This document shows positions 1-64,000 of a stretch of 64,000 nt of DNA, piece after piece. The DNA is from Flavobacteriaceae bacterium (GTDB lineage Bacteria > Bacteroidota > Bacteroidia > Flavobacteriales > Flavobacteriaceae): assembly GCA_029238125.1 (NCBI GenBank), contig JAQWGQ010000019.1, forward strand, positions 1 to 64,000, in the 5' to 3' direction. How positions within the stretch are numbered: the stretch's first letter is position 1; each line of letters begins with the position of its first letter. Both the position numbers and the translations under genes were made by a program. The notes beneath the pieces are model-generated. The model was given only the letters and a program-made list of their open reading frames with translations, made no database searches and was not told the DNA's origin.

Positions 1-10
1 AGGGACCAAA

Positions 11-43
11 AAAAGAGACAGTTCACTTTGAAAAGTCTCTTTT
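11..43 (-). terminator. Terminator downstream of tRNA-Ala
   Basis: Perfect 9-bp inverted repeat (AAAAGAGAC at 11-19, GTCTCTTTT at 35-43) with a 15-nt loop. It lies just past the 3' end of the minus-strand tRNA-Ala and gives a U-rich tract in that direction, as expected of an intrinsic terminator. Confidence 0.6.
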
Positions 44-49
44 AAGAAG

Positions 50-123
50 TGGAGAAGATCGGATTCGAACCGACGACCTCTTGACTGCCAGTCAAGCGCT
101 CTAGCCAGCTGAGCTACATCCCC
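50..123 (-). tRNA. tRNA-Ala (anticodon GGC)
   Basis: Read on the minus strand this is a 74-nt cloverleaf. The anticodon stem CTTGA/TCAAG closes the loop CTGGCAG, so the anticodon is GGC, which decodes Ala GCC/GCU. The T arm GTCGG-TTCGAAT-CCGAT is canonical. The acceptor stem GGGGATG/CTTCTCC has one G-U pair and one U-U mismatch (positions 6-67). The discriminator is A and no CCA is encoded. A hairpin terminator follows immediately. Confidence 0.93.
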
Positions 124-260
124 AATTATTTCAAAATGATCAGTTTACAGATTAAAAAGGTGACTTAAAGCCTTATAATCTTAGTAAAGTGCACTCAACA
201 AATTTAAACAAAATACCCACTAACTGGCAGTAAAATGACAGTTATTAATTATATTTGAGA

Positions 261-1328
261 ATGAGCAAAAAAATTTTGTTTTTTGTTTTGCTAACAGCTT
301 ACCTTCATTCACAAACCGTTGAAATTGAAGGAGGCCTTAGTTATTCTAATTATAATTATGAAAACTCCTCTAATGCCTCAAATCCAAATGTTAAAGCTGA
401 CTTAGCTGGCTATTTGAAAATACAACTTGACACATTATTTTCTTCTCCATTCACTTATGGTATAAAATTGCAACAACACAATGCTACAGGAGGTAATCAA
501 GCTCAAGCATACAATTGGAATGCATTGTACGGTGGTTTATTTGTAAATACAAATATTCTTAAAATTAATGATAGGATTAATATCAAGGCTCAAGCAGGAC
601 TATCTACCTTAATGTTTGGAGAACAACAAATTGGAGGTTCTAAATATAGACTGAGATCTGAAAAAGAATTTAATGGGTTATGGCAAAACTTTGGAGGTCA
701 AGCAACTTTAAAGATTGAAGATGCATCTATGTGGACTATCCTTGCCAGCTATTCAATTGAACAAAGTATAAAACTTGGAGAACAAGGTCCTGAAAGTCTT
801 AACTTTTTGTCTCAAAATTTTGGATTAATTATACGTTTAAAATCTCCTAAAAAAGAAGAAGAGGTCACTGAAGAAGAAGAAGAGGAGGCACAAGAGGAAG
901 AAAAGGAAGAGGTAGAAGAAAAAGATGAAGAGACTATTACAAATGAAGGGGATTCAAATATCACAATCATCAACAATGAATCTATTGTATATCCTTTTGG
1001 TTTGGTAGCAGTGTTTTTTGAAAAAAATAAATCTAAAGTCTCAAGAAGTTTTTACACAAAACTTGAGGAGTTATCTTCTTATGTTGAAGAGAATCCAAAC
1101 TTTAAAATAAAGGTAAGTGGGTATGCTGATTCAGCCACTGGAAATACATCATTAAACCAAGCTTTATCAATTCAAAGGGTTCAAAGTGTTATTGATGTTT
1201 TGATTGAAATGGGAGTTAGCCCTGATTTGTTTGAGGTAAATCCAATGGGTGAGACTTTATCATTTAGTCAATCATTATATGATTTAAACCGCAGAGTGGA
1301 TGTTGAACTAATAATTAATGAAGAATGA
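261..1328 (+). CDS. OmpA-family outer-membrane protein with acidic hinge
   Basis: A TTG start six bases upstream is possible, but ATG at 261 gives a clean signal peptide (MSKKILFFVLLTAYLHSQ). Residues ~20-195 alternate polar and hydrophobic residues like an outer-membrane barrel. Residues ~200-230 are an almost pure Glu/Asp/Lys linker. The C-terminal ~110 residues form an OmpA/MotB peptidoglycan-binding domain, with the conserved GYAD turn and the NRRVDVEL end carrying the Arg that, with the Asp, binds diaminopimelate in this family. The stop overlaps the start of the next gene (ATGA), so the two are probably translationally coupled. Likely role (inference): anchoring an outer-membrane or surface assembly to peptidoglycan. 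The very AT-rich composition differs from the region beyond 14 kb. Confidence 0.85.
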   Translation: MSKKILFFVLLTAYLHSQTVEIEGGLSYSNYNYENSSNASNPNVKADLAGYLKIQLDTLFSSPFTYGIKLQQHNATGGNQAQAYNWNALYGGLFVNTNILKINDRINIKAQAGLSTLMFGEQQIGGSKYRLRSEKEFNGLWQNFGGQATLKIEDASMWTILASYSIEQSIKLGEQGPESLNFLSQNFGLIIRLKSPKKEEEVTEEEEEEAQEEEKEEVEEKDEETITNEGDSNITIINNESIVYPFGLVAVFFEKNKSKVSRSFYTKLEELSSYVEENPNFKIKVSGYADSATGNTSLNQALSIQRVQSVIDVLIEMGVSPDLFEVNPMGETLSFSQSLYDLNRRVDVELIINEE

Positions 1329-4300
1329 AAAATAAAATTTCACTCTTATTAATTCTTTTTGTATCAGCAAATTTTTTGTTTGCACAACAAAGTAGAAATG
1401 GAATTAGTTATCAGGCACTAATACTTGACACAAATGTTGAAGAACTTCCTGGAGTGAACAATGTTCAATCTCCTTTGGTAAATACACAAATATGTTTAGC
1501 CTTTACAATTTTAGATGCTCTTGGCAATGAGGAGTATAAAGAATATGTTGTCACAACAACTGATTTATTTGGAATGGTGAATGAAGTGATCGGGACAGGG
1601 CAACAGGTTAGTTTTAACGCATGGAATGATATTGCATGGACCTCAGATTCAAAGTCATTGATGGTTGAGTTAGATAAGACTGGTTCCTGCACAGGTTTTG
1701 AGCTGATCAGCAGTGAAGTACTTACTGCTGTCCCATTTGCATTATATAGTCCTGGGTCAGGCGTTCAAGGAATTGATGGAAAATCAGCCTATGAAATATG
1801 GTTGGATCTTGGCAACACAGGAACAGAACAAGATTTTATAGACTCACTTAAAGGAGCAGATGGTGAGGATGGGGATGATTTTGCATTTGAGCTTCCTGAT
1901 GGAGTTGAAAATGGAGATTATCTTCAATGGATATGGAATGGTACAAGCTGGGACATCACTGTCATTACTCCAGATGATACTAGCATAATATTAATTTCAT
2001 CGTCAGGCACCAATAACCAATCTGTGTGTGCTAATGTTGAAATAGAACCTATTGTTTATTCGTTTTCTGAAATTGTTTCTGGAGTAACAGTAATTGGGCT
2101 ACCATCTGGGTTAAATTTTGAGCTAACAAACAATGAATTAATCATATCAGGGCAAATTACACAACAACTATTGCAAACAAGTACTTTTGAGTACCAAGTT
2201 CAAGTACCTCAATCAAATGGTCCTAATAGAGTTGCATATGGAAGAATAACTTTTGATCCCGCGCCTGAAATTATTCTTGATATTGGGGAACAAAATATGA
2301 GTGCTTGCTTATTGGAACCTATTGATCCAATAGAGTATCTGATTGAAAACTCTCAAAACAGCGCTACAGTGACTGGACTCCCCCCTGGAATAAGTTCTTC
2401 AATTGTTGGAAATAGAATCATAATTTCTGGGACACCTGATAGCTCATTAATTGATGGGTCATCTGCAACTTACACCATTGAAACACCACCAGGAACATGT
2501 GATGCTGTGTCAATTACAGGGATCATAAGTTTTACGGATTGTAGCACATGTTATCCAACTGCTGAAGCAGGTGCTGATGCAACAATTTGTTCAGGTGAGA
2601 TCTTTCAAATAGCAGGAAATGTTGGGAATGCAACCAACATTTATTGGACAACTAGTGGAAATGGAACTTTTGATAATCCAAACTCTCCCAATCCTAAATA
2701 TGTACCAACAAATGAGGATTTTAACTCTGGTTCGGTAACTCTTGCTGTAAAAGCACAAAATGACTCATGTGGCAGTCTTGAAGAATTGGAGGACTCTATG
2801 GAGTTAAGTATTTCTGATTGTTCTTCAATTGATGTAACTCTAATCAATAACATTGAGGCTATTGTTTTTGCCAATGATGTAACCTTTGGAGCAGAAATAG
2901 TAACTGATAATATTCAAAATATAGCATCCGCTGGACTATGTTATAATACTAGTGGTGGAGCTACAACTTCGGATCCAAAAGTGGAGCAAGCTTATTATGA
3001 TGGTGGGTTTTGGAAAGAAGTCCCTCCTGTTTTTGAACTGGATTTGGTTGGAGTTCCTGTAGACTCATTATTTGTAAGACCCTTTGTAACCACAATTGGT
3101 GGGGATACCGTTTATGGTAATCAAATTGCAATTGCTAATGAAGACCCAAATAGAAACCATATCTATAATTTTTCTACTGAGTCAGGAGATTTTAGCCCTG
3201 AAAACTATACAATCACTACTACTTCTGAGATAACATTTCAAAATATAATCTCTTTAAGAAATTTAAATTGGGAGTATGGGTCACCAAACTACAGTAATAT
3301 AGTCATTGTTAATTTCCCTAGTTTAGATAGGGTTGAGGGAAATTTTACTTTGAAATATGAATACTCTTTAAGGGAATTCAATGCGCCAAAACTCAGGGAA
3401 ACAAATAGGCTAAATGTTGATTATAACAATATTGAAAAGTTTTTATTGCCAGAGCTTCAATTAATTAAATATGGCGGATCAATTAGATTTAATGAAAGTC
3501 TAAATGAATTAAATTTAGAAAAGTTGGAAATGATTACTATTGATTGTTGTGGTGATTTTTCTATAAGGGAAAATAATCTACTCTCAGTAATTAATCTTAA
3601 TAATTTTTACAAAAGCAGAGATTATGATGGGTATCAGTCTGGAACTTTAAATATTAGAAATAACTCAAACTTGAAAACAATTAATTTTGGAACTGAATTA
3701 GATCTAGAAGCAACTATTAGAATCAACAATAATCAATCACTTGAAGAAATAATTTTTGATAAATTAAAAAATGTAGTTTCAGGTGATATAACAATTCATA
3801 ATAACGAAGCATTAAAAAGTGTTCGTTTTAATAGTTTAGTTTCATCTGATTTTGTCAAAGATAAGAATCAATGGATGGAGCCTTATATTTTTATCTATCA
3901 AAATACTTTACTGGAGGAAATTAACATGCCAAGTCTAGAAGATTTTTATAAAATAAGTATAGAAAATAATGAATCTCTTCCTGAAATAATATTTCCTGAA
4001 CTTTTAACGGTTCATAAGAATTTAACCATTCAAAATAATATCAACCTTTCTAAGGTACTCATGCCAAAACTAGAGACAACTGGAGATAAAGTTTACAATT
4101 CAAATTCCTTTTTATTAAATTCAAATCAAAGTTTGAATGACATTAATTTTGATTCACTTCACAAGGTTTATACAAGCCTAGACGTTGCAAACAACCAACA
4201 ATTAGATTTAAATGACTTACCTTGTAATCTGTTTGTACTAGTAAACGATGGGCTTGATTGTACTTTTGGGGATATTAATGTATCAAATAATTTAGATGAT

Positions 4301-4624
4301 TCTTATTGCTTCCAGGATCCAAGTTTAATACCGCCTATTGATATCCAAACCGTTGCAGCATCTAATATTAGCTCTGAACAAGCTCAATCAGGCGGAACAA
4401 TTACCTCATTTACTAAAATGAAATCTAGAGGTGTTGTTTGGAGTACTTCCCCAAATCCAACAATTGAGAATGATTTTTTCTCTGAAAATGGAAGTTTAAA
4501 CGGATCATATGATTCATATATGTACAACCTTCAACCTGATACTACCTATTATTTTAGAGCTTATGGTGAGGATTGTAATGGAGTGTTTTATGGAAATGAG
4601 TTGCAGTTTACTACACTTCCTTAG
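1325..4624 (+). CDS. Large secreted surface protein, Ig-like and LRR-like repeats
   Basis: 1,099 aa with a signal peptide ending FLFAQQ. Residues ~22-145 match a domain common at the N terminus of flavobacterial secreted proteins (GISYQALIL ... LTAVPFALYS). A short Gly/Asp-rich stretch (GIDGKSAYEIWL, KGADGEDGDD) resembles the collagen-like segments often following it. Residues ~215-500 look like Ig/cadherin-like sandwich repeats. Residues ~620-960 are Asn/Leu-rich with the periodicity of LRR or receptor-L-like solenoids. The end resembles a fibronectin-like module (DTTYYFRAYGEDCNG). I see no clear T9SS tail. It overlaps the OmpA-family gene by 4 nt, and an adhesin plus its cell-wall-linked partner is the likeliest reading. 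The exact ligand and function cannot be told. Confidence 0.7.
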   Translation: MKNKISLLLILFVSANFLFAQQSRNGISYQALILDTNVEELPGVNNVQSPLVNTQICLAFTILDALGNEEYKEYVVTTTDLFGMVNEVIGTGQQVSFNAWNDIAWTSDSKSLMVELDKTGSCTGFELISSEVLTAVPFALYSPGSGVQGIDGKSAYEIWLDLGNTGTEQDFIDSLKGADGEDGDDFAFELPDGVENGDYLQWIWNGTSWDITVITPDDTSIILISSSGTNNQSVCANVEIEPIVYSFSEIVSGVTVIGLPSGLNFELTNNELIISGQITQQLLQTSTFEYQVQVPQSNGPNRVAYGRITFDPAPEIILDIGEQNMSACLLEPIDPIEYLIENSQNSATVTGLPPGISSSIVGNRIIISGTPDSSLIDGSSATYTIETPPGTCDAVSITGIISFTDCSTCYPTAEAGADATICSGEIFQIAGNVGNATNIYWTTSGNGTFDNPNSPNPKYVPTNEDFNSGSVTLAVKAQNDSCGSLEELEDSMELSISDCSSIDVTLINNIEAIVFANDVTFGAEIVTDNIQNIASAGLCYNTSGGATTSDPKVEQAYYDGGFWKEVPPVFELDLVGVPVDSLFVRPFVTTIGGDTVYGNQIAIANEDPNRNHIYNFSTESGDFSPENYTITTTSEITFQNIISLRNLNWEYGSPNYSNIVIVNFPSLDRVEGNFTLKYEYSLREFNAPKLRETNRLNVDYNNIEKFLLPELQLIKYGGSIRFNESLNELNLEKLEMITIDCCGDFSIRENNLLSVINLNNFYKSRDYDGYQSGTLNIRNNSNLKTINFGTELDLEATIRINNNQSLEEIIFDKLKNVVSGDITIHNNEALKSVRFNSLVSSDFVKDKNQWMEPYIFIYQNTLLEEINMPSLEDFYKISIENNESLPEIIFPELLTVHKNLTIQNNINLSKVLMPKLETTGDKVYNSNSFLLNSNQSLNDINFDSLHKVYTSLDVANNQQLDLNDLPCNLFVLVNDGLDCTFGDINVSNNLDDSYCFQDPSLIPPIDIQTVAASNISSEQAQSGGTITSFTKMKSRGVVWSTSPNPTIENDFFSENGSLNGSYDSYMYNLQPDTTYYFRAYGEDCNGVFYGNELQFTTLP

Positions 4625-4700
4625 AAAATTTTAATTCAATTCTAATTTCAGAAAAAGATAAAATAAATCCCTAGGTTTTTTTGTGAAATTAAAAAACCTT
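4624..4700 (+). repeat. Intergenic repeat, copy A (inverted partner at 9306-9382)
   Basis: About 75 bp following the 1,099-aa gene. Its reverse complement recurs after the cupin gene at 9306-9382. A 22-bp block (TTCAATTCTAATTTCAG plus AAAAA) is identical, and a second shared block is AAATTAAAAAACCT. Each copy ends in a hairpin. Confidence 0.65.
4673..4699 (+). terminator. Terminator-like hairpin after the surface-protein operon
   Basis: AGGTTTTTT (4673-4681) pairs with AAAAAACCT (4691-4699) over a 9-nt loop. The stem is A/T-rich but perfect. It sits 50 bp past the stop and is part of repeat copy A. Confidence 0.4.
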
Positions 4701-5099
4701 ACACTCTTAAATTATTAATTTCCACCTGACAGTCCATTTCTACCACAGGGATGATTTAGTAATCAGTGTTAATTCACTAGCATTGGCAGCTCATCCACCC
4801 CATATCAGGTTTTATATAATAACAATTTTCATAGGTATTGGAGAAAACTCAGGATAGTATATTTCTGTTATCAGCGCACTATTTAGCTCTTATCCTTACA
4901 ATCCAACTTCTGACCCTATAACTACCCATTGGGCCCTCTAGGGTGATCCTTATCTTAAATGAAAAGGCCTATACTATAATATACAAAATTCATGTTAAAT
5001 TAACAGTATTGTACAGGTTAAAATGCCACTTTTTTCGACATTTGCTGACTCAGATGTAATTGCTTATTTTTTAATTAAAATTTGCTGATCCAGCACCAT
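4701..5099. other. Non-coding stretch with no recognisable gene
   Basis: All frames are broken by frequent stops and no tRNA or domain-like peptide is visible. Near 5082-5092 GCTG-ATC-CAGC forms a small hairpin that could weakly terminate the minus-strand gene at 5100-5486. The word TTTGCTGA recurs at about 5040 and 5080. Nothing else can be supported. Confidence 0.5.
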
Positions 5100-5486
5100 T
5101 TACCCACTAATTTCAATTAGTTTTTTTTGAAGCTCATTACGCTCATGAACTGAATTTGTGTGAAAGTCTATAAAAGCATTAGAAGTTTCTTTAATATGCC
5201 ATCCGTTTGTAAACTCAAACTCTATATAGTGAATGTCATAAGCCTTGGTGTCTAGGTAATCCAGAAACTCAGCTGTATTACTAAACTTTTTTCTCATCCA
5301 TCTGTATGGATACTTGGTGTTTTTTCTTTGTCTATGCCCATTATTAACTTGGTAGCATATGTTCTTATTGGAGATAGTAAGATCTTTAAAGTGTCTAAGG
5401 ATCCAAAGGTTTGATCTAGTGTTGTCCATAAGAATTGTAAGGCTCTTGTCATCCAAAATATCAATAGATCTAAACAACTTGTTCAT
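5100..5486 (-). CDS. Hypothetical protein, 128 aa
   Basis: Not recognised. A soluble, mixed alpha/beta-looking protein without signal peptide or membrane segment, basic in the middle (HRQRKNTKYPYRWMRKKF) with an acidic, aromatic second half. It stands alone between non-coding AT-rich stretches in the accessory part of the window. It is an uninterrupted ORF of plausible composition, but no family assignment is possible from the sequence alone. Confidence 0.5.
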   Translation of the reverse strand: MNKLFRSIDILDDKSLTILMDNTRSNLWILRHFKDLTISNKNICYQVNNGHRQRKNTKYPYRWMRKKFSNTAEFLDYLDTKAYDIHYIEFEFTNGWHIKETSNAFIDFHTNSVHERNELQKKLIEISG

Positions 5487-5673
5487 CTAAAAATTATGTG
5501 TTTAAAAAGGTGTATGGGTCCTATTATTCTGCTCCCCAGCTAGAAACTGAACGTGTGTCACCCCCTGTGAGGTTGGCTCAAAAGGGTCAAATTCATCATG
5601 AAATTAGCCAAATATTTTTTTGAGCACCGTAAAATATATACATAGCTAACAACTTTTTATTATTTTTATAGTC

Positions 5674-6126
5674 ATGAAAATATTTCTACTCCTATTACCA
5701 TTATTAGGATTCTCTCAACTACATCACCAAACCATTGGAGTTGGAGGTGGGTCTTCAAATAATGGAGTTGTTTTTTCTGTTGGACAGGCCTCAGTAGTTG
5801 GAAATCATTTCTCACAAGGCTATAGCATCACACAGGGATTTGTTCAGCCCTTAAAAGGCTCATATCTCTTTGAAGCTCCAAAAGACAGCTTTCAAGTAAC
5901 AGTTTACCCTAACCCTTTTGTTGAGTCTTTCAAGGCCAGTTTTGAAAAGGAATTCTCATCAATAAGCTTGATTATTCAAAACACACTTGGTCAAACCATT
6001 TATCAAAAAGACTTTTCTAATCAATCTGAGATTGGTGTTGAGCTTCAAAATCTTGCCTCACAAACTTATCTAGTCACTATACTTGCTGATAACAAAACAT
6101 TCAAAGCAAAACTCATTAAGCAATGA
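5674..6126 (+). CDS. Small T9SS-sorted secreted protein
   Basis: 150 aa. The signal peptide is MKIFLLLLPLLGFSQ. A Gly/Ser-rich segment follows (IGVGGGSSNNGVVFSVGQ ... ITQGFVQP) that is typical of small flavobacterial secreted proteins. The C-terminal ~75 residues are a type A T9SS sorting domain: VYPNPF, then a beta-rich stretch containing NTLGQTIYQ and ending in FKAKLIKQ. It is therefore predicted to be exported and attached or released by the type IX system. The mature portion is tiny, so the protein is little more than a signal plus sorting tail. Its function is unknown. Confidence 0.8.
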   Translation: MKIFLLLLPLLGFSQLHHQTIGVGGGSSNNGVVFSVGQASVVGNHFSQGYSITQGFVQPLKGSYLFEAPKDSFQVTVYPNPFVESFKASFEKEFSSISLIIQNTLGQTIYQKDFSNQSEIGVELQNLASQTYLVTILADNKTFKAKLIKQ

Positions 6127-6131
6127 AGAAA

Positions 6132-6272
6132 TTAATTGTCATTATACACTGGTTCGTATATTTCTATACAGGCAATGTCTAGTGAACTTGGCTCCTTGAG
6201 GCAAGAGGTTTGGTCGTCATCTTTATCACACATGGTGATCAATACAAGAAAGCAAATGATGGCGTATTTCAT
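6132..6272 (-). pseudogene. Truncated Kazal-like lipoprotein, 46 aa
   Basis: A short minus-strand ORF starting ATG at 6272. The signal sequence MKYAIICFLVLITMC ends in a plausible lipobox Cys. It continues DKDDDQTSCLKEPSSLDIA then CIEIYEPV. Flavobacterial lipoproteins with a Kazal-type inhibitor fold usually continue this with PVCGCDGKTYGN, but here the frame runs into YNDN and stops. So the leader and first Cys residues are present while the inhibitor core is missing. Most likely a gene truncated by deletion. The family reading is from memory of the motif, not from a search. Confidence 0.5.
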
Positions 6273-6320
6273 TTTATGATTTTACCAAATAGCATGCCAA
6301 AAAGTGCCATAGGAGCTTGA

Positions 6321-6635
6321 TCAGTTTTTATAATTGTGATACAAATACAGCGGAAAAGCCAATGAAAACCCTACCAAAAACAGTGAAGCAAAATAGGTGA
6401 GAAAGCGTTTTGTTGACAATACGTTGATGCTGCGCTTGTAAATAATAAAAACCAAAAACGTTGTCGCTGCCACAGTGAGGTCAGCATTTAAAATTTTCAT
6501 ACCAGGATTGGCGTTAATTTGCTCAAAAAAGAGGGGCGTTGACCACTCCCAGTTGTTGGCTTCAATAAACTTGTAAATAAAATAATATGGGGCTGCGATA
6601 CCTGCGATCGCAAAGAGTAAAAACACATTTTTCAT
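6321..6635 (-). CDS. DUF2834 family membrane protein
   Basis: 104 aa with three or four hydrophobic helices (around residues 4-22, 50-66 and 77-98) separated by the NNWEWSTPLFFEQINANP loop, a layout typical of DUF2834 proteins. Its start overlaps the end of the TrpF-like gene (ATGA at 6632-6635), so the two are cotranscribed and coupled. The biochemical role of the family is unknown. Confidence 0.7.
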   Translation of the reverse strand: MKNVFLLFAIAGIAAPYYFIYKFIEANNWEWSTPLFFEQINANPGMKILNADLTVAATTFLVFIIYKRSINVLSTKRFLTYFASLFLVGFSLAFPLYLYHNYKN

Positions 6636-7309
6636 ATTGATGATTGATTATGATGAATCGATTGTATGGCCTCGGAAAACATCCTCAGCTTGTTCTCATC
6701 CAGCTTCCCATTGGTGCGCACACTGCTACACAAATCCACACCAAAAGGTTGTACATGCTCAATGGCTTGCTTGACATTGTTGCAATTGATTCCCCCAGCC
6801 AAAAACACAGGAATATCGATTTGATCTCGAATTTTTCGGCTCAAATCCCAATTGTGTGTGCGTCCTGTACCGCCGAGTTTTTTGGTTTTTAAATTCGGAT
6901 TGCCACTATCCAGCAGAATTGCATCTACATATTTAGAAACACCGATTGCTTCCGCCACAGATTTGTCATGCAGTACATGAACAACTTGCACGATTTTTAC
7001 ATGGGGAAGTTCATTTTTTATTTGTTCATAATCCCTACTTTCCAATGCATCAACGATTTGAATCGTCGAAGTGTTTACCTTTTTGTAGTGATCAATAACC
7101 GCTGCTGCTTTTGTTTCGCTGGTCAACAAAAAGGTCGAAACCATAGGAGGCACTGATTTGGTGATTTCTGAAATTTTCGAATTAGAAATTACCCCAGGCC
7201 CACTTGGCATATGTCCAACAAGCCCCAAAGCAGAAGCCCCATACGCAGTGGCGAGCTTGGCTTCCTTTACGTTACAAATACAGCATATTTTTACACGGAT
7301 TTTTTGCAT
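6632..7309 (-). CDS. Phosphoribosylanthranilate isomerase (TrpF)-like protein
   Basis: 225-aa (beta/alpha)8 barrel. It keeps the N-terminal VKICCI strand with Cys9 where TrpF has its catalytic KICG Cys, the LLDS segment with the catalytic-acid Asp, GGTGRTHNW in place of GGTG, LAGGI, and the phosphate-binding SSVRTNGKLDENK end. TrpF interconverts N-phosphoribosylanthranilate and CdRP in tryptophan synthesis. However, no other trp gene is nearby; the partner is a DUF2834 membrane protein overlapping by 4 nt. The substrate could differ, so I assign the family rather than the reaction. Confidence 0.7.
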   Translation of the reverse strand: MQKIRVKICCICNVKEAKLATAYGASALGLVGHMPSGPGVISNSKISEITKSVPPMVSTFLLTSETKAAAVIDHYKKVNTSTIQIVDALESRDYEQIKNELPHVKIVQVVHVLHDKSVAEAIGVSKYVDAILLDSGNPNLKTKKLGGTGRTHNWDLSRKIRDQIDIPVFLAGGINCNNVKQAIEHVQPFGVDLCSSVRTNGKLDENKLRMFSEAIQSIHHNQSSI

Positions 7310-7331
7310 TTTAATAAATATAGAAAATTAA

Positions 7332-7362
7332 TTTGATTATTCTCTTTTTTTGTTTAACTTTG
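7332..7362 (+). promoter_or_regulatory. Consensus Bacteroidota sigma promoter
   Basis: TTTG at 7332-7335, 19 bp, then TAACTTTG at 7355-7362. This matches the Bacteroidota TTTG-N19-TAnnTTTG pattern and points at the 43-aa ORF starting 22 nt downstream. Confidence 0.6.
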
Positions 7363-7383
7363 ATAAGTAAACGTTAAACAGAA

Positions 7384-7515
7384 ATGCAGAAGAAGAAGAT
7401 TGCCTACTTTAACAATCAAACCCAAATGATACAAATCCGCGAGCTTTCACGGGTAGAGTTATTGAAGCGATATTTTGATAAAGCATTTAAAAAAGTTTCA
7501 TCCCCAACAAATTGA
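7384..7515 (+). CDS. Small basic ORF, 43 aa, behind a strong promoter
   Basis: ATG at 7384 to TGA at 7515 encodes a lysine-rich peptide (MQKKKIAYFNNQTQMIQI ... KAFKKVSSPTN). It is not recognised. Support for it being real is positional: an almost perfect promoter sits directly upstream and nothing else is oriented to use it. It could also be the N-terminal remnant of a longer protein, because another reading frame stays open past the stop (FIPNKLIFIPQYESARIY). Treat as tentative. Confidence 0.35.
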   Translation: MQKKKIAYFNNQTQMIQIRELSRVELLKRYFDKAFKKVSSPTN

Positions 7516-7563
7516 TTTTTATTCCGCAGTATGAGTCAGCAAGAATATATATCAAAAGAATAA

Positions 7564-8211
7564 TTACATTTCGATGTCTTTTGGTTGATACGTGGTCTTG
7601 CCCTGTTTGTTATGAAGAGCTTCATCAATCATTTTTTTAGCCAAAACAGAGACCAATAGGGGTTTTTGAGATTGTAAAATCCCAAACCGATTTAGTGTAT
7701 TCAATATACGTATTCCTCTTTTTTCTGCAGGCCGGAGTAAATCCGCTTGGCGAATTAAAGTTGGCGGTTGATAGATTTTGATACTCTTCAATGGAAGTTT
7801 TTTAATTTCTTCTTCCAAAGCGCCTTTCAATTTGAGGTAAAAAAACCAAGCATCTTTGTTTGCGCCGTATGAGGACACCAAAGCGTAGTGTTTCACGCCG
7901 TTTTCTGAAGCCATTTTCGCAAATTCATATTGATAGGTATAATCCACTTCATATTGTTTGGGTTTACTGCCAGCATCTTTTCGCGTGGTTCCCAAAGCAG
8001 AAAAAAGAACATCTCCAACAACGAGATTCTTGTAGCTGTTCAGTTTTGAAAAATCGATTTCATGGACATTGAGTTTTTGGTGCTTTAGGACTGGTTTCTT
8101 TCGAACAAAAATGGAAACGGACGCAAATGATGGATGTGCAAGCAATTGCGTGACAAGCTCACGACCCGTTGCACCAGTAGCTCCCAACACTAAAGCGTGA
8201 TGTTTATTCAT
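7564..8211 (-). CDS. NAD(P)H-binding atypical SDR (HTATIP2/TIP30-like)
   Basis: 215 aa. The N-terminal GATGATGREL is the dinucleotide-binding loop of atypical short-chain dehydrogenases. FSALGTTRKDAGS, the LVSSYGAN strand and FYLKLKGALEEE (a degenerate YxxxK) follow the order seen in TIP30/HTATIP2-like oxidoreductases. It probably acts as an NAD(P)-binding cytosolic oxidoreductase or isomerase of unknown substrate. Monocistronic, with its 5' end facing the 8.28 kb terminator and repeat. Confidence 0.75.
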   Translation of the reverse strand: MNKHHALVLGATGATGRELVTQLLAHPSFASVSIFVRKKPVLKHQKLNVHEIDFSKLNSYKNLVVGDVLFSALGTTRKDAGSKPKQYEVDYTYQYEFAKMASENGVKHYALVSSYGANKDAWFFYLKLKGALEEEIKKLPLKSIKIYQPPTLIRQADLLRPAEKRGIRILNTLNRFGILQSQKPLLVSVLAKKMIDEALHNKQGKTTYQPKDIEM

Positions 8212-8278
8212 TTATTAAAAATACGAAATCATAACATGATTTGAAAAACAATATGTTACAATAGAAATGAAATTAAAA

Positions 8279-8300
8279 AGAGGTCAAAAATGACCTCTTG
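8279..8300 (-). terminator. Terminator downstream of the DUF2892 gene
   Basis: AAGAGGTCA-AAAA-TGACCTCTT is a perfect 9-bp hairpin. It lies to the left of the minus-strand DUF2892 gene, with repeat R1 between them. Confidence 0.6.
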
Positions 8301-8359
8301 TCTGAGATAGCTCCACCTATGATTGGAAGTTGAAACAAAACTAAATCTTTTAAGGATTA
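8301..8359 (+). repeat. Repeat R1 of the tRNA-Asn-linked family (most diverged)
   Basis: Contains TAGCTCCACCTATGATTGG, then GTTGAAACAAAAC and TAAATCTTTTAAGGATTA. These align in order with R2-R4 (GCTCC..CCTATTATT, GTTGCAGCACAAC, AAATCTAT...ATTAGG). The hairpin at 8279-8300 takes the place of the terminator half seen in R3 and R4. Confidence 0.45.
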
Positions 8360-8363
8360 AGAC

Positions 8364-8588
8364 TTATTTACCATTCTGAATCGGGTCAGTGTTGGGCATA
8401 AGTTTGTTTAGAATAAAATAAACTGGGCAAAACTTTGTTATAGGACTAATGAGCTGAAGACCTCCAACAGCTACCGCTATCCATAAAAAATCCAGATTAT
8501 TAGTATACAATGTTAAACCAACACTCACCAAATACAGTACCCCCACAATAGCATCATGAGCTCTTATTTTTAATATATTTTTTTTCAT
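8364..8588 (-). CDS. DUF2892 (YgaP-type) membrane protein
   Basis: 74 aa. Two transmembrane helices (about residues 14-30 and 34-50) are followed by the family signature FCPVYFILNKLMP. Proteins of this type are the membrane half of YgaP-like rhodanese systems, but here the domain stands alone with no rhodanese. It forms a single-gene module between repeats R1 and R2. Confidence 0.75.
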   Translation of the reverse strand: MKKNILKIRAHDAIVGVLYLVSVGLTLYTNNLDFLWIAVAVGGLQLISPITKFCPVYFILNKLMPNTDPIQNGK

Positions 8589-8636
8589 TTATGTCTGTTC
8601 TAATTTAAATAAATATAGAGTTTTTATTGATACAGT

Positions 8637-8719
8637 AAAAACCACTACACGACATATGTCTCTCCTCCCTATTATTTAAAGATGCAGCAGAACTAAAACT
8701 ATTCGTGTATTAAGTTATC
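8637..8719 (+). repeat. Repeat R2 of the tRNA-Asn-linked family
   Basis: AAAAACCACTACACG corresponds to the terminator half of R4 (AAAAACCGCCACAC). It is followed by CTCCTCCCTATTATTTAAA, the core GATGCAGCAGAAC (8681-8693) and TAAAACTATTCGTG-TATTAAGTT. It sits in the divergent spacer between the DUF2892 and cupin genes. Confidence 0.6.
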
Positions 8720-8806
8720 CATTATGAGAAGTTTAAAAGTAGCTTAACTCAAAGAAGATACGCCTATGGTTTAATTCCTTAAATTAGTACCACTAAAAAC
8801 AATACG

Positions 8807-9304
8807 ATGAAAAAACCGATTATCACAATTTTTACAATTCTTCTTATAGCCACAATAACTTCTTGTAACTGCGCAAAGGATACATCAGAAACCACAAATG
8901 ACATTGCCACTACTTTTGTAAATGGCGATTTAATGACAAACATATCCGCAGACCCTAATGGGAATGCATTGGTATATCCAAGTGGTGAGGCATCTATTAC
9001 CGCTCAAGTAAAAGTTTGGGCGCCTGATTTTACTTCCCCTTGGCATTACCACCCTTACCAATGCGTAGCACACATTATTCAAGGTGAACTAACTGTAAAT
9101 TTTGACACAACCGCTTCTCTAGATGATAAAAGTCCTAATAAATCCACTAATGTTACAAAAACCTTTAAGGCTGGAGAAGTCTTTATTGGAACATCAAACA
9201 CCTGGCATTATTCTCAAAACTTAGGGTCTGAGGATTTAATTTTCACTACCTCTTGGTTAGCAGAAAAAGACGCGCCAATTGTTGTGCTTGCGGATAAAGA
9301 ATAA
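8807..9304 (+). CDS. Cupin-domain lipoprotein
   Basis: 165 aa. Lipoprotein signal MKKPIITIFTILLIATITSC with Cys20, then an extracytoplasmic cupin. The first metal motif is WHYHPYQCVAHIIQGEL, giving two His and, further on, Glu. The second motif is represented by GTSNTWHYSQNLG. A single-domain beta-barrel anchored in the outer or inner membrane; function unassigned. It shares a module with the SnoaL-like lipoprotein downstream and lies between repeats R2 and R3. Confidence 0.8.
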   Translation: MKKPIITIFTILLIATITSCNCAKDTSETTNDIATTFVNGDLMTNISADPNGNALVYPSGEASITAQVKVWAPDFTSPWHYHPYQCVAHIIQGELTVNFDTTASLDDKSPNKSTNVTKTFKAGEVFIGTSNTWHYSQNLGSEDLIFTTSWLAEKDAPIVVLADKE

Positions 9305-9305
9305 T

Positions 9306-9382
9306 TGCCTAGGTTTTTTAATTTAACAAAAAATCTATGGTTTTATTTTTTCTGAAATTAGAATTGAAATAAAATTTTTAGT
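9306..9382 (-). repeat. Intergenic repeat, copy B (inverted partner of 4624-4700)
   Basis: On the minus strand this reads AAAATTTTATTTCAATTC, TAATTTCAGAAAAA, ATTTTTTGTTAAATT, AAAAAACCTAGG, aligning end to end with copy A with few gaps. The hairpin arms AGGTTTTTT/AAAAAATCT are retained, so it may terminate the cupin transcript. Confidence 0.6.
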
Positions 9383-9417
9383 TGTTTATTTATGCACATA
9401 AACTAAAAAACAATAAA

Positions 9418-9903
9418 ATGAAAAAACTAATATTTTTATTTTCAATAATATTTTTTACTTCTTGTTCTAATTTTCAACATCCTGACTATGAAAGAAATCT
9501 TGAAATAGCCAAGCAGTGGTTTGATGTTTTTGTTACAGAAGATCTTGATGCTACAATGGATTTTTATGCAGATAATGTTGAATACCAAAGTGCCTTTTAT
9601 GGAGGGCCTCTAATGAATAAAGAAGAGCTTGGAGAATATTTAAAAGGATGGCAAGATGCTATGGAAGATATTTCTTGGGAAGCTCAAAATTATCTTCCTG
9701 GCGTAGATCCTGAAACTAGTCTTCCAAATGGTAGTGTTAGAACCTATGGCCATTGGTCTGGGACTCACTCAGTTTCTGGAAAGAGCTTTAAAGGTTTGTG
9801 GTATCACTACTTAACATTTGATCAAAATGGAAAAATTACTGAAGGTGGTGATTTTGGTGATGCGACTGGATTAGTTATGTCAGTCATGCCAAATGAAGAA
9901 TAA
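9418..9903 (+). CDS. SnoaL/NTF2-like lipoprotein
   Basis: 161 aa from the ATG at 9418; the ORF opens earlier, at 9382, but that stretch overlaps repeat copy B. Lipoprotein signal MKKLIFLFSIIFFTSC. The rest is an NTF2-like cone fold: NLEIAKQWFDVFVTEDLDA, MDFYADNVEYQS, then GHWSGTHSVSGKSFKGLW and FDQNGKITEGGDFGD, the usual SnoaL pattern. Probably a small ligand-binding or enzymatic extracytoplasmic protein. It pairs with the cupin lipoprotein upstream. Confidence 0.78.
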   Translation: MKKLIFLFSIIFFTSCSNFQHPDYERNLEIAKQWFDVFVTEDLDATMDFYADNVEYQSAFYGGPLMNKEELGEYLKGWQDAMEDISWEAQNYLPGVDPETSLPNGSVRTYGHWSGTHSVSGKSFKGLWYHYLTFDQNGKITEGGDFGDATGLVMSVMPNEE

Positions 9904-9969
9904 TTATTCTTATTGGTTGTAAATTTTTGGTTTTAATTCCCTTAAAATCAATTTTCACAACGACTTATT

Positions 9970-9998
9970 AAAGCCCATTGGATCAGATGGGCTTTTTT
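9970..9998 (+). terminator. Terminator after the SnoaL-like gene
   Basis: AAAGCCCAT (9970-9978) pairs with ATGGGCTTT (9987-9995) and is followed by more T residues. Confidence 0.75.
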
Positions 9999-10024
9999 AT
10001 ATAACGAATTTGCATACATAAGAA

Positions 10025-10050
10025 AAAGCCCACCTATACCAGTGGGCTTT
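10025..10050 (-). terminator. Terminator after the epimerase gene
   Basis: AAAGCCCAC (10025-10033) pairs with GTGGGCTTT (10042-10050). The U-tract is on the minus strand (AAAAA at 10023-10027), facing the minus-strand epimerase. It forms the hairpin half of repeat R3. Confidence 0.7.
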
Positions 10051-10135
10051 AACAATGTGTAGTGTAGCGGTTAGACTTGCTCTCCCTGTAACTTAAAGTT
10101 GCAGCACAACTCCGTCTACTAATAGGTTAAGTTTA
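10051..10135 (+). repeat. Repeat R3 of the tRNA-Asn-linked family
   Basis: TAGCGGTTAGACTTGCTCTCC, CTGTAACTTAAA, the core GTTGCAGCACAAC (10098-10110), then CTACTAATAGGTTAAG. The core forms a GTTG-CAGCA-CAAC hairpin. It occupies the convergent spacer between the SnoaL and epimerase genes. Confidence 0.65.
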
Positions 10136-10180
10136 TTTAAACCGAATCCTTTTAGTTCTTGATGTAATCCCATTTCTCAG

Positions 10181-11197
10181 TTATTGCGATATAATCTTTT
10201 TGACCGCTTCAGCTGTTTCTAAGAGTGTTTTTTCAAACGGAATTGGCTTCCAATTGAACACCTCCATTGTTTTAGAGTTATCCGCACTAAGTTCCATGTC
10301 GAGCATGGTTAACATCCCTTTAGCTTCGCGATCAAAAATGGACAAGAGTTTCAACATAAAGTTTGGTGCTAATCTGGTGCTAGGGCCTTTATATCCATTG
10401 TCTAAAAGAAATTGGCATACCCACTGAAAACTTCTTCCTACTTTTTCAGTTGCAATAAAACGTTGATTCGCTGCTTTGGGCTCTGTTAAGGCTGCAACAT
10501 GTAGATAGGCCACATCACGTACATCTACCATTGGGAACGACATATTTGGAACCATAGGAGTTTTACCTTCTAAAATTTTAACCATCATTGACATGGATGC
10601 CCCCGAGACGTTCGTCCCTAAGGGTGGGCCAAAAACTCCACCCGGATTAATGCTTACTAATTCTAATTTATGACCCCCAGATTGATTTTCTATAAAATTC
10701 CAAGCAGCCTGCTCGGCCAATGTTTTGCTTTTAAAATATGTGTTTAAATTTTTTGAGTTCAAGTCAGTCCAGTCTTCAGGTGTGATTACCCCTGTTTTTC
10801 TGCCTCCCATTATTGCAACAGTAGAACTGGTTAATACTACTCGTTTTACTCCATTCTTCTTTGCAGATTTTAATACCCTTAGTGTTCCATCGATTGCTGG
10901 GGCGAGCATATCTGAATCATTTTTTGGGTTTTCGATTGTAAATGGAGAGGCCAGATGCATAACGAAATCGTAATCTGTCAGGGCTGCGTCCCATCCGTCA
11001 TCAGAATTTAGGTCTAACCGAGCGAAGGAAAGGTTCTCAATAGAAACCGATGCTGATTGAAGAGTAGATATTACTTCATCTTCTTTCTCAGCAGTGCGGA
11101 CACTTCCCGTTACATTGTATCCTTTTTCTAAAAGGGTTTTTACACAATGTAATCCGATATATCCAGACACTCCAGTTACAAATACTTTTTTACTCAT
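10181..11197 (-). CDS. NAD(P)-dependent aldehyde/dihydroflavonol reductase-like epimerase family protein
   Basis: 338-aa extended SDR. VFVTGVSGYIGLHCVKTLLE is the Rossmann GxxGxxG loop. VMHLASPFTIENPKND, RVVLTSSTVAIMGG and YFKSKTLAEQAAW (YxxxK with Tyr and Lys kept) place it with the DFR/aldehyde-reductase subgroup, and INPGGVFGPPLG is the usual substrate-side strand. It probably reduces an aldehyde or ketone with NAD(P)H. Transcribed divergently from an HxlR regulator across twin operators, so it is the likely regulatory target. Confidence 0.85.
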   Translation of the reverse strand: MSKKVFVTGVSGYIGLHCVKTLLEKGYNVTGSVRTAEKEDEVISTLQSASVSIENLSFARLDLNSDDGWDAALTDYDFVMHLASPFTIENPKNDSDMLAPAIDGTLRVLKSAKKNGVKRVVLTSSTVAIMGGRKTGVITPEDWTDLNSKNLNTYFKSKTLAEQAAWNFIENQSGGHKLELVSINPGGVFGPPLGTNVSGASMSMMVKILEGKTPMVPNMSFPMVDVRDVAYLHVAALTEPKAANQRFIATEKVGRSFQWVCQFLLDNGYKGPSTRLAPNFMLKLLSIFDREAKGMLTMLDMELSADNSKTMEVFNWKPIPFEKTLLETAEAVKKIISQ

Positions 11198-11220
11198 ATT
11201 TTCAATTATTGATTAATATA

Positions 11221-11245
11221 TATTACTTTTGATTTGATAGTAAAA
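11221..11245. promoter_or_regulatory. Operator 1 in the HxlR/epimerase spacer
   Basis: TATTACTTTTGATTTGATAG followed by TAAAA. It matches operator 2 at most positions (TATTACT..T.ATTT.ATAGTAA.A) and carries the same imperfect dyad. Confidence 0.5.
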
Positions 11246-11251
11246 GTATAA

Positions 11252-11280
11252 AATATTACTATTTATTTAATAGTAATATT
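11252..11280. promoter_or_regulatory. Operator 2 in the HxlR/epimerase spacer
   Basis: A perfect 12-bp inverted repeat, AATATTACTATT (11252-11263) and AATAGTAATATT (11269-11280), with a 5-bp spacer. Its equivalent positions lie 33 bp (about three helical turns) from operator 1. It ends 14 bp before the HxlR start, consistent with autoregulation. Confidence 0.55.
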
Positions 11281-11294
11281 CAAGAAGTTTTATA

Positions 11295-11714
11295 ATGATG
11301 TCATTTCTAGATAAAATCTTTAGGTGTGATTGCCCTGTTACCTCAGCTATGGACATCATAGGTGATCGATGGACGCTTGTTGTCATAAAAATGATGCTAT
11401 TAGAATATAAAAAAACCTTTAAGGAGTTCTCAGAAAGTGATGAGTCTATTGCCCCTAGTATCTTATCCAATAGACTAAAAATGCTAGAAAAAGATGGCTT
11501 TATTAGGAAAGTAAAAGTTGCTCATAACCTTAAAACAAATTACTACATCTTAACAGAGAAGGGGCTTTCATTAAGTCCTGTGATTATAGAGTTAGCGTTT
11601 TGGAGTCATCATAATATAAAGCGCTTCGACAACCCCATCGTCAATGTCAAGGATAAAACCGAATTGTTCAATATAATTATCGATAGATATAAATCAAATA
11701 CGGCTGTATTATAA
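11295..11714 (+). CDS. HxlR-family transcriptional regulator
   Basis: 139 aa. The HxlR signature is complete: CDCPVTSAMDIIGDRWTLVV, then a winged helix with IAPSILSNRLKMLEKDGFI and the wing FKTNYYIL-type segment (NLKTNYYILTEKG). The N-terminal Cys pair CDC is the position where redox- or electrophile-sensing HxlR proteins carry their reactive Cys. Divergent from the epimerase with two similar operators between them. It probably controls the reductase in response to a reactive carbonyl or oxidant (inference). Confidence 0.88.
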   Translation: MMSFLDKIFRCDCPVTSAMDIIGDRWTLVVIKMMLLEYKKTFKEFSESDESIAPSILSNRLKMLEKDGFIRKVKVAHNLKTNYYILTEKGLSLSPVIIELAFWSHHNIKRFDNPIVNVKDKTELFNIIIDRYKSNTAVL

Positions 11715-11827
11715 CAAGTATAAGCGTTATCATTCCACGATGCTCCCTGTTGTTGAAAGGCACAAATTATTTGATCAAAATTTAAACTTTTTCATTAAAT
11801 TAGGGTCTAAGTGGGTAAACCCATTAA

Positions 11828-12799
11828 ATGAAAAGGATTTTCAAATTATTCTTGGCGGTACTCATATTATCATGTAGTAAAGATGAAAAATCTCAGGAAC
11901 AAAACGATTCATACTGTTCTGGAGATTACTCAACTGCTGGAATTTTAGTCGACATTGAAGAAGAAATCTATAATGATGATGAGTCCGTGAATAATTACAG
12001 TAGATATTCATGGACTTCTGATGGTATTGATAGAATTTTAAGCGGAAATGGGATTCCTAATCATGAAGTAGGAATATTTCCAAATGCTGATAATCCAAAT
12101 ACAATTTCAGAGCAAAATGTAAATAAGAGATTTACCCTTTGTCCCGAAATAATTACAGAAAATGGATTAGAGGTTACGGGTCCTGCTTTAGTAATTGCAT
12201 ATGCTTTAAATAGTGTCAAATTTGATCCTGCTACAGCAGGAAGATGTAATGATGCTGGCGAATGTAGTTTAGCGCAAGGACAAGGAAACTGGAATATTGA
12301 GGCATTAGGTCATGACACTTTTGATTTTGGAGATGACATGAATCATGCACATGTTCAGCCTAATGGCGCATATCATTATCACGGGATGCCAGAGCTGCTG
12401 GTAGATTTTCTTGGTGATCGTCAAGGGATGACAATAGTTGGATGGGCATCAGATGGGTTTCCAGTTTATGCTAGATATGGTTTTTCCGACCCTAATGATC
12501 CAAATAGTTCAATCAAATCTTTAAAACCTAGTTATAGGTTAAAGACAGATCCTGATTCCAATAGGCCTATGGTTTTAACTAGTTTGGCCAGAGGTCCTGG
12601 TCAGGGAACAACCAATCCAAATACCCCTATTCAAATGGGTGCTTTTACACAAGATTATGAATTTGTAGAAGGACTTGGAGATTTAGATCAATGTAATGGA
12701 CGATTTGGAGTAACCCCAGAATTCCCTGAAGGTATTTACTACTATGTCGTTACAGATGATTTTCCTTTTTTCACAAGATGCTTAAAGGGTGATATTTAA
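11828..12799 (+). CDS. YHYH-domain lipoprotein
   Basis: 323 aa. Lipoprotein signal MKRIFKLFLAVLILSC. The YHYH domain is recognisable from NHAHVQPNGAYHYHGMPELL and the downstream WASDGFPVYARYGF, with paired Cys around GRCNDAGECS. In this family the HxH/YHYH histidines are thought to bind metal; activity is uncharacterised. It is the last gene of the R3-R4 module and reads into the terminator half of repeat R4. Confidence 0.85.
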   Translation: MKRIFKLFLAVLILSCSKDEKSQEQNDSYCSGDYSTAGILVDIEEEIYNDDESVNNYSRYSWTSDGIDRILSGNGIPNHEVGIFPNADNPNTISEQNVNKRFTLCPEIITENGLEVTGPALVIAYALNSVKFDPATAGRCNDAGECSLAQGQGNWNIEALGHDTFDFGDDMNHAHVQPNGAYHYHGMPELLVDFLGDRQGMTIVGWASDGFPVYARYGFSDPNDPNSSIKSLKPSYRLKTDPDSNRPMVLTSLARGPGQGTTNPNTPIQMGAFTQDYEFVEGLGDLDQCNGRFGVTPEFPEGIYYYVVTDDFPFFTRCLKGDI

Positions 12800-12905
12800 A
12801 AAAACCGCCACACTATAATAGTATAACGGTTTTATCATTATAAGTTGCTCCCCCTATTATTCAAAGTTGCAGCACAACCAAATCTATCGGTGAATTAGGT
12901 TTTAA
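12798..12905 (+). repeat. Repeat R4, including a copy of the tRNA-Asn 3' end and terminator
   Basis: The left half (12800-12851) is identical over 52 bp to 13938-13989, which is the terminator plus the last bases of tRNA-Asn. The right half is CCCTATTATTCAAA, the core GTTGCAGCACAAC (12866-12878) and CAAATCTATCGGTGAATTAG. It lies between the YHYH and sdpR genes. Confidence 0.75.
12800..12836 (+). terminator. Terminator after the YHYH gene
   Basis: AAAACCG and CGGTTTT close a stem-loop with an internal ACTA/TAGT pairing. A tracts on the left and T tracts on the right make it usable in both directions. Confidence 0.6.
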
Positions 12906-12963
12906 GGTTTCAGTAATTCAAGAGCCATTAGTTATTTCCTAAGTTTTTGGAATTTATAATAAA

Positions 12964-12985
12964 TATTTAGATATTTGTCTAAATA
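12964..12985. promoter_or_regulatory. Predicted SdpR operator
   Basis: TATTTAGA-TATTTG-TCTAAATA, an 8-bp perfect inverted repeat 8 bp upstream of the sdpR start codon. It is well placed for autorepression by an ArsR/SdpR-type protein. The half-site TTTAGA is shared with the DtxR-type sites near 20.2 kb, but the spacing is 6 rather than 4. Confidence 0.55.
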
Positions 12986-12993
12986 ACTAAACG

Positions 12994-13248
12994 ATGAATT
13001 ATCTTTTTAAAGCGCTAAATGATGATACTCGAAGAAGAATTCTTGAGATGTTAAAGGAGAGTGATATGAATGCAGGGGAGATTGCTGAAAGATTTGATAT
13101 TTCTAACCCAAGTATTTCCCATCATTTAGATATTCTAAAAAGAGCAGATTTAATTTATGGAGAGAAAAAAGGTCAGTTCATTAAATACTCATTAAACACC
13201 ACCATTTTTGAGGATTTGATTAGTTGGCTTATGACTTTAAAAAAATAA
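12994..13248 (+). CDS. ArsR/SdpR-family autorepressor
   Basis: 84 aa, essentially one winged helix: NYLFKALNDDTRRRILEML, then MNAGEIAERFDISNPSISHH, LDILKRADLIYGEKKGQFIKY. It lacks the metal-binding ELCVC motif of true ArsR proteins and matches the SdpR subtype. In Bacillus, SdpR represses sdpRI until SdpI captures it at the membrane. The adjacent SdpI-like gene 10 bp downstream supports the same pairing here. Confidence 0.85.
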   Translation: MNYLFKALNDDTRRRILEMLKESDMNAGEIAERFDISNPSISHHLDILKRADLIYGEKKGQFIKYSLNTTIFEDLISWLMTLKK

Positions 13249-13258
13249 AGTATTTAAA

Positions 13259-13792
13259 ATGAAAAAAGTTTTACCACTTTTACTGATTGTAGTTTTACCA
13301 TTTATTTATATCTCATATATATGGGGTGACCTTCCTGAAAAAGTCCCATTGCATTGGAATTCTCAGATGGAAATTGATAGATACGGAGATAAACAGGAGA
13401 TATTACCGATCATTTTTAGTTTAACATTAATGACTTACCTAATTTTTTTGGTGATTCCACTAATTGATCCAAAAAATAAGTTGAATAGCATGGGAGGTAA
13501 ATTCCAAAAAATTAAATTTTTGGTGATTACTTTAATGTCATTATTAAGTTTGTTTATAATTTATTCTGTAAAAGAACAATCTGTATTTAGCCCAAATTTT
13601 ATAATTCTTGCAGTCGGAGTATTGTATTTAGTACTAGGCAATTATTTCAAAACTATTAAACCGAATTATTTTATCGGTTTAAGAACACCCTGGACATTAG
13701 AAGATGAAAATGTTTGGAATAAAACTCATGCATTAGGAGGTCAAATGTGGTTTATAGGTGGGATAATAGTTGTAATCTCAAGAAAATATTAG
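13259..13792 (+). CDS. SdpI-family membrane protein, N-terminal part (frame ends early)
   Basis: 177 aa. It opens with a DUF1648-like half (TM1, then DLPEKVPLHWNSQMEIDRYG), followed by TM2-TM4 and the SdpI signature NYFIGLRTPWTLEDENVWNK, HALGGQMWFIGG. SdpI proteins are around 205-210 aa with six TMs. Here the frame closes during TM5 at TAG 13790-13792. The missing C-terminal helix is encoded 9 nt later in the -1 frame (13801-13896). Either a true frameshift mutation, a -1 slip at AAAA 13783-13786, or a sequencing homopolymer error. Role in other species: toxin immunity and sequestration of SdpR. Confidence 0.75.
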   Translation: MKKVLPLLLIVVLPFIYISYIWGDLPEKVPLHWNSQMEIDRYGDKQEILPIIFSLTLMTYLIFLVIPLIDPKNKLNSMGGKFQKIKFLVITLMSLLSLFIIYSVKEQSVFSPNFIILAVGVLYLVLGNYFKTIKPNYFIGLRTPWTLEDENVWNKTHALGGQMWFIGGIIVVISRKY

Positions 13793-13800
13793 AGTTAAAG

Positions 13801-13896
13801 ATGAATCTGAACCTCTTTTTTGCTATTTCAGCTTTAATCTTTATTGTACCACTGGTCTATTCGTTTTTTATTTTTAAAAAAGTAAAAAATAAATAG
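13801..13896 (+). pseudogene. Detached C-terminal TM segment of sdpI (31 aa)
   Basis: ATG to TAG encodes MNLNLFFAISALIFIVP, then LVYSFFIFKKVKNK, which is one helix with a basic tail, the expected last segment of SdpI (PxVYSY-type end). Joined at AAAA 13783-13786 by a -1 shift, the fused product would be about 212 aa, the usual SdpI length. It could also be translated alone as a small membrane peptide. Confidence 0.5.
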
Positions 13897-13937
13897 TATT
13901 CCTTAATGCCTTGAGGGTTGTGGAGCTTTGAAACAAC

Positions 13938-13989
13938 AAAAACCGCCACACTATAATAGTATAACGGTTTTATCATTATAAGTTGCTCC
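13938..13989 (-). repeat. 52-bp direct repeat with the tRNA-Asn terminator (partner at 12800-12851)
   Basis: Identical to the left half of R4. It starts inside the tRNA-Asn 3' end (the last four tRNA positions) and includes the AAAACCG/CGGTTTT hairpin that terminates the tRNA on the minus strand. Confidence 0.8.
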
Positions 13990-14059
13990 TCCTCTTGGGC
14001 TCGAACCAAGGACCCTCTGATTAACAGTCAGATGCTCTAACCAACTGAGCTAAGGAGGA
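13986..14059 (-). tRNA. tRNA-Asn (anticodon GTT)
   Basis: A 74-nt minus-strand cloverleaf. Acceptor TCCTCCT/AGGAGGA is perfect, discriminator G, D arm AGCTCAGTTGGTTAGAGC, anticodon stem TCTGA/TCAGA around loop CTGTTAA (anticodon GTT), T arm CTTGG-TTCGAGC-CCAAG. No CCA is encoded. It marks the right boundary of the AT-rich accessory stretch, and its 3' end is partly duplicated at 12.85 kb. Confidence 0.96.
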
Positions 14060-14117
14060 ATGTGCTGGCAAATATAATTCGTTTTTTCTTCTTGTTCAAA
14101 CCCTTTTTTTTGTCTGT

Positions 14118-15431
14118 TTACCCCAAAAAGCGAATTAAGTCATTCGCATTTGCATACACAAAGAGCCCGAGCAGCAAAAAGATACCGATCATCTGCGCGA
14201 CTTCCATCACGCGATCGTGTGGCTTGCGACCCGTAATCATTTCATAAGCCAAAAACATCACATGACCCCCGTCCAAAGCGGGAATGGGCAAAACATTCAT
14301 AAAAGCCAATATAATTGAGATCAGTGCCGTTGTGTGCCAAAAGGCCTGCCAGTCCCAAGTCCCAGGAAATAGGCTCCCGATCGTTCCAAAACCACCGAGT
14401 TGAGATACACCCTGTTTGGTAAAAACAAACTTGAACTGCGCCACATAATCATACAAGGTCCAGTAGCCATAACGAATTCCTTCCAAGATACTTTCGTCAA
14501 AGCTATAGGTGAGTTCTGTTGCAGAGATTTCTGGAGATTCTACACGAATACCGATGGTGTTGTTTTCCCGAACTGCCATGGAGTAGCTGTTGATCAGACC
14601 GTCACGCTCAACACGAAGCGCAACCTCAGTTTTGTTGTAATCCGCAAACGTTTGAAGCACTTCTTGCCAAGAATTGATATCCTCACCATTGATCCCTCGG
14701 ATAATATCACCAGGAAGTAATCCTGCTATTTCGGCGGGTGATTCAGATTCAACAGACATAATTTTTGCCAATACCAAAGCAGAAAAAGGACGTTCACCAG
14801 ATGCAAATAGTTGTTGACCAAAATCATCTGGTATCGCTATGGTTTCTGTTGTACTATCGGCATGACGTACATATGCCTTTTCTGGAGAGCGAACCAACAA
14901 AATTCGAGAAGCATCATTGAGGTTTTCAAGGGGAACTCCATCAAAAGAGAGGATGACATCCCCATCTCGAAAGCCGAGCTCCTCCACCAATGGACTCACT
15001 TCCAATCCGTTTGGTACATTATTTTCTGTCACTATGGTTTTGCCCCAGACAAACATTATCATGATATAAATCAAGACTCCCAAAATAAGGTTAACCGTCA
15101 CCCCTCCGAGCATGATAATCAGTCGCTGCCAAGCTGGTTTGGAACGAAACTCCCAAGGTTGTGGGGGTTGTTGCATTTGTTCCTTGTCCATACTTTCATC
15201 GATCATTCCTGAGATTTTGACATAACCCCCTAGAGGTAGCCAACCGATCCCATAAACGGTTTCCCCGATTTTCTTTTTAAACAAGGCAAACTTGATATCG
15301 AAAAACAAGAAAAACTTTTCGACGCGAGTCCCAAATAAACGAGCTGGTATAAAATGCCCCAACTCATGGAGAACAATAAGAAGAGAAAGAGACAAAAAGA
15401 ATTGTATGACTTTGATAAGAACTGGATCCAT
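14118..15431 (-). CDS. rseP: Site-2 protease RseP/MmpL family zinc metalloprotease
   Basis: 437 aa. The N-terminal TM carries the zinc site HELGHFIPARLFG (HExxH). Two PDZ-like regions follow (around NNVPNGLEVSPLVEELGFRD and LVLAKIMSVESESPAEIAGL). The C-terminal membrane part has NVLPIPALDGGH, the LDG motif whose Asp completes the zinc ligands. In this family the enzyme cleaves anti-sigma factors or signal-peptide remnants within the inner membrane. It runs convergently toward tRNA-Asn and composition becomes more GC-rich from here on. Confidence 0.93.
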   Translation of the reverse strand: MDPVLIKVIQFFLSLSLLIVLHELGHFIPARLFGTRVEKFFLFFDIKFALFKKKIGETVYGIGWLPLGGYVKISGMIDESMDKEQMQQPPQPWEFRSKPAWQRLIIMLGGVTVNLILGVLIYIMIMFVWGKTIVTENNVPNGLEVSPLVEELGFRDGDVILSFDGVPLENLNDASRILLVRSPEKAYVRHADSTTETIAIPDDFGQQLFASGERPFSALVLAKIMSVESESPAEIAGLLPGDIIRGINGEDINSWQEVLQTFADYNKTEVALRVERDGLINSYSMAVRENNTIGIRVESPEISATELTYSFDESILEGIRYGYWTLYDYVAQFKFVFTKQGVSQLGGFGTIGSLFPGTWDWQAFWHTTALISIILAFMNVLPIPALDGGHVMFLAYEMITGRKPHDRVMEVAQMIGIFLLLGLFVYANANDLIRFLG

Positions 15432-15543
15432 ATTTATTTTTTGCGGTTCAAATGTAATCTTTTTACTTCATTTAACAACATCGTATTAATCGTGATATTG
15501 TGGGCAAATTGGAGGGGTTTGTGTACCTTTACAAACAATTTCT

Positions 15544-16212
15544 ATGTGGATATTTTTTCGCAGATATAAACGGTTTTTTTGGGTGCTTGGCATTTTGTCA
15601 GGAGCCATCGTTTTGCTGTTTTTTCGGGCACTTCAACCAACCCCTGTGCTTCCAATATACCAGCCCGCAATGGTCGATCCTGTTTTGGTAGATGAATCGA
15701 TTCAGTATGTCAAAAAATACCATCGTATCGATGACTTTTCGCTGACCAACCAAAACAAAGAAAACATTACTCATTTCGATTATGATGACCATATCTATGT
15801 GGCTGACTTTTTCTTTACCACCTGTCCCAGCATCTGCCCGATAATGACCGAAAATATGGTGTATCTACAATCTTTGCTAAACGATCTTCCAGAAATCAAA
15901 CTTCTTTCTTTTAGCGTAACCCCTAAAATCGACACACCCGAAACCCTCAAGGCCTATGCACAACAAAAAGGGGTAAACGATAGCCGATGGAATTTGCTCA
16001 CTGGCGATAAAAAAGAGATTTACAACCTGGCAAGGCGATCCTATTTGGTTGTACAAGAAGATGGAAACGGCGACGAACACGATATGATTCACACCGAAAA
16101 TTTTGTATTGATCGATAAGCAAAGACGAATTCGCGGATATTATGACGGTACCCAACGCGAAGCCATGGATCAAATCCGAACAGACATCGATATCCTACGT
16201 CAAGAAAAATAA
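15544..16212 (+). CDS. SCO1/SenC family copper-chaperone-like thioredoxin-fold protein
   Basis: 222 aa. An N-terminal TM anchor (FFWVLGILSGAIVLLFF) is followed by a periplasmic thioredoxin fold. FFFTTCPSICPIM contains the CxxxC copper/redox site, and EHDMIHTENFVLID supplies the conserved His. SCO proteins deliver copper to cytochrome oxidase CuA or act as thiol reductases. No oxidase genes are adjacent; it stands just upstream of feoA. Confidence 0.9.
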   Translation: MWIFFRRYKRFFWVLGILSGAIVLLFFRALQPTPVLPIYQPAMVDPVLVDESIQYVKKYHRIDDFSLTNQNKENITHFDYDDHIYVADFFFTTCPSICPIMTENMVYLQSLLNDLPEIKLLSFSVTPKIDTPETLKAYAQQKGVNDSRWNLLTGDKKEIYNLARRSYLVVQEDGNGDEHDMIHTENFVLIDKQRRIRGYYDGTQREAMDQIRTDIDILRQEK

Positions 16213-16213
16213 A

Positions 16214-16244
16214 TTTGTACGTCCCGATAATATGCGTAGTTTTG
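16214..16244 (+). promoter_or_regulatory. feoA promoter
   Basis: TTTG at 16214-16217, 19 bp, TAGTTTTG at 16237-16244: a full match to the Bacteroidota pattern, 32 bp upstream of the feoA ATG. Confidence 0.6.
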
Positions 16245-16247
16245 CTT

Positions 16248-16270
16248 ACTTAAATTTAATCTAAATAAGT
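16248..16270. promoter_or_regulatory. Possible DtxR-type operator at the feoA start site
   Basis: Outer arms ACTTA (16248-16252) and TAAGT (16266-16270) surround TTTA-ATC-TAAA. Only the TCTAAAT half matches the stronger sites at 20.2 kb, but the position over the predicted transcription start fits iron repression of feoAB. Confidence 0.3.
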
Positions 16271-16276
16271 GTTTCC

Positions 16277-16504
16277 ATGACATTAGCCCAACTCAACAAG
16301 GGAGAAAAAGCGATTATTGAAGACCTCAATACCGATCTGGTTCCCCTTAAACTCATCGAGATGGGTTGTCTTCCTGGCAATCAAATTGAGCTTCTTCAAC
16401 TCGCTCCCTTCAAAGGCCCATTATTCTTGAATGTCAATGGTGCACAGGTTGCCATTCGCAAAGAAACCGCAGAGCATATTCAAGTAAAAAGAACTACAGA
16501 ATGA
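16277..16504 (+). CDS. feoA: Ferrous iron transport protein A
   Basis: 75-aa SH3-like FeoA domain: LNKGEKAIIEDL, then LIEMGCLPGNQIELLQLAPF and NVNGAQVAIRKETAEHIQVK, the family's usual blocks. FeoA is a small cytosolic partner of the FeoB iron permease. The stop overlaps the feoB start by 4 nt, so the two are translationally coupled. Confidence 0.93.
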   Translation: MTLAQLNKGEKAIIEDLNTDLVPLKLIEMGCLPGNQIELLQLAPFKGPLFLNVNGAQVAIRKETAEHIQVKRTTE

Positions 16505-18585
16505 GCAAGCGCATCAAAGTTGCGCTGATTGGCAATCCAAATACAGGAAAGTCATCTGTGTTCAACTTGCTCACGGGCTTACAACAAAAAACGGGGAATT
16601 ACCCTGGAATTACCGTAGAAAAAAAAGAAGGCTTTTGTCGCTTGACCAAAGAATTGAGTGCAACCGTCTTTGATCTCCCTGGCACTTATAGCTTAAACGC
16701 GTCTTCGCTAGACGAAAATGTCGTCATTGAGCTATTGATGAACCGAAAGCATGAAGACTTCCCCGATGTGGCGGTCATTGTTGCTGATATCGAAAACATC
16801 AAAAGAAATCTATTGCTATTCACCCAAATCAAAGACCTGGGGATTCCTTCCATACTGGTTGTAAACATGTCGGATCGTATGCGGAGAAAGGGAATTTCGC
16901 TAGATGTTGAGATGATGGAACAGGAACTCAATACCAAAATTGTATTGACCAGCACCCTCAAAAAGGAAGGAATTGATTCCCTAAAAACTCAGATTGCGAA
17001 CCACAACCAATTGGAATATTCCTCTTGTCTAGATTTTCGAGACATCGACCCTGACTATTTTGCTTCTCTCCAAAAGACCTTTCCCAATCAGTCGATTTAC
17101 AAACTCTGGCTGGTCATTACCCAAGATGTCAACTTTGCCAATATTGACCGGAATTCCATCCAATCTACAAATGGGGATCACACTCGTTCAACTTCATTTT
17201 TAAAGCGTTTACAACAGCGAGAAACCATCAAACGCTATCAGTTTATCAATGAAGTCCTTAAAAAAAGTTTAGAAATTAATCGCGAGCAAGCAACTGATTT
17301 TCAAAATCGCTTAGATCGTATGCTTACCCATCGGTTTTGGGGCTATGTCATCTTCTTTGTGATTCTATTGACCATCTTTCAAGCGATTTATGATTGGAGT
17401 GGCTACCCGATGGATGTTATCGATAGTGCATTTGTGTCGATGAGCGAATGGGCAAAGACCAACCTTCCTTCTTGGTTTGTTCCCAAACTTATTGCAGAGG
17501 GAATCATTCCCGGTTTGGGTGGCGTGGTGATTTTTATTCCACAAATCGCCATTTTATTTGTTTTTATATCCATATTAGAAGAGACTGGATATATGAGTCG
17601 GGTGGTTTTCTTGATGGATCGTGTACTGCGGCGATTTGGCCTGAGTGGAAAAAGTGTGGTTCCTCTAATTTCAGGTACTGCCTGTGCGATTCCAGCAATT
17701 ATGGCGACCCGAAATATCGAAAATTGGAAAGAACGCCTGATTACCATCTTGGTCACCCCCTTTACAACCTGTTCAGCACGACTCCCTGTTTATCTGATTT
17801 TAATTGCACTGGTGATTCCAGACACAAGGGTTTTGGGTGCCAATTTACAAGGTCTTGTCCTGATGGGATTGTATTTACTTGGCTTTGGGATGGCGTTGGC
17901 AGGTGCTTATGTCTTGCAATTGGTTTTAAAGCTTCCTCATAAAACCGCCTTTGTGGTTGAAATGCCAAACTACCGGATTCCCATTCTTCGGAATGTTGGC
18001 ATTGCGGTCTATAACAAAACCAAGTCTTTTGTCTTAGAAGCTGGAAAGATTATTCTTGCAATATCTGTTTTATTATGGGTGCTCGCGTCAAACGGTCCAA
18101 GCAGCAGTTTTGGCGATGCTGAAGCGATTGTTGGGCAAGAACAAGGATTGACCCCAACAGAACTGGAACAAAAAATAAGTGCCTATAAGCTCGAACAGTC
18201 TTATCTAGGGTACGTTGGGAAGTTTATCGAACCCGCCATTGCTCCTCTTGGTTATGATTGGAAAATCGGAATTGCCATTGTGACTTCTTTTGCCGCACGT
18301 GAGGTGTTTGTCGGCACCCTTGCTACCATTTACAATGTAGGGACTGATGAAGAAGACACCATCAAAAATCGCATGGCTGACGAAGTTCACGCAGATGGTA
18401 AACCAGTATTTACGCTTGCTTCAGGAATGTCTCTAATGATTTTCTATGCCTTTGCCATGCAATGCATGAGTACCTTGGCAATCGTGCAGAAAGAAACAAA
18501 CAGTTGGAAGTGGCCAGCAATCCAACTCGTTGTGATGACTCTCATTGCCTATTTAGCGGCTTTTGCTACCTTTCAAGTTCTTTAA
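16501..18585 (+). CDS. feoB: Ferrous iron transport protein B
   Basis: 694 aa. The N-terminal G domain has G1 GNPNTGKSS (residues ~10-18), G3 FDLPGTYSL and G4 VVNMSD, then a helical regulatory region. The membrane permease follows, with two Gate-type repeats (VPLISGTACAIPAIMATRN and FAAREVFVGTLATIYNVG). Slightly shorter than E. coli FeoB. It imports Fe2+ across the inner membrane. Operon: feoA-feoB-FeoB-associated peptide. Confidence 0.96.
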   Translation: MSKRIKVALIGNPNTGKSSVFNLLTGLQQKTGNYPGITVEKKEGFCRLTKELSATVFDLPGTYSLNASSLDENVVIELLMNRKHEDFPDVAVIVADIENIKRNLLLFTQIKDLGIPSILVVNMSDRMRRKGISLDVEMMEQELNTKIVLTSTLKKEGIDSLKTQIANHNQLEYSSCLDFRDIDPDYFASLQKTFPNQSIYKLWLVITQDVNFANIDRNSIQSTNGDHTRSTSFLKRLQQRETIKRYQFINEVLKKSLEINREQATDFQNRLDRMLTHRFWGYVIFFVILLTIFQAIYDWSGYPMDVIDSAFVSMSEWAKTNLPSWFVPKLIAEGIIPGLGGVVIFIPQIAILFVFISILEETGYMSRVVFLMDRVLRRFGLSGKSVVPLISGTACAIPAIMATRNIENWKERLITILVTPFTTCSARLPVYLILIALVIPDTRVLGANLQGLVLMGLYLLGFGMALAGAYVLQLVLKLPHKTAFVVEMPNYRIPILRNVGIAVYNKTKSFVLEAGKIILAISVLLWVLASNGPSSSFGDAEAIVGQEQGLTPTELEQKISAYKLEQSYLGYVGKFIEPAIAPLGYDWKIGIAIVTSFAAREVFVGTLATIYNVGTDEEDTIKNRMADEVHADGKPVFTLASGMSLMIFYAFAMQCMSTLAIVQKETNSWKWPAIQLVVMTLIAYLAAFATFQVL

Positions 18586-18597
18586 TACCTTTACCAA

Positions 18598-18717
18598 ATG
18601 AACACCATCCTTACCATTATCGCTGTTGGACTATCCATAGGGTTTTTGGTTAAACGTTTTTTTCTGCCCAAAAAGAAAACAACTTCGTGTGGTGGTCAAG
18701 ATTGTGGATGCCACTAG
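18598..18717 (+). CDS. FeoB-associated Cys-rich membrane peptide
   Basis: 39 aa starting 13 nt after the feoB stop. One TM (ILTIIAVGLSIGFLVKRFF), a basic KKK segment and a Cys-rich tail SCGGQDCGCH, the layout of the FeoB-associated Cys-rich family that often ends feo operons. Its stop overlaps the convergent ZIP transporter stop by 4 nt. The tail may bind ferrous iron or a cluster on the cytoplasmic side (inference). Confidence 0.8.
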   Translation: MNTILTIIAVGLSIGFLVKRFFLPKKKTTSCGGQDCGCH

Positions 18718-19532
18718 CCCAAGGCCACATCCAAGATCATCATCACAATAAACCCGCCGATAAATCCAAGCGTTGCGATGTCTGTGTATTTATCTTGTTG
18801 CGTTTCGGGAATCACTTCTTCCACAACCACAAAGATCATAGCCCCTGCAGCAAAAGCCAACGCATAGGGTAGGATTGGTGTAAAAAAGGTAACTGCCAAT
18901 GCTCCGATCACAGCTGCAATTGGCTCCACGATAGCCGAAGACTGCCCATACATAAAACTTTTCCAACGACTCAGCCCCTGTCGGCGCATGGGCATCGAGA
19001 CCGCAACCCCTTCTGGGAAGTTCTGAATCCCGATTCCAATCGCAAGGACGACCGCACCTGCAATCGACGCTTCTGGCACCCCTGCGGCAACCCCACCAAA
19101 CAGTACGCCTACTGCCAATCCCTCAGGAATATTATGGAGGGTTATGGCAAGAACAAGCAGTGTTGATCGATGCCATGGGGTTTTCACACCTTCGGGCTTT
19201 TGAAAATTGATGTGAAGGTGCGGAAGAACCTTGTCTAGCCCAAAAATAAACAGGGCGCCAAGGCCAAACCCAACAGCTGCTGGAATCACTTTCACAAATC
19301 CCTCTCCTGGACTCATTTCAATTCCAGGGGCTAGCAAGCTCCAAAAGCTCGCCGCCACCATGACCCCACCAGTAAAACCCAGCATTCCATCCAAAAAGGC
19401 ACGGTTCATGGTCTTAAAGAAAAATACAAAAGACGCGCCAAGTGCGGTCATCCCCCATGTGAATAATGTGGCGTAAAAAGCCCCTAATACGGGGGGAGTT
19501 TGCTCAAAAAAAGAAAAAATTTCTTGTAACAT
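18714..19532 (-). CDS. ZIP family divalent metal transporter (GufA/ZupT type)
   Basis: 272 aa with eight predicted TMs. TM4 holds the metal motif HNIPEGLAVG and TM5 the matching NFPEGVAVSMP, the binuclear site of ZIP proteins. A short variable His region (LPHLHINFQKPEG) lies between TM3 and TM4. It imports zinc, iron or manganese. It starts 4 bp after the DtxR/MntR-type regulator gene, so it is the second gene of that operon and probably iron- or manganese-controlled. Confidence 0.9.
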   Translation of the reverse strand: MLQEIFSFFEQTPPVLGAFYATLFTWGMTALGASFVFFFKTMNRAFLDGMLGFTGGVMVAASFWSLLAPGIEMSPGEGFVKVIPAAVGFGLGALFIFGLDKVLPHLHINFQKPEGVKTPWHRSTLLVLAITLHNIPEGLAVGVLFGGVAAGVPEASIAGAVVLAIGIGIQNFPEGVAVSMPMRRQGLSRWKSFMYGQSSAIVEPIAAVIGALAVTFFTPILPYALAFAAGAMIFVVVEEVIPETQQDKYTDIATLGFIGGFIVMMILDVALG

Positions 19533-19536
19533 GAAT

Positions 19537-20190
19537 TTACGGTTTTATATAAATATTTTCAGCTGTTTTTTGGGTAATCATCAGCGTTGAGTTCCCTGCT
19601 TGTATGTGTAGGGATTGGTCAAAATCTTCGCGATGCAACACCAGTATAGGGGTTCCAATCCCAATCTGCCTTCTATCGAGATAACGCAAAAAATCAGACG
19701 AGTTATCCTTCACCCCTACGCAAATCCCCTCCTTGTTTAGCGGAAGTTCGGTAAGTAAAATTTTGTTGTAGGATTTCATAAACAACGCTCTATTGGGTAT
19801 GGGATCACCATGCGGATCGTGAGTGGGATAGTCCAGAAATCGTTCAAGCTCATTGGTCAGTTTCTCTGACTGAATGTGCTCAAGCTGTTCGGCAACCTGA
19901 TGCACCTCATCCCAGTTAAAATTTAGATGAGACACCAAAAAAGATTCCCACAAACGGTGTTTGCGCACAATTCGCAATGCCGTTTTAACCCCTTCACTGG
20001 TCAGAGTAACACCTTGATACTTTTGATACTTTACCAACTTTTGATCCGAGAGCTTTTTAAACATATCCGTGACCGAGGAGGACTTAGCACCTATTTTGTT
20101 GGCAATACTTGTAGTAGCCACAGTCCCACTAGCAGATTGAGAAGCGTGATAGATCGCCTTGAGGTAGTCTTCTGTTGATAAGGTTTGCAT
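19537..20190 (-). CDS. DtxR/MntR-family metal-dependent repressor
   Basis: 217 aa. Winged helix STEDYLKAIYHASQ ... IANKIGAKSSSVTDMFKKLS. The dimerisation and metal region follows: HRLWESFLVSHLNFNWDEVH, AEQLEHIQSEKL, DYPTHDPHGDPIPN. A C-terminal FeoA/SH3-like domain ends it (LLTELPLNKEGICVGVK ... IGIGTPILVLHREDF). Clustered with feoAB and a ZIP transporter. Its own promoter (CAAATATA at 20198-20205, read as TATATTTG on the minus strand) overlaps a strong dyad, implying autorepression. The effector metal, Fe2+ or Mn2+, is not decidable here. Confidence 0.92.
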   Translation of the reverse strand: MQTLSTEDYLKAIYHASQSASGTVATTSIANKIGAKSSSVTDMFKKLSDQKLVKYQKYQGVTLTSEGVKTALRIVRKHRLWESFLVSHLNFNWDEVHQVAEQLEHIQSEKLTNELERFLDYPTHDPHGDPIPNRALFMKSYNKILLTELPLNKEGICVGVKDNSSDFLRYLDRRQIGIGTPILVLHREDFDQSLHIQAGNSTLMITQKTAENIYIKP

Positions 20191-20209
20191 TTCTTAGCAA
20201 ATATATTAA

Positions 20210-20227
20210 ATTTAGATGAGTCTAAAT
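20210..20227. promoter_or_regulatory. DtxR/MntR-type operator 1
   Basis: ATTTAGATGAGTCTAAAT: perfect 7-bp arms with a 4-bp spacer, directly upstream of the regulator's -7 box and over its -33 position. Confidence 0.65.
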
Positions 20228-20232
20228 ATTTT

Positions 20233-20250
20233 ATTTAGATAAGACTAAAT
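20233..20250. promoter_or_regulatory. DtxR/MntR-type operator 2, next to the crtY promoter
   Basis: ATTTAGATAAGACTAAAT: ATTTAG/CTAAAT arms, 23 bp from operator 1. It ends 20 bp before the TATGTTTG -7 box (20271-20278) that faces crtY, i.e. over the -33 region of that promoter. Confidence 0.55.
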
Positions 20251-20296
20251 ACTTGGGCTTTTAAATTTTGTATGTTTGTACATCAGAGAACAAGGA

Positions 20297-21448
20297 TTGC
20301 AACAACTAGATTTTATCATATTGGGTGGCGGTGCCTCAGGTCTTCAGTTGGCCTATCGTTTGAGCAATCATACTGCTTATGCAAACACCTCTATCCTTAT
20401 CCTCGAAAGCAACAAACAGAAAGGAAATGACCGCACATGGTGCTATTGGGAAACCGGTGAGGGAGAATGGGATGATTTGCTCCAAAGCCAGTGGAAAAAA
20501 GTGCAATTCAAGAGCGAAAATGTTGACAAGATCATAGATTTAGGAAGTGCCTCATACAAAATGCTTCGGAGTAAACCGTATTATGATCGTCTTCATCAAT
20601 CCTTGGCGAAAAACAAATCGATTCAAATCGAGTATGCACAGTGCACTGGCTTTGTCGATGAGGGCACGCATGTGATTGTGAATACAGACAAGCAGACCTA
20701 TCGGTGCTCAACTCTTTTTAATAGTATTTTTGATTGGAGCGTCCTGAACAAACAAAGCAGATATCCTGTTCTACAGCAACATTTTTTAGGGTGGTACATC
20801 AAAACGCCTCGTCCGATATTCGATACAGAGACTGCCGTTTTTATGGACTTTACTGTTCCACAATACAAAGAAACTCGCTTTATGTATGTACTTCCTTATA
20901 CGCAAACCGAGGCTTTGATTGAATACACACTGTTTTCAAAAGAGCTGCTGGACAAAACAGAGTATGAAGATGCGATTCGAGAATACCTCCAAGACAAAAA
21001 CATTACGGATTATCAGCTTATCGAAGTCGAGCAAGGGAGTATTCCGATGTGTTCTTACCCCTTTTGGGAAAACAACTCTAAAAATGTTCATTTTATTGGT
21101 TCAGCAGGAGGTTGGACCAAAGCGAGTACGGGCTTTACTTTTAAAAATATCAATCGAAAAACAACTGCTTTGGTGGCTCACATCGCTGCCAAAAAACCCT
21201 TGATCGGTTTTGCAAAAAAAAATCGATTTTGGTGGTATGACCTCCTCTTTTTAGACATCCTGGCGAGCTACAATCAAAGGGGGGCAAGCTTGTTTTCAGG
21301 AATGTTTCGCAACAATAGTCCGAAACGAATTTTTCGATTCCTAGACGAACAAAGTGATTTCTTGCAAGAGTTCATGATTATGCGTTCGTTCCCTACACTT
21401 CTATTTGTCAAGCAATTTTTTAGACGTCTATTTGGTGCGCACCATTAA
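20297..21448 (+). CDS. crtY: Lycopene beta-cyclase
   Basis: About 383 aa from a TTG at 20297. The frame is open from 20276, but a TATGTTTG promoter box covers that position, so a later start is more likely. FAD-binding LDFIILGGGASGLQLAYRLS opens the protein. NDRTWCYWE, FMDFTVPQ, RFMYVLPYTQTEALIEYTLF, GSIPMCSYPF and FIGSAGGWTKASTGFTFKNI are characteristic of CrtY-type cyclases, which close both ends of lycopene to make beta-carotene. It is separated from the crt genes normally used upstream and convergent with a prenyl synthase gene, overlapping it by 21 nt. Confidence 0.88.
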   Translation: MQQLDFIILGGGASGLQLAYRLSNHTAYANTSILILESNKQKGNDRTWCYWETGEGEWDDLLQSQWKKVQFKSENVDKIIDLGSASYKMLRSKPYYDRLHQSLAKNKSIQIEYAQCTGFVDEGTHVIVNTDKQTYRCSTLFNSIFDWSVLNKQSRYPVLQQHFLGWYIKTPRPIFDTETAVFMDFTVPQYKETRFMYVLPYTQTEALIEYTLFSKELLDKTEYEDAIREYLQDKNITDYQLIEVEQGSIPMCSYPFWENNSKNVHFIGSAGGWTKASTGFTFKNINRKTTALVAHIAAKKPLIGFAKKNRFWWYDLLFLDILASYNQRGASLFSGMFRNNSPKRIFRFLDEQSDFLQEFMIMRSFPTLLFVKQFFRRLFGAHH

Positions 21449-22402
21449 TTCCTCTGCAAACGAAGTAAAATAAGCAACCTGGTTGTCCGCTAGAGACGAT
21501 TGGTTCAAGGCATCCAGAGCGTTTTTGGTATAAGTCATCATCTGTTCAGTTGTACGTCGACGGGCATCTGTAGATTCATAAATGGCTTTGACATCATTAA
21601 TTTTTTGGTCTTCATCCTTCGGAGTCGAAGACATCAGTTGTTCAAAATCTGCCAAGTCCTTGGCGTTGGCATGAGCACTCGCCAGATGATAGAGAATCGT
21701 TTTTTTGTTTTCAATAATATCCCCTCCTACTTTTTTGCCAAATGATTTTGGGTCTCCAAACGCATCCAGGAAGTCATCTTGCAGTTGAAAGGCAATGCCG
21801 AGATTAACCCCAAACTCGTACAAACTATCCGCTATATTAGCTGACGCCTGTCCGACCAAAGCTCCCATACGAAGGGCACAACCAAGCAATACGGCCGTTT
21901 TTAATCGAATCATATGAGTGTACTCATCCATACTGACATTGTCTCTGGTTTCAAAATCAACATCGTATTGTTGCCCTTCGCAAACCAATTGTGCTGTCTC
22001 ACTCAATAACTTGGTCAGCTTTGAAAACAAGACATCATCATACGTATTGAGTTGTTGATAGGCCATTACCAAAAGAGCGTCTCCTGAAAGAATACCAGTA
22101 TTGACATCCCATTTTTGATGAACCGTTTGCTGTCCGCGGCGCAACGATGCCTCGTCCATAATATCGTCATGAAGCAAGGTAAAGTTATGAAATAACTCCA
22201 CCGCTGTAGCTGCACCAAGCGCGGAAATGGGTTCTTTCCCTGCCGCCTCACACGCCATCAGTGCAAGAACAGGGCGTAGTCTTTTCCCCCCGAGTTTTAT
22301 GATGTATGAAATGGGCTCATAAAGCCCTGTAGGTTCCTTTTCAAACTTCAAAGAAGACAGGTGGGTGGAAAATAATTCTTGATACGATTGTACTGAACGC
22401 AT
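21428..22402 (-). CDS. Polyprenyl synthetase (isoprenyl diphosphate synthase)
   Basis: About 324 aa from ATG 22402. The longer frame back to 22432 overlaps the TACCTTTG box (22419-22426 on the minus strand) and is unlikely. GGKRLRPVLALMACEAAG, the first Asp-rich motif LLHDDIMDEASLRRG (DDxxD) and the second FQLQDDFLDAFGDPKSFGKK (DDxxD) are diagnostic. It elongates isoprenyl diphosphates, probably giving GGPP or a longer chain for quinones and, given crtY next door, carotenoids. Product length cannot be read reliably from sequence. Confidence 0.9.
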   Translation of the reverse strand: MRSVQSYQELFSTHLSSLKFEKEPTGLYEPISYIIKLGGKRLRPVLALMACEAAGKEPISALGAATAVELFHNFTLLHDDIMDEASLRRGQQTVHQKWDVNTGILSGDALLVMAYQQLNTYDDVLFSKLTKLLSETAQLVCEGQQYDVDFETRDNVSMDEYTHMIRLKTAVLLGCALRMGALVGQASANIADSLYEFGVNLGIAFQLQDDFLDAFGDPKSFGKKVGGDIIENKKTILYHLASAHANAKDLADFEQLMSSTPKDEDQKINDVKAIYESTDARRRTTEQMMTYTKNALDALNQSSLADNQVAYFTSFAEELMVRTK

Positions 22403-22478
22403 GTACATCAAATTTAAACAAAGGTACAACACCTCAGAATTAGACTAAAGTAAAAATTTGTAAACTCCGGAAACTTTT

Positions 22479-22509
22479 TTTGTTTTTTGCGTTTCCTCCA
22501 TTATATTTG
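22479..22509 (+). promoter_or_regulatory. Promoter of the TetR-efflux operon
   Basis: TTTG at 22479-22482, 19 bp, TATATTTG at 22502-22509. The regulator ATG at 22517 lies only 8 nt after the -7 box, so the mRNA is probably leaderless or nearly so. Confidence 0.65.
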
Positions 22510-22516
22510 TACCGCT

Positions 22517-23134
22517 ATGAAATCGATTGACTTAGAAAAATCTATCGTTATTACTTCCACGGAGTTGTTTCTCACGCTTGGTTTTAAGAGTGTGACCATG
22601 GACGACATTGCAGAGGAAATGAAGATTTCCAAAAAAACAATTTATACGTTTTTCGCAAATAAAGAAGCATTGGTTCAATCCGTAGTGTTTTCAATGTACA
22701 GCTATATCACGACCAACCTTACGAAAATTCGTGAAAAAACCAACAATCCGATTTCAGAACTCTACGAAGTCAAGATGTTTATCATGCACCAACTGAAAGG
22801 TGAAAAAGCATCCCCCCAACATCAGCTGAGAAAATACTACCCAAACATTCACAACGAACTCCAGAAAAAGCAATTCGACTTTATGACAAAATCCGTTAAA
22901 AAGAGTTTGACCAAGGGTGTTGAAATGAAACTTTTTCGGCCTTCTATCGATATCGACTTTATTTCTCGGATGTATTTCAATGGGATGGTGGGCATCAAAA
23001 ACGTGGATATGTTCCCGATCGAAAAATACAGTCCTGAACAACTTATGGAAAACTATCTAGATTATCATTTACGTGCCATCGTAACAGAAGATGGCATGAA
23101 ACTTTTGTCCTCATACATTAAAACGAAATCATGA
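22517..23134 (+). CDS. TetR-family transcriptional regulator
   Basis: 205 aa from ATG 22517; the in-frame TTG at 22487 lies upstream of the -7 box. N-terminal HTH: ITSTELFLTLGFKSVTMDDI, AEEMKISKKTIYTFFANKEA. The C-terminal helical ligand domain is not distinctive. It is the first gene of the efflux operon, overlapping the TolC gene by 4 nt, and so presumably represses its own operon in response to a pump substrate. Confidence 0.9.
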   Translation: MKSIDLEKSIVITSTELFLTLGFKSVTMDDIAEEMKISKKTIYTFFANKEALVQSVVFSMYSYITTNLTKIREKTNNPISELYEVKMFIMHQLKGEKASPQHQLRKYYPNIHNELQKKQFDFMTKSVKKSLTKGVEMKLFRPSIDIDFISRMYFNGMVGIKNVDMFPIEKYSPEQLMENYLDYHLRAIVTEDGMKLLSSYIKTKS

Positions 23135-24474
23135 ATCGCTTATTCATCCTTTTTATTTCGCTTCTGCTCTCCTCCTTAGGGTGGAGCCAACAAGCTCTCA
23201 GTTTGACCGATGCTATCTCGGAGGGTTTACAGAACAATCGAGCCGTGGTCAATGCCAATTATGATATTCAAATTGCGCAAGAACGCCAGTGGGAAACAAT
23301 TGCAACTGGTTTACCTCAAATCAGTGCTTCTGCTGCTTACAATAAAGACCTAGAACAACGAACTTCTATCGTTCCGGGTGCTTATTTTGGCGGATCTCCT
23401 GGGGAGTATTACCCAGTCCAATTTGGTACCGAGCAAAGTGTTGATGCTTCCGCCCGCTTGGACCAATTGATCTTTGATGGCTCCTATCTCGTTGGCCTCC
23501 AAGCATCGACTGTGTTTTTAAAAATCTCTAGACAAAGTAAGGTAAAAAGTGAATTGGAAGTCAAACGTCTGGTAACAGATACTTATGTCAATGTTCTGCT
23601 TGCAGAAGAGCGCAAACGAATTTTGGAAAAAAACCTGAAAAACCTCGAAGGAACCCTACACGATATTCGCAAAGTATATCTTCAGGGCTTGGTTGAAGTC
23701 GAGCAGGTAGAACAGTTAGAAATCACAAGTTCTTCTATCCAAAGTGCACTGGACTACATCAACAGACTCATCCCAATCACCCACCAAATGCTCAACATGG
23801 CTTTGGGAAGAGACTTGACGAACAAAATCGCATTGGCCGATACCCTGATGGGGCTCTGTGTACAGAGTGAAACTGGTCATGAATTGGCAGATTGGGATAT
23901 TGACAAAAATATTGAATACCAAATTGCACAAAACAATTTACGTTCTTCTGAATTATTACTCAAACTCGAGCGTTTTCGAGCACTCCCATCCATTTCAGCT
24001 TTTATCACAAGTGGCTATGACGCCTACAACGACGACTTTACTTTTACTGAAAAGTCACAGCAGTGGTATGGTCGCTCTGCCATTGGTTTGAGTCTTCGCA
24101 TGCCCATTTTCAACTCTGGTGCAGGTCAATCGCGCACCGACCAAGCCAAGCTGAATGTTGCCAAAGCCAAGACCCAACTTGAACAAGTTGAAGAAGAGCT
24201 TCTTTTACAAAAAGCAAGTGCACACAATCAATTTACCTTGGCGCTGGAAGAGTTTCTCAGGAGTCAAGAAAGTTTGGAAATCGCCTATCGGATTGAGCGA
24301 AAAAACGAAATTAAATATACTGAAGGTGTAACTGGCAGCTTCGAGCTCCGACAAGCGCAACTCCAGCTTTACGAACTTCAAAATCAACATCTCAATGCCA
24401 TGCGAGACATCATCAACTCAAAAACTGATCTCGACATATTATATCATTCATCAACTGAAATCTCAAAAAAATGA
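23131..24474 (+). CDS. TolC-family outer-membrane efflux channel
   Basis: 447 aa. Signal peptide MNRLFILFISLLLSSLGWSQ, then two outer-membrane-efflux repeats of long alpha-helical coiled coil (SLTDAISEGLQNNRAVVNAN is the usual first helix). FNSGAGQSRTDQAKLNVAKA is the second-repeat hallmark. It forms the outer-membrane duct for the adaptor and RND pump encoded downstream. Overlaps both neighbours by 4 nt. Confidence 0.92.
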   Translation: MNRLFILFISLLLSSLGWSQQALSLTDAISEGLQNNRAVVNANYDIQIAQERQWETIATGLPQISASAAYNKDLEQRTSIVPGAYFGGSPGEYYPVQFGTEQSVDASARLDQLIFDGSYLVGLQASTVFLKISRQSKVKSELEVKRLVTDTYVNVLLAEERKRILEKNLKNLEGTLHDIRKVYLQGLVEVEQVEQLEITSSSIQSALDYINRLIPITHQMLNMALGRDLTNKIALADTLMGLCVQSETGHELADWDIDKNIEYQIAQNNLRSSELLLKLERFRALPSISAFITSGYDAYNDDFTFTEKSQQWYGRSAIGLSLRMPIFNSGAGQSRTDQAKLNVAKAKTQLEQVEEELLLQKASAHNQFTLALEEFLRSQESLEIAYRIERKNEIKYTEGVTGSFELRQAQLQLYELQNQHLNAMRDIINSKTDLDILYHSSTEISKK

Positions 24475-25616
24475 AATACCTAGTTCTTATTATCTCATGT
24501 TTTGCTCTGATCTCCTGCAGTAGTGAAGAAGAACCAACAACCCAAGATCTGATTAGCAATGAAGATGTTGAAGGTCTCGAACAAAAGCGATCTGGACTCG
24601 TAGGTCAGATTGAAGGACTGCGAAATGAGCTCGGCTTGGTTACTGGCGCTCTCAACCGCTTGGATACCACCAAAAAACGTGCGCTGGTGTCTGTATTAAC
24701 CGTCAGCCCTAGCAAATTCAAACACCGCATTTCACTTCAATCGATCGTGAAAACAGATCAAAATATGCTGTTACAACCCGAAATAATGGGAGCCGTTTCC
24801 TCGATTTCTGTTCGAGAAGGACAACGTGTAAACAAAGGACAAGTATTGCTGCGCATCGATGATGGCGGATTGAAGCAAACCATACGTTTGCAAGAGGCGC
24901 AAACTGCTTTGGCAAAAACCGTCTTTGAGCGCCAGGAACGCTTGTGGAACGAGGAAATCGGATCTGAAATCGAGTACTTACAAGCCAAAACCAATTATGA
25001 AAGTCAACATAGTCAATTGGCTCAACTCAATAAACAACTGGAAAAAGCAGTGGTTCGTGCCCCATTTGCTGGGCAAATTGACGATATCATGGTGGAAGTT
25101 GGTCAGGTGGTCAGCCCAGGTGTCATGCCACTTCTTCGGCTGGTCAGTACACAAAAAATGTATGTTGAGGCGGATGTACCAGAACGCTATTTGCCAACCG
25201 TATCAAAAGGCACGCCAGTACAAGTAGATATCCCTGTGCTAAACACCTCATTTGATGCGCGTATTTCTCATCGAGCGACCCATGTCAGCACTGAAAATCG
25301 AACCTTTCGCGTAACCGTTGATCTTGACCCAAGCATTCAGGTCAATCCCAACCTACTTAGCACACTCCATATTTTTGATTATATCAACCCCCAAGCGCTT
25401 TTGATTCCAGGGAGTATCATTTCTGAAAATGCTTCTGGGGAAGAGTTTGTTTTTGTGATTGATAAGGACAATCAAGCTCAAAAGGTGTTTATCCAAAGGG
25501 GCTATGCAGAGAACGGAATGGTAGAAGTCATAGAGGGGCTAGAAGATGGGGAAACGATTATCAGCGAAGGTGCCCGACTTGTGAAAGAAAATCAACCAGT
25601 ACAAATTATCGAATAA
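24471..25616 (+). CDS. RND efflux periplasmic adaptor (HlyD/MFP) lipoprotein
   Basis: 381 aa. Lipoprotein signal MKYLVLIISCFALISC. A short coiled coil follows (residues ~30-65). The barrel-sandwich pieces are GAVSSISVREGQRVNKGQVL and VVRAPFAGQIDDIMVEVGQV, flanking an alpha-hairpin. A beta-barrel and membrane-proximal domain completes it (EGLEDGETIISEGARLVKENQPV). It links the TolC-like channel and the RND pump. Two nucleotides separate it from the pump gene. Confidence 0.92.
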   Translation: MKYLVLIISCFALISCSSEEEPTTQDLISNEDVEGLEQKRSGLVGQIEGLRNELGLVTGALNRLDTTKKRALVSVLTVSPSKFKHRISLQSIVKTDQNMLLQPEIMGAVSSISVREGQRVNKGQVLLRIDDGGLKQTIRLQEAQTALAKTVFERQERLWNEEIGSEIEYLQAKTNYESQHSQLAQLNKQLEKAVVRAPFAGQIDDIMVEVGQVVSPGVMPLLRLVSTQKMYVEADVPERYLPTVSKGTPVQVDIPVLNTSFDARISHRATHVSTENRTFRVTVDLDPSIQVNPNLLSTLHIFDYINPQALLIPGSIISENASGEEFVFVIDKDNQAQKVFIQRGYAENGMVEVIEGLEDGETIISEGARLVKENQPVQIIE

Positions 25617-25618
25617 CA

Positions 25619-28600
25619 ATGGCAAAGACCTCCAACTCCTCCGAAAAAGAATTTCTGTTTTCTTCATGGGCGATTCGCAATAGCAACACCATGTATGTCT
25701 TTATGGCAGTGTTGTTGTTTTTAGGGCTTTCGGCTTATTTGACCATGCCGCGTGAGAACTTTCCTGAGATTACCGAAACCAATATCTATATCAGCACCCC
25801 TTACCCTGGCAATACCGCAGAAGACATTGAGCGTTTTGTTACCGACCCCTTGGAAGAGGCGGTAAAGGGAGTGAGCAATTTGGTCGAAATCACCTCCACT
25901 TCACAAGACGATTATTCGATGATTGTATTGGAGTTTGACGAGGACATCAACGTTGATCTCGCCAAACAAAAGGTCAAAGACGAAGTCGATGCCGTAGTCT
26001 CGGGTGAAGATTGGCCGACCTTCAACAATGCCAAACTTGAACCCAATGTATTTGATCTCAATTTTGTTGAGGAATTTCCAATCGTAAATGTTACCCTAGA
26101 GGGCGATTACACCCTAGATGCGCTAAACGATTATGCAGAACTATTAGAGGAGCGAATCGAGCGAATCGATCAAATCAAAGAGGTCGATATACGCGGTACC
26201 CAAGAAAGAGAGGTCGAGGTAGCCGTTGATATCCATAAAATGATGGCGTCAAAAGTGAGCTTTGGAGATGTCATCCAAGCCATTCGAAACGAAAATTCGA
26301 CTGTATCCGCAGGGAGTATTATCGCCAACGGACAACGTCGTAATATCCGTGTGATCGGAGAAATCCAAAACCCCGCAGACTTGGGTGAGTTTGTGGTTAA
26401 AAACGAAGGCGGAGCGATTTATCTCAAAGACATCTCCACCATTCGGTTTAAGGATATGGATGCCACAACCTATGCCCGTGACTTTGGTAAGTCGGTCGTG
26501 ATGTTGGACGTCAAAAAACGAGGGGGAAAAAACCTGATTCAAGCCGCTGAAGCCATACGAGAGATTGTAGATGAGGCCCGCACGACCATCATTCCGCAAG
26601 ACATTGCCGTAACCATTTCCAATGACACCTCTGCCATTACCATTAATCAAGTTAATGACTTGATCAACAACATCTTATTTGGTGTTCTTTTGGTGGTGAC
26701 CGTGCTCACCTTTTTCCTCGGGTTCCGCAATGCCTTATTTGTTGGGTTTGCCATTCCGATGTCCATGTTTATCTCCTTTTTTATCCTTCAATCCCTGGGC
26801 TATACCATGAATACCATGGTCCTCTTTGCCTTGGTGATGGGCTTGGGAATGTTGGTCGATAATGGAATCGTAGTTGTTGAGAATGTGTATCGACTCATTG
26901 AAAAGGAAGGCATGCCTCGTTTGGAAGCTGCTAAAAAAGGGCTGAGTGAAATTGCCTTTCCCATTATCATTTCAACGGCAACTACTGTAGCTGCTTTTGT
27001 GCCTTTGGGCTTTTGGCCGGGCATCATGGGGCAGTTTATGATTTACTTCCCCATTACACTGTCGGTCGTTTTGGGCTCCTCTTTGATTGTCGCGATCTTT
27101 TTCAATTCGGTATTGGTTTCGCAATTTATGGATATTGAGGAAAAAAATCTATCGCGTCAAAAACTGATCAGATTGACACTTCTTCTCGGAGGACTCGGCT
27201 TGCTGATTCTCTTTATGGGCGGTGCAATTCGCGGACTTGGCTCTTTACTCCTCTTTATTACCCTCTTGTTTTGGGCTTATAAATATGGGATTAAGGACTT
27301 GGCAACCCGCTTTAGAACTCGTTTTTTGGTGTGGTTGGAAATTCGTTACGAGCGCTTATTGCGCTATGCTATGCGTGGCCGTCATGCCTATGCCTTTGTC
27401 TTTGGGACGGTTTTTATGCTAATCTTATCTTTTGTGCTCGTGGGCATATCACAGCCAAAAGTCGAATTTTTTCCAGACAACCAGCCAACCCAAATTATCG
27501 CCTATATCGAATATCCACAAGGGACGGATATCGCCAAAACGGATCAAATGACCAAGTCCATTGAAGAGGTGGTCATCAAAACCGTCAACCACCCAAAATA
27601 TATGGACGAGGGATATAATTTTATGGTTGAATCTTTGGTTTCTCAAGTCGGTGCAGGAGCTGGAAATCCACAGACCGAAGGTGGCTCAGAAGCCGAAATG
27701 CCACATCGTGGGAAAATCACGGCAACCATGCGGGAATTTAAATTCCGTCGTGGTCTATCGAGTGAAGATCTGCGAAGAGAAGTCCAACAGTCCCTAGCAG
27801 GCATCTTTGCAGGCGTTTCCATTTCGGTTGAAAAAGACCAAGCTGGTCCGCCGCTTGGCTATCCGATAAACATCGAGGTTATTGGAGACAATTATGGACA
27901 ATTGATTGAAGTTGGTGAACGGATGCGAAACTTTATCATCGATATGAATATCCCCGGAATAGAGGAACTCAAAGTCGATGTCAATCGCAACAAACCCAGT
28001 ATGAAAATCGCTGTTGATCGTCAAAAGGCAGGAGAATTGGGTGTCAGTGCTGGACAGGTTGGTCTACAGCTTCGCCAGTCGTTATTTGGGGAAAAAGCAG
28101 GCGTGTATAAAAAAGATGGGGAGGACTACAACATCAATGTGCGTTTTCAGGAAGAAGATCGATACAACCAATCCGCGCTTGTTAATCAGTATATCACCTT
28201 TCGTGATATGGGGTCGGGACAGATTAAATCGATTCCTGTTGCTGCGGTCACCAGTCGTAAAAATACCTCTGGATACAGTGCAATCAAACACCGTAATCTC
28301 GAACGGGTTGTCACCGTTTACTCGGCAATCCTTCCCGGCTATAACGCTGCTGAAATCGTCAATCAAATCAAAACCCAAATCGAGGCCTTTCAGTTGCCTG
28401 CTGACTTGCGCTATCGATTTACAGGTGAAATCGAGGAACAAGAAGAAAATATGGCCTTTTTGTCTAGCGCTTTGCTCTATGCGCTGTTTTTGATATTGGT
28501 CTTACTCGTCTTGCAATTCAACTCGGTGAGTAAACCTATTATCATCTTGTTCTCCATCTTTATGAGTTTCACAGGAGTCTTTCTTGGTTTGGTTGTTTTC

Positions 28601-29059
28601 AACATGACTTTTGTCATTATCATGACCATGGTAGGCATCATCTCCTTGGCGGGAATTGTGGTTAACAATAGTGTGGTGCTCTTGGACTACACCCAACTGT
28701 TACTCGACCGAAGACGTGACAAGCACGGACTCGAGTATGATTATCACTTGGAGAGATCCGAAATTTTTGATGCGATTGTCAGTGGAGGAAAGGCGCGTTT
28801 ACGTCCCGTTTTATTGACTGCCATTACAACGGTACTCGGATTAATTCCACTAGCGATTGGACTCAATATCAACTTCTTTTCGCTATTCTCAACGGGCGAT
28901 CCGCAGGTATATATCGGAGGGGATAATGTGATTTTTTGGGGTCCCCTTGCATGGACTGTCATATTCGGGTTGACTTTCGCAACATTTTTGACACTAGTCA
29001 TTGTCCCGGTTGCTTTTTATCTCAGCAAAAGGGCTGCTATACGGTTGAATAAAAACTAA
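25619..29059 (+). CDS. RND-family multidrug efflux permease (HAE1/AcrB-like)
   Basis: 1,146 aa, longer than AcrB (~1,050). FSSWAIRNSNTMYVFMAVLL is TM1; the first porter domain has TPYPGNTAEDIERFVTDPLE. TM4 reads LVMGLGMLVDNGIVVVENVY: the first Asp of the proton relay is kept but the second position is Asn, where AcrB has Asp-Asp. An extra ~100-residue segment between the two halves (around LTLLLGGLGLLILFMGG) adds two hydrophobic helices. The second half repeats the fold, with LAGIVVNNSVVLLDYTQLLL. Proton-driven export of amphiphiles, drugs or lipids; substrate unknown. Confidence 0.93.
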   Translation: MAKTSNSSEKEFLFSSWAIRNSNTMYVFMAVLLFLGLSAYLTMPRENFPEITETNIYISTPYPGNTAEDIERFVTDPLEEAVKGVSNLVEITSTSQDDYSMIVLEFDEDINVDLAKQKVKDEVDAVVSGEDWPTFNNAKLEPNVFDLNFVEEFPIVNVTLEGDYTLDALNDYAELLEERIERIDQIKEVDIRGTQEREVEVAVDIHKMMASKVSFGDVIQAIRNENSTVSAGSIIANGQRRNIRVIGEIQNPADLGEFVVKNEGGAIYLKDISTIRFKDMDATTYARDFGKSVVMLDVKKRGGKNLIQAAEAIREIVDEARTTIIPQDIAVTISNDTSAITINQVNDLINNILFGVLLVVTVLTFFLGFRNALFVGFAIPMSMFISFFILQSLGYTMNTMVLFALVMGLGMLVDNGIVVVENVYRLIEKEGMPRLEAAKKGLSEIAFPIIISTATTVAAFVPLGFWPGIMGQFMIYFPITLSVVLGSSLIVAIFFNSVLVSQFMDIEEKNLSRQKLIRLTLLLGGLGLLILFMGGAIRGLGSLLLFITLLFWAYKYGIKDLATRFRTRFLVWLEIRYERLLRYAMRGRHAYAFVFGTVFMLILSFVLVGISQPKVEFFPDNQPTQIIAYIEYPQGTDIAKTDQMTKSIEEVVIKTVNHPKYMDEGYNFMVESLVSQVGAGAGNPQTEGGSEAEMPHRGKITATMREFKFRRGLSSEDLRREVQQSLAGIFAGVSISVEKDQAGPPLGYPINIEVIGDNYGQLIEVGERMRNFIIDMNIPGIEELKVDVNRNKPSMKIAVDRQKAGELGVSAGQVGLQLRQSLFGEKAGVYKKDGEDYNINVRFQEEDRYNQSALVNQYITFRDMGSGQIKSIPVAAVTSRKNTSGYSAIKHRNLERVVTVYSAILPGYNAAEIVNQIKTQIEAFQLPADLRYRFTGEIEEQEENMAFLSSALLYALFLILVLLVLQFNSVSKPIIILFSIFMSFTGVFLGLVVFNMTFVIIMTMVGIISLAGIVVNNSVVLLDYTQLLLDRRRDKHGLEYDYHLERSEIFDAIVSGGKARLRPVLLTAITTVLGLIPLAIGLNINFFSLFSTGDPQVYIGGDNVIFWGPLAWTVIFGLTFATFLTLVIVPVAFYLSKRAAIRLNKN

Positions 29060-29065
29060 AGTAAA

Positions 29066-29419
29066 CTAGCGAGAGGCGGTACGCTCAGAAGTGTTCCAAT
29101 AAATGACGTCTTGCACCTTGTTGTTGGTAAACTCAACTTCAATCAATTGCTCGTCGGTCCAAAAAAACCATGTACCAGCTTTGACACCATTGTCATAGTT
29201 TCCGACAGCGATTTTGTTACCCTCTGCATCAAAAGATTCCCAAACGCCATCGAGCTTGTTACGGTGAATATGCCCGTGTTGGGCAATTTCTCCATTGTCG
29301 TGAAACTGGGTGAATTTCATCACTTGAGGAGAGGTCGTGCGCTCGACTTTTGTGGTTTGACCATACGAAAATGTAAAGCCGAAAACGAATACAAAAATTA
29401 AAATCATCTGTGCTTTCAT
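29066..29419 (-). CDS. Secreted MORN/YwqK-like repeat protein
   Basis: 117 aa from ATG 29419. The frame opens at 29449, but a promoter box (CAAAGGTA, 29447-29454, read TACCTTTG on the minus strand) covers that start. Signal peptide ends FGFTFSYGQ. Two to three MORN-like repeats follow: FHDNGEIAQHGHIHRNKLDG, VWESFDAEGNKIAVGNYDNG, VKAGTWFFWTDEQ. Such proteins are widespread in Bacteroidota and uncharacterised; the antitoxin label sometimes used is not supported here, as no toxin gene is adjacent. Confidence 0.75.
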   Translation of the reverse strand: MKAQMILIFVFVFGFTFSYGQTTKVERTTSPQVMKFTQFHDNGEIAQHGHIHRNKLDGVWESFDAEGNKIAVGNYDNGVKAGTWFFWTDEQLIEVEFTNNKVQDVIYWNTSERTASR

Positions 29420-29472
29420 ACCTCTTGTCTTTAGGAATTGATTATTCAAAGGTACTAAAAATTTACATTCTC

Positions 29473-29503
29473 ATAACATTAAATTAACATTAATGTCTTA
29501 ACA
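29473..29503. promoter_or_regulatory. TTAACA hexamer cluster between the MORN gene and aspS
   Basis: ATAACA 29473, TTAACA 29484 and TTAACA 29498, offsets 11 and 14. It resembles the phased arrays near 33.6 and 36.6 kb and overlaps the -33 region of the minus-strand MORN promoter. Confidence 0.3.
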
Positions 29504-29566
29504 GTCTGATTTTATGTGTATTATGTTTTTATTTTGAAATATACAACTGCTCTCTCAAAAACCTCT

Positions 29567-29574
29567 TATTTTTG
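29567..29574 (+). promoter_or_regulatory. aspS promoter -7 box
   Basis: TATTTTTG, ending 14 bp before the aspS ATG; no convincing -33 element. Confidence 0.4.
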
Positions 29575-29588
29575 CACAAATCACTTCC

Positions 29589-31337
29589 ATGCACAGGAGT
29601 CACACATGCGGCGCATTGCGCCAATCCGATGTAAACAATGACGTTCAACTCGCTGGGTGGGTACAGCGTATCCGCGACAAGGGCTTTGTACTTTGGATTG
29701 ATCTCCGTGACCGTTATGGCGTAACCCAACTGGTACTCGATGAAGAGCGGTGTGATCCCGCCCTTATCTCACAAGCCAAGACGCTAGGCAGAGAATTTGT
29801 TATCCAAGTACGTGGTCTTGTGATTGAAAGAGAAGCTAAGAATTCTGCGATACCGACTGGGGATATAGAGGTTTTGGTCAAGGAGCTCAACATCCTTAAT
29901 CCTTCCGAAATTCCGCCTTTCACTTTGGAAGATGAAACCGATGGAGGCGATGACCTCCGCATGAAATATCGGTATCTGGATATCCGCCGCAACCCGATCA
30001 AAGACAAACTTTTGTTTCGCAACAAGGTGGCGCAAATGATTCGCAGCTATTTATCGTCTCAAGACTTTGCAGAAGTCGAAACTCCTTACCTCATCAAATC
30101 AACTCCAGAAGGAGCACGTGATTTTGTCGTGCCGTCTCGTATGAATCCAGGTCAGTTTTATGCCCTGCCACAGTCCCCACAAACTTTTAAGCAATTGTTG
30201 ATGGTTGGCGGTATGGATCGCTACTATCAGATTGTGAAATGTTTTCGAGATGAGGATCTCCGTGCCGATCGCCAACCTGAGTTTACACAAATCGACTGCG
30301 AAATGGCTTTTGTGGAGCAAGACGATATTTTAGCCGTTTTTGAAGGGCTTTTACAACAGTTATTACAAGACGTTCACGGAATTACCCCCACTGCTTTCCC
30401 AAGGATTACCTACGCTGACGCCATCGCAACTTATGGATCGGACAAGCCAGATATTCGATTTGGAATGCGCCTCGCTGGGCTCAATTCGCTTGCGCAAGGC
30501 AAGGGCTTTCAAGTCTTTGACCAGCAAGAATGGGTTGGTGGTTTTGCTGTTGACGGAGGTGCTGAAATGAGTCGGAAAGAAATCGACAGTTGGATTGACT
30601 GGGTCAAGCGACCCCAAATTGGTGCCAAAGGAATGGTTTGGGTCAAGTGCAATGCGGATGGGACTTATAAATCGTCCGTTGATAAATTTTACAGTCAAGA
30701 GGATTTGGCTGCATGGGCATCTACTTGCCAAGCCAAAGCAGGGGATATTATCTTCGTTCTCTCCGGTGGAAAAACACAGACACACACACAGCTGGGCGAA
30801 CTCCGTCTTGCGGTGGCAGAAAAGATGGGTCTTCGAGACCCAAAGGTTTTCGCACCACTTTGGGTGATTGATTTTCCGCTGTTTGAACAAGTGGAAGGCG
30901 ATGATCACTTTCATGCCATGCACCACCCCTTTACAGCGCCAAAACCAGAGCAAGTCGCACAACTCGATAGCTCCCCGGAGTCCGTATTTGCCAATGCCTA
31001 TGACTTGGTGCTGAATGGCAATGAAATCGGGGGTGGATCGATTCGTATTCACGATCGTGAAACCCAAGAAAAAATGTTTTCCCTTCTCGGTTTTAGCAAA
31101 CTAGATGCCAAAGCGCAATTTGGATTTTTGATGGATGCATTCCGCTATGGTGCCCCACCACATGGTGGAATTGCTCTAGGATTTGATCGGCTTGTCGCTG
31201 TATTGGACGGTCAAGAGTCCATCCGTGACTATATTGCTTTTCCAAAAAACAACAGTGGAAGAGATGTGATGATCGATGCACCAGCCCCTTTGGATGACGA
31301 TCAACTCGATGAACTTTCTCTACAATCCAAGGCATGA
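29589..31337 (+). CDS. aspS: Aspartyl-tRNA synthetase
   Basis: 582 aa, the bacterial type. Anticodon-binding OB domain ([20 protein letters not shown]), class II motif 2 [20 protein letters not shown], the bacterial GAD insertion domain (residues ~290-410), and motif 3 [20 protein letters not shown]. It charges tRNA-Asp; no asnA-independent evidence on discrimination is visible. The stop overlaps the next small gene by 4 nt. Confidence 0.96.
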
Positions 31338-31600
31338 CAAGACTTCTTCAAATCTTATTTACCCTCATTCTGTTGGCTCTCATTGCTGGTTTTGTTATCA
31401 AATCAAACCAAGCTGTGCTTGGAGACCGTATCATCGGGCTAACAATTTTGTTTACGGCTTTTATTTTTATGCCTCTTTTTATCTACCACCGTTGGAAAGA
31501 CAAAAAATTATCGGATTATACGCTCACAGCTGATAACTTCGAAAAAATGAGGGAAACTGGTAAAAACCTAAATCAATCCAAAGAAAAACCCTCTGCTTGA
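31334..31600 (+). CDS. Small two-TM membrane protein
   Basis: 88 aa. Two hydrophobic helices ([19 protein letters not shown] and [19 protein letters not shown]), then a charged tail. Coupled to aspS by an ATGA overlap. A similar small gene after aspS is familiar in flavobacteria, but no function is known to me. Confidence 0.65.
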
Positions 31601-31635
31601 TATTTAAATGTTATATTCGCGCTTTAATTTTATTT

Positions 31636-31830
31636 ATGACTGGAACAGTTAAATTTTTCAATGGATCTAAAGGATTTGGATTCATTACCAATGATGAAAC
31701 GGGCGAAGATATCTTCGTTCATGTAACTTCTCTTGATGGGGTCAACCTCAATGAAGGAGACAAAGTATCGTATAACGAGGGTGAAGGTAGAAAAGGCAAA
31801 ATGGCCACTGATATCGAAGTCCTTGACTAA
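31636..31830 (+). CDS. Cold-shock-domain protein (CspA family)
   Basis: 64 aa from ATG 31636; the longer frame from 31597 adds residues unlike the family. MTGTVKFFNGSKGFGFI carries RNP1 (KGFGFI) and DIFVHVTSL is RNP2. A single OB fold binding single-stranded RNA or DNA. It has its own strong terminator, so it is monocistronic. Confidence 0.95.
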   Translation: MTGTVKFFNGSKGFGFITNDETGEDIFVHVTSLDGVNLNEGDKVSYNEGEGRKGKMATDIEVLD

Positions 31831-31853
31831 TTGTATTTTATTTTGATTAATTG

Positions 31854-31878
31854 AAAAGCCCTTTTTAGGGCTTTTTTT
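31854..31878 (+). terminator. Terminator after the cold-shock gene
   Basis: AAAAGCCCT-TTTT-AGGGCTTTT followed by T residues; the arm also faces the end of the convergent tadA gene. Confidence 0.85.
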
Positions 31879-32320
31879 ATGGGCGTTTTTGTTTAAAAAA
31901 CACCTGAAGAATCTGAGACGCCTCCATTTCACACACACCCGAGCTAACTTTGGTTTTGGGGTGTAAAGGGGTTTGGTGAGCTCGATATCCCCTTTTGTCG
32001 TCTGATGCGCCAAAAACCAATCGCCCGAGTTGACTCCAATACAAGGCGCCTGCACACATACTGCAGGGTTCTAGAGTGACGTATAGCGTACAATCTTTAA
32101 GATATTTCCCGCCGATATAATTTGCTGCAGCTGTAATGGCTTGCATTTCGGCATGAGCGGTTACGTCAGTAAGCGTTTCGGTGAGATTGTGCCCTCTCGC
32201 GATAATCTTACCATGTGCAGCCACCACAACCCCAACAGGTACCTCTCCCTTTTCAAGTGCGAATTCGGCCTCAAGCAATGCCTTTTTCATAAAATGCTCA
32301 TCAGACAATGGGTCAATCAT
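31877..32320 (-). CDS. tadA: tRNA adenosine deaminase-type nucleoside deaminase
   Basis: 147 aa from the ATG at 32320, which overlaps the dgt stop (TGATG); the frame extends to 32341. Zinc deaminase motifs AHAEMQAI (His and catalytic Glu) and EPCSMCAGAL (two Cys). Bacterial TadA makes inosine at position 34 of tRNA-Arg. The related guanine deaminases share these motifs, but the FGASDDKRGYRA segment fits TadA. Second gene after dgt. Confidence 0.88.
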   Translation of the reverse strand: MIDPLSDEHFMKKALLEAEFALEKGEVPVGVVVAAHGKIIARGHNLTETLTDVTAHAEMQAITAAANYIGGKYLKDCTLYVTLEPCSMCAGALYWSQLGRLVFGASDDKRGYRAHQTPLHPKTKVSSGVCEMEASQILQVFFKQKRP

Positions 32321-33639
32321 CAGCTCAGTTTTTTGTGCCACAGCAGGGCTTGTCCGTCTGTGAGTCCAGCTACAAAACAGCTTGTTTGTAGAAGTTGTTG
32401 ATAGCGGTCCTCGGGTGAAAAACGAATGGTTTCAGGCAAAAGGTTTAAAGCCAATCGGTCGAGAGCAGTAGTCTTTTGAGCCGACTGTCGAATCACGGCA
32501 TGACTCAACACCTCCAAAATATGATGAATCGCACGGTATCCCTTTACTTCCTTTTCGATCACCTCCTCGGAGCGATAAATTTTCTCTTTGCTCAATTTGA
32601 TAATATCTTCAACCTGAGCGGTGTATTTACTTTTCTTGAGAAGTGCATACGGAAACTCTCCTGCCAGAATCTCTTCTTCATGTTCCATAAAAATCCGCGT
32701 GGCGTCCTCGATCAAAACCCCAATCGAAAGGGCGCGCAGATAAGCAAGGCGGTCTGTAGTAGTTTGAAGCTGCTTGTACTTGTCGGTATCAATATGATCT
32801 TTCACCAATTTGATAAGGTACTCCAAAGCGTAGGACTCTGGAATCCAGCCCAAGTTGATGCCATCTTCAAAATCGATAAGGGTGTAACAGATGTCATCTG
32901 CTGCTTCGACCAAAAAGGCAAGTGGATGGCGGTGAAAGGTGTTTTGAGAACCTTGTAGTCCCAATTCCTCGGCCACTTCTGAAAAGAAAGTAGATTGGGA
33001 TTGAAAAAAGCCGAATTTTTTATCACTGACTTTTTGAGTGGGTTGAATCGGGGTCGATGCTTTTGGATATTTGGTAAAGGTGCCAAGTGTCGCATAGCTG
33101 CGGCGACGGCCACCTGGAACGCCCTCCCGATCTTCGGTAAGAATTCGAACGCCATTGGCATTGCCTTCAAAACGAATCAGGTCTTGCTGTTGTGATTCTG
33201 TAAGGGTACTGATCAGAGCTGCGCCAGCTCCAGAAGTAAAAAAATCGCCGATGGCTTGTTCGCCCGAATGTCCAAAAGGGGGGTTGCCAATGTCATGTGC
33301 CAGACAAGCCGCAGCAACGATGGTTCCAAAATCGTGTGGCTGATAGCCGTGAGTGACTGCCATGGCAGGGTGTTTTTGGATTACGGCACTTCCCACTGCC
33401 CTTCCCAAACTCCGACCCACAACCGATACTTCCAAACTATGGGTGAGTCGGGTGTGGACAAAGCCAGACTGTGAAAAAGGGATCACTTGCGTTTTGTCTT
33501 GTAGGTGCCGAAAGGCAGAGGAAAAAATAATCCGATCGTAGTCCACCTCAAACCCACTCCGCAAATGGTTTTGATCTGTGCGTAAACGTTTTTTTGTATC
33601 ACCTTGTCTTTTAAGGGATAGCAGGTCTTTCCAATGCAT
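32320..33639 (-). CDS. dgt: dGTP triphosphohydrolase
   Basis: 439 aa HD-superfamily enzyme. RLTHSLEVSVVGRSLGRAVG supplies the first His; CLAHDIGNPPFGHSGEQAIG is the HD motif plus substrate loop. The N-terminal FSSAFRHLQDKTQVIPFSQS block is typical of dGTPases. It hydrolyses dGTP to deoxyguanosine and triphosphate, trimming dNTP pools. Coupled to tadA. Confidence 0.93.
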   Translation of the reverse strand: MHWKDLLSLKRQGDTKKRLRTDQNHLRSGFEVDYDRIIFSSAFRHLQDKTQVIPFSQSGFVHTRLTHSLEVSVVGRSLGRAVGSAVIQKHPAMAVTHGYQPHDFGTIVAAACLAHDIGNPPFGHSGEQAIGDFFTSGAGAALISTLTESQQQDLIRFEGNANGVRILTEDREGVPGGRRRSYATLGTFTKYPKASTPIQPTQKVSDKKFGFFQSQSTFFSEVAEELGLQGSQNTFHRHPLAFLVEAADDICYTLIDFEDGINLGWIPESYALEYLIKLVKDHIDTDKYKQLQTTTDRLAYLRALSIGVLIEDATRIFMEHEEEILAGEFPYALLKKSKYTAQVEDIIKLSKEKIYRSEEVIEKEVKGYRAIHHILEVLSHAVIRQSAQKTTALDRLALNLLPETIRFSPEDRYQQLLQTSCFVAGLTDGQALLWHKKLS

Positions 33640-33643
33640 TTTC

Positions 33644-33677
33644 TTAATCCTTAGTTAACAATAATTTAAATTTAATC
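33644..33677 (+). promoter_or_regulatory. 11-bp-phased TTAAnn array upstream of the TonB receptor (Pho-box-like)
   Basis: TTAATC 33644, TTAACA 33655, TTAAAT 33666 at exact 11-bp steps, plus TTAATC 33672. Direct TTAACA-like hexamers spaced 11 bp are how PhoP/PhoB-type regulators recognise DNA. Confidence 0.4.
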
Positions 33678-33727
33678 TCCATTTATTTAGTGTCAAAATA
33701 ACTCTATTTGCGGCATAAATTTTATAG

Positions 33728-36538
33728 ATGAAAAATAGTCTTTTAATTTTAAGTCTAGCCCTATCCAATCTACTTTTTGCTCAACCCGTTGGCTCTATAG
33801 TTGGGACGGTGCTTGACAAAGATCTAAACAACGAGCCTCTTCCATTTGCAAACATACTAATCCCTGAGGTGAATGTGGGCACAACTTCTGATTTTGATGG
33901 CTTGTTTGCGTTTGATGCTTTAGCAGAAGGGGAATATCTTGTACATTTTAGTTTTGTCGGGTATGAAACCCAAAAGGTCCCCGCCGCAGTTGTTGGTGGA
34001 AAAGTAACCGAAATTCAAGTGTCATTGGCAAGTTCTTCATCAGCACTTGACGAAGTCATCGTCACAACCGTTGCTCGACGTGATTCACAAACCGCTTTGC
34101 TTATCGAACAAAAAAAAGCAGTGAATTTCAAGCAACAAATCGGTGCTGAAGAGCTCACACAAAAGGGGATTGGAGATGCAGCTGATGCCGTGATCAAAAC
34201 CTCGGGAGTCTCGAAAGCCGAATCTGGCTCTATTTATGTAAGAGGACTTGGTGATCGATACAATATGTCGTCTTACAATGGCTTTGTACTGCCTTCCAAT
34301 GATCCATCATTAAAAAATATTGCACTGGACTTGTTTCGCTCTGATATCGTCGAGTCGATCGCGATTGACAAAACTTATAATGTTGACAATTTTGGTGATT
34401 ATGCTGGCGCCAGTATCAACATCAACGCCCTGACTAGCAAATCCAAAAACTACTACAAGCTGAGCATAGGAAGTGGGTTTAACCAATCTGCATTTGATGT
34501 GGACAGCTTTTATCTAGGTCAAGGACCAGGGTATTCTGGTTTTTACAACAACTCCTATCCCAACTACCCACTTGAAAGATATAACTTCGATACAGGATTC
34601 AACCGCGAGCAGGCCTTCGGTGGGGTATCCCCAACCAATATCAGTGGTGCTTTTGAGGCGAGTTATGGAAGACTATTGACTGATATTACGAGGGTGAATC
34701 TCTTTGCTACGGCAAGTTTTGACAACGACTTCAGCTATACAAGTGGGGTAAACCGAGGGAGTATCAGCAAGGACGGTTTGATTTACAAAAATTTCGATTT
34801 TACCACCTACCAATATGACACCAATACTACGGCCATGTTGAATTTAGCGGTGCTAAACCCTTCTTTTTCGGTTACGTTTTCAAATCTGCTTATCAATTCA
34901 TCATCACAAAATCTGCAGGAATACAATGGGGTGATGGATATTTTTGATTTTGCTCCTGAGGGGGGTGGATTTATTCAACGTCACCAATACAAACAAACAC
35001 TTTTGTTGGTCAATCAGGTTTTTGGGCAAGTTGAGGTTCTTGACAAGCTCTCACTTATTGGCGGTGCTTCCTACAGCCAATCTTTAAACTTGATCCCCGA
35101 CCGTCGTCAAATCACCTTATCCCCATCCGATTGGGATAAACCAAATAGTCCAAAGACGTTTGCCAACAACCTGAGTAATGGAGACTCACACCGATATTAT
35201 CAAAATCTTTTTGAAGATGAATTGGGCTATCGCGCCAAGTTGGTCTATGATTTTCAGAACCGAGAAGAAGAAGAAAATAATACCAAGCTCAGTTTGGGTT
35301 TTGTCGGGCGTAAAAAAACAGTGGACTTTGATGCCACACAAATCAATCATGCCCCACGTAGAAATATTGCCCAACCCACTATTGATGATGTGTACGATAC
35401 CGACAGCTATTTTAATCAGGGCAACCTCAGCCAAGGTTTGTTTGAGCTCATCACCTTCCGAGGAAGAAAAGATGTTCCCAATGCACTCGCTCCCCAAACC
35501 TATGGAGGAGAGCAAAATATCACTGCGGGATATATAAGTGCGGATCACAATTTTTCAGAGTCCACCAAAGTACAAGTTGGTCTTCGATATGAAAACATCA
35601 AGCAAAGCATTTCATGGTCAACAACCCTCGACCCAACAGGAGACACCTCTGTGCTTGATGACGTGCAATGGCTACCCTCCTTGTTTGTCCTTCACAAGCT
35701 AAATGATACCAACAATATCAGATTTGCTGCGAGTTCGACATATACCCTTCCACAATACAAGGAAAAGGCATTTTTTCAGTTTGAGGAAGTCACTGAAGTT
35801 TATCTAGGTAACCCTGCCTTATACGCTTCTACAAACTATAACTTTGACCTCAAGTGGGAACAGTTTCCCAGTATCGGGGAATTGGTTTCGGTCACCGCTT
35901 TCAGCCGCATCATCAAAAACCCAATTAATGATGTTTCGATTAGTTCGGCAAGTAACGACCTGAGCTATGTCAACAGTGGGGATCAGGCAACCGTTTTTGG
36001 ACTTGAGTTTGAATTGGTTAAAGACCTTTACAGCAATCCAATCGTATTGGATGATCGAACACTTAATCGTGTTTTCCGTCTGAATCTGAACGCGTCTTAT
36101 ATGCAATCTAAACAAGACCTTGACGGCGAAAAAGTACTGAACGAAACTGCCGCATCTGGCCTGCTCAATCTCAGTGTTGACTTTACCAATACGGAAGATC
36201 GCATCACAGGGGCTTCTGATGTTCTACTCAATGCAGATTTTCTTTATGAGCGAGATTTTAGAAATGGAGCGAGCTTGGTGTCATCCCTTTCTGCCAATTA
36301 TTTTTCTGATAAACTCTATGCCTTAGGTGTACTTGGCAAAGGAAATATTGTAGACAAAGGCCTTGTTACGCTCAATTTTGTGAGCAAGCTTCAGCTCAAT
36401 GAACTTGTGGGCTTGAGCGTGAGTGCCAAAAATCTGTTAAACCCGAGTTATCAAAGAATTCAGGATATACAGAACGTAACCGTTTTGGAATTTAAAAAAG
36501 GGCGGAGTTTATCCTTGGGGGTCAACTTAACATTCTAA
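33728..36538 (+). CDS. TonB-dependent receptor with carboxypeptidase-regulatory-like domain
   Basis: 936 aa. Signal peptide to LFAQ. Residues ~22-110 form the CarboxypepD_reg-like sandwich (GTVLDKDLNNEPLPFANILI). Plug segments follow (VINTGxxD-type RDSQTALLIEQKKAVNFKQ; SIYVRGLGDRYNMSSYNGFV). The 22-strand barrel ends in an aromatic residue (LSLGVNLTF). It imports a substrate across the outer membrane using TonB energy. Phased TTAAnn repeats upstream, and the lipoprotein and PiT transporter downstream, suggest phosphate or a phosphorylated compound (inference). Confidence 0.9.
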   Translation: MKNSLLILSLALSNLLFAQPVGSIVGTVLDKDLNNEPLPFANILIPEVNVGTTSDFDGLFAFDALAEGEYLVHFSFVGYETQKVPAAVVGGKVTEIQVSLASSSSALDEVIVTTVARRDSQTALLIEQKKAVNFKQQIGAEELTQKGIGDAADAVIKTSGVSKAESGSIYVRGLGDRYNMSSYNGFVLPSNDPSLKNIALDLFRSDIVESIAIDKTYNVDNFGDYAGASININALTSKSKNYYKLSIGSGFNQSAFDVDSFYLGQGPGYSGFYNNSYPNYPLERYNFDTGFNREQAFGGVSPTNISGAFEASYGRLLTDITRVNLFATASFDNDFSYTSGVNRGSISKDGLIYKNFDFTTYQYDTNTTAMLNLAVLNPSFSVTFSNLLINSSSQNLQEYNGVMDIFDFAPEGGGFIQRHQYKQTLLLVNQVFGQVEVLDKLSLIGGASYSQSLNLIPDRRQITLSPSDWDKPNSPKTFANNLSNGDSHRYYQNLFEDELGYRAKLVYDFQNREEEENNTKLSLGFVGRKKTVDFDATQINHAPRRNIAQPTIDDVYDTDSYFNQGNLSQGLFELITFRGRKDVPNALAPQTYGGEQNITAGYISADHNFSESTKVQVGLRYENIKQSISWSTTLDPTGDTSVLDDVQWLPSLFVLHKLNDTNNIRFAASSTYTLPQYKEKAFFQFEEVTEVYLGNPALYASTNYNFDLKWEQFPSIGELVSVTAFSRIIKNPINDVSISSASNDLSYVNSGDQATVFGLEFELVKDLYSNPIVLDDRTLNRVFRLNLNASYMQSKQDLDGEKVLNETAASGLLNLSVDFTNTEDRITGASDVLLNADFLYERDFRNGASLVSSLSANYFSDKLYALGVLGKGNIVDKGLVTLNFVSKLQLNELVGLSVSAKNLLNPSYQRIQDIQNVTVLEFKKGRSLSLGVNLTF

Positions 36539-36559
36539 TTTATGTTTGGTCGCTTTCGC

Positions 36560-36619
36560 TTAACATTACGCTACCTTAAATTAACGCTTCATTAACATTT
36601 TGACTGATTCAAATTAACA
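36560..36619 (+). promoter_or_regulatory. Phased TTAACA array upstream of the beta-helix lipoprotein (Pho-box-like)
   Basis: TTAACA 36560, TTAACG 36581, TTAACA 36592, TTAACA 36614: offsets 21, 11 and 22, all close to multiples of 11. The last hexamer lies 20 bp before the -7 box, in place of a -33 element. Confidence 0.5.
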
Positions 36620-36639
36620 TTTCCATTGGCTCTTCATCC

Positions 36640-36647
36640 TATGTTTG
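36640..36647 (+). promoter_or_regulatory. -7 box of the beta-helix lipoprotein gene
   Basis: TATGTTTG fits TAnnTTTG. No -33 consensus at the right distance; instead the final TTAACA occupies that place, as in an activator-dependent promoter. Confidence 0.5.
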
Positions 36648-36664
36648 TAACAAATAATATCGAT

Positions 36665-37837
36665 ATGAAAACGAACGTTACTTTTTTTACTTTTATACTT
36701 TCTGGCTTTTTGTTTGTCTCTTGTTTGAATAACGATACAGACGTTGCAACATGCTCAGATGGCATTCAAAACGGAACGGAAACAGGTGTCGACTGTGGAG
36801 GAGATTGCCTACCTTGTGCAGATCTTTCTGTGCTTTCAGGTGACCTTACAAGCAACCTCACACTAGATGCCTCTGTTGAATATTCACTTATTGGTGCATT
36901 GGTTGTCAAAGCACCTGCCGAATTGACGATCCCGCGAGGTACAACCATCAAAGCAACTGGTGGTACTTCTGCCTATATTGCTGTAGAACAAGGAGCTAAA
37001 ATATTTGTTGATGGATCTGCAGATTCTCCTGTGGTGATGACTTCTGGCTCTGACGATCCACAAGCTGGAGACTGGGGTGGTCTGGTGATCGCAGGTAAAG
37101 CACCCACAAACAAAGGGGCGTCTCCAACCACTGAAGTTGGTGACCTCACTTATGGTGGAACGACTTCTGACGATAGCTCTGGGTCAATTCGCTACTTACG
37201 TGTCGAATATACTGGTGCAACATTTACCAACGAAAAAGAATTCAATGGCGTATCTCTATTTGGGGTTGGTTCTGGTACCACCTTTGAGTATGTACAGGCT
37301 TATGAAGCAGGGGATGATGGAATCGAGTTTTTTGGAGGAACAGTTGATGGATCAAACCTCGTTGTTACTAGCTCTGGAGACGATGGCATCGACTATGCTG
37401 ATGGCTGGAATGGAGACGGAACCAACTGGTATATCAGTGGTGCTGCCAAAGGGGCAATCGAAGGGTCAAACAATGGAGACGATTCAAATGCAATCCCCAC
37501 AACAACAACAACCCTAACAAATATCACGGTTGTAGGTCCGGTTAGCGAAGGTGCGCTATACTACAAAGAAGGTGGTGGGAATGTTACGGTTGTCAATATG
37601 TTTGTTGAAGGTGTAGACCTTGGCGTGAAGTACAAAACATCGGATTCAGCTGCATTATCCAGAATCGCAAATGGTGATTTGACTGTCGATATACAGTTTG
37701 CTAATAGCGCAACTGGCTTTGAGTACACGTCAGAAAACGCAAATTCAGCGCCTTCCTGGATGAAAATAGGAACCGACAATACTGGCGCTGGCAATGGTGC
37801 GAGCAAGCCAGATTGGACAAACGGATGGACAAAATAA
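36665..37837 (+). CDS. Right-handed beta-helix-type lipoprotein
   Basis: 390 aa from ATG 36665; the frame from 36626 starts upstream of the -7 box. Lipoprotein signal KTNVTFFTFILSGFLFVSC, then a Cys-rich linker CSDGIQNGTETGVDCGGDC familiar from flavobacterial surface lipoproteins. The rest is a Gly/Asn/Thr-rich solenoid with short beta repeats (DWGGLVIAGKAPTNKGA, GDDGIEFFGGTVDGSNLVVT, GDDGIDYADGWNGDG). Probably a surface partner of the TonB receptor encoded upstream. Confidence 0.75.
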   Translation: MKTNVTFFTFILSGFLFVSCLNNDTDVATCSDGIQNGTETGVDCGGDCLPCADLSVLSGDLTSNLTLDASVEYSLIGALVVKAPAELTIPRGTTIKATGGTSAYIAVEQGAKIFVDGSADSPVVMTSGSDDPQAGDWGGLVIAGKAPTNKGASPTTEVGDLTYGGTTSDDSSGSIRYLRVEYTGATFTNEKEFNGVSLFGVGSGTTFEYVQAYEAGDDGIEFFGGTVDGSNLVVTSSGDDGIDYADGWNGDGTNWYISGAAKGAIEGSNNGDDSNAIPTTTTTLTNITVVGPVSEGALYYKEGGGNVTVVNMFVEGVDLGVKYKTSDSAALSRIANGDLTVDIQFANSATGFEYTSENANSAPSWMKIGTDNTGAGNGASKPDWTNGWTK

Positions 37838-37867
37838 GTTCGATGATTAATTTTGGTTATATGTTCT

Positions 37868-37905
37868 AAAATATCCCCCCTCTTTTGGGGGGGTATTTTA
37901 TTTTA
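37868..37905 (+). terminator. Strong terminator after the lipoprotein gene
   Basis: AAATATCCCCCC pairs with GGGGGGGTATTT around TCTTTT, followed by T-rich sequence. It separates the lipoprotein gene from the PiT gene transcriptionally. Confidence 0.85.
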
Positions 37906-37947
37906 CATTTACTTGTACATCGACTAAATATTTAGCATTTTTAAACG

Positions 37948-40239
37948 ATGGAAAACATCTACCTATTCATGCTCGTTGCCTTGGCTGTTTTGGCGTTGGC
38001 TGACCTGATTGTTGGTGTGAGCAATGATGCGGTAAACTTCCTCAATTCTGCGATTGGGTCCAAGGCCCTTAGTTTTCGCGTGATTATGATTGTCGCCAGT
38101 GCTGGTGTCGCAGCAGGAGCCATTTTCTCCAGTGGTCTGATGGAAGTTGCCCGCAAAGGCATCTTTAATCCCGAAATGTTTGTCTTTTCCGAAATCATGG
38201 TGATTTTTATTGCTGTGATGATTACCGACATCCTGCTGTTGGACTTTTTCAACACTCTTGGTTTACCCACCTCTACAACGGTATCGATTGTTTTTGAACT
38301 TCTTGGAGCTGCCGTTGCCATGGCCTTATTGAAAATCTACACTGGAGATGCCACCGAAGAGCTCATCGCCTTTATCAATGTCGCCAAAGCAACACAAATT
38401 GTACTTGGTATTTTCTTATCGATTGTATTTTCCTTTTCCATTGGTGCTATTGTACAATACATTTCCCGTCTCTTTTTGAGCTTTCACTATCAAGAAAAAC
38501 CCAAATGGATGAGCGCATTATTTGGTGGTATGGCCCTGACCGCCATTACCTATTTTATCATCATTAAGGGAATAAAAGGTACCCCTTATGCTGGCGAAAC
38601 ACTTCCTCTTCTCGGCGGCATGACCCTTGGTGAATTTGCCGAAACCGAACTAATCACTGTGTCTTCACTCGGGCTTGTGTTTTGGACTTTGATCAGTATG
38701 ATCTGGGTTCGTTTTTGGGATATCTACAAAATGATCATTGCTGTTGGAACTTTTTCACTCGCCCTCGCTTTTGCGGGCAACGACTTGGTCAACTTTATCG
38801 GCGTTCCCATTGCCGCTTGGCAATCCTATCAGTCGTGGTTGACTTCGGGCATAGACCCAGAACTATTCTCCATGGGGGGCTTGGCTGCAAAAGTCGCTAC
38901 ACCAACTATCTTTTTGTTCGCCGCTGGTCTGGTCATGGTCGTTACCTTATGGACCTCCACCAAAGCCAAGAAAGTCGTCAAAACAACCATTGACCTTTCC
39001 CGACAAGACAAAACCGAAGAACGCTTTGAACCCAATGCCTTATCACGTGGAATGGTCAATGTTTTTGTCAACACAACTGCCGTTATCAATCGACTGATTC
39101 CCAAACCAATTCAAAATCTGATTACCAAACAATTTACCCAACCAACACTCGAAGAAGCAGTTATCAAAAAAGGGGATTTGCCCGCCTTCGATAACGTTCG
39201 TGCATCGATCAACCTCACCGTAGCTGCTGTCTTGATTTCTATCGCTACCTCTTACAAGCTCCCGCTTTCAACGACCTATGTGACCTTTATGGTTGCCATG
39301 GGGACATCCCTTGCCGATCGGGCTTGGGGCAGCGATAGTGCTGTCTATCGTGTAGCTGGGGTGATCAATGTCGTTGGAGGTTGGTTTTTGACTGCCTTCA
39401 TCGCATTCACTGCTTGTGCCTTGCTCGTTACCTTTATCTATTTCGCCAAGCTGGTTGCGATTATTATTTTGCTGATTTTCTCCGCAATCATTCTCTACCA
39501 AAACTACATCCGATCTCAAATAGAAAGTAAAACCCTCAAGGAAGAAGATGAACTTTATATGTCCGAAGCGGGGTCAGTGCAAGGACTCATTGCAGAAAGT
39601 GCCTATAATGTTTCCCGTATGGTTCGCCGCGCCAATGAAATCTATAAAAATACCATACATGGCCTTGCCACTGAAAATATTGACACCCTGAAAAAAAATA
39701 AACGAAGTGTTAAAAAACTCGAAAATGAAATCAGTACCCTTCGCGATGAGCTCTACTACTTTATCAAAGAACTCGACGAAGACAGTGTAAAAGCCAGTAA
39801 GTTTTTTATCGGGCTAATCGATTGTTTGGAAGACATGTGTCAATCGCTTGAGCTCCTCAATAAAAAGTGTCAAAAACACGTCAGTAACAAACATAAAAAA
39901 ATCAAATACACCCAAATCAAAGCCCTTAAAACCATCGAAAATGAGTTGGAAGATTTGTTTTCTGAAATTCGATTTACATTTGACCTCAATGACTTTGATC
40001 AGATCAAAATCATTCTTCCAAAAAAGGAAATTTTGTTCCAATCGATTAACAGCCGAATTCAAGACCAAGTTAGTCGTACGCGAACCGAAGAATCAAGCCC
40101 CAAAAACACCACGCTTTTCTTTGGTGTTTTATCTGAAACCAAAGACCTGATCGCCGCAACAATGAACTTGATCGAGCTTTACTATATCGAGTATGACAGC
40201 GATATTGACCCCTTGATTAAAAAGAGTTCAGAGTCCTAA
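37948..40239 (+). CDS. PiT-family inorganic phosphate transporter with C-terminal PhoU-like domain
   Basis: 763 aa. Two PHO4 repeats: LIVGVSNDAVNFLNSAIGSK at the start, and FDNVRASINLTVAAVLISIA ... KLPLSTTYVTFMVAMGTSLA in the second half, with about ten TMs. After the last TM (~residue 525) comes a ~230-residue charged helical domain (NVSRMVRRANEIYKNTIHGL) resembling PhoU-like regulators. Imports phosphate with H+ or Na+. The fused PhoU-like part suggests flux control in cis. Confidence 0.9.
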   Translation: MENIYLFMLVALAVLALADLIVGVSNDAVNFLNSAIGSKALSFRVIMIVASAGVAAGAIFSSGLMEVARKGIFNPEMFVFSEIMVIFIAVMITDILLLDFFNTLGLPTSTTVSIVFELLGAAVAMALLKIYTGDATEELIAFINVAKATQIVLGIFLSIVFSFSIGAIVQYISRLFLSFHYQEKPKWMSALFGGMALTAITYFIIIKGIKGTPYAGETLPLLGGMTLGEFAETELITVSSLGLVFWTLISMIWVRFWDIYKMIIAVGTFSLALAFAGNDLVNFIGVPIAAWQSYQSWLTSGIDPELFSMGGLAAKVATPTIFLFAAGLVMVVTLWTSTKAKKVVKTTIDLSRQDKTEERFEPNALSRGMVNVFVNTTAVINRLIPKPIQNLITKQFTQPTLEEAVIKKGDLPAFDNVRASINLTVAAVLISIATSYKLPLSTTYVTFMVAMGTSLADRAWGSDSAVYRVAGVINVVGGWFLTAFIAFTACALLVTFIYFAKLVAIIILLIFSAIILYQNYIRSQIESKTLKEEDELYMSEAGSVQGLIAESAYNVSRMVRRANEIYKNTIHGLATENIDTLKKNKRSVKKLENEISTLRDELYYFIKELDEDSVKASKFFIGLIDCLEDMCQSLELLNKKCQKHVSNKHKKIKYTQIKALKTIENELEDLFSEIRFTFDLNDFDQIKIILPKKEILFQSINSRIQDQVSRTRTEESSPKNTTLFFGVLSETKDLIAATMNLIELYYIEYDSDIDPLIKKSSES

Positions 40240-40274
40240 TGCCAATCGAATTCTAACGAGTAGCGCATATTATG

Positions 40275-40282
40275 TACCTTTG
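40275..40282 (+). promoter_or_regulatory. -7 box upstream of the acyl-CoA carboxylase gene
   Basis: TACCTTTG, 41 bp before the ATG. No clear -33 element. Confidence 0.35.
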
Positions 40283-40323
40283 CACATCGGTATTCCCTCA
40301 ATAAAGGGCCTAAGCCAACGCCT

Positions 40324-41925
40324 ATGCAAAGTTTTCGATCCAAAATCAATCCCAAGAGCGATCGCTTCCTCAGAAATAAGGAAGAGATGCAAGTGTTGGT
40401 TGACGAGCTTCATGCACACCTGACCGTTGCCAAAACCGAAGGCAGCAAGGCATCGATTGAGCGTGCTAGGAAACGAAAAAAGTTTTTGGCCAGAGAACGC
40501 ATTCAGCTTTTACTTGACAAAGACAGTCCTTTTATCGAGCTCATGCCCTTGGCGGGCATGCTCCACCAAGGGGGATTTGGCCCTGGCGGAACTACCGTAG
40601 CCGGAATTGGTTATGTCAACAAACGCCTTTGCATTGTCAATGCCAATCTCAGCACACGCAAGGCAGGAACAGTCGATTATGCGACAAGTTTAAAAATCCG
40701 TCGATTGGGTGAAATCGCTTTAGAAAACAAAATCCCAACCATCAACTTGGTGGAGAGCGGTGGTGCAAACCTTCCCGATCAAGATCGAGTATTTAACAAC
40801 TATGGCGCAACCTTTCGGGAGATGTCGTTGCGTTCCAAGCAAGGGATTCCCACCATCTCGGTCGTATTTGGCAATGCCACCGCTGGCGGTGCCTATGTGC
40901 CGGGCATGTCGGACTATACCATTATGCAAAAGGATACTGCCAAGGTGTTTTTGGCGGGGCCGCCATTGGTCAAAATGGCAACCAATGAGGACACCAATGC
41001 CGAAGAACTTGGGGGTGCAACCATGCATAGCCACGTTTCGGGCGTTGCCGATTTTTTGGCAGACGACGAAATGGATGCCATCAACATTGCCCGTAACGTT
41101 GTAAAAACCCTCAAACCACATACTCCCCACTTTGAACCGCCTAAACCCATCGTACCGCCAAGATATAAGCAAGATGAACTGTTGGGCATTCTTTCTGCCA
41201 ATCTCAAAAAACCAGTTGATGTCCGTGAGGTCATTGCACGCATTGTGGATGGATCAGAATTTACCGAATTCAAAGAAAACTATGGGATTACCATGGTGTG
41301 TTGCTGGACAAAAATCGGGGGCTATCCTGTAGGTGTCATTGCCAGTAATGGCGTCATCTTTGCTGAGTCTGCCCAAAAGGCCACCCAGTTTATCCAACTC
41401 GCCAACAAGTCCAACCTTCCCCTGTTGTTTATGCACAATACCACTGGTTTTATGGTTGGGAAATCCTATGAGCAAAACGGAATGATCAATAGTGGCTCAC
41501 AAATGATTCATGCAGTAGCGGGGAGTACAGTTCCCCATATCAGCTTGCTGATCGGAAACTCCTATGGTGCTGGAAACTACGCCATGTGTGGCCGCTCGTT
41601 TTCCCCACGATTTTTGTTTTCGTACCCCAATGTGAAAGCGGGGGTAATGGGAGCCGAGCAACTCGCGGGGGTAATGGAAATCATCAAACGCCAGTCGGCC
41701 GCTTCCGCCAATACCAAGCTGGATGAAAAACAACTCAAAACTGAAAAGGAAGCCATCAAAAAAGACGCACAAACCAAAGCCAGTGTCTGGCATGCCACGT
41801 CTGAACTTTGGGATGATGGTGTAATCGATCCGCGCAACACAAGAGAACGCCTGACCATGGCACTAGCCACGGTCTATCAACACCCCATTGAAGGAACAGA
41901 TTGTTTTGGTGTGTTCAGAATGTAG
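40324..41925 (+). CDS. Biotin-dependent acyl-CoA carboxylase, carboxyltransferase (beta) subunit
   Basis: 533 aa. Crotonase-fold halves with GGFGPGGTTVAGIGYVNKR and VESGGANLPDQDRVF in the N half, and the carboxybiotin-side GNATAGGAYVPGMSDYTIM and NSYGAGNYAMCGRSFSPRF in the C half. Length and motifs fit methylcrotonyl-CoA or related acyl-CoA carboxylases used in leucine or branched-chain catabolism. The biotinylated alpha subunit is not in the window, so the substrate stays open. Confidence 0.88.
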   Translation: MQSFRSKINPKSDRFLRNKEEMQVLVDELHAHLTVAKTEGSKASIERARKRKKFLARERIQLLLDKDSPFIELMPLAGMLHQGGFGPGGTTVAGIGYVNKRLCIVNANLSTRKAGTVDYATSLKIRRLGEIALENKIPTINLVESGGANLPDQDRVFNNYGATFREMSLRSKQGIPTISVVFGNATAGGAYVPGMSDYTIMQKDTAKVFLAGPPLVKMATNEDTNAEELGGATMHSHVSGVADFLADDEMDAINIARNVVKTLKPHTPHFEPPKPIVPPRYKQDELLGILSANLKKPVDVREVIARIVDGSEFTEFKENYGITMVCCWTKIGGYPVGVIASNGVIFAESAQKATQFIQLANKSNLPLLFMHNTTGFMVGKSYEQNGMINSGSQMIHAVAGSTVPHISLLIGNSYGAGNYAMCGRSFSPRFLFSYPNVKAGVMGAEQLAGVMEIIKRQSAASANTKLDEKQLKTEKEAIKKDAQTKASVWHATSELWDDGVIDPRNTRERLTMALATVYQHPIEGTDCFGVFRM

Positions 41926-41975
41926 CCCTTTTCAAAATCGAATTCTCTGCTATTGTCTGCTGTTTGGGTGTGTGA

Positions 41976-44417
41976 CTATGACCCACACATCAAGCAATCG
42001 TCGTCTTCGTTTTCTTTTGACTTGGCCAACATCTCTTTCAACTCAGCAGGAGTTAGTGGTTCAACCGCTACGGGCTTTTCAGCCGGTTGAGACGCTTGGG
42101 CTTTCGTGCTTGCAACTGCTGCAACTGGCTCGGCAACTTTTTCCTCTTTTTTCTTGTCAAGGGTAAACTTGATGGCATCCACTGCCGACTTGGTTCGCAG
42201 ATAGTACATTCCTGTTTTCAGACCTGACTTCCACGCATAAAAGTGCATCGAGGTCAGCTTGGCCATCGTGGCGCCTTCCATAAACAAGTTGAGCGATTGC
42301 GACTGATCGATAAAATAACCACGCTGACGAGACATGTCAATGATGTCTTTCATGCTCATTTCCCAAGCCGTTTTGTAAAGCTCTTTGATCTCGTCGGGTA
42401 CATTATCGAGTTGTTGAATAGAACCGTTGGCACGCATCAACTCTTGCTTGAGATCTTCATCCCAGAGTCCAAGGTTGACCAGGTCTTCAAGCAAGTGCTT
42501 GTTTACAACAATAAACTCACCAGACAGCACCCGACGGGTATAGATGTTGGAAGTATATGGCTCAAAGCACTCGTTGTTTCCAAGGATTTGCGAGGTAGAG
42601 GCCGTTGGCATGGGTGCTACGAGTAGGGAGTTGCGTACCCCGTGCTTTTTGACATCCTTGCGAAGAGAGGCCCAGTCCCAACGACCGCTTAGTTCTTCGT
42701 CTTTGATTCCCCAAAGATTGTGTTGAAACTCCCCTTTGGAGATCGGCGATCCTTTATAGCTTTCATAGGGCCCTTCATCTTTTGCCATGTCTTTGGAGGC
42801 GGTCAATGCCGCAAAATAGAGGGTTTCAAAAATCTCTTGGTTGAGGGTTTTGGCCTCATCAGAAGTAAAGGGCATACGGAGCTTGATAAAGGTGTCCGCT
42901 AGTCCTTGCACACCCAGTCCAATGGGGCGATGCCTAAAATTGCTGTTTTCTGCTTCTTTGACAGGATAGTAATTGCGGTCAATCACCTTGTTGAGGTTTT
43001 TTGTTGCACGCACCGTCACGTCATACAGCCCTTGGTGGTCAAAACCACCATCTTTGACAAACATCGGCAAGGCGATAGACGCTAGGTTACAAACAGCTAC
43101 TTCGTCGGCAGAGGTATATTCCATAATCTCCGTACACAAATTTGACGAGCGGATAGTCCCTAGGTTTTTTTGATTCGACTTGCGGTTTGCCGCGTCTTTA
43201 TACAGCATATAAGGCGTTCCGGTTTCAATTTGAGATTCGAGGATTTTCTCCCAAAGCTCTCGCGCCTTGATCGTTTTGCGACCCTTGTTTTCGGCTTCGT
43301 ATTCAAGGTATTTTTTCTCAAATTCTTCACCGTGGCTATCATACAAGCCCGGGCACTCGTTGGGACACATCAATGTCCAGGTTGTATCTTCCTCAACACG
43401 TCGCATAAACAAGTCGGGGATCCACATGGCATAGAACAAATCGCGGGCACGCATTTCTTCCTTTCCATGATTTTTCTTCAAATTGAGGAAGTCGAAAATG
43501 TCGGCATGCCATGGCTCTACATATATGGCAAATGAGCCTTTTCTTTTTCCGCCACCTTGATCGACATAGCGAGCGGTATCGTTAAACACACGGAGCATGG
43601 GGACGACCCCGTTTGAGGTGCCATTGGTTCCTGCGATATATGAACCCGTGGCTCGAATATTGTGAATCGACAATCCAATCCCCCCTGCCGACTGGGATAT
43701 TTTTGCCGTTTGTTTGAGCGTATCATAAATGCCATCGATGCTGTCGTCTTTCATTGCGAGCAAAAAGCAAGATGACATTTGTGGTTTGGGCGTTCCCGAA
43801 TTGAACAGGGTCGGGGTGGCATGGGTAAAATATTTTTTCGACATCAAGTGATAGGTCTCTATTGCCGCGTCGAGGTCGTCGAGGTGAATCCCTACAGAAA
43901 CCCGCATCAACATGTGTTGCGGACGTTCGACAATCTCGCCATTGAGTTTGAGCAGATACGAACGCTCGAGGGTTTTAAAACCAAAATAGTCATAGCCAAA
44001 GTCGCGGTTGTAGATGATTGTGGAGTCGAGGAGTTCTGCGTTGTCTTTGATGATTTTGTACACATTGTCTGCAAGTAGTGGTGCTTTTTTGCCTGTGCGC
44101 GGATTGACGTAAGTGTACAAATCCGTCATCGTATCGACAAAGGATTTTTTGGTGTTTTTGTGGAGGTTTGAAACTGAAATTCTGGCTGCGAGCAGTGCAT
44201 AGTCTGGGTGGGTTGTGGTCATGGTCGCTGCTGTTTCAGCAGCGAGGTTATCGAGCTCTGAAGTGGTTACCCCATCATACAATCCCTCGATGACGCGCAT
44301 GGCGACTTTGACTGGATCAACCAAGTTATTTAACCCATAACACAGCTTACGCACACGTGCTGTGATCTTATCAAATATGATGGGCTCTTTGCGACCATCT
44401 CTTTTTAGTACATACAT
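41976..44417 (-). CDS. nrdA: Ribonucleotide reductase class Ia, alpha subunit
   Basis: 813 aa. An N-terminal ATP-cone ([20 protein letters not shown]) for overall activity control, the (beta/alpha)10 barrel with [40 protein letters not shown] and the [16 protein letters not shown] block, and a C-terminal redox pair in DDCLMCGS preceded by a Pro/Ala-rich flexible tail. Reduces NDPs to dNDPs. Follows nrdB 76 bp downstream, in the same operon. Confidence 0.96.
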
Positions 44418-44493
44418 CTCTCCTCTTTTTTGACAATAAAATACTACCCCCTAAATGGGGACAACTACTCTGTTAAATTTGTGAAAAAGGACC

Positions 44494-45474
44494 TTAAAAG
44501 TCGTCGTCGAACGAATACTTTTCTTTCTGTTCGGTCTCTTGTTTCAATACCCCTGCTTTCTGATATTCTGAAACTCGCTTTTCGAAGAAGTTTGTTTTTC
44601 CTTGAAGCGAAATCATATCCATGAAATCAAATGGGTTGGTTACGTTGTATTCTTTTTCTAGCTCTAATTCGACCAACAATCTGTCGGTGACAAACTCCAA
44701 ATATTGCGTCATGAGTTTGGCATTCATCCCAATTAAGCTCACTGGCAGTGACTCGGTGACAAATTCGCGCTCTATCGACAGGGCATCTAGGATGATTTCA
44801 CGAATTCGTGCTGGCGGAACTTTGTTGATCAAGTGCTTATTGTGAAGGTGTACTGCAAAATCACAGTGCATGCCTTCATCACGCGAAATCAACTCATTTG
44901 AAAATGTGAGTCCTGGCATAAGTCCACGTTTTTTGAGCCAAAAAATGGAACAAAAAGCACCCGAAAAGAAAATTCCTTCGACGGCTGCAAAAGCAATCAA
45001 ACGCTCGGCAAAAGAATCCGATTCGATCCAACGCAAGGCCCAATCGGCTTTACGCTTGATCGCTGGAAAAACTTCAATCGCACGAAACAATTTGTCCTTT
45101 TCTGCTTCATCCTTGACATAGGTATCAATCAACAAAGAATAGGTTTCGGAGTGAATGTTCTCCATCATGATTTGAAAACCATAGAAAAACTTTACCTCAC
45201 TGTACTGGACTTCATTGACAAAATTCTCTGCCAAGTTCTCATTCACAATCCCGTCTGACGCAGCAAAAAACGCTAAGATATGCTTGATAAAATAGCGCTC
45301 ATCGTCATTGAGTTTATCTTGCCAATCTGTCAAATCCTGGTGCAAATCGATCTCCTCTGCAGTCCAAAAACACGCTTCTTGTTTTTTGTACCACTCCCAA
45401 ATGTCGTGATGTTCGATTGGAAAAATTACAAAGCGATTCTTGTTATCCTGCAATATGGGTTCGACTGCTGCCAT
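44494..45474 (-). CDS. nrdB: Ribonucleotide reductase class Ia, beta subunit
   Basis: 326-aa ferritin-like protein. Metal ligands are visible in [25 protein letters not shown] and [17 protein letters not shown] (Glu-x2-His), and in [14 protein letters not shown]. It houses the di-iron/tyrosyl radical used by NrdA. The C-terminal KYSFDDDF tail is the peptide by which R2 docks on R1. First gene of nrdBA. Confidence 0.95.
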
Positions 45475-45704
45475 AATTTATGTTTCGTTTTTTCGTGTTT
45501 TTTGTGTTGAGAAATCAACCTTACAAATCTTCTCTTTTTTTATGAAAATTAAAAGCCATAGTTTTTCACAATGCAACTGATTTTTTAACATTCGTTCAGT
45601 TTTTTCCTACGAAACGCTAAACAGCTCTGTTTTATAAATTGCTGTAAGTCAATCCGTTGAACTGTCGCATATGGTTTAGCGTCAGCCCCGGATTTTTTTT
45701 TGGT

Positions 45705-46280
45705 TTATCGCTTTTTATTTTGTTCGCTTGCCACACGCTCCAATTCTGCATACCAATCGAAACCAAATTTTTCGCGTAAGGCCTCAGCCACAAAGCGATA
45801 CAAAGGCATTTGCTTTTGCGCACCATTGTCACAACCCGAGCTGCAAATTTGCCAGCGGTGATAGTTGACCGCCGTAAACACAGCATAGTCTTTTACACGC
45901 ACCGGATACAAATGACATGAGATCGGTTTTTTCCAATCCACAGCACCAGCTTGGTGGGCTTGCTCAATCCCGCAATGCGCCCAACCCCGCTCGTCAAAAG
46001 TGGCATAGGCGCAGGCCTTGCCCTCCACAAGTGGAGTCTCCAAACTTTTGTCTTTGGCAACGATTGAGGTACCTTGGGATGCAATCGCACCCCGACCAGC
46101 AGGATCCAAAAATGGCGCAATCGCCTCATAGTCCTTGGCCAACCGATCGACCTCCGCCTGCTCCAGTGGTGCTCCCGCTTCGCCCTCCACGCAACATGCC
46201 CCCTTGCACTGTGACAAGTCACAAGCAAAGTGCGCTTCCAGCAACTCTTCCGATACCAACGTATTCCCCAACTGAAACAT
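45705..46280 (-). CDS. DUF3109 family Cys-rich protein
   Basis: 191 aa. It begins FACDLSQCKGACCVEGEAGA, with further Cys in GKACAYATFDERGWAHCGIE, KPISCHLYPVR and YHRWQICSSGCDNG. Eight conserved Cys suggest an Fe-S or zinc-binding protein related to YkgJ-type proteins. Cytosolic, function unknown. Divergent from the MarC gene with only ~45 bp between starts. Confidence 0.82.
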   Translation of the reverse strand: MFQLGNTLVSEELLEAHFACDLSQCKGACCVEGEAGAPLEQAEVDRLAKDYEAIAPFLDPAGRGAIASQGTSIVAKDKSLETPLVEGKACAYATFDERGWAHCGIEQAHQAGAVDWKKPISCHLYPVRVKDYAVFTAVNYHRWQICSSGCDNGAQKQMPLYRFVAEALREKFGFDWYAELERVASEQNKKR

Positions 46281-46313
46281 CTGACAAAGCTACAATATTC
46301 ATTCGCAAGATTG

Positions 46314-46321
46314 TATCTTTG
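46314..46321 (+). promoter_or_regulatory. -7 box of the MarC gene
   Basis: TATCTTTG ends 4 nt before the ATG at 46326, implying a leaderless transcript. Confidence 0.45.
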
Positions 46322-46325
46322 CACC

Positions 46326-46895
46326 ATGTTTGATGTCAAAGAAATTTTAACGGCTGGCATGGTGCTTTTTGCGGTCATCGACATTATTGGGAGCACCCCC
46401 ATTATTATTGGGTTGCGCCAAAAGGTTGGCCATATCCAATCGGAAAAGGCATCCTTGGTCGCCATGGTGATTATGATTGGGTTTTTGTTTGTGGGGGAAG
46501 AAATTCTCAACCTCATCGGGATTGACGTCAACTCTTTTGCTGTGGCGGGGTCGATTGTGATTTTCTTTTTGGCACTCGAAATGATTTTAGGCGTTCAGCT
46601 TTATAAAGAAGAGTCTGCCGAAACTGCCTCAATCGTTCCCATTGCCTTTCCGCTCATCGCTGGTGCAGGAACCTTGACCTCACTGCTCGCCTTACGTGCC
46701 GAGTTTGCTGTGGCCAATATCATTGTTGCCATCGTCGTCAATATCCTTGTCGTTTATGTGGTGCTCAAATCGTCAAAACGCATCGAACGTTTTTTGGGGA
46801 ACTCTGGCATCAGTGTGATTCGAAAGGTCTTTGGGGTCATTTTACTCGCCATTGCCGTCAAACTTTTTGCCAGTAACGTCCAAGAACTCTTTTAA
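46326..46895 (+). CDS. MarC family integral membrane protein
   Basis: 189 aa from ATG 46326; the open frame back to 46230 runs through the promoter. Six TMs: MVLFAVIDIIGSTPIIIGL, VAGSIVIFFLALEMILGVQL, FPLIAGAGTLTSLLAL and so on, with the internal duplication typical of MarC/YhcE proteins. Function is unknown; the old link to multiple antibiotic resistance has not held up. A small membrane gene follows 9 bp later. Confidence 0.88.
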   Translation: MFDVKEILTAGMVLFAVIDIIGSTPIIIGLRQKVGHIQSEKASLVAMVIMIGFLFVGEEILNLIGIDVNSFAVAGSIVIFFLALEMILGVQLYKEESAETASIVPIAFPLIAGAGTLTSLLALRAEFAVANIIVAIVVNILVVYVVLKSSKRIERFLGNSGISVIRKVFGVILLAIAVKLFASNVQELF

Positions 46896-46904
46896 TTATT
46901 CGCT

Positions 46905-47099
46905 ATGAAAAAACTCATTCTCGTTCTCGGCTTTCTCGCCATCAGTCTCGTTGTTTTTAATTGTTTTTATGTGGACTTTTCTGCACCCATGCAAGGCGAT
47001 AGCATTGTCGCATTGGTCGGGATTGTGGCTGGCCTATGTGCCATTGTTTTGCTCGCCCTATTGTGGGTCGCCAAAGCCATTCAAGATAAAGTCAAATAA
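46905..47099 (+). CDS. Small two-TM membrane protein
   Basis: 64 aa: MKKLILVLGFLAISLVVFN, a short loop YVDFSAPMQGDSIV, then VGIVAGLCAIVLLALLWVAK. Probably cotranscribed with marC. No family recognised. Confidence 0.6.
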   Translation: MKKLILVLGFLAISLVVFNCFYVDFSAPMQGDSIVALVGIVAGLCAIVLLALLWVAKAIQDKVK

Positions 47100-47102
47100 A
47101 GC

Positions 47103-47537
47103 TTACAGCTGGACTTCCAATAGCTCGAGTTCGACCCCTGCTTTTTGTAGAAACTCCAAGCCCGAAGTGTCTTTATAGGTTTCGCCATAGACCACGCGTA
47201 CGATCCCCGATTGGTGAATCAGCTTGCTGCATTGCTGGCAGGGCGATAACGTAATGTAAAGCGTTGCTCCGGCACAGGATTGGGTGGATGCAGCAACTTT
47301 CATAATCGCATTGGCCTCGGCGTGGAGCACATACCAATTCGTGAGACCGTTCTCGTCCTCACAGCGATTGTCAAAGCCCGTAGGGGCTCCGTTATATCCA
47401 TCCGAAATGATCATCCGATCTTTCACAATCAGCGAGCCAACCTGCTTGCGTTTGCAATGCGATAGCTTGGCCCACTCCAGAGCCATCCGCATATAGGCAG
47501 TGTCGTAGCGGCGTTGTTTGGCTTGGTCTTTTGTCAT
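47103..47537 (-). CDS. dCMP deaminase / ComEB-like cytidine deaminase
   Basis: 144 aa from ATG 47537, which overlaps the HupE stop as ATGA. Zinc motifs LHAEANAIM and LSPCQQCSKLI; the substrate loop DGYNGAPTGFDNRCEDENG is typical of dCMP deaminases. Converts dCMP to dUMP for dTMP synthesis. Overlapping partner of the HupE-like gene. Confidence 0.88.
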   Translation of the reverse strand: MTKDQAKQRRYDTAYMRMALEWAKLSHCKRKQVGSLIVKDRMIISDGYNGAPTGFDNRCEDENGLTNWYVLHAEANAIMKVAASTQSCAGATLYITLSPCQQCSKLIHQSGIVRVVYGETYKDTSGLEFLQKAGVELELLEVQL

Positions 47538-48112
47538 GGCCAACGTTCAATTATTATCGGCAGCAAGATACCAATTATCACACTGGAAACCACAAGAACC
47601 CAATCACGACGGTTGCGACGCAAGACATTCAACACCACAAAAGAAAGCAACAACATCAATGCACCCAAAACGATTTGCGCAGCCTCAATTCCAAATGCAA
47701 AAGACAATAAGGAAATCCACAAGGATTGTTCCACATCCCGAATCAATTCGAAATACCCAGCAAAACCAAACCCGTGAACAAGCCCAAAAAACAAGGTAAT
47801 CCACATCACGAGCCGATTGCTCCTGACCCATACACGCTGCGCATAAACCATATTGTAAACCGCCGTTGCGGCAATGCTCACAGGAATCAAAAACTCAATC
47901 AAAGCCGAAGACACCTCTACCACTTCGAGCGAAGCGAGGATCAAGGACAAACTGTGCCCAATCGTAAAGCAGGTGATAAGCCACAACAAGGGTTTCCATT
48001 GTTTTGCGGAAAAAGGCAAACAGAGCGCAGTGAGAAAGAGCAAATGGTCAACCCCCTGCCAGTCCCACACATGAGAAAAACCCAACTCGACCAATAACCA
48101 AAAATCACTCAT
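47534..48112 (-). CDS. HupE/UreJ family membrane protein
   Basis: 192 aa with six to seven TMs. The N-terminal GFSHVWDWQGVDHLLFLTAL, FTIGHSLSLILA and FFGLVHGFGFAGYF contain the conserved His/Asp pattern of HupE/UreJ proteins, in which these residues are thought to bind nickel or another divalent ion. No hydrogenase or urease gene is near, so the metal is uncertain. Confidence 0.85.
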   Translation of the reverse strand: MSDFWLLVELGFSHVWDWQGVDHLLFLTALCLPFSAKQWKPLLWLITCFTIGHSLSLILASLEVVEVSSALIEFLIPVSIAATAVYNMVYAQRVWVRSNRLVMWITLFFGLVHGFGFAGYFELIRDVEQSLWISLLSFAFGIEAAQIVLGALMLLLSFVVLNVLRRNRRDWVLVVSSVIIGILLPIIIERWP

Positions 48113-48136
48113 TGCAATGCCAAACTTAACAAAAAC

Positions 48137-48844
48137 CTAGAACCCACGTTCACTTTTGATTTGCTCATAGGCCTTTTGGATGTTTTGAAATTTTTCACGC
48201 GCTGCCTTCACATAGGCCTCACCCAAATGCTGCACCTTGTCGGGGTGGTGCTGCTTGGCCAAATCCCGATAGGCCTTTTTGATCTCCGTATCGGTGGCCG
48301 ATTTGTCCACCTCCAAAATTTTATAGGCCCCGTCAACATGTTTGATAAACATCGCCTTGATGCTTTCAAAGTCGATGGGACGAACTCTCAAGTAGCGGGA
48401 AAAGGATTCGATTTTGAGCCATTCCGCTTCGGAAACCGAACCGTCGGCTTGGGCGATGCCAAACAAAAAGTGAACCAACTGCAAACGGCTTTCATAGCGT
48501 GCATAGCTGGCAAAGTGATTGCAGATTTCGGCGGCAGAGACATCTGTCTTTTGAAGTTCATTGTTAAATACGCGAAACACCTCATTGGCGCGCGCCTTAC
48601 CATAGGCCGATACAAAATAACGCCGTACATAGTCCAACTCTTTTTGGGTGACTTTGCCATCGGCTTTGATGACCAAACTCGCCAAGGTGAGCAACTTCAG
48701 CTCAAAATCACGAGTGTTGATCCGCGTACCGCCAATATTGGTATAAACTCTGGTATTGGATACCAAGCTACCAATAAAATAGCCGAGGATAGCACCGGGC
48801 AACCGAAAGAGCAAAAAACCGATAAAGGCAAATAACAACGCCAT
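48137..48844 (-). CDS. DjlA-like membrane-anchored TerB/J-domain co-chaperone
   Basis: 235 aa from ATG 48844; the frame from 48859 overlaps a TACTTTTG promoter box, so the mRNA is probably leaderless. N-terminal TM (LLFAFIGFLLFRLPGAILGY), a central TerB-type helical domain (LLTLASLVIKADGKVTQKEL, DGSVSEAEW), and a C-terminal J domain with the HPD tripeptide (LAKQHHPDKVQ). Stimulates DnaK at the inner membrane. Confidence 0.9.
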   Translation of the reverse strand: MALLFAFIGFLLFRLPGAILGYFIGSLVSNTRVYTNIGGTRINTRDFELKLLTLASLVIKADGKVTQKELDYVRRYFVSAYGKARANEVFRVFNNELQKTDVSAAEICNHFASYARYESRLQLVHFLFGIAQADGSVSEAEWLKIESFSRYLRVRPIDFESIKAMFIKHVDGAYKILEVDKSATDTEIKKAYRDLAKQHHPDKVQHLGEAYVKAAREKFQNIQKAYEQIKSERGF

Positions 48845-48885
48845 GGCACAAAAGTACAAAGAACCGCTTCGATTCTCCGTTTTGC

Positions 48886-49236
48886 TTACAACAAGTTTCT
48901 TCGATCGCTCAGCAGAGTGGTATTAACAAACTGACCACCATCAAAGTCGATGCGATGAACTTTGACTGCGATGGGAAACGACCCAATATCATTGGCGCTC
49001 ATCAAGTAGTTTTGCACGTCGCCAATGGCAACTTCTGTCGATGTGACTTGATCATAACTCAGCCCGACTCGTTTGCCCAACTTGATCGGACTTTCAAACG
49101 CATGGTCGATATGGGTGTAGTACAATTCTGCCTCGTCTAGCGGCCGCTTGAGCCACAACTGCAAGAGCTCGTGATTGCGCACGGGTCCTTGAATAAGGTC
49201 ATAGCCCTGCTTTCGCAGGCGTGTTGTTAAATTCAT
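48886..49236 (-). CDS. Hypothetical protein, 116 aa
   Basis: Not recognised. Soluble, no signal peptide, with a YYTHIDHAFESPIK segment and basic ends. The start codon shares one base with the stop of the upstream FG-GAP/T9SS gene, so it is probably cotranslated, although a secreted T9SS cargo and a cytosolic-looking protein make an unusual pair. Confidence 0.55.
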   Translation of the reverse strand: MNLTTRLRKQGYDLIQGPVRNHELLQLWLKRPLDEAELYYTHIDHAFESPIKLGKRVGLSYDQVTSTEVAIGDVQNYLMSANDIGSFPIAVKVHRIDFDGGQFVNTTLLSDRRNLL

Positions 49237-50618
49237 TATTCCTTTACAAAGCGGTAGTAGGCAAACTGCAACCCACTTGTGGCCTTTAGTAAATAGGTGC
49301 CTTTTGACAAGCTCGACACATCTAGCGTGTGATGCTTTCCAGTTTTGGTGAAAGTCGTTAGGCGCTTGCCTGTGATGTCAAACAAGCCATACTCCGTATT
49401 CGTGTCTGCCACATAGTCTAGCTGTAACACACGCGCTGTGGGGTTGGGGTACAACACAAGCGTTTGCGGATACACCACCTCCACATTGAGTGTTGATGCA
49501 TTGCTTTCATACCAAACTGTGTAGGCACCGATTGCAGCAGCGATTACATCCAAATCACCGTCATTGTCCATATCGAAAACGCGAACAACTTCAGCGGAGA
49601 CTAAGTTTCCATCTATCGTCTCTTTTGTAAAGTTTTGACTGCCATCATTTTCGAACCAAATTACTTTTTCTCCGTCAGAAGTCACCACGATGTCAAGGTC
49701 ATTGTCCTTATCAAGATCTGCCGTAACGATGGAAGTTGGATTTTCAATGCCACTGTCAATTGTTGTTCTACTAAAGCTGGGTGATGAAGCAGTTCCTGTG
49801 TTTTTAAACCAATAAAAGTCATCGTCTGTGCTCGAGCCAGCAAAAATATCCATATCATTGTCGCCGTCGATATCTACAACGTGAATCGAATCACACCATC
49901 TCGCATCACCAACATTATACCTTGTAAAACTTTCGTTCTCTCCATTTTCATACCAATAAACCTTATTGCCATCATATAAGGCAACCACGACATCTAATCG
50001 ATTGTCATTGTTCATGTCCTTTACAATAACTTCAGATGCTCCAGCAATACCAGTCCCGATATCTGAAGCGGTTGCAAAAGTGTCATCCCCATTGTTTTTA
50101 AACCACTGAACTTTGTTACCTTCATTACTCGTTGCAACAACGTCTATATTCCCATCACCGTCAATATCTCCAGTAGCAACATTTTCTGGTCCATTTGCAG
50201 AGGTTCCTACTGTAATAGCCGTGAAGCCTCCGCTACCGTTGTTCTTTAACCAATGTATTGTTTGGTTTCCCTTATATGGGATAACAATGTCCATATTCCC
50301 ATCCTTATCAACATCTGCTGCATGTACCTCGTAGGGATATTGCTGGACTGTACTGATCGTTGTTCTGGAAAAACTAGAAGCACTATTGCTTGTGTATAAA
50401 TAAACTTTATTTTGAAAAGTATGCGACGTTATAATATCAGCATAACCATCTCCTGTAAAGTCTGCTACATCCATCCCCCAAGTACTTTTTGTAGCATCAG
50501 AAATGGCTTTTTTGGTAAAGGATAAGTTGCCTTGGGCTTGTAAAAAATATGTGTTTACAAAAAAGATAAGTGTGTATGCCATAACAGCATAGAGTCGTAT
50601 ATGTATAGATAAATTCAT
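49236..50618 (-). CDS. FG-GAP/VCBS repeat secreted protein with T9SS sorting domain
   Basis: 460 aa. Signal peptide, then about seven FG-GAP/VCBS repeats building a beta-propeller: GMDVADFTGDGYADII, VDKDGNMDIVIPYKGN, TGDIDGDGNIDVVATS, MNNDNRLDVVVALYDG, IDGDNDMDIFAGSSTD, DLDKDNDLDIVVTSDG, MDNDGDLDVIAAAIGA. Each DxDxDxxxD loop is a calcium site. The C-terminal ~70 residues are a T9SS type A tail (LVLYPNPTARVLQLDY ... KGTYLLKA). Exported surface or extracellular protein; the ligand is unknown. Confidence 0.9.
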   Translation of the reverse strand: MNLSIHIRLYAVMAYTLIFFVNTYFLQAQGNLSFTKKAISDATKSTWGMDVADFTGDGYADIITSHTFQNKVYLYTSNSASSFSRTTISTVQQYPYEVHAADVDKDGNMDIVIPYKGNQTIHWLKNNGSGGFTAITVGTSANGPENVATGDIDGDGNIDVVATSNEGNKVQWFKNNGDDTFATASDIGTGIAGASEVIVKDMNNDNRLDVVVALYDGNKVYWYENGENESFTRYNVGDARWCDSIHVVDIDGDNDMDIFAGSSTDDDFYWFKNTGTASSPSFSRTTIDSGIENPTSIVTADLDKDNDLDIVVTSDGEKVIWFENDGSQNFTKETIDGNLVSAEVVRVFDMDNDGDLDVIAAAIGAYTVWYESNASTLNVEVVYPQTLVLYPNPTARVLQLDYVADTNTEYGLFDITGKRLTTFTKTGKHHTLDVSSLSKGTYLLKATSGLQFAYYRFVKE

Positions 50619-50827
50619 GATAAGTAAGATTTGTTAAACCAAAGTAAAATAATTTTGGGGACAACACCAAGCCTACCCTCCTTTTTTTTTTGGGGAAAAA
50701 AATACTTTTTGTTTTTATAAGTATTGTGAATAGGGATTATTGGTAAATCGTGAGCAGGAGTTTAATGGTTAGCCGTTCATAGAGGTGGCAAAGCGTTTCG
50801 ATTCACGATAAACCTTTTCCTTCGGAC

Positions 50828-51724
50828 TCAGTTCGTGGGGGTTTGTTCCCGTTTGGTCACGAGATACACCCCTGCCAACACAAAACCGATGGCGAGCCAT
50901 TTGGTGGCATTCATCTGATCGGCACCCACAGCAAGGGCAAATAAAATCCCCATAATGGGTTGGATATAGGTAAATACGGAGAGGGTCGTGGCTCGCAAAT
51001 GCCGTATGGCATACATCATCAGCAAATAGGTCATAAAGGTTGTGCCGAGCACCACAAAGCCAATGCGCCACCAAATCGGCATGGGAATCTGTTGCCAGTC
51101 CACTGCCAAAAACTCAGGCAATGCCAAGGGGGAGCTGATTACCAGTCCAATCAAAAAGAGCCATTTGAGCAAATGAATGGTGTTGTATTTTTCACTCAGG
51201 GGCTTAACAACAATCATATACAAGCCATAGGCGCTGGCATTGACCACAAACAAGAAGTTGCCCAAAGCGATATTGGGTGCGTTGGGGGGTGCGTGTTGGT
51301 TAAACAAAATCAGGGACAATGCGCCCAAAAACCCGAGGAGAACGCCAATCACACGATATCGTGCCAATTGTTCTTTGAGCAGTAGGGCAGAAAACAAAAA
51401 CACCATGATGGGGGTGGTGGTGATAATTACGGTACTATTGATTGGGGTAGAATATTCCAGTCCTTTAAAAAAGGCAAGCATATTGATGGCCATGCCCAAA
51501 AAAGCAGCGCGAAAAAAATGCTTGTAATCGGCACGAGCAATGGGTTGTTTGGGCAAAAACAGACTCACTGCCCAAAAGAGTACTGTACCGCCAATGAGTC
51601 GGATCATAATAAAGCCAAATCCCTGTACATAAGTTGGCATGACGTCTTTGGCGATGGTGTGGTTGAGGGCATAAATGGTGGTGCCACCCAAGGCGGCCAA
51701 TATGGCGAGGAATCGCTTATCCAT
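50828..51724 (-). CDS. EamA/DMT superfamily transporter
   Basis: 298 aa from ATG 51724, which overlaps the ArsC-like stop by 8 nt; the frame opens at 51763. Ten TMs in two EamA repeats (LGGTTIYALNHTIAKDVMP; ALGNFLFVVNASAYGLYMIV). The C-terminal SVFTYIQPIMGILFALAVGA is the conserved EamA end. Exporter or importer of small metabolites; substrate not predictable. Confidence 0.9.
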   Translation of the reverse strand: MDKRFLAILAALGGTTIYALNHTIAKDVMPTYVQGFGFIMIRLIGGTVLFWAVSLFLPKQPIARADYKHFFRAAFLGMAINMLAFFKGLEYSTPINSTVIITTTPIMVFLFSALLLKEQLARYRVIGVLLGFLGALSLILFNQHAPPNAPNIALGNFLFVVNASAYGLYMIVVKPLSEKYNTIHLLKWLFLIGLVISSPLALPEFLAVDWQQIPMPIWWRIGFVVLGTTFMTYLLMMYAIRHLRATTLSVFTYIQPIMGILFALAVGADQMNATKWLAIGFVLAGVYLVTKREQTPTN

Positions 51725-52070
51725 GAACGGCCTGTTGCATGGCTGCAACCGTTTTTTTGGCATTGCCCAAATAAAAGTTGTTATCCCAGTGGAGAATGGG
51801 ACGTTTGAGACAGCTATATTCGGTTTCTAATAGCTGTTTGTAGCCCCTTTCGTCGGGGGTTTTTCCCGCTTTGTTGAGGGCTTGCAGCACCCGGGAGCGT
51901 TTGTTGATGAGTTGCTCATAAGATTGGGTCACGGCATAGAGGGCCTCGAGTTGTGCCTGACTGATGGGTTCGTGTTTAACATCCTGAAGCTTGGTGCCTT
52001 GGGGCAGATTGAGTTCCTTCAAAATACGCATACAAGTATTGCAAGTCGATAAGTAAATGTAGGTGTTCAT
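51717..52070 (-). CDS. ArsC/Spx-like thioredoxin-fold protein
   Basis: 117 aa from ATG 52070; the frame opens at 52088. N-terminal IYLSTCNTCMRILKEL has the CxxC form found in Spx-like members, whereas true ArsC reductases have a single N-terminal Cys in CxxS/T. The rest fits the fold (KRSRVLQALNKAGKTPDERG, YSCLKRPILHWDNNFYLG with the conserved KRP). Probably a redox protein rather than an arsenate reductase. Coupled to the EamA gene. Confidence 0.8.
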   Translation of the reverse strand: MNTYIYLSTCNTCMRILKELNLPQGTKLQDVKHEPISQAQLEALYAVTQSYEQLINKRSRVLQALNKAGKTPDERGYKQLLETEYSCLKRPILHWDNNFYLGNAKKTVAAMQQAVHG

Positions 52071-52140
52071 CTCGCTGTGATTTCTCATTCAAAGATGATG
52101 AATTTTTTAGGAAAATTAGGTGTGGTTGCGCAAACATCAA

Positions 52141-52148
52141 TACATTTG
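52141..52148 (+). promoter_or_regulatory. -7 box upstream of the cystathionine gamma-synthase-like gene
   Basis: TACATTTG, 19 bp before the chosen ATG at 52167; it argues against the longer start at 52077. Confidence 0.4.
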
Positions 52149-52166
52149 TTGCCAAATCATATTGAG

Positions 52167-53321
52167 ATGGGAAAAGACAACCTCCAATTCAATTCAAAAA
52201 CCATTCATGGCGGACAAAAGCCCGACAAGGGCTATGGCGCTGTGATGCCGCCAGTTTATCTGACCTCCACCTATGCCCAAAGCACACCCGGAGGGCATCA
52301 GGGCTATGAATACAGTCGCACACACAATCCCACACGTACGGCACTCGAAGCCGCTTTGGCGAGTATCGAAGATGGCACGCACGGATTCTGTTTTGGATCG
52401 GGCATGGCCGCTATTGATGCGGTCATCAAGCTACTCTCCCCGGGAGATGAGGTGATTTCGACCAATGACCTCTATGGGGGTAGCTATCGGATCTTCACCA
52501 AGATTTTTGAAGACTTTGGGATTAGGTTCCACTTTGTCGATATGCAAGACCCCGCCAATGTGGCTGCAAAAATCAATGCCAAAACCAAGCTGATCTGGGT
52601 CGAAACCCCTACCAATCCAATGATGAATGTGGTGGATATCGAAGCCATGCATCAGCTCGTGGCAGATCAAGATATTTTACTTGCCGTTGACAATACCTTC
52701 GCTTCACCCTATTTGCAACAACCCCTCACCATGGGTGCCGATATTGTGATGCACTCCGCAACCAAATACCTCGGGGGTCACTCCGATGTGATTTTGGGTG
52801 CCTTGGTGGTAGGTGATGCTGCCCTGGCGGAGCGTTTGTCGTTTATCCAAAACGCCAGCGGTGCGGTTTGCGGTCCTCTTGATGCCTTTTTGGTTTTGCG
52901 AGGGATCAAAACCCTACATGTACGTATGCAACGCCATTGCGAAAACGGAGAGAAAATCGCCCATTTCCTCGCCGATCATCCCAAAGTGGCCAAGGTGTAT
53001 TGGCCGGGCTTTCCGACCCACCCCAATCACGAGGTGGCCAAACGACAGATGAATGGCTTTGGGGGTATGATTTCGTTTGTTCTTACAGACGACTCACTCG
53101 AAAAAGCGACAAAAACAGTGGAGCAACTTCAACTCTTTACCTTGGCCGAATCGCTCGGGGGCGTGGAGAGTTTGGCTGGACACCCAGCGAGCATGACCCA
53201 CGCATCGATTCCCAAAGTAGAACGGGAAAAGTCGGGCGTTGTCGATGGCTTGATTCGCTTGAGTGTAGGGATCGAAGACAGCCATGATTTGGTCGAAGAC
53301 CTCAAGCAAGCAATTGGCTAG
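52167..53321 (+). CDS. Trans-sulfuration PLP enzyme (cystathionine gamma-synthase/lyase family)
   Basis: 384 aa from ATG 52167. FNSKTIHGGQKPDKGYGAVM and YEYSRTHNPTRTALEAALAS open the fold. MHSATKYLGGHSDVILG carries the PLP-binding Lys, WVETPTNPMMNVVDI and AVDNTFASPYLQQPL the substrate pocket, and SLGGVESLAGHPASMTHAS the C-terminal signature. Family members act in methionine or cysteine synthesis or degradation. Synthase and lyase cannot be separated with confidence from the sequence alone. Confidence 0.9.
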   Translation: MGKDNLQFNSKTIHGGQKPDKGYGAVMPPVYLTSTYAQSTPGGHQGYEYSRTHNPTRTALEAALASIEDGTHGFCFGSGMAAIDAVIKLLSPGDEVISTNDLYGGSYRIFTKIFEDFGIRFHFVDMQDPANVAAKINAKTKLIWVETPTNPMMNVVDIEAMHQLVADQDILLAVDNTFASPYLQQPLTMGADIVMHSATKYLGGHSDVILGALVVGDAALAERLSFIQNASGAVCGPLDAFLVLRGIKTLHVRMQRHCENGEKIAHFLADHPKVAKVYWPGFPTHPNHEVAKRQMNGFGGMISFVLTDDSLEKATKTVEQLQLFTLAESLGGVESLAGHPASMTHASIPKVEREKSGVVDGLIRLSVGIEDSHDLVEDLKQAIG

Positions 53322-53364
53322 CCGATTGAAATTAATCCGTATTTTTAACAGATAAAACTTAACC

Positions 53365-54705
53365 ATGAAGCAAATCATTGAACAGTTTATCGCAGATGTC
53401 GAGAAACGCAACCAACATGAGCCCGAGTTTATGCAAGCGGTTCGTGAAGTTGCCGAAAATGTGATTCCCTATATCGTTCAGCATGATATTTATCACGGAA
53501 AAAACATATTGATGCGCATGGCCGAGCCCGAGCGTGTGGTGAGCTTTCGCGTGCCGTGGATTGACGATACCGGAGAGATTCGTGTCAACCGTGGTTTTCG
53601 GATCGAAATGAACTCCGCCATTGGTCCCTACAAAGGGGGCTTGCGGTTTCACCAGTCCGTCAACCTGAGTATTCTCAAATTTTTGGCATTCGAACAGGTA
53701 TTTAAAAATGCCCTGACAACCCTCCCGATGGGGGGTGGAAAAGGTGGTGCTGACTTTGACCCCAAGGGCAAATCAGACGGAGAAGTGATGCGTTTTTGCC
53801 AGAGCTTTATGACCGAGTTGTTTCGTCATATCGGTCCCAATCGGGATATTCCTGCTGGAGATATTGGGGTTGGTGGTCGAGAAATTGGCTATATGTTTGG
53901 CCAATACAAACGATTGAAAAACGAATTTACTGGAGTCCTTACCGGAAAAGGGATCAGTTGGGGTGGCTCGATGATCCGCCCCGAAGCCACGGGCTACGGC
54001 GCCGTGTATTTTGCTGAAAATATGCTTTCCACCAAATCGGATGGGCTGCAAGGCAAAAGCGTCGTGATTTCTGGTTCGGGGAATGTGGCACAATACGCTG
54101 CCGAAAAATGTATTCAGTTGGGTGCCAAGGTACTCACCCTATCCGATTCTTCGGGTTATGTGATGGATCCAGACGGGATCGATGCCGATAAATTGGCTTT
54201 TGTGATAGACCTGAAAAACAACAAACGCGAGCGGATCAGCAAATATGTGGATGCTTATCCACGTGCGCGTTTCCACGCAGGGGAACGACCATGGGCGGTG
54301 CCGTGTGATGTGGCCTTGCCTTGTGCGACCCAAAACGAACTCGATGAAAACGATGCCAAGCAGCTAGCAGTCAATGGCTGTATTTGTGTGAGTGAAGGAG
54401 CCAATATGCCCTCCACTCCCCAGGCAATTAAAGTGTTTCACGCCAATAAGATGCTCTATGCCCCTGGCAAAGCATCAAACGCGGGTGGCGTAGCGGTTTC
54501 TGGTTTGGAAATGGCACAGAACTCCCTCCGCTATAGTTGGACTCGAGAAGAAGTGGATGAGCGTTTACAGGCCATTATGTCTGATATCCACAATAGCTGT
54601 GTGGCCTATGGCCAAAATGGCGATCATGTCAACTATGAAAAAGGCGCCAATATCGCTGGTTTTGTCAAAGTTGCAGATGCCATGCTTGCACAAGGAGTGG
54701 TCTAG
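53365..54705 (+). CDS. gdhA: NADP-type glutamate dehydrogenase
   Basis: 446 aa, the hexameric GDH-50 type. PYKGGLRFHQSVNLSILKFL, TTLPMGGGKGGADFDPKGKS with the catalytic Lys, and IPAGDIGVGGREIGYMFGQY; the Rossmann loop is VVISGSGNVAQYAAEKCIQL. Interconverts 2-oxoglutarate plus ammonium and glutamate. Monocistronic-looking, between the trans-sulfuration gene and the T9SS gene. Confidence 0.95.
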   Translation: MKQIIEQFIADVEKRNQHEPEFMQAVREVAENVIPYIVQHDIYHGKNILMRMAEPERVVSFRVPWIDDTGEIRVNRGFRIEMNSAIGPYKGGLRFHQSVNLSILKFLAFEQVFKNALTTLPMGGGKGGADFDPKGKSDGEVMRFCQSFMTELFRHIGPNRDIPAGDIGVGGREIGYMFGQYKRLKNEFTGVLTGKGISWGGSMIRPEATGYGAVYFAENMLSTKSDGLQGKSVVISGSGNVAQYAAEKCIQLGAKVLTLSDSSGYVMDPDGIDADKLAFVIDLKNNKRERISKYVDAYPRARFHAGERPWAVPCDVALPCATQNELDENDAKQLAVNGCICVSEGANMPSTPQAIKVFHANKMLYAPGKASNAGGVAVSGLEMAQNSLRYSWTREEVDERLQAIMSDIHNSCVAYGQNGDHVNYEKGANIAGFVKVADAMLAQGVV

Positions 54706-54741
54706 GCATACGTTTTGAAAAAGATCTCCGTTTACTGTAAT

Positions 54742-57024
54742 ATGAAAGCCCTACAAATTTTATTGTTGTTCTGTACTTATGCTCTCTACAGTCAGTCTGC
54801 TGGATGGTCGTCCTTTTACTCTTTTGATCAAATAACAGGGGTGCATTCCGGTAGCGATGGTCAGGTATATGGCGTAGCCGAAAACAGTGTGTTTTCCTAT
54901 GATCCCAGCGCCAATGAAGTCGTTCCGATCACAACGGTTGATGGCCTGCTCGGCGATGAAATCGGAGCACTTGCGGTAAACGACAATTTTATGATCGTGG
55001 GCTATGACAGTGGAATGTTGGGAATCCACAACCTTTTGGATCGATCTGTGATTCTTGACAGTTCAATTCAGCGAAACTTATCGATTAATCCCTCCGACAA
55101 AACCATCCATTCCTTTTTGCTTCAAGACCAAACGCTCTATCTGTCTGCGGGCTATGGCATCTCCATATATGACTTGTCCACCAACCGCTTTATCGATTCC
55201 TATTTTTTTGGGGTTGACAACAGCACGATTCAAGTCAACCAAACTGCTCTGGTAGGAGAGTATCTATATGCCGCCACAGAAGAGGGCTTGTACAAGGCAA
55301 ACACTAGCGATCCAAATCTCGTTTTGGAAAGCGCTTGGAACAAGATCGCAAATGGACAGTGGAAATCCGTCGGGCTGGTCAACAACGTCATTTTGGGTGT
55401 GGTTCAGTCCGGATCACAAGTGGTTTGTTATGGGCTGACTGATGACGTTGCTACAGAATATCAACGGGAAAGTGGAACGCTTTTGGGGGTCGAAGTGAGC
55501 GACACAGAACTCGTCCTTAGTTTTTCCAATACCATTCTCGCTTTCGATGATTCGCTTTCAGTTCGTACCCTTGCCTCAGCATCTGGGTCCTTGAGTGGGC
55601 AAGGCTTTACTTCGGCCACAACAGTCGGAAACGATCTGTTTATCGGTACTTCAGGTGGTGGCTTGTTGTTGCACAATCCCTCTGAAACACGGGTCGTGAG
55701 TCCGAGTGGCCCCTTGATGAATGATATTTTTGAAATCTCTGTTTTACCAAACGAAGAACTCTGGATTGCCCATGGGGCCTTTAGTCGATTTTACAATCCC
55801 TACCCGCTCAATGCCTATGGCGTGAGTCACCGCAGTGGAGGGAGTTGGCAAAATCTCCCGTTTAGCGCCTTGCTCGGAGCACGAAGCATTGTGAGTGTGG
55901 TACCAAACCCCGCCAATCCAAGTCAAGTATTTGCTTGCGCCATGCATGACGGTTTGTTGGAGATCAATGATGGTTTGGTCACCAATTTGTGGAACCAAAC
56001 CAATAGCGGATTAGAGTCTTTAGACCCGATTGAACTCAACGAAGACCCAAACTACCGCAGTGTGCGTATTCGAGATGTGGCCTTTGACAGTGAAGGTTCG
56101 ATGTGGTCGATTACCTCTTTTGTGGGCAAGGGGTTAAAAAAACGAACCGTCAACGGCGATTGGGAAAGTATTGACCTTACGGGGTTGATACCGATCAATC
56201 GAGCCAGTGGATACTCCAAGTTGGTGATTTCTCCCAATAATGAAGTCTATTTCGGAAGTGCCCTTTATGGCCTGATTGGCTATTCAGAGGTTAATGGTAC
56301 TCCGGTATTGCGGTTGCTTGATGTGGCAGACAATTTGCCGACTTTAGATGTAAGAAGCGTCGCCTTGGACTTTGATGACAACCTGTGGATCGGCACAACA
56401 GAGGGTTTGCGGGTTCTCTACAATGCGAGTCGGTTGTTTACCCAACCGGACCTTTCTGCAAGCACGCTGATCCTCGATGAAGGTGGAAACGTTGGGGAAC
56501 TCCTCGCCAATCAGTTTATCAACGCGATTGAGGTGGATGGGAACAACCAAAAATGGGTAGCAACAGATGGGGCTGGGGTATTTTTATTTGCAGAAGACGG
56601 CAAAAGCACCCTGCAGCATTTTACGAAAGACAACAGTCCGCTACCGACAAACTCCGTTCGCAGTTTGGCCTATGAGCCCCAATCGGGAAAAATCTATATG
56701 GGAACGCCAAATGGGCTTGTTGCGTTTCAAGGCAATGCCTACGTCCCATCGGCAACCCTGGAAGAAATCGAAGTCTATCCAAATCCGATCCGCCCCGGTT
56801 ATACGGGCTTGCTTACCATTCGCGGACTTCAAGCCGATTGTGTGGTAAAAATTACAGATATCGCGGGCAACGCAGTTTTTGAAACCACCTCCACTGGTGG
56901 AAGCGTACAATGGGATTTGCGCTCATTTGCGGGTGATCGCGTGCGTTCTGGAGTATATCTTATTTTTGTGACGACCAATGACGGCCTAGAAAGTGCCGTT
57001 GAAAAAGTAATGATTATCAATTGA
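54742..57024 (+). CDS. porZ: PorZ-like T9SS beta-propeller protein
   Basis: 760 aa from ATG 54742; the open frame from 54715 precedes the natural signal peptide MKALQILLLFCTYALYSQ. Two beta-propeller domains of ligand-sensor type (ITTVDGLLGDEIGALAVNDN; LDVADNLPTLDVRSVALDFD; NSPLPTNSVRSLAYEPQSGK) and a C-terminal T9SS-like tail (EEIEVYPNPIRPGYTGLLTI ... GVYLIFV). PorZ is part of the attachment complex that links cargo to A-LPS. The adjacency to recO fits what I recall of Bacteroidota gene order. Confidence 0.8.
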   Translation: MKALQILLLFCTYALYSQSAGWSSFYSFDQITGVHSGSDGQVYGVAENSVFSYDPSANEVVPITTVDGLLGDEIGALAVNDNFMIVGYDSGMLGIHNLLDRSVILDSSIQRNLSINPSDKTIHSFLLQDQTLYLSAGYGISIYDLSTNRFIDSYFFGVDNSTIQVNQTALVGEYLYAATEEGLYKANTSDPNLVLESAWNKIANGQWKSVGLVNNVILGVVQSGSQVVCYGLTDDVATEYQRESGTLLGVEVSDTELVLSFSNTILAFDDSLSVRTLASASGSLSGQGFTSATTVGNDLFIGTSGGGLLLHNPSETRVVSPSGPLMNDIFEISVLPNEELWIAHGAFSRFYNPYPLNAYGVSHRSGGSWQNLPFSALLGARSIVSVVPNPANPSQVFACAMHDGLLEINDGLVTNLWNQTNSGLESLDPIELNEDPNYRSVRIRDVAFDSEGSMWSITSFVGKGLKKRTVNGDWESIDLTGLIPINRASGYSKLVISPNNEVYFGSALYGLIGYSEVNGTPVLRLLDVADNLPTLDVRSVALDFDDNLWIGTTEGLRVLYNASRLFTQPDLSASTLILDEGGNVGELLANQFINAIEVDGNNQKWVATDGAGVFLFAEDGKSTLQHFTKDNSPLPTNSVRSLAYEPQSGKIYMGTPNGLVAFQGNAYVPSATLEEIEVYPNPIRPGYTGLLTIRGLQADCVVKITDIAGNAVFETTSTGGSVQWDLRSFAGDRVRSGVYLIFVTTNDGLESAVEKVMIIN

Positions 57025-57743
57025 TGCTTGTCACAACCGAAGCACTCGTTTTATCAAAAACCAACTATAGCGAAACCAGCTTGATTGTGCGTTGCTATAC
57101 CCGTAGTGATGGCATCAAATCCTATATGATCAAAGGGGGTAAACAGGGACGAAAGGGCAACAAAACCACCGCCCTTTTTCAACCACTCTATCAGCTCGAA
57201 ATCACTGCGCAACACAAAAACAAATCGGGGCTTTCAATTCCAAAATCGATCAAGATGAGTAAGCCTTACCAAACGATTCCATTTCAGATGGATAAAATTG
57301 CAGTGGTGTTGTTTTTGAGCGAGGTTTTGTCGTCTGCCTTGCGAGAAGAAGAAGCAAATGCGTCGTTGTTTCATTATCTGACGAGCAGTTTGTCTTGGTT
57401 TGACATGCAAGATGATGTAGCCAATTTTCACATCTTCTTTTTGCTATCCCTCACCAAGCATCTGGGGTTTTTTCCAGACGTACGGGATCAAAACCACCCC
57501 TATTTTGATATGCAAAACGGCTGCTTTAGCGCACAAAAAAGCACACAACAGATTGACGACCCTGAAACGATTTCTGTATTCAAATTGTTTTTAGGCACAA
57601 ATTTTGATAAGATGAGCGAGGTGTTGGTGTCAAGCAAAGGACGAAAACAATTACTCGAGCTGTTGATACAGTACTATCAAATCCATTTGCAGGGATTCTC
57701 GAGGCCAAAATCACTGGACATATTACATGAAGTTTATTTATAA
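57024..57743 (+). CDS. recO: DNA repair protein RecO
   Basis: 239 aa from ATG 57024 (TGATG overlap with porZ). N-terminal OB fold: VTTEALVLSKTNYSETSLIV, CYTRSDGIKSYMIKGG. A helical C-terminal half follows; the Cys zinc ligands seen in some RecO proteins are absent, as usual in this phylum. Works with RecR to load RecA at gaps. It overlaps the next gene by 17 nt. Confidence 0.9.
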   Translation: MLVTTEALVLSKTNYSETSLIVRCYTRSDGIKSYMIKGGKQGRKGNKTTALFQPLYQLEITAQHKNKSGLSIPKSIKMSKPYQTIPFQMDKIAVVLFLSEVLSSALREEEANASLFHYLTSSLSWFDMQDDVANFHIFFLLSLTKHLGFFPDVRDQNHPYFDMQNGCFSAQKSTQQIDDPETISVFKLFLGTNFDKMSEVLVSSKGRKQLLELLIQYYQIHLQGFSRPKSLDILHEVYL

Positions 57744-60210
57744 TTTATCACTTCTTTTTTTTGGGCTTTGGCTGATCAACCTCAATGGGCAAACCCTACG
57801 CATCGTTGATGCCGTCACGGGTTATCCCGTCCAAGATGTTGTTGCCCATAATCTCGAAGTCAAGGCGAATACAACCAGCGACGCAAATGGCCTTATTGAC
57901 CTATCGGTTTTTTCACCCGAAGATCAAGTCCACTTCGAGCATATTGGCTATGAACGCTTGCTACTGCCCATTTCAGAACTCCAATCGTCAACCCAACTGG
58001 CTCTCTACCCAGACACCCAACGACTCGGAGAAATTGTACTTTCTGTCAGCAGAACAAAAGATGAGAAAAAACGCGTATCCAAACAGGTTGCTATACTTTC
58101 GGATCGAGACATTGCATCAGTCGTTCCCAACTCCAGTGCCGAATTGCTGCGAGAAGCACCTGGGGTTCGCGTACAACAATCGCAAGGGGGTGGTGGGAGT
58201 CCAGTGATTCGGGGCTTTGAGGCCAATCGCATTTTACTAGTAGTGGACGGAGTACGTATGAACAATGCCATCTATCGTTCTGGGCATCTGCACAATGCCA
58301 TTTCGATTGATCCGTTTTCCCTTTCTCGTGCCGAAGTGATTTATGGCCCCTCATCGGTTGGCTATGGCTCGGACGCCCTCGGCGGAGTGGTGCATTACTT
58401 CACCAAAGAACCCCGAACTGGCGATGCCCAGCCCTGGCGCTTTTTTGTCGCCAATAGCTATGACACCCGCCATGAACATGCGATCAACCACATCGACATC
58501 ACCCGCAGTAAAGACAACTGGGCGAGTTTGACAAGTGTGACCTATTCTCTTTTTGGCGATATCTATATGGGACGCGAACGCAATCATGGATATCCCGATT
58601 GGGGATTGGTGCCAGAATTTTCCAAAAACAATCGCAATTTTTCTCAAGACCACGCCAGTGTGAACCCCAACCCCAACCGCCAACGCAATACTGGATATGA
58701 CCAAATCGATCTGATGCAAAAATTTGTTTTTCAACCAAATCCCAACAACAAATGGGTTCTCAATCTCCAATACTCTGGCTCTTCAGATATCCCGCGTTTT
58801 GACAAATTGGTGGAACGCCGCGATGGCGAACTACGCTATGCCACCTGGTTTTATGGTCCCCAAAAACGACTGCTGATTTCCCCAAAATACAGCTTTACAA
58901 CGGATAAAAAATGGCTGAGAGAAGGCGTGATTACCTTGGCCTATCAACAACTTGAAGAGTCGAGAGTGCAACGCAAATTTGGCAGTTTGCTCCGAGAAAC
59001 GCAACTTGAAGATTTGGATGTGTTTAGTGCCAATGCGGACTTTAATGTGGCGGTCGATCAGTCCAAAAAACTCGCCTATGGTTTTGAATTTACCCACAAC
59101 GAACTCCAATCCGTTGGCTTTAGCCAAAATCTGGTTGTGGAAGGCAACGATGTTGTCAATATTATTGATTATGCGCTCATCCCTTCGCGCTATCCAAGCA
59201 AGAATGGGTTCTATACCACCTTGGCCGCCTATATCGATTACAAACTGAATATCGATCAAAAAAACACCTTAAATGCAGGGGCTCGGATTACCAACACGCG
59301 ACTCAAAGCAGCGTGGAACGAGCAAGCATTAATCGACGCAAGATTGGGGAAAACGATGAATAGAAGTAATGCCCTCAATCTATCCTTGGGCTATGTGTTT
59401 CGCCCTAACGATTTATGGGAACTGCGCTCAGTCCTCGCTAGTGGTTTCCGCGCACCCAATATCGACGATATGGGGAAAATCCGTGAAAAACAAGGCAAGC
59501 TCACCGTGCCCAACCCCGAACTCAAACCAGAGTATGCATACACTGCAGATTTGGGTGTGAGCCGGTATTTTGGTCAGCGGACTTCATTTGTACAGCTCAA
59601 CTTGTTCTACACCCTTTTATACAACTATATCGCACGACAACCCTATATGCTACCCTTTGATGATTCGTCAAGCAGTTTTGAGACCGTGACGCACCTCGGA
59701 GACGAATTGGAAACTTGGGCCAATACGAATGTAGGGGAAGCAACCCTGCGCGGCGCCAGTTTACAATGGAACACCCCGCTGCATAAGAATTTGACGTATG
59801 GGGGATATGTCAATTACACCTATGGGGTCACTCGTAAAGATCAAATTCCGGTGCCGTCGATCCTTCCTTGGCAAGGCACCCAGCATTTATCGATCTCAAA
59901 TCGACGCCTAAATGGGCAGTTGTCGTTTGTGTTTGCTGGACAAAAACGCCCCGAAGACTATAGCAATGGCGGAGAGGATGGACTAGAAGAAACCCCTATC
60001 ATTGGGGTATCGTCCGTTACTGGCGAAAACGAATATGCAGGAACGCCCTCTTGGAACCGATTTGATTTTCGCCTTACCTATGACGTCAATACCAATACCA
60101 AAGTCGGTGCCGACCTCCACAACCTGTTTGATGTTCACTACAAAGAGTTTGCGTCTGGAATCTCCGCACCGGGTCGGAGTTTACGGCTGCGTTTACAGTA
60201 TAGGTTCTAG
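57727..60210 (+). CDS. TonB-dependent receptor (heme/siderophore-like plug)
   Basis: 827 aa. Signal peptide, a short carboxypeptidase-regulatory-like domain (RIVDAVTGYPVQDVVAHNLE), then plug GGGGSPVIRGFEANRILLVV and DGVRMNNAIYRSGHLHNAIS, the latter closely resembling heme/hemoglobin-type and vitamin B12-like receptors. The barrel ends LRLRLQYRF. Imports a chelate across the outer membrane; the exact ligand is unproven. It starts inside recO, so it is probably part of the same transcript. Confidence 0.88.
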   Translation: MKFIYNLSLLFFGLWLINLNGQTLRIVDAVTGYPVQDVVAHNLEVKANTTSDANGLIDLSVFSPEDQVHFEHIGYERLLLPISELQSSTQLALYPDTQRLGEIVLSVSRTKDEKKRVSKQVAILSDRDIASVVPNSSAELLREAPGVRVQQSQGGGGSPVIRGFEANRILLVVDGVRMNNAIYRSGHLHNAISIDPFSLSRAEVIYGPSSVGYGSDALGGVVHYFTKEPRTGDAQPWRFFVANSYDTRHEHAINHIDITRSKDNWASLTSVTYSLFGDIYMGRERNHGYPDWGLVPEFSKNNRNFSQDHASVNPNPNRQRNTGYDQIDLMQKFVFQPNPNNKWVLNLQYSGSSDIPRFDKLVERRDGELRYATWFYGPQKRLLISPKYSFTTDKKWLREGVITLAYQQLEESRVQRKFGSLLRETQLEDLDVFSANADFNVAVDQSKKLAYGFEFTHNELQSVGFSQNLVVEGNDVVNIIDYALIPSRYPSKNGFYTTLAAYIDYKLNIDQKNTLNAGARITNTRLKAAWNEQALIDARLGKTMNRSNALNLSLGYVFRPNDLWELRSVLASGFRAPNIDDMGKIREKQGKLTVPNPELKPEYAYTADLGVSRYFGQRTSFVQLNLFYTLLYNYIARQPYMLPFDDSSSSFETVTHLGDELETWANTNVGEATLRGASLQWNTPLHKNLTYGGYVNYTYGVTRKDQIPVPSILPWQGTQHLSISNRRLNGQLSFVFAGQKRPEDYSNGGEDGLEETPIIGVSSVTGENEYAGTPSWNRFDFRLTYDVNTNTKVGADLHNLFDVHYKEFASGISAPGRSLRLRLQYRF

Positions 60211-60267
60211 CCCACAAACCCCTAAACTTTTGGGGAAATTGGTTACTTTCGCAACTTATTACAGCAT

Positions 60268-63200
60268 ATGGCTTTTCCGTCGTATAAAAATTTGAATCTC
60301 GTTGCGGTTTCCAAGGATATCCAAACCTATTGGGAAAACGCGCTGACCTTTGAGGCGAGTGTGAGTACACGTGAAGGCCGACCCCCCTATATTTTCTTTG
60401 AAGGACCGCCTTCTGCTAACGGATTACCTGGTATTCACCACGTGATGGGGCGCGCCATCAAAGACATTTTCTGTCGCTATAAAACCCAAAAAGGGTTTCA
60501 GGTCAAACGAAAAGCGGGTTGGGATACGCATGGTCTTCCCGTTGAACTCGGGGTGGAAAAAGAACTCGGAATTTCCAAAGAAGATATCGGAAAATCCATC
60601 AGCGTGGACCAATACAATGCGGCATGCCGCGAAGCCGTCATGCGCTATACCGACGTATGGAGCGATTTGACCAAAAAAATGGGGTATTGGGTCGATATGG
60701 ACGAGGCTTATATTACCTATACTTCCAAATATATGGAGTCGGTTTGGTGGCTGCTCAAACAACTCTACGACAAGGATTTGATCTATAAAGGATACACGAT
60801 TCAACCCTACTCGCCCAAAGCGGGAACAGGACTTTCGTCTCACGAACTCAATCAGCCCGGCTGTTATCAAGATGTAACCGATACCACGGTAACTACCCAG
60901 TTTGAAACCCATCAAGAAACGCTCCCCAAACAACTGCAAGATGAACTGCCCCTGTACATTTTGGCATGGACAACTACCCCTTGGACTTTGCCCTCAAACA
61001 CCGCCCTTACCGTAGGGCCATCGATCGAGTATGTAGTGGTTCGTACTTTTAACCGATATACACATCTTCCCATTCGCGTATTGCTAGCCAAAGACTTGGT
61101 GCCAAAAGTGTTTGGAAAGGTTTTTCAGCAAGTCGAAGCCATAGATGACTTGCAGTCCTATAAGAAAAATGGAAAGCAGATCCCTTACCTCATTGGCGAC
61201 CATATTGTTGGGGCTGACTTGGTCGGTATTCGTTACAAGCAATTGTGGACCGATGCGCCCCTGCCATACGACACCCCCGAAAATGCGTTCCGCGTAATCG
61301 CTGGAGACTTTGTCACAACAGAAGATGGAACGGGAATTGTGCATACTGCCCCGACCTTTGGCGCGGATGATGCCTTGGTTGCCAAACAAGCAACCCCCGA
61401 AGTTCCGCCTATGCTCGTTCTTGATGAAAACGAACAGTTGGTTCCCCTCGTCGATCTGCAAGGACGATTTCGAAAAGAGCTCGGTCCACTGGGTGGAAAA
61501 TATGTGAAAAACGAGTATTACGATAAAGGAAAGGCGCCCGAAAGATCTGTCGATGTGGAAATTGCTATTCGACTCAAAGAAGAGAACAAGGCCTTTACCG
61601 TAGAGAAGTATGTGCATAGCTACCCCAATTGCTGGCGAACAGACAAACCTGTGCTATATTATCCGCTCGATTCTTGGTTTGTGAAAGTCAGTGATAAAAA
61701 GGAACGCCTTGTTGCCCTGAACAATAACATCAATTGGAAGCCGAAATCGACTGGTGAAGGACGTTTTGGGAATTGGCTTGCCAATGCCAATGACTGGAAC
61801 TTGTCACGCTCTCGTTTCTGGGGGATTCCCCTGCCGATATGGCGCACCGAAGACAAAACAGAAACCAAAGTGATTGGCTCCATCGAGGAGCTCAAAGCAG
61901 AGGTTGACCGTGCAGTGGAAGCTGGCCTTATGGATCACAATCCATTTGCCGATTTTGCCCCTGGTGATATGGGGTCTGAAAACTACGACCGTGTCGATCT
62001 TCACAAAAACATCGTCGATTCGTTGATTCTTGTCAGTCAACATGGACAGCCCATGCACAGAGAAAGCGACCTGATTGATGTGTGGTTTGATTCTGGCTCT
62101 ATGCCCTATGCGCAATGGCACTATCCCTTTGAACACAAAGAAAAAATAGATGACGGGCTTGACTTTCCCGCAGACTTTATCGCAGAGGGTGTCGATCAGA
62201 CTCGTGGATGGTTTTATACCCTACACGTTATTGGCGGACTGGTGTTTGACAATATCGCCTTTAAAAATGTGGTCTCAAATGGACTCGTACTTGACAAAAG
62301 CGGACAAAAAATGTCAAAGCGCTTAGGAAATGCTGTAGATCCGTTTGAAACCTTAGAAACCTATGGGGCAGATGCCACACGCTGGTATATGATCAGCAAT
62401 GCCAATCCTTGGGATAACCTCAAGTTTGATGTGGAAGGCATCGCCGAAGTTCGACGTAAGTTTTTTGGAACGCTCTACAATACCTATTCCTTTTTTAGTC
62501 TGTATGCCAATATCGATGGTTTCACTTATGCGGAAGATGATATTCCCTTGGACAAACGACCCGAAATTGATCGCTGGATCTTGTCAGAACTTCATACGCT
62601 TATCATAAAGGTAGATGCCCAATATGACAACTACGAACCCACAAAAGCCGCCCGATTGATCTCTTCTTTTGTGATTGAAGACCTGAGCAATTGGTATGTT
62701 CGTTTGTCAAGAAGACGCTTTTGGAAAGGGACTTATGAAGCGGATAAAATCGCTGCTTATCAAACGCTGTACACTTGTTTGGTTTCCGTTGCCAAGCTCA
62801 TGGCACCCATCGCGCCGTTTTATGCCGATCGTTTGTATCAGGACTTGGATAAAACCACTGCCAAAGAACAGTATGCCTCCGTACATCTGGCCTATTTTCC
62901 AGATGCAGATAAAGGTTTTGTCGATCCTGCTCTCGAGAAAAAAATGCAGCACGCACAGCGCATCGTCTCCTTGGTGCTATCGATTCGCAAAAAAGAAAAA
63001 ATCAAAGTGCGGCAGCCCCTTCAACGGGTGTTGATTCCCGCTTTGGATCGCAATGAAAAACAAGCCATAGAAGAGGTTTCAGATTTGATTGCTGCAGAAG
63101 TCAATGTGAAAACCATTGATATCCTTGACGATGCCTCCTCGATTTTGGTCAAAGAAATCAAGCCCAATTTTAAGACCCTTGGCCCTCGATTTGGCAAGGA

Positions 63201-63672
63201 GATGAAAGCCGTTTCTGAAGCCATCATTGGGTTCAGTGAAGAGCAAATCCAAACTATAGAAAGGGAAGGGTCGTTATCCATTGAAATTAATGGGAAAAAT
63301 ACTATTTTAGACACTTCAGACGTGATGATCCAATCCAAAGATATTGCGGGTTGGTCTGTCGCATCTGAACAAGGGGTAACGGTCGCTTTAGACTGTAGCT
63401 TGACGGAAGATTTACTCCTCGAAGGCATTGCTAGAGAATTGGTCAATCGGGTTCAAAATCTTCGGAAAGACATGGACTTTGAAGTCACCGATACCATCAC
63501 CCTAACGCTGAAGCATAACAAGCGGTTGGCAGATGCAATACAAGCCAATAAAAGTTATGTGACAAGTGAAGTGTTGGCCAAAAACATCGAGTTTGTTGAA
63601 TCAAACCCAGATGGAGAGCCCCTGTCATTTGATGATATCGAAACTGTGATTCGCCTAGAAAAAAACAAATGA
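60268..63672 (+). CDS. ileS: Isoleucyl-tRNA synthetase
   Basis: 1,134 aa class I synthetase. The HIGH-type motif is in FFEGPPSANGLPGIHHVMGR, a long CP1 editing domain follows (TTTPWTLPSNTALTVGPSIE, GDFVTTEDGTGIVHTAPTFG), and KMSKRLGNAVDPFE is the KMSKS-like loop. The C-terminal half is an anticodon-binding helical domain. The length (>1,100) matches the IleS2-like type, which in other bacteria tolerates mupirocin; that property is inference. Confidence 0.95.
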   Translation: MAFPSYKNLNLVAVSKDIQTYWENALTFEASVSTREGRPPYIFFEGPPSANGLPGIHHVMGRAIKDIFCRYKTQKGFQVKRKAGWDTHGLPVELGVEKELGISKEDIGKSISVDQYNAACREAVMRYTDVWSDLTKKMGYWVDMDEAYITYTSKYMESVWWLLKQLYDKDLIYKGYTIQPYSPKAGTGLSSHELNQPGCYQDVTDTTVTTQFETHQETLPKQLQDELPLYILAWTTTPWTLPSNTALTVGPSIEYVVVRTFNRYTHLPIRVLLAKDLVPKVFGKVFQQVEAIDDLQSYKKNGKQIPYLIGDHIVGADLVGIRYKQLWTDAPLPYDTPENAFRVIAGDFVTTEDGTGIVHTAPTFGADDALVAKQATPEVPPMLVLDENEQLVPLVDLQGRFRKELGPLGGKYVKNEYYDKGKAPERSVDVEIAIRLKEENKAFTVEKYVHSYPNCWRTDKPVLYYPLDSWFVKVSDKKERLVALNNNINWKPKSTGEGRFGNWLANANDWNLSRSRFWGIPLPIWRTEDKTETKVIGSIEELKAEVDRAVEAGLMDHNPFADFAPGDMGSENYDRVDLHKNIVDSLILVSQHGQPMHRESDLIDVWFDSGSMPYAQWHYPFEHKEKIDDGLDFPADFIAEGVDQTRGWFYTLHVIGGLVFDNIAFKNVVSNGLVLDKSGQKMSKRLGNAVDPFETLETYGADATRWYMISNANPWDNLKFDVEGIAEVRRKFFGTLYNTYSFFSLYANIDGFTYAEDDIPLDKRPEIDRWILSELHTLIIKVDAQYDNYEPTKAARLISSFVIEDLSNWYVRLSRRRFWKGTYEADKIAAYQTLYTCLVSVAKLMAPIAPFYADRLYQDLDKTTAKEQYASVHLAYFPDADKGFVDPALEKKMQHAQRIVSLVLSIRKKEKIKVRQPLQRVLIPALDRNEKQAIEEVSDLIAAEVNVKTIDILDDASSILVKEIKPNFKTLGPRFGKEMKAVSEAIIGFSEEQIQTIEREGSLSIEINGKNTILDTSDVMIQSKDIAGWSVASEQGVTVALDCSLTEDLLLEGIARELVNRVQNLRKDMDFEVTDTITLTLKHNKRLADAIQANKSYVTSEVLAKNIEFVESNPDGEPLSFDDIETVIRLEKNK

Positions 63673-63679
63673 AGAACAA

Positions 63680-64000
63680 ATGAAAACAAACGAAATGAAT
63701 CGATACCCAGATAAGGATCTTGAAAAGTTCCGGGTGTTAATCGAAGAAAAAATCGCCAAAGCGCAACATGATTTAGAGCTCATTCGAAGTGCATATATGA
63801 ATGATGGAAACAATGGTACAGACGATACCTCTCCGACGTTTAAGGCCTTTGAAGAAGGGTCTGAAACCATGTCGAAAGAGGCAAATACACAACTCGCGAT
63901 ACGTCAGGAAAAATTTATTCGCGATCTCAAAAATGCGTTGATTCGCATCGAAAATAAAACCTATGGGGTCTGTCGTGTCACTGGAAAACTCATCAGCCCT
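63680..64000 (+). CDS. DksA/TraR-family zinc-finger protein (partial, runs off the window)
   Basis: 107 codons are visible from ATG 63680, 7 bp after the ileS stop, with no stop before the window end. Coiled-coil region DLEKFRVLIEEKIAKAQHDL, then RIENKTYGVCRVTGKLISP, the first Cys of the DksA/TraR zinc finger (CxxTGK). Such proteins bind RNA polymerase through the secondary channel. Probably cotranscribed with ileS. Confidence 0.88.
   Translation, partial: MKTNEMNRYPDKDLEKFRVLIEEKIAKAQHDLELIRSAYMNDGNNGTDDTSPTFKAFEEGSETMSKEANTQLAIRQEKFIRDLKNALIRIENKTYGVCRVTGKLISP

Follow-up and report, generated by a model that had tools for sequence, protein, structure and literature searches.

The window analysed here comprises bases 1–64,000 of contig C11 of a 1.47-Mb, 82%-complete flavobacterial genome, and coordinates refer to its forward strand unless otherwise noted. 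Three genes follow one another on this strand: a TonB-dependent receptor with a carboxypeptidase-regulatory-like domain (33728–36538); its partner, an outer-membrane lipoprotein (MKTNVTFFTFILSGFLFVSC; 36665–37837, ATG at 36665) predicted to form a right-handed beta-helix; and a PiT-type phosphate transporter of the PHO4 family (37948–40239). The lipoprotein has no Pfam match, and homologues are present in 133 of 149 Flavobacteriaceae. Its structure model is a confident right-handed beta-helix (pLDDT 87), for which the nearest solved folds are polysaccharide lyases, polygalacturonase/epimerases and tailspikes, all with weak E-values. On the basis of its lipobox, fold model and synteny, the protein is predicted to belong to the FI/FII family of F. 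johnsoniae (Fjoh_0546/Fjoh_3856); the F. limi homologue, which lies in the same gene order as in F. johnsoniae, is ~43% identical to it. The lipoprotein is single in the window; in several relatives, among them the sibling species G151 (locus L263), it is tandemly duplicated and reaches about 740–750 aa.

The receptor-lipoprotein pair has a recurrent setting in relatives, namely dgt / TonB receptor / lipoprotein / OprP-like porin / PiT / nrdA, and in other relatives it adjoins phoB-phoR or pstSCAB-phoU. Of the 80 named loci, 63 have phoB, PiT or pst genes next to the pair. Sampled genomes with a PiT match numbered 58, and by eye we counted 24 in which the lipoprotein and PiT are at most about 9 kb apart. 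The order porin-PhoR-PhoB-TonB receptor-FII lipoprotein is common to F. johnsoniae and F. limi/F. hibernum. In F. johnsoniae, the genes of this cluster, like those of a second receptor-lipoprotein pair, rank with the genes most strongly induced by phosphate starvation, the receptor rising ~2^8-fold and the lipoprotein ~2^10-fold upon phosphate depletion (PMC8115612).

The intergenic region upstream of the lipoprotein gene carries four directly repeated half-sites, at 36560–36565 (TTAACA), 36581–36586 (TTAACG), 36592–36597 (TTAACA) and 36614–36619 (TTAACA), followed by a -7 box, TATGTTTG, at 36640–36647, which fits the TAnnTTTG consensus. The half-sites are spaced by 21, 11 and 22 bp and lie 80, 59, 48 and 26 bp before the box. 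The initial annotation had described four TTAACA hexamers phased on one DNA face, the last of them 20 bp before a TAnnTTTG box without a -33 element. Three of the four hexamers are indeed TTAACA, the one at 36581 being TTAACG; the spacings hold, with the outermost hexamer at 80 rather than 81 bp, 1 bp off the strict register that 36581 keeps; and the core promoter is just as described, with a gap of exactly 20 bp between the last hexamer and TATGTTTG. No TTTG stands at the -33 position, where the promoter-proximal hexamer is found instead, 26–21 bp before the box. Since flavobacterial -7 boxes span -12 to -5 (PMC9723704), transcription is expected to start at ~36652, and the 36614 hexamer would then span roughly -38 to -33. 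A scan for the sigma-70 consensus gave matches at chance level.

The half-sites at 36581 and 36592 form an 11-bp pair, the minimal Pho-box unit of tandem direct repeats in 11-bp steps, and 36614 lies 22 bp further. This is the only adjacent 11-bp pair in the array; the expected positions 36571, 36603 and 36625 hold no half-site or a poor one. A fifth exact TTAACA occurs at 36527–36532, 33 bp upstream of 36560, within the final codons of the TonB-receptor gene (VNLTF and stop); coding constraint accounts for its conservation, and its role is therefore uncertain. In the sibling G151, whose lipoprotein is 85% identical, a 126-bp region aligns gap-free, so that the array and the -7 box are free of indels: the box is unchanged, 36560 is conserved, and 36581 reads TTAAAG. 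Substitutions affect 2 of 32 motif bases versus 15 of 94 others, a trend only (p = 0.14).

Words of this kind might cluster by chance in AT-rich intergenic DNA. The window as a whole has no excess of TTAACA (42 seen versus 53 expected), and the genome-wide search for TTAACA-N5 repeats that the initial annotation had proposed was uninformative in the organism's own genome, where TTAACA-N5-TTAACA with at most one mismatch occurs 10 times versus 17 for the reversed control; the register-15 pattern likewise gave nothing above its control in this genome. However, shuffling the intergenic region 20,000 times with its dinucleotides preserved never produced four or more TTAAC phased within ±1 of 11n, and a cluster of three or more exact TTAACA within 60 bp of one strand, for which shuffles predict 0.005 occurrences, is found once in the window. 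Among the 1,350 TTTG sites on both strands of the window, a single one, that of the lipoprotein promoter, is preceded by at least three NTWACR half-sites lying at 4 mod 11 from the box. Together with the recurrence of the register in other genera (below), these results strongly disfavour chance, which we regard as a most improbable origin of the array.

A model (R1) trained without this genome ranked 36573–36604 first genome-wide (E = 0.7, not significant on its own), its best match being centred on the 36592–36597 half-site, with 150 of 579 first-look candidates scored. With the filters off, an array near aspS outscores the lipoprotein array within the window (13.2 versus 11.3 bits). A triple 11-bp array, TTTACA-N5-ATAACA-N5-TTAACA, is located at 29462–29497, between a small MORN/YwqK-like gene (29066–29449, reverse strand) and an aspartyl-tRNA-synthetase-like gene (29589–31337, forward strand). 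The genome G131 (locus L240) has a similar array beside a similar small gene, and there the array is inverted relative to the gene, so that it could be a repressor site. Elsewhere (L113, L114 and L115), three TTAACA at 11-bp steps precede small secreted proteins of the MKNVIK type, with a divergent AraC-like gene adjoining.

The promoters of relatives show that the spacing of these half-sites is constrained. In 50 regions upstream of phosphate genes from other genera, NTWACR words formed 29 pairs with an 11-bp spacing, where shuffles gave 1.0, and the spacing peaked again at 22, 33 and 44 bp; the half-sites lay 15, 26, 37, 48, 59 and 70 bp from the -7 box. Measured to that box, 72 of 92 half-sites fell at 4 mod 11, compared with 7 of 28 in control regions, a control rate that is overstated because L126, one of the two controls with an 11-bp pair, is a misclassified phosphate lipoprotein. 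The 80 named loci, an independent replicate in which some genomes of the 50-region set may recur, gave 252 half-sites in phase 4 and no more than 32 in each of the other phases. The initial annotation had expected the phased motif to be enriched near phosphate genes, and in relatives this is the case. Of 153 phosphate-locus upstream regions, 72 contain an 11-bp half-site pair, against 13 of the 395 other regions (odds ratio 26, p = 2e-33); among 29 PiT promoters selected purely by PiT homology, 18 have such a pair. Among the few "other" genes with an array, several encode porin-like proteins, fragments of lipoproteins or small proteins related to the receptor N-terminal domain.

The same NTAAC-type register recurs in other genera before TonB receptor, lipoprotein, porin, PiT and pstS genes. 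These promoters are mutually non-homologous, and shared ancestry of one promoter therefore fails to explain the common register. The best matches of model R1 in complete relatives are likewise TonB-receptor, porin, PiT and pstS promoters. Orthologous lipoprotein promoters favour half-sites at 26, 37, 48, 70 and 80/81 bp, to which the window's 26, 48, 59 and 80 come close; the 26 bp of the promoter-proximal hexamer is thus a preferred distance in relatives too. A few loci in Bacteroidales fit the register (the PiT gene of L161 and the lipoprotein gene of L201), too few for a firm claim.

Two OmpR/PhoB-family regulators, and exactly two, are encoded in the organism's own genome, a PhoB-type protein on contig C21 and an RprY-like protein on C30. 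The former has receiver and winged-helix domains, its gene adjoins that of a HisKA/HATPase histidine kinase, its nearest solved structure is RegX3, and it belongs to the same family as the phoB found beside the receptor-lipoprotein pair in relatives. The presence of this regulator and kinase, together with the fixed register to the -7 box, supports the earlier view that a PhoB/PhoP-type activator works at this promoter. The register was found in 1 of 36 phoB promoters only, which does not support autoregulation of phoB through such an array.

The second regulator raises the question of whether the array might be bound by another member of the family, such as the RprY-like protein, acting through TTAACA tandems in envelope or oxidative stress. 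The "PhoP" of Riemerella anatipestifer binds the core TTTAACA and controls moxR/bat (PMC9603813), and TTAACC-N5-TTAACA lies upstream of moxR in the genome studied here. TTAACA tandems also precede genes without an obvious phosphate role, and this weighs against a phosphate function. A very strongly conserved TTAACA-[AG]CGNN-TTAACA promoter, for instance, is found in 12 genera (L103–L112, L119 and L122) before a non-phosphate lipoprotein that lacks a Pfam match and is encoded next to an ABC-F-like gene. Counting TTAACA-N5-TTAACA in relatives was accordingly rejected as a phosphate signal, since the instances that are most conserved belong to this different promoter class. The two classes are nevertheless set apart by spacing: the hexamer lies 27 bp from the -7 box in 12 of 12 members of the second class, and 26 bp in the phosphate promoters and in the window, whose array has no half-site at 37 or 38 bp and falls outside the 27-bp class. 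We take the 27-bp class as the putative class of a second regulator and the window array as probably one of the phosphate class. The locus, its synteny and the register shared by all phosphate-gene promoters also oppose control by another regulator, which we consider unlikely.

The TonB-receptor gene is preceded by a weak array at 33655–33671, conserved in the sibling, with TTAACA 48 bp and TTAAAT 37 bp before a likely -7 box (TCTATTTG, 33703–33710); this region ranks fifth in its own genome with model R1 (E = 7; 150 of 579 candidates scored). PiT is next in line after the lipoprotein gene, as the initial annotation had it, but a strong intrinsic terminator (37867–37900, -22.8 kcal/mol), whose hairpin the sibling keeps with a different sequence, separates the two genes, and PiT has its own conserved upstream region. 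The segment after the terminator includes a candidate degenerate Pho box, TTTACA-N5-TTGTAC (37902–37918), and is identical in the sibling, so PiT probably has a degenerate phosphate promoter of its own. PiT may be the only phosphate importer of this genome: neither a PstS-family protein nor pst genes were found in the 82%-complete assembly, and the usual signalling partner may therefore be missing.

These features could also be read as signs of decay, the array being a decayed or weakly used Pho operator in a streamlined genome and the lipoprotein now mostly constitutive. The degenerate arrays of the TonB-receptor and PiT genes, the pst genes not found in the incomplete assembly, and a number of adjacent half-sites smaller than in relatives would all fit such a history. 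It is opposed by the indel-free array and -7 box in a sibling species whose lipoprotein is 85% identical, and by the array still heading the genome-wide ranking of the phosphate model among the candidates scored, and we consider it very unlikely.

The array, its register to the -7 box, its conservation, the phosphate genes around it and a PhoB in the same genome are all directly observed. We propose that the array is probably a Pho box, a tandem operator for phosphate-responsive PhoB that covers the -33 region. When phosphate is scarce, phosphorylated PhoB would bind the NTAAC-type half-sites head-to-tail, in 11-bp steps and on one face of the DNA, most likely nucleating on the 36581/36592 pair. 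Cooperative filling would then reach the proximal half-site at 36614, at the would-be -33 element, where PhoB would hold the primary sigma factor at a promoter whose -7 box, TATGTTTG, is not accompanied by a -33 element. PhoB would thereby switch on the beta-helix lipoprotein, which would work with the TonB receptor encoded just upstream. Class II activation by tandem-bound PhoB is the natural reading of this promoter geometry; we infer the binding of PhoB, the direction of regulation, the sigma-factor contact, the cooperativity and the response to phosphate.

A wider generalization is more speculative, and somewhat less likely than not. A Bacteroidetes-wide code, with NTAAC every 11 bp at 15+11n bp from the -7 box of -33-less promoters, might make the flavobacterial phosphate regulon readable from DNA, while a second OmpR-family regulator would use a near-identical word in a register shifted by 1 bp, so that spacing rather than sequence would separate the two regulons. 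A family-wide positional code of the Pho-box type, as these promoters suggest it, was not found described in the literature searched. Flavobacteria play a major part in recycling organic phosphorus in the sea and in soil, and their phosphate response has already been measured; a fixed promoter code would make the phosphate regulon predictable in genomes of uncultured bacteria, the present one included, and would show how the -33 element of a Bacteroidetes promoter can be replaced by an activator.

The papers searched, among them few from subscription journals, contained no description of a Pho box in Flavobacterium or the Bacteroidetes. In E. coli promoters under PhoB control, the binding site of the activator takes the place of the upstream promoter element, as the array would do here. 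The E. coli PHO box consists of tandem direct repeats in 11-nt units (PMC4415409), an arrangement that the window array resembles in its direct repeats in 11-bp units. The two differ in the half-site, which is NTAAC(A) here and CTGTCAT in E. coli, in the Bacteroidetes -7 type TAnnTTTG, and in the 15+11n bp lock to that box. The PhoP box of Bacillus subtilis, made of TT(A/T/C)ACA repeats, has nearly the same hexamer and gaps of roughly 5 bp; it belongs to another phylum, sigma factor and promoter, whereas the register of the window array is phased to TAnnTTTG. Closer in phylogeny is Riemerella anatipestifer, which also belongs to the Flavobacteriales. The DAP-seq core of its PhoP site, TTTAACA (PMC9603813), shares the core word with the window array, and the regulator is likewise of the OmpR family and from the same order; unlike in our case, the reported targets are moxR/bat and GLPGLI genes rather than phosphate-uptake genes (PMC9603813). 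In Bacteroides fragilis, PhoB binds the pstC promoter by gel shift (PMC3547664), likewise a Bacteroidetes PhoB at a phosphate promoter, for which no binding word was found in that paper. A further close system is formed by the PUSIII/PUSIV phosphate loci of F. johnsoniae, which encode FI/FII lipoproteins together with TonB receptors (PMC8115612); the terms "Pho box" and "motif" are absent from the main text of that paper. The window differs from it in having no porin and in having PiT rather than phoBR beside the pair, and is like it in the receptor-lipoprotein pair itself and, for FII, in the phoBR neighbourhood that the pair has in relatives.
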